In this document: one piece after another, positions 1-5,585 of the stretch | Position numbering within the stretch: the stretch's first letter is position 1 | Layout: the number at the start of each line of letters is the position of its first letter | NCBI GenBank assembly: GCA_030630315.1 | Contig: DAOVNI010000122.1 | Location: 1-5,585 of the forward strand | Direction: 5' to 3' | Length of the DNA stretch: 5,585 nt | Source: Phycisphaerae bacterium | GTDB taxonomy: Bacteria; Planctomycetota; Phycisphaerae; Sedimentisphaerales; Anaerobacaceae | Notes under the pieces: generated by a model | Told to the model about the DNA's origin: nothing | Database searches by the model: none | What the model saw: the letters and a program-made list of their open reading frames with translations, nothing else | Translations under genes and position numbers: made by a program

Positions 1-363
1 TATTCTAACTGCGAATCTGTCCTCTACCACGACCACATTTCCGGTAGCGAACTTGGTGTCCCTCAGGTATAAGTCTACCGGAGCATCAATAGGTTTATCG
101 AGTCTCAATACCGAGCCGGGTCCAAGCTGTAAAAGCTGCCGGACTGGTATCTCTGTCTGGCCAATAGAAACCGTAACAAGTATGCTCATATTCAGCAGGA
201 TTCCGATACCTCCGCCGGCACCTAAGTCCCCGCTCGGAACAGCTTCGGAGAATTCAACGGGTTGTGCCTGCGTTTTTGACTCCGCTTTGTTTTCCGATGC
301 TTCGGGTGCATCGGGATTTTCCTGGTTCTGGTTTTCTTCTACGGCTTCAGCTGTTTCTGCCAT
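1..363 (-). CDS. fliN: Flagellar motor switch protein FliN (C-terminus cut by window edge)
   Basis: The minus-strand frame starts with ATG at 363 and stays open for 121 codons to base 1, so the last residues are outside the window. Residues 1 to about 50 are an acidic, Gln/Asn/Pro-rich tail ending in a Gly-rich hinge (GAGGGIG). From about residue 55 a SpoA/FliN domain is clear: LLNMSILVTVSIGQTEIPV, then QLLQLGPGSVLRLDKPIDAP, then VVVVEDRFAVRI. Established knowledge: FliN forms most of the lower C-ring with the FliM C-terminus, and takes part in rotation switching and export-substrate delivery. Its place 59 nt downstream of fliM on the same strand fits a flagellar operon. A ribosome site (AAAGG, 375-371) precedes the ATG by 7 nt. 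The tail before the SpoA domain is variable in FliN/FliY proteins; no CheC-type phosphatase domain is visible. Identification is confident. Confidence 0.95.
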   Translation of the reverse strand, partial: MAETAEAVEENQNQENPDAPEASENKAESKTQAQPVEFSEAVPSGDLGAGGGIGILLNMSILVTVSIGQTEIPVRQLLQLGPGSVLRLDKPIDAPVDLYLRDTKFATGNVVVVEDRFAVRI

Positions 364-369
364 ATTTTT

Positions 370-376
370 TCCTTTC
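370..376 (-). promoter_or_regulatory. Ribosome binding site of fliN
   Basis: The minus strand reads GAAAGGA just before an A-rich spacer and the ATG at 363. The spacing is normal, and the site supports independent translation initiation of fliN after the repeat-containing gap. Confidence 0.7.
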
Positions 377-402
377 GTATTTGTTTTAGCCTACAAAGTG
401 CA

Positions 403-423
403 CATCGATTGACAATTGACACT
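403..423 (-). repeat. 7-bp repeat cluster in the fliM-fliN gap
   Basis: Three adjacent 7-mers can be read on the plus strand: catcgat, tgacaat and tgacact. The cluster touches the fliM stop codon (423-425). A 19-bp stretch, 406-424, matches 2269-2287 inside the response regulator gene with one mismatch, so this is a dispersed element rather than chance gap sequence. The rest of the 59-nt gap holds only the fliN ribosome site. Confidence 0.6.
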
Positions 424-1409
424 TATAATCTGCCATGCGTTATTTCCTCTCCGCCAATTCTTTCTGTAATTACCACGGCGTACCTGCCGGCTGATTTTGC
501 AGGACGACCGCGGAAAGCCATCTGGTCGTTTACCATCACTTCAGCCGGCTTATCAATTGCTTTATCGAGTAACAATATGTCATCAACCTGGAGACTCATC
601 ATCTCGTTGAAAGTAAGCACTGTAGAAGCCAGTTGAGCAGTAACAGAAACCGATATTTGCTGCAAATGGTTAAGGATTGCTTTTGAAATATCCTCGGCTG
701 AGAATTCACCGGCAGCTTGTGCGGTTTTTCCTACAACAGGTTCCAGGGCGTTACAGAGCATCAAAAGGTAAGCTTCAGTATCGTCTGAGTCGCTTTTCTT
801 AACGTTAAAAGTAATCTTGCAGAGTTCTTCTGTGCCTTTCAGTTCAAGAGGCAACAGTCTTCTGACGATGTTCTTGGCCGGCTGGAAATCACAGTCGCTG
901 TGAGAGTCTGAAAGCGCCTCAACAATGGCAGAGGCGATGTCTAATAAGAGCGATTCTTCCAATTGTGATAAATCGTTTCTCGAATCTTCTTTGGATTCGG
1001 TGTCCCCAAGCAATTGTGTTGCCCAGATGAATGCAGTTTTAAGAGGTATGCTGATGAGTCCACATGGATGCGCCTCGTCGGTGCCAAAAGCGAGGTAATA
1101 ATCATTCTGTTCGCTCTCTACGGCCTGGTCGAGAAGTTCGTTAGCAAAGTGCTGGGCGGTCGAAGCAATTGTTACGTTGAAATCACCGTGACATAAAGTA
1201 GCAAATTTCTGAGCAATCGTTTTGGCTGTTTTTTTTGTGAAATCGTCAAGCATGTGGAGCTGGCTGCGAGTAAAACAGTGAGGCTGTTGCCAGTTGTATT
1301 CGGCAGCCTCTATTTGTGTGGTATCCTCCATTATTGGCCCGGAACCGAGAGCCGCAAGGATCTGTTGTATCTTTTTTTTGCTTAAGTTGTTATTACGTGC
1401 GCCATTCAT
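423..1409 (-). CDS. fliM: Flagellar motor switch protein FliM
   Basis: This 328-residue protein has the usual FliM length and layout. Residues 9-18 (LSKKKIQQIL) occupy the place of the CheY-binding N-terminal peptide (consensus LSQxEIDxLL). Residues about 38-250 form the CheC-like middle domain, including FTRSQLHMLDDF, LAFGTDEAHPCGLISI, and SQLEESLLLDIASAIVEAL. Residues about 255-322 form the SpoA domain (SLQVDDILLLDKAIDKPAEV, then RYAVVITERI). Established knowledge: FliM joins FliG to FliN in the C-ring and binds phospho-CheY to change rotation. The ATG overlaps the fliL TGA as ATGA, indicating translational coupling; the nearest purine-rich ribosome site lies 12 nt upstream. Oddities: the CheY peptide has Lys and Gln where Glu and Asp are expected, and the FliG-binding GGxG motif of the middle domain reads LLGDTES (134-140). 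The family call is secure; switch behaviour is uncertain. Confidence 0.95.
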   Translation of the reverse strand: MNGARNNNLSKKKIQQILAALGSGPIMEDTTQIEAAEYNWQQPHCFTRSQLHMLDDFTKKTAKTIAQKFATLCHGDFNVTIASTAQHFANELLDQAVESEQNDYYLAFGTDEAHPCGLISIPLKTAFIWATQLLGDTESKEDSRNDLSQLEESLLLDIASAIVEALSDSHSDCDFQPAKNIVRRLLPLELKGTEELCKITFNVKKSDSDDTEAYLLMLCNALEPVVGKTAQAAGEFSAEDISKAILNHLQQISVSVTAQLASTVLTFNEMMSLQVDDILLLDKAIDKPAEVMVNDQMAFRGRPAKSAGRYAVVITERIGGEEITHGRL

Positions 1410-2029
1410 TGTATAGCGAATTCCTTAAAAAGAACGTGCTTGATTTGAGGCCTGGCATCAGGGAAAAGCTTTTCGTTGAAAGCATCGAGTATTTGCGATT
1501 GAATACGCTTGAGGTTCCTATCACCTCTGATATCTTCCAGCGTCAGGCTCGCAAGATAAATAGTAAGCCAACTTGTCAGGACAGGTTTTTTCTCCTCAAG
1601 AAAAGCGCTCCCTTTCTGCTGGTCCACCTCGGCGCTGATTTCCAGTGTTATGGCCGCTCGAACATAACGTGTTATGCCAGGTACATCGAGATTTGCCACA
1701 ACGGGCTCTAACTCATAATACCAGGTCTTTTGATTCGGCAGCTTGCCGGACCCGGTTAAATCGGGGGCGTCCACTTTCAGGTCCTCTGGCTGCGTTAGTT
1801 TTGCTTGTTCGGCTCTCTGGGGTGTGCCGGAGACGGCAAATAATCGACCGAGTCCAAGGCCGGCACCGGCGCAAAGAACTACTGCAACAGCCATTATTAT
1901 CCACGGCAGCAAGTCGCTGCTTGAGGGCTTTTCATCGGTTGATTTAGCCTTCTCGTCGTGCTGGCGCACTGTTGCAGCAGGTGCATCTTCCTGCTTCTTC
2001 CCGTTTTTTGTATCATCTGCATCTGCCAT
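1406..2029 (-). CDS. fliL: Flagellar basal body-associated protein FliL
   Basis: With the ATG at 2029 the protein has 207 residues: a charged cytoplasmic N-terminus (1-39, rich in Lys, Asp, Glu and Ser), one membrane helix at about 41-62 (LPWIIMAVAVVLCAGAGLGL), a linker, and a periplasmic FliL domain at about 103-207. Family landmarks are ELEPVVANLDVPG, RYVRAAITLEIS and the terminal HVLFKEFAIQ, which matches the typical FliL ending (V.F.EF..Q). Established knowledge: FliL is a single-pass inner-membrane protein that surrounds and stabilises the MotAB stator and affects torque. The ATG is preferred over an in-frame TTG at 2065, because AAAGGAAAG lies just upstream of the ATG while the TTG lies in a 7-bp repeat array. 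The stop overlaps the fliM start. The linker after the helix is rather long, but the gene looks intact. Confidence 0.93.
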   Translation of the reverse strand: MADADDTKNGKKQEDAPAATVRQHDEKAKSTDEKPSSSDLLPWIIMAVAVVLCAGAGLGLGRLFAVSGTPQRAEQAKLTQPEDLKVDAPDLTGSGKLPNQKTWYYELEPVVANLDVPGITRYVRAAITLEISAEVDQQKGSAFLEEKKPVLTSWLTIYLASLTLEDIRGDRNLKRIQSQILDAFNEKLFPDARPQIKHVLFKEFAIQ

Positions 2030-2036
2030 TTTTGTC

Positions 2037-2044
2037 TTTCCTTT
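2037..2044 (-). promoter_or_regulatory. Ribosome binding site that sets the fliL start
   Basis: The minus strand reads AAAGGAAA upstream of the ATG at 2029, about 7-10 nt away depending on the anchor. It supports this ATG over the upstream in-frame TTG, which lies within repeat sequence and has no such site. Confidence 0.65.
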
Positions 2045-2057
2045 GCTCCACACATAG

Positions 2058-2092
2058 AAACTCAAAACTCAAAACTAAAAACTCAAAACTAA
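2058..2092 (-). repeat. Five-unit heptanucleotide repeat between the response regulator gene and fliL
   Basis: On the minus strand the 35 bases split exactly into five 7-mers: TTAGTTT, TGAGTTT, TTAGTTT, TGAGTTT, TGAGTTT (consensus TKAGTTT). The TAG of the first unit is the stop codon of the response regulator gene (2091-2089). The array fills most of the 59-nt gap before fliL. No hairpin followed by a T-run is formed, so it does not look like a terminator. It resembles in kind the short tandemly repeated heptamers known in cyanobacterial genomes. Confidence 0.85.
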
Positions 2093-3633
2093 GCTGGCTG
2101 CAGGCACCCTTGCTGACGATATCGGCGTATCTTATCTCGCAATGTTCGGTCACTGATGCCTAATACCTTTGCAGCTTTCGTCTGGTTGCCCGCCGTCTGT
2201 CGTAAAGTATCAAGAATCGCCCGCTGCTCTATCTGCACGAGCGGTACTCCCCCCAGTCCGGAAATCGACGATTGACAATTGCCACTTGACAAATTATTTT
2301 CCTGTGGGAGTGGTTGTAATTCATCAAAGAGCCAGGAGACGTCAGCTAAGGAGAGGGTTTCGCCGACTCCTAAAATCAGGGATGTCCGCACGACATTTCG
2401 TAATTGCCGGATGTTGCCGGGCCAATGATATTTGGTGAAAATGCCCATCATCATGGGGTCAAGTTTAGTGATACGGCGCTGGACTTCGCCGGCATAAAGG
2501 TTAACAAAATGCCATACAAGGTCGGGCAAATCCTCTCTGCGTTCCCTCAGAGGTGAGATAATTAATCTTACTCCGCTTAGCCGATAGTAAAGGTCCTGAC
2601 GAAACCGGCCCTGTTGAACTTCCTGCAGTAAATCTTTGTTGGTGGTACTTATTGTTCGAATATCGACTTTGACATTTTCGTTTCCGCCGACACGTTCAAA
2701 GTCCTGCTGCTCGAGTACGCGCAACAGCTTGGCCTGAAATTTTAGAGGCGTTTCGGTGATTTCGTCCAAGAGCAGAGTCCCGCCGTGGGCCATTTCGAAT
2801 CGTCCCTTGCGCTGAGTGTAGGCACCGGTGAAAGCGCCCTTCTCATGACCAAACAGCTCGCTTTCAAGAAGCGAATCACTTAATGCCACACAATTGACTT
2901 TGATGTACGGTCCCTGTGCCCTTCTGCTTTCGTGGTGGATAAGATAAGAGATTAGCTCTTTTCCTGTTCCGCTTTCGCCGGTTATTAAAACAGGTGCCGA
3001 GGTAGGAGCTATTCTTTTAGCCAAATTGACGGTTTGGGCCAGTTTCTCGCTTCTGCCCACAATTTGATAAAGGCAGCGGATGTCCTCTTGAGCCGAATCT
3101 ATCGTTGAAACACTGTGGTTTGGCAGGAAGGTATCCAGCAGACTCTCTATTTTTTCAGGTTGGAGCGGCTTGATCAGGAAATCACAACAACCTGCATGGA
3201 TGGCCTTGACGGCTGTTTCGATTAGTTCGTCGCTCGTCGCTCGTTGCTCGTCCAGCCCCTCGGAGGGGCGGGGCTCGTTGCTCGTTGCCATAACCACCGG
3301 CAGCTCCGGCGAATTTGCCCTGATTTTCCGGAGCAGCTCGAAGCCGAGCCGGGACTGGCCGGACAGGTTGGAGCGCCGCCCCTGCTTTTGCAGTGGTGTC
3401 ATTGCCGCGGAGGCGGGAATTTTGTCGCTGGTGAACACAAGGTCGCAATTACCCTTGTCGAGAAGGTCAATAGCGGTTTTTTTGTCATTAGCAATGATTC
3501 CGTGGATTCCTTTACGGGCTAAAATCTCAAGCATAAATCGAATCAGCTCAGGGTCGTTATCAACGATCAATACATTTGCCATCCGGCTTCTCTGCGTGAC
3601 TCGCTTTACGTTGTTTATTTCGGTTTTGCTCAC
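2089..3633 (-). CDS. Sigma54-dependent response regulator (NtrC/FlbD-like) with degenerate, insertion-bearing receiver
   Basis: This is a cytoplasmic transcription activator of 514 residues from a GTG at 3633 (GGAG 10 nt upstream), or 497 from the ATG at 3582, where a typical receiver start (MANVLIVD) begins; the true start is open. Numbering uses 514. Receiver 19 to about 165; AAA+ domain about 190-420 with Walker A GESGTGKE (219-226), GAFTGA (266-271), Walker B GTLLLDEI (285-292) and WPGNIRQLRN (404-413); Fis-type helix-turn-helix about 466-507 (NQTKAAKVLGISDRTLRDKI). The intact GAFTGA predicts contact with sigma54, as known for the family. The receiver keeps Thr117 and Lys155 but has Ser69 at the phospho-Asp position (FTSDKIP) and Asn26 in the acidic pair (VDND). 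Extra residues at about 74-96 and 119-138, and the linker at 446-457, coincide with repeat-like DNA. Being next to fliL-fliM-fliN suggests control of flagellar genes, as with FlbD or FleQ; that role is inferred. Confidence 0.92.
   Translation of the reverse strand: MSKTEINNVKRVTQRSRMANVLIVDNDPELIRFMLEILARKGIHGIIANDKKTAIDLLDKGNCDLVFTSDKIPASAAMTPLQKQGRRSNLSGQSRLGFELLRKIRANSPELPVVMATSNEPRPSEGLDEQRATSDELIETAVKAIHAGCCDFLIKPLQPEKIESLLDTFLPNHSVSTIDSAQEDIRCLYQIVGRSEKLAQTVNLAKRIAPTSAPVLITGESGTGKELISYLIHHESRRAQGPYIKVNCVALSDSLLESELFGHEKGAFTGAYTQRKGRFEMAHGGTLLLDEITETPLKFQAKLLRVLEQQDFERVGGNENVKVDIRTISTTNKDLLQEVQQGRFRQDLYYRLSGVRLIISPLRERREDLPDLVWHFVNLYAGEVQRRITKLDPMMMGIFTKYHWPGNIRQLRNVVRTSLILGVGETLSLADVSWLFDELQPLPQENNLSSGNCQSSISGLGGVPLVQIEQRAILDTLRQTAGNQTKAAKVLGISDRTLRDKIRRYRQQGCLQPA
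2266..2293 (-). repeat. In-frame 7-bp repeat cluster in the linker of the response regulator
   Basis: The plus strand splits into four related 7-mers: cgacgat, tgacaat, tgccact, tgacaaa. They encode the low-complexity linker LSSGNCQSS between the AAA+ and helix-turn-helix domains. Positions 2269-2287 match the fliM-fliN gap (406-424) at 18 of 19 bases, which supports a shared mobile or amplified origin. Confidence 0.6.
3224..3285 (-). repeat. In-frame ACGAGCR heptamer array with GC-rich palindrome in the receiver domain
   Basis: On the plus strand the 7-mers agttcgt, cgctcgt, cgctcgt and tgctcgt run from 3224 to 3251. A GC-rich spacer follows, with a perfect 7-bp palindrome (3255-3269, gcccctc/gaggggc around one base), and then ggctcgt and tgctcgt at 3272-3285. 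The block encodes NEPRPSEGLDEQRATSDEL, placed between the conserved Thr117 and the ETAVKAIHAG helix, where NtrC-type receivers normally have about five residues. Confidence 0.75.
3401..3420. repeat. Palindromic element in the receiver-domain coding sequence
   Basis: The arms attgccgc and gcgggaat are inverted repeats with one mismatch around a 4-nt loop. The wider minus-strand sequence (ATTCCCGCC...GCAATGACACC) resembles the widespread ATTCCCGC...GCGGGAAT-type dispersed repeat of bacterial genomes; this resemblance is from memory and not searched. It encodes IPASAAMTP, the start of about 20 extra residues after the expected phosphorylation loop. Confidence 0.5.
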
Positions 3634-3658
3634 TTCGGGCGCACTCCATTTTCATCCC

Positions 3659-3694
3659 GCACCAATTGAGCTTAGGCTCACGCCTAATTGGTGC
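3659..3694. repeat. Hairpin element in the gap upstream of the response regulator gene
   Basis: Perfect 9-bp arms gcaccaatt (3659-3667) and aattggtgc (3686-3694) enclose a second possible stem, aggc/gcct. The element lies in the 65-nt gap between the TPR gene stop (3701-3699) and the regulator start. On the minus strand it is followed by GGGATGAAAATGG rather than a T-run, so a rho-independent terminator is unlikely. A dispersed palindrome or an mRNA processing/stability structure is more plausible. Confidence 0.6.
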
Positions 3695-3698
3695 TGGG

Positions 3699-4988
3699 CT
3701 AAAATTGGTTTTCGGTAATTAATACCCTTGGGTTGTCTTTCTGGTACCAATCAATTAATTTGCTCCGGGCTTTGGCCAAATCCGTCCAGGGCGAATCGGG
3801 ATATTCTGCAATTAGCTGTCTGTACATTTTCATTGCCGTTGGCAGGTCATCATCTCGCAGGCAGTTACCTATTTGAAATAAAGTCCAGACTCTGTTCTGA
3901 GCCGGGTCGGCTTTGTCGGGACTGCTGCGACTAAGAGCTTCCTGGTAACATATCGCTGCATCTTTTAGATGGCCGCTGAGAAACAAAAGCTCCCCCAGCT
4001 CAAATGGGCTGTGTAGTCGTTCAGGATGTTGCAACAGACTCTTGAGCATTTGTAAAGTTTGCTCGGTTACCGGCTCGTACGGTAGTCTGAGTTCGATTTT
4101 TTTCTTCTCATGTTCTTGTGGCGCCTCTATAGCAGATGAAGTTTCATTGGGTTCAGTTGCTTGGGCCGGCTCGACGACAATGACGGTTTTAGGGACCTCT
4201 TCCCGCGGCTCAAATTCAACAGAACGGATTTGCTCAATTATCCGCTGAAGTTCATTTTTACTCTCGGCCTTTTCGACTTTAGCAATGCTAATGCTGGCCT
4301 GCCACAATTGGTGTGCGAGGTGATTATTTGAGCTTTGTGCAATAGGTAAACTACCCTGTGGCAATTGAGAGCGTTTTTTGCTGTCATTCTGAGCCAAAGC
4401 CGAGGGTTCTGGCCGCTGCGTAAGAAAAGATACTTCCCCTTCGGCGCTGCGGGCTAAAGGCTCTTTCCGTTCAGAAGGCCAGGTCGCCTCAGTAGCGGAG
4501 TTTACATCAGCAATCCGGCAATTTGCCGGACTGATTTGTAATTGCTCTCCTATGGAGTCCTCACGGACTTGCCGGGCTGATTGAAGCTTAGCGAGCTGCA
4601 TCAGGGGTTCCCAGAGGCGGAAAAGAGCATCGGGGGTCCACGGGACATCAGGCGTGTTTACATCTTGCGAAGTTTCGGCTGCAATATTCGGCGTGTTTAC
4701 ATCTTGCGAAGTTTCGGCTGCAATATTAGGCGTGTTTGCATCTTGCGAAGTTTCGGCTGCAATATTCGGCGTGTTTACATCTTGCGAAGTTAGCACTAAA
4801 TGGGATGTCAGAAAATCAATCGGGTCGAGTTGTTCTGATGGGGTCTCCGCGTTGGCAAAAGATACTAATAAGCAAGAAGCTAAAAGCAAAAGGCGAAGAA
4901 CGCAAAAGCAGAACTTAAAACTCAAAGTTAAAGAACTTTTAAATTTCGGGTCATAACTTTGCTTCAAATTTTCGTTTTTAATTTCCAT
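3699..4988 (-). CDS. Exported TPR-containing protein with internal tandem repeat
   Basis: I do not recognise a named family for this 429-residue protein. Residues 1-24 are Lys-rich; residues about 25-45 form a hydrophobic signal segment (CVLRLLLLASCLLVSF) followed by ANA-ET, a good signal peptidase I site at about 47. Residues about 67-113 carry the 13-residue repeat DVNTPNIAAETSQ. Residues about 120-300 are low-complexity and probably disordered (Pro, Glu, Ser, Gln). Residues about 318-415 carry TPR-like helices, with ELGELLFLSGHLKDAAICYQ and LFQIGNCLRDDDLPTAMKMY. This suggests a periplasmic or envelope protein-binding scaffold. The ATG lies 2 nt after the stop of the preceding TPR gene, with only a weak ribosome site, which suggests coupling. 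Several stretches look like repeat DNA absorbed into the reading frame (signal region, tandem repeat, 4381-4535). LASC resembles a lipobox but is followed by more hydrophobic residues. Its role near flagellar genes is unknown. Confidence 0.8.
   Translation of the reverse strand: MEIKNENLKQSYDPKFKSSLTLSFKFCFCVLRLLLLASCLLVSFANAETPSEQLDPIDFLTSHLVLTSQDVNTPNIAAETSQDANTPNIAAETSQDVNTPNIAAETSQDVNTPDVPWTPDALFRLWEPLMQLAKLQSARQVREDSIGEQLQISPANCRIADVNSATEATWPSERKEPLARSAEGEVSFLTQRPEPSALAQNDSKKRSQLPQGSLPIAQSSNNHLAHQLWQASISIAKVEKAESKNELQRIIEQIRSVEFEPREEVPKTVIVVEPAQATEPNETSSAIEAPQEHEKKKIELRLPYEPVTEQTLQMLKSLLQHPERLHSPFELGELLFLSGHLKDAAICYQEALSRSSPDKADPAQNRVWTLFQIGNCLRDDDLPTAMKMYRQLIAEYPDSPWTDLAKARSKLIDWYQKDNPRVLITENQF
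4381..4490. repeat. Possible dispersed repeat inside the exported TPR gene
   Basis: The plus strand begins CTGTCATTCTGAGCCAAAG, which resembles from memory the TCATTCTGAGC-type dispersed sequence seen in many environmental bacterial genomes. In frame it encodes a low-complexity, charged stretch (residues about 166-203, with RSAEGEVSFLT and ALAQNDS) unlike a folded domain. The boundaries are approximate and the call is tentative. Confidence 0.35.
4506..4535. repeat. Strong inverted repeat inside the exported TPR gene
   Basis: The perfect 8-bp arms tccggcaa (4514-4521) and ttgccgga (4523-4530) flank a single base. An outer pair atcag/ctgat (4506-4510, 4531-4535) extends the stem with a 3-nt bulge. 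It encodes part of ISPANCRIAD in the low-complexity region. Such a long, near-perfect palindrome in coding sequence fits an inserted repeat element. Confidence 0.6.
4651..4791 (-). repeat. 39-bp tandem repeat, about 3.6 copies, in frame
   Basis: Units start at 4651, 4690, 4729 and 4768, exactly 39 bp apart. Three are complete and the last stops after 24 bases. The copies are almost identical (for example one tta/tgc difference giving Val to Ala). Because 39 is divisible by 3, each copy adds 13 residues (DVNTPNIAAETSQ) without a frameshift, so copy number could vary by slippage. Confidence 0.95.
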
Positions 4989-4990
4989 TG

Positions 4991-5585
4991 TTAATTAGCC
5001 TGTTTTATTGTGTTTGGTGTAAGTGATTGGCCTATGATGGCCTGACTGTCAGATATTCTTTTTTCAGTTGTGGCTTCGGTCCCGTTCCACCGGCCCAAAA
5101 GAGCCAATGCTGCGCTGTCATAATTTTTCTGTCGGGTATAGGCCGTTGCCAGGATGTTTAAGGCCTCTTGCTTTATCCACTCCGATGGCCCCAGGTCTAA
5201 AAGCTGAGAGCAAACGGATATAGCTTGAGAATTCTGGCCGAGTTTCAAACAAACATTAGCCAATTCGAGAGCGATATCGTGCGCAAAAGGCCCGGGTTCG
5301 ACGAGGACAAGAATTTCGGTTAAGTTCGCGCGGGCGAGCTCCAAATTCCCTTTGGCGATGTAGCAGTTAGTCAGTTCGAAAGACATTCTGGCCTTTAACT
5401 GCGAGTCGGGAATATATTCAACTCTGTCTCCGAGTGCCACAATAGCCTTATCAACCAGGCCCATCGCCCGAAGGACTTCGCTCTTGAGCAGTAACATCTC
5501 AACAGATTCTTTCTGTGAGAACGCCACCGGACGTATGTTCTCTAATACATCAAGTGCCTTGATGAAATTCTCCTGCTGCATATAA
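4991..5585 (-). CDS. TPR repeat protein, N-terminus beyond window edge
   Basis: The frame ends at TAA (4993-4991) and stays open to the right edge. The first visible Met (5581) gives 196 residues, but the codon before it is sense, so the gene probably starts outside the window. The protein is built of paired amphipathic helices typical of TPRs: KSEVLRAMGLVDKAIVAL, LTNCYIAKGNLELARANL, LANVCLKLGQNSQAISVC and LNILATAYTRQKNYDSAALAL, covering residues about 30-165. A polar tail follows. TPR arrays act as protein-binding scaffolds; no enzymatic motif is visible. Location cannot be judged because any signal peptide is missing. It is only 2 nt upstream of another TPR gene, so the two probably work together, possibly as one envelope-associated assembly; this is inference. 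Confidence 0.8.
   Translation of the reverse strand, partial: YMQQENFIKALDVLENIRPVAFSQKESVEMLLLKSEVLRAMGLVDKAIVALGDRVEYIPDSQLKARMSFELTNCYIAKGNLELARANLTEILVLVEPGPFAHDIALELANVCLKLGQNSQAISVCSQLLDLGPSEWIKQEALNILATAYTRQKNYDSAALALLGRWNGTEATTEKRISDSQAIIGQSLTPNTIKQAN

What the first reader, a model, noticed from the sequence alone, without database searches (positions are those of the whole stretch)
2058..3285. Several families of heptanucleotide repeats within one flagellar operon
Three distinct 7-bp motifs occur as short tandem arrays: ACGAGCR in the receiver (3224-3285), TKAGTTT at the regulator stop (2058-2092), and an ATTGTCA-like motif in the regulator linker (2266-2293) and in the fliM-fliN gap (403-423). 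All keep an exact 7-bp register but differ in sequence. This suggests a common generating or spreading process for unrelated heptamers, comparable in kind to the short tandemly repeated heptamers described in cyanobacteria. How such arrays arise and enter open frames is not explained by any gene here.
Basis: partly seen in the sequence, partly recalled or inferred. Interest (0 to 1): 0.75.

Follow-up and report, generated by a model that had tools for sequence, protein, structure and literature searches.

The report
Seven-base DNA arrays plus tiny jumper
In the sampled genomes of an uncultured planctomycete and its sister species, short arrays of dozens of different seven-base repeats are scattered about, and one of them, in a flagellar regulator gene, holds a 21-base hairpin that the sister species lacks there and that likely jumped in; this would make the old puzzle of why bacteria favour seven-base repeats testable.

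Summary
The two strong arrays (AAACTMA at 2058-2090; ACGAGCR at 3227-3251 plus 3273-3288) are far beyond chance; the ATTGTCA-like ones (403-423; 2266-2293) are not. In 1.19 Mb sampled from the sister species the scan gives 111 arrays at period 7, 81 at 14 and 37 at 21, against 0-14 at other periods, in 50 heptamer classes. The commonest length is about 4.5 units (31-33 bp), and 147 of 151 pooled units lack a G triplet, so the G-quadruplex reason given for the four-unit preference in Xanthomonas and Nostoc cannot apply here. Orthologous sites show change by two units, arrays present or absent, and different heptamers at one place. The receiver array itself is shared with the sister species. Inside it sits something else: a 21-bp hairpin with a 6-bp direct repeat, a 27-bp in-frame insert with a precise empty site; 52 copies show a duplicated YKMR target. 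I judge the arrays likely slippage products locked to 7 nt, and the hairpin a very small mobile element. Heptamer repeats are a known kind; this is a new variant.

The parts
3227..3251 (-). ACGAGCR heptamer array, larger part (3.6 units), in the receiver-coding part of the regulator
   Evidence: TRF; score 15, above all 300 shuffles; shared with sister species G002
3273..3288 (-). ACGAGCR array, part beyond the hairpin (2.3 units)
3252..3272 (+). 21-bp hairpin element CCAGCCCCTCGGAGGGGCGGG
   Evidence: absent from G002 at this place; same element at an empty site of the window in G002 fliL; 52 copies kept of 65 found
3246..3251 (+). left copy of 6-bp direct repeat GCTCGT (target duplication)
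   Evidence: sequence; per-position duplication over 52 copies
3273..3278 (+). right copy of 6-bp direct repeat GCTCGT
   Evidence: sequence
2058..2090 (-). TKAGTTT (AAACTMA) heptamer array, 4.7 units, overlapping the regulator's stop codon and lying upstream of fliL
   Evidence: not present at this place in G002
2089..3633 (-). sigma-54-dependent response regulator carrying the arrays
   Evidence: Pfam PF00072, PF00158, PF02954
3379..3418 (-). second in-frame insert of the receiver: 36 bp in two alignment gaps (ends approximate), containing GCCGCGGAGGC
   Evidence: absent from G002; a different hairpin lies at the same protein position in L009
1930..1931 (.). empty site in fliL: G002 has the same hairpin here with TTCATC duplicated (27 bp)
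2267..2288 (.). weak ATTGTCA-like period-7 stretch in the linker, not above chance
   Evidence: score 6
408..421 (.). weak ATTGTCA-like two-copy stretch between fliM and fliN, not above chance
   Evidence: score 7

Best explanation
The two strong arrays belong to a genome-wide family of short tandem arrays locked to a 7-base step whatever their sequence, which likely arise and turn over by strand slippage in 7-base steps, and one of them contains a 21-base hairpin with a 6-base direct repeat that likely inserted by transposition. Shown: the period lock, the length mode of about 4.5 units, near absence from some relatives, two-unit length changes between orthologues, arrays present or absent and different heptamers at orthologous places, and the 27-bp hairpin insert with an empty site and a duplicated target. 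Inferred: that slippage makes the arrays (a polymerase or repair enzyme of this lineage would step back 7 nt), that the recurrence of the same heptamers reflects a sequence preference of that step plus some copying, and that an unidentified enzyme moves the hairpin. In the regulator the order of events would be: array in the variable loop of the receiver in the common ancestor of G000 and G002, then hairpin insertion in the window's lineage only; 27 bp keeps the frame and adds 9 residues.
For: Period spectrum in G002 (1.19 Mb of 3.5 Mb): period 7 111 arrays, 14 81, 21 37, other periods from 3 to 30 between 0 and 14. Density per 100 kb: G000 14.8, G001 15.1, G002 13.8 and 17.9 (two samples), G006 15.9, against G003 0.7, G019 0.0, G027 1.7 and 0.0 after codon shuffling. 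50 heptamer classes in G002. A 14-bp difference at the orthologous array L241/L141, and 14 bp plus one separate base at L220 and L268/L233. Single arrays mix heptamers that differ by one base. Hairpin: 27-bp insert absent from G002, the reciprocal case in fliL; duplication of 4 bases in 96, 96, 98 and 90% of 52 copies, flanking bases 65 and 75%; pattern matches in 5 of 31 genomes, 96 of 99 of them in this genus.
Against: The same heptamer classes recur at unrelated loci far above chance: 164 same-class pairs against a mean of 6.6. They are also shared with another genus: 11 of 21 G006 arrays against 1.5 expected. Local slippage alone does not predict this. Arrays of a class share the phase of one end (102 pairs against 39.7, 0 of 2000), though array ends tend to fall before variable columns, so this is partly circular. 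No slippage enzyme was identified or looked for. The hairpin has no identified transposase: Y1 transposases (PF01797) occur in G000, G001, G002 and G006 (5, 1, 2, 3 matches) and not in G003, but also in array-poor G027 (5) and in 19 other genomes of the 31, so they do not decide; reverse transcriptases (PF00078) are not found in G000-G002 (these drafts are 69, 54 and 86% complete).
Confidence: 0.55

Rival explanations
1. The arrays themselves are very small mobile elements: ready-made units of 31-33 bp are copied and pasted around the genome, and slippage only changes them afterwards.
For: Recurrence of heptamer classes at unrelated loci, 164 pairs against 6.6. Sharp length mode at 31-33 bp, 49 of 151, also at other score thresholds. 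Shared end phase (with the caveat). Same classes in another genus. Matches to an AAACTMA, an AATAATC and an AATACGC array of G000 that stop at about 33 bp, without flanks. A 30-bp array present in G002 and absent in G000.
Against: I found no clean empty site with target duplication for any array. A new array replaces local sequence (L125 12805). Sister species hold different heptamers at the same place (L164/L166, L164/L165). 50 classes is many for a copy-paste element.
Confidence: 0.25
2. The arrays are selected binding sites, for example for a cold-shock or S1-like protein or a repeat-binding regulator near start codons, as proposed for TAACTGA heptamers (PMC4679880).
For: Arrays are depleted in open frames: 71 of 151 against 118 of 151 random places. 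One lies directly before an AAGGAG...ATG stretch (L220/L268). One is conserved in three species (L125 14417).
Against: 58 heptamer classes among 130 arrays of the genus are too many for one binding protein. Orthologous places lose or exchange their heptamers. Nearly half lie in long open frames.
Confidence: 0.1
3. The arrays are chance or conserved coding sequence.
For: True of the two weak ATTGTCA-like stretches.
Against: Codon-shuffled sequence gives none and no window shuffle reaches the two strong arrays. None of the 14 other orthologues aligned has these residues in the receiver loop.
Confidence: 0.03

Closest known systems
STRR heptamers of cyanobacteria (three heptanucleotides reported in Calothrix PCC 7601, per passages of PMC4692102; degenerate heptamers of the Nostoc trnL intron are recalled, not read)
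   Same: Tandem units of exactly 7 bp, several different heptamers
   Different: Another phylum; here 50 heptamer classes in the sampled third of one genome; nearly half in long open frames; no cyanobacterial sequence was compared here
GGGAATC / GGGGA(C/T)T heptamers of Xanthomonas and Nostoc (PMC4692102; sections 10 and 16 and passages read)
   Same: Period 7, dispersed, a preference for four units, length variation between relatives
   Different: 147 of 151 units here have no GGG or CCC, so the G-quadruplex explanation for four units does not carry over; not one motif but many
TAACTGA repeats of Beggiatoaceae (PMC4679880; abstract and passages read)
   Same: Heptamer arrays of 2-6 units, some close to start codons
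   Different: There one heptamer dominates and related heptamers are rarely repeated; here many classes coexist
SDR elements of cyanobacteria (Elhai et al. 2008; content recalled, seen only as a citation; paper not held)
   Same: 21-27 nt hairpin elements, some inside heptamer arrays (recalled)
   Different: Sequence not compared; here a duplicated YKMR target is measured; only 2 of 52 copies lie in or beside arrays
Rickettsia palindromic elements (passages of the review PMC10969869)
   Same: Palindromes inserted in frame into unrelated genes
   Different: About 150 bp there, 21-23 bp here

Membership tests
Bacterial heptameric tandem repeats (STRR-like) | unit length of exactly 7 bp, in excess over other unit lengths | tested here: met
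Bacterial heptameric tandem repeats (STRR-like) | many dispersed arrays in one genome | tested here: met
   111 in 1.19 Mb of G002; G000 itself 18 in 121 kb
Bacterial heptameric tandem repeats (STRR-like) | predominantly intergenic | tested here: inconclusive
   71 of 151 in open frames of 200 aa or more against 118 of 151 for random places: depleted, not excluded
G-quadruplex heptamers (GGGAATC type) | G tract of three or more in the unit | tested here: not met
   4 of 151 units have GGG or CCC
G-quadruplex heptamers (GGGAATC type) | preference for four units | tested here: met
   55 of 147 arrays without a G triplet are nearest to 4.5 units
MITE (for the hairpin) | terminal inverted repeat and target duplication | tested here: met
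   hairpin with duplicated YKMR in 52 copies
MITE (for the hairpin) | autonomous partner with the same ends | tested here: not met
   11 end pairs 60-3000 bp apart in the 1.19 Mb sample; the one with a 4-bp duplication is two separate copies in one gene; two thirds of G002 not searched
REP (GTAG or CGTC type) | GTAG or CGTC tag at one end | tested here: not met
   absent from the 21-bp element (sequence); tag definition from abstract and passages of PMC3733652
SDR of cyanobacteria | sequence match to one of the SDR families | not testable with these tools
   paper not held; no cyanobacterial genome compared
Rickettsia palindromic element-like | in-frame insertion in protein genes | tested here: met
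   38 of 52 copies in open frames of 200 aa or more, random places 83%; 23-base consensus open in six frames
Rickettsia palindromic element-like | length about 150 bp | tested here: not met
   21-23 bp; 150 bp from passages of PMC10969869

The most novel reading that the evidence does not exclude
Heptamer arrays are the scars of tiny hairpin transposons: each insertion duplicates a 4-base YKMR target and each excision leaves 3 bases, so a hot target grows by 7 bases per visit, which would explain at once the period 7, its independence of sequence and why a hairpin sits between array units.
Probability: 0.06. Interest if true: 0.9.

Novelty: new variant of a known kind. Interest (0 to 1): 0.6.

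Why it matters
For the bacterial preference for 7-bp repeats the papers seen here offer hypotheses only (polymerase contact length, G-quadruplexes, regulator binding). A lineage with many different heptamers, a fixed step, a 4.5-unit mode without G tracts, and relatives that nearly lack the arrays allows these to be tested: the G-quadruplex reason fails here, and array-rich against array-poor genera can be compared for the responsible enzyme. The 21-bp hairpin with a target duplication would be among the smallest mobile DNA elements known (recalled comparison), and it adds 9 residues to proteins without shifting the frame.

Tried and rejected
Tried and rejected. (1) A 5+2 architecture (five constant bases, two variable): distances between two variable columns are 15, 11, 11, as chance gives. 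(2) A polar decay gradient along arrays: 75 against 91 mismatches, p 0.28. (3) Inverted neighbours as a rule: of 11 neighbour pairs within 150 bp in the de-duplicated set, 4 are inverted; clustering itself is real, 11 against about 2. (4) REP-type transposases (PF01797) and reverse transcriptases (PF00078) as the maker: the first are in all four array-rich genomes and not in G003, but also in array-poor G027, so undecided; the second are not found in G000-G002, and G006 has 3. (5) A full-length partner of the hairpin in L151: two copies in one gene. (6) Nostoc plasmids as direct comparison: records not held. (7) Scar model: G002 shows a precise empty site, not a scar, in the receiver; only 2 of 52 hairpins lie in or beside arrays; array-rich G006 has one hairpin match. 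The conserved TCGT core of 39 arrays and the excess of YTCRY in units (43 of 151, shuffled mean 15, maximum 26 of 500) are its support. (8) Rfam: no match in the window at gathering scores.

Limits. Pooled arrays have score 12 or more; 161 were found in 1.53 Mb, 1 lay within 20 bases of a stretch end and 9 were dropped as orthologous or repeated, leaving 151 in 67 classes. The 31-33-bp mode holds at thresholds 9, 10, 12 and 14. Of the first 20 G002 stretches 15 were taken as coming from contigs with ACGAGCR matches and 5 not (13.8 and 17.9 arrays per 100 kb). The 40 later ones came from contigs named in earlier match lists, mostly long ones; over all 65 G002 loci the density is 9.4 per 100 kb. 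Three of ten G006 stretches came from contigs with ACGAGCR matches and were left out of the density, but are in the pooled 151. Of the 18 orthologue alignments printed, several are poorly aligned on one side or repeat a pair; I rest on those named. The 25 clean indels count some events twice, once against each sister. ACGAGCR counts have a reversed-pattern control that is not always zero: G046 and G103 have many control matches and I do not lean on them.

Full report
What the window is. The window is a whole contig (G000:C262) of a draft genome (1.8 Mb, 69% complete). Named relatives found with the regulator are mostly Phycisphaerae, Sedimentisphaerales and other planctomycete metagenome genomes; contig C54 of the sister species G002 has the same length (22,938) as JAUWBI010000060.1, Phycisphaerae bacterium CSMAG_1316, the closest of them (87%). 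All main genes lie on the minus strand: two FliM/FliN-type proteins, FliL, a sigma-54-dependent response regulator and two TPR proteins.

Check of the observation. Two arrays are strong: 2058-2090 (score 20) and 3227-3251 (score 15), the latter continued at 3273-3288 (score 9). In 300 dinucleotide shuffles of the window the best score is 12. The ATTGTCA-like stretches score 7 and 6, which shuffles reach often.

The hairpin in the receiver array. Aligned with the sister species (92% identity over aligned columns) the window has 27 extra bases at this place, and the remainder of the array is shared. The insert is CCAGCCCCTCGGAGGGGCGGG (3252-3272) plus a second copy of GCTCGT. The reverse case lies in fliL: G002 carries the same palindrome there with TTCATC on both sides, and the window is empty. 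A third case, with TTAACC repeated, is in G000 contig C210 against G002. Over 52 copies kept of 65 found, four bases are duplicated in 96, 96, 98 and 90%; the first is a pyrimidine in all and the last a purine in all but one right-hand copy (consensus YKMR, palindromic), and the outer bases, mostly G and C, are duplicated in 65 and 75%. I read this as a 21-23-bp mobile hairpin with a 4-6-bp target duplication, total 27 bp, so it keeps any frame; its consensus is open in all six frames, and 38 of 52 copies lie in open frames of at least 200 aa (random places 83%). The pattern matches in 5 of 31 genomes: G000 12 matches, G001 14, G002 70, G018 2, G006 1 (symmetric copies count on both strands). 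Clean indels of 12 bp or more between G000 and its sisters number 25, some counted against both sisters, of which 23 are multiples of three; several others are also hairpins.

Genome-wide heptamers. In G002 (65 loci, 1.19 Mb) a scan for each period from 3 to 30 gives 111 arrays at 7, 81 at 14, 37 at 21, and 0-14 at every other period. Samples of this genus and of G006 have 14-18 per 100 kb, while G003 and G019 of the same family and G027 of the order have 0.7, 0.0 and 1.7; codon-shuffled sequence gives 0.0. Over all 65 G002 loci the density is 9.4. The single motif ACGAGCR twice in tandem is found in 38 of 118 genomes of the order: by my count from the table 32 of 46 in the window's family and 6 of 72 in the others. 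The G002 arrays fall into 50 heptamer classes, so the step, not the sequence, is fixed.

Length. In the pooled 151 arrays, 49 are 31-33 bp long against 18 of 27-29 bp and 14 of 34-36 bp, and half-integer unit numbers dominate (4.5: 55, 3.5: 24, 5.5: 13; 4.0: 17, 5.0: 14, among 147 without a G triplet). The mode does not depend on the score threshold. A preference for four units is reported for G-rich heptamers of Xanthomonas and Nostoc and was set against the four tracts of a G-quadruplex (PMC4692102, sections 10 and 16 read). Here 147 of 151 units have no GGG or CCC, so another cause is needed at least here. That paper also cites a 2007 finding that heptamers are over-represented among bacterial simple repeats, and a hypothesis that the length of DNA in the polymerase active site promotes slippage; I have not read the 2007 paper.

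Orthologous places. Three-species alignments and pairs show several kinds of change. An array is conserved (L125 14417). Unit number differs by two units (L241/L141), and by two units plus one separate base (L220 and L268/L233). A 30-bp array is present in G002 and absent in G000 (L242/L141). A stretch of about 27 nt shared by G001 and G002 is replaced in G000 by a heptamer array that runs in a 280-aa open frame and codes for CELRVAGCELRV (L125 12805). Different heptamers occupy the same place (L164/L166, L164/L165). Arrays keep register while their units diverge (L275/L005, L002/L155). This is turnover in place, with some appearance from nothing. In the window, the receiver array is shared by G000 and G002 and missing in the 14 other orthologues aligned, whose loop there is of variable length; the 2058-2090 array is not found at that place in G002.

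For and against spreading. Arrays of one class at unrelated loci are far more common than chance (164 pairs; random genomic heptamers give a mean of 6.6, maximum 16 of 300), and 11 of 21 G006 arrays belong to classes seen in the window's genus (1.5 expected, maximum 5 of 500). Arrays of a class share one end phase (102 pairs against 39.7, none of 2000 randomisations; start phase 59, 5 of 2000), but because ends tend to fall before variable columns this is partly built in. These results favour some copying or a strong sequence preference. Against mobility as the main process stand the lack of any precise empty array site with a target duplication in the alignments seen and the exchange of heptamers in place. 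I therefore put slippage locked to 7 nt first (0.55) and copy-and-paste of arrays second (0.25).

Scar model. The window's hairpin sits exactly between two CTCGT units, four bases of its target are duplicated in nearly all copies, and 39 arrays have a conserved TCGT core with three more variable positions (mismatches 29, 18, 11, 10, 10, 24, 16 along YTCRYNN). It is tempting to see arrays as 4+3 scars of insertion and excision. But the core (TCGT) is shifted by one base from the YKMR target (CTCG), the empty site in G002 is precise, only 2 of 52 hairpins lie in or beside arrays, and G006 is rich in arrays with one hairpin match. I keep it as the novel case at 0.06.

Literature. None of the papers listed by the searches in the held library (up to 15 listed each, for instance 15 of 648) is by its title or listed abstract about heptamer arrays in Planctomycetota; I did not read the unlisted ones, and most subscription journals are not in that library. 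PMC6749651 mentions heptamer-derived satellites in Chloroflexus and lists Rhodopirellula among satellite counts (passages), and PMC3733652 reports GTAG/CGTC palindromes in Planctomycetes (passages). Elhai et al. 2008, which I recall as describing 21-27-nt elements often embedded in heptamers, was seen only as a citation.

Noticed in passing
window 3379-3418; L009: The receiver has a second in-frame hairpin insert of 36 bp that G002 lacks; L009 (G005) has a different hairpin at the same protein position. The loop seems a repeated landing place.
   Followed up: partly
L016, C-terminal end of the regulator: An in-frame hairpin (TCCGCCTGTGGCGGA...) lengthens the HTH end in G011.
   Followed up: no
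window 3656-3694; L037 3255-3293, 6947-7009, 8251-8297: A dispersed palindrome (GCACCAAT...ATTGGTGC) before the TPR gene; its inner part looks inverted in G002 and a further copy lies between two genes there.
   Followed up: no
window 4651-4791: 39-bp tandem repeat (3.6 copies) in the TPR protein, coding for TSQDVNTPNIAAE; G002 has fewer copies.
   Followed up: no
window 4547-4569; L037 6877-6897: Two 21-bp inserts, one in each species, look related in inverted orientation (CTCCTATGGAGTCCTCACGGA; CCCGTCAGGGCTCCCAAGGAG): perhaps a second small hairpin family.
   Followed up: no
window 2089-3633: The receiver reads DLVFTSDKI where a phosphoacceptor Asp is expected (expectation recalled), and the Pfam receiver match covers only residues 21-73 of the protein; its phosphorylation may be lost.
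   Followed up: no
L162 14430-14640: Heptamer arrays flank a hairpin in inverted order, and two inverted AACTACG-type arrays follow; a composite repeat structure.
   Followed up: partly
L125 12098-12940: One 280-aa open frame of G000 holds a heptamer array near its middle-to-end and ends in a second pair of arrays that supplies its last codons (IQKTEDRRQTSDF).
   Followed up: partly
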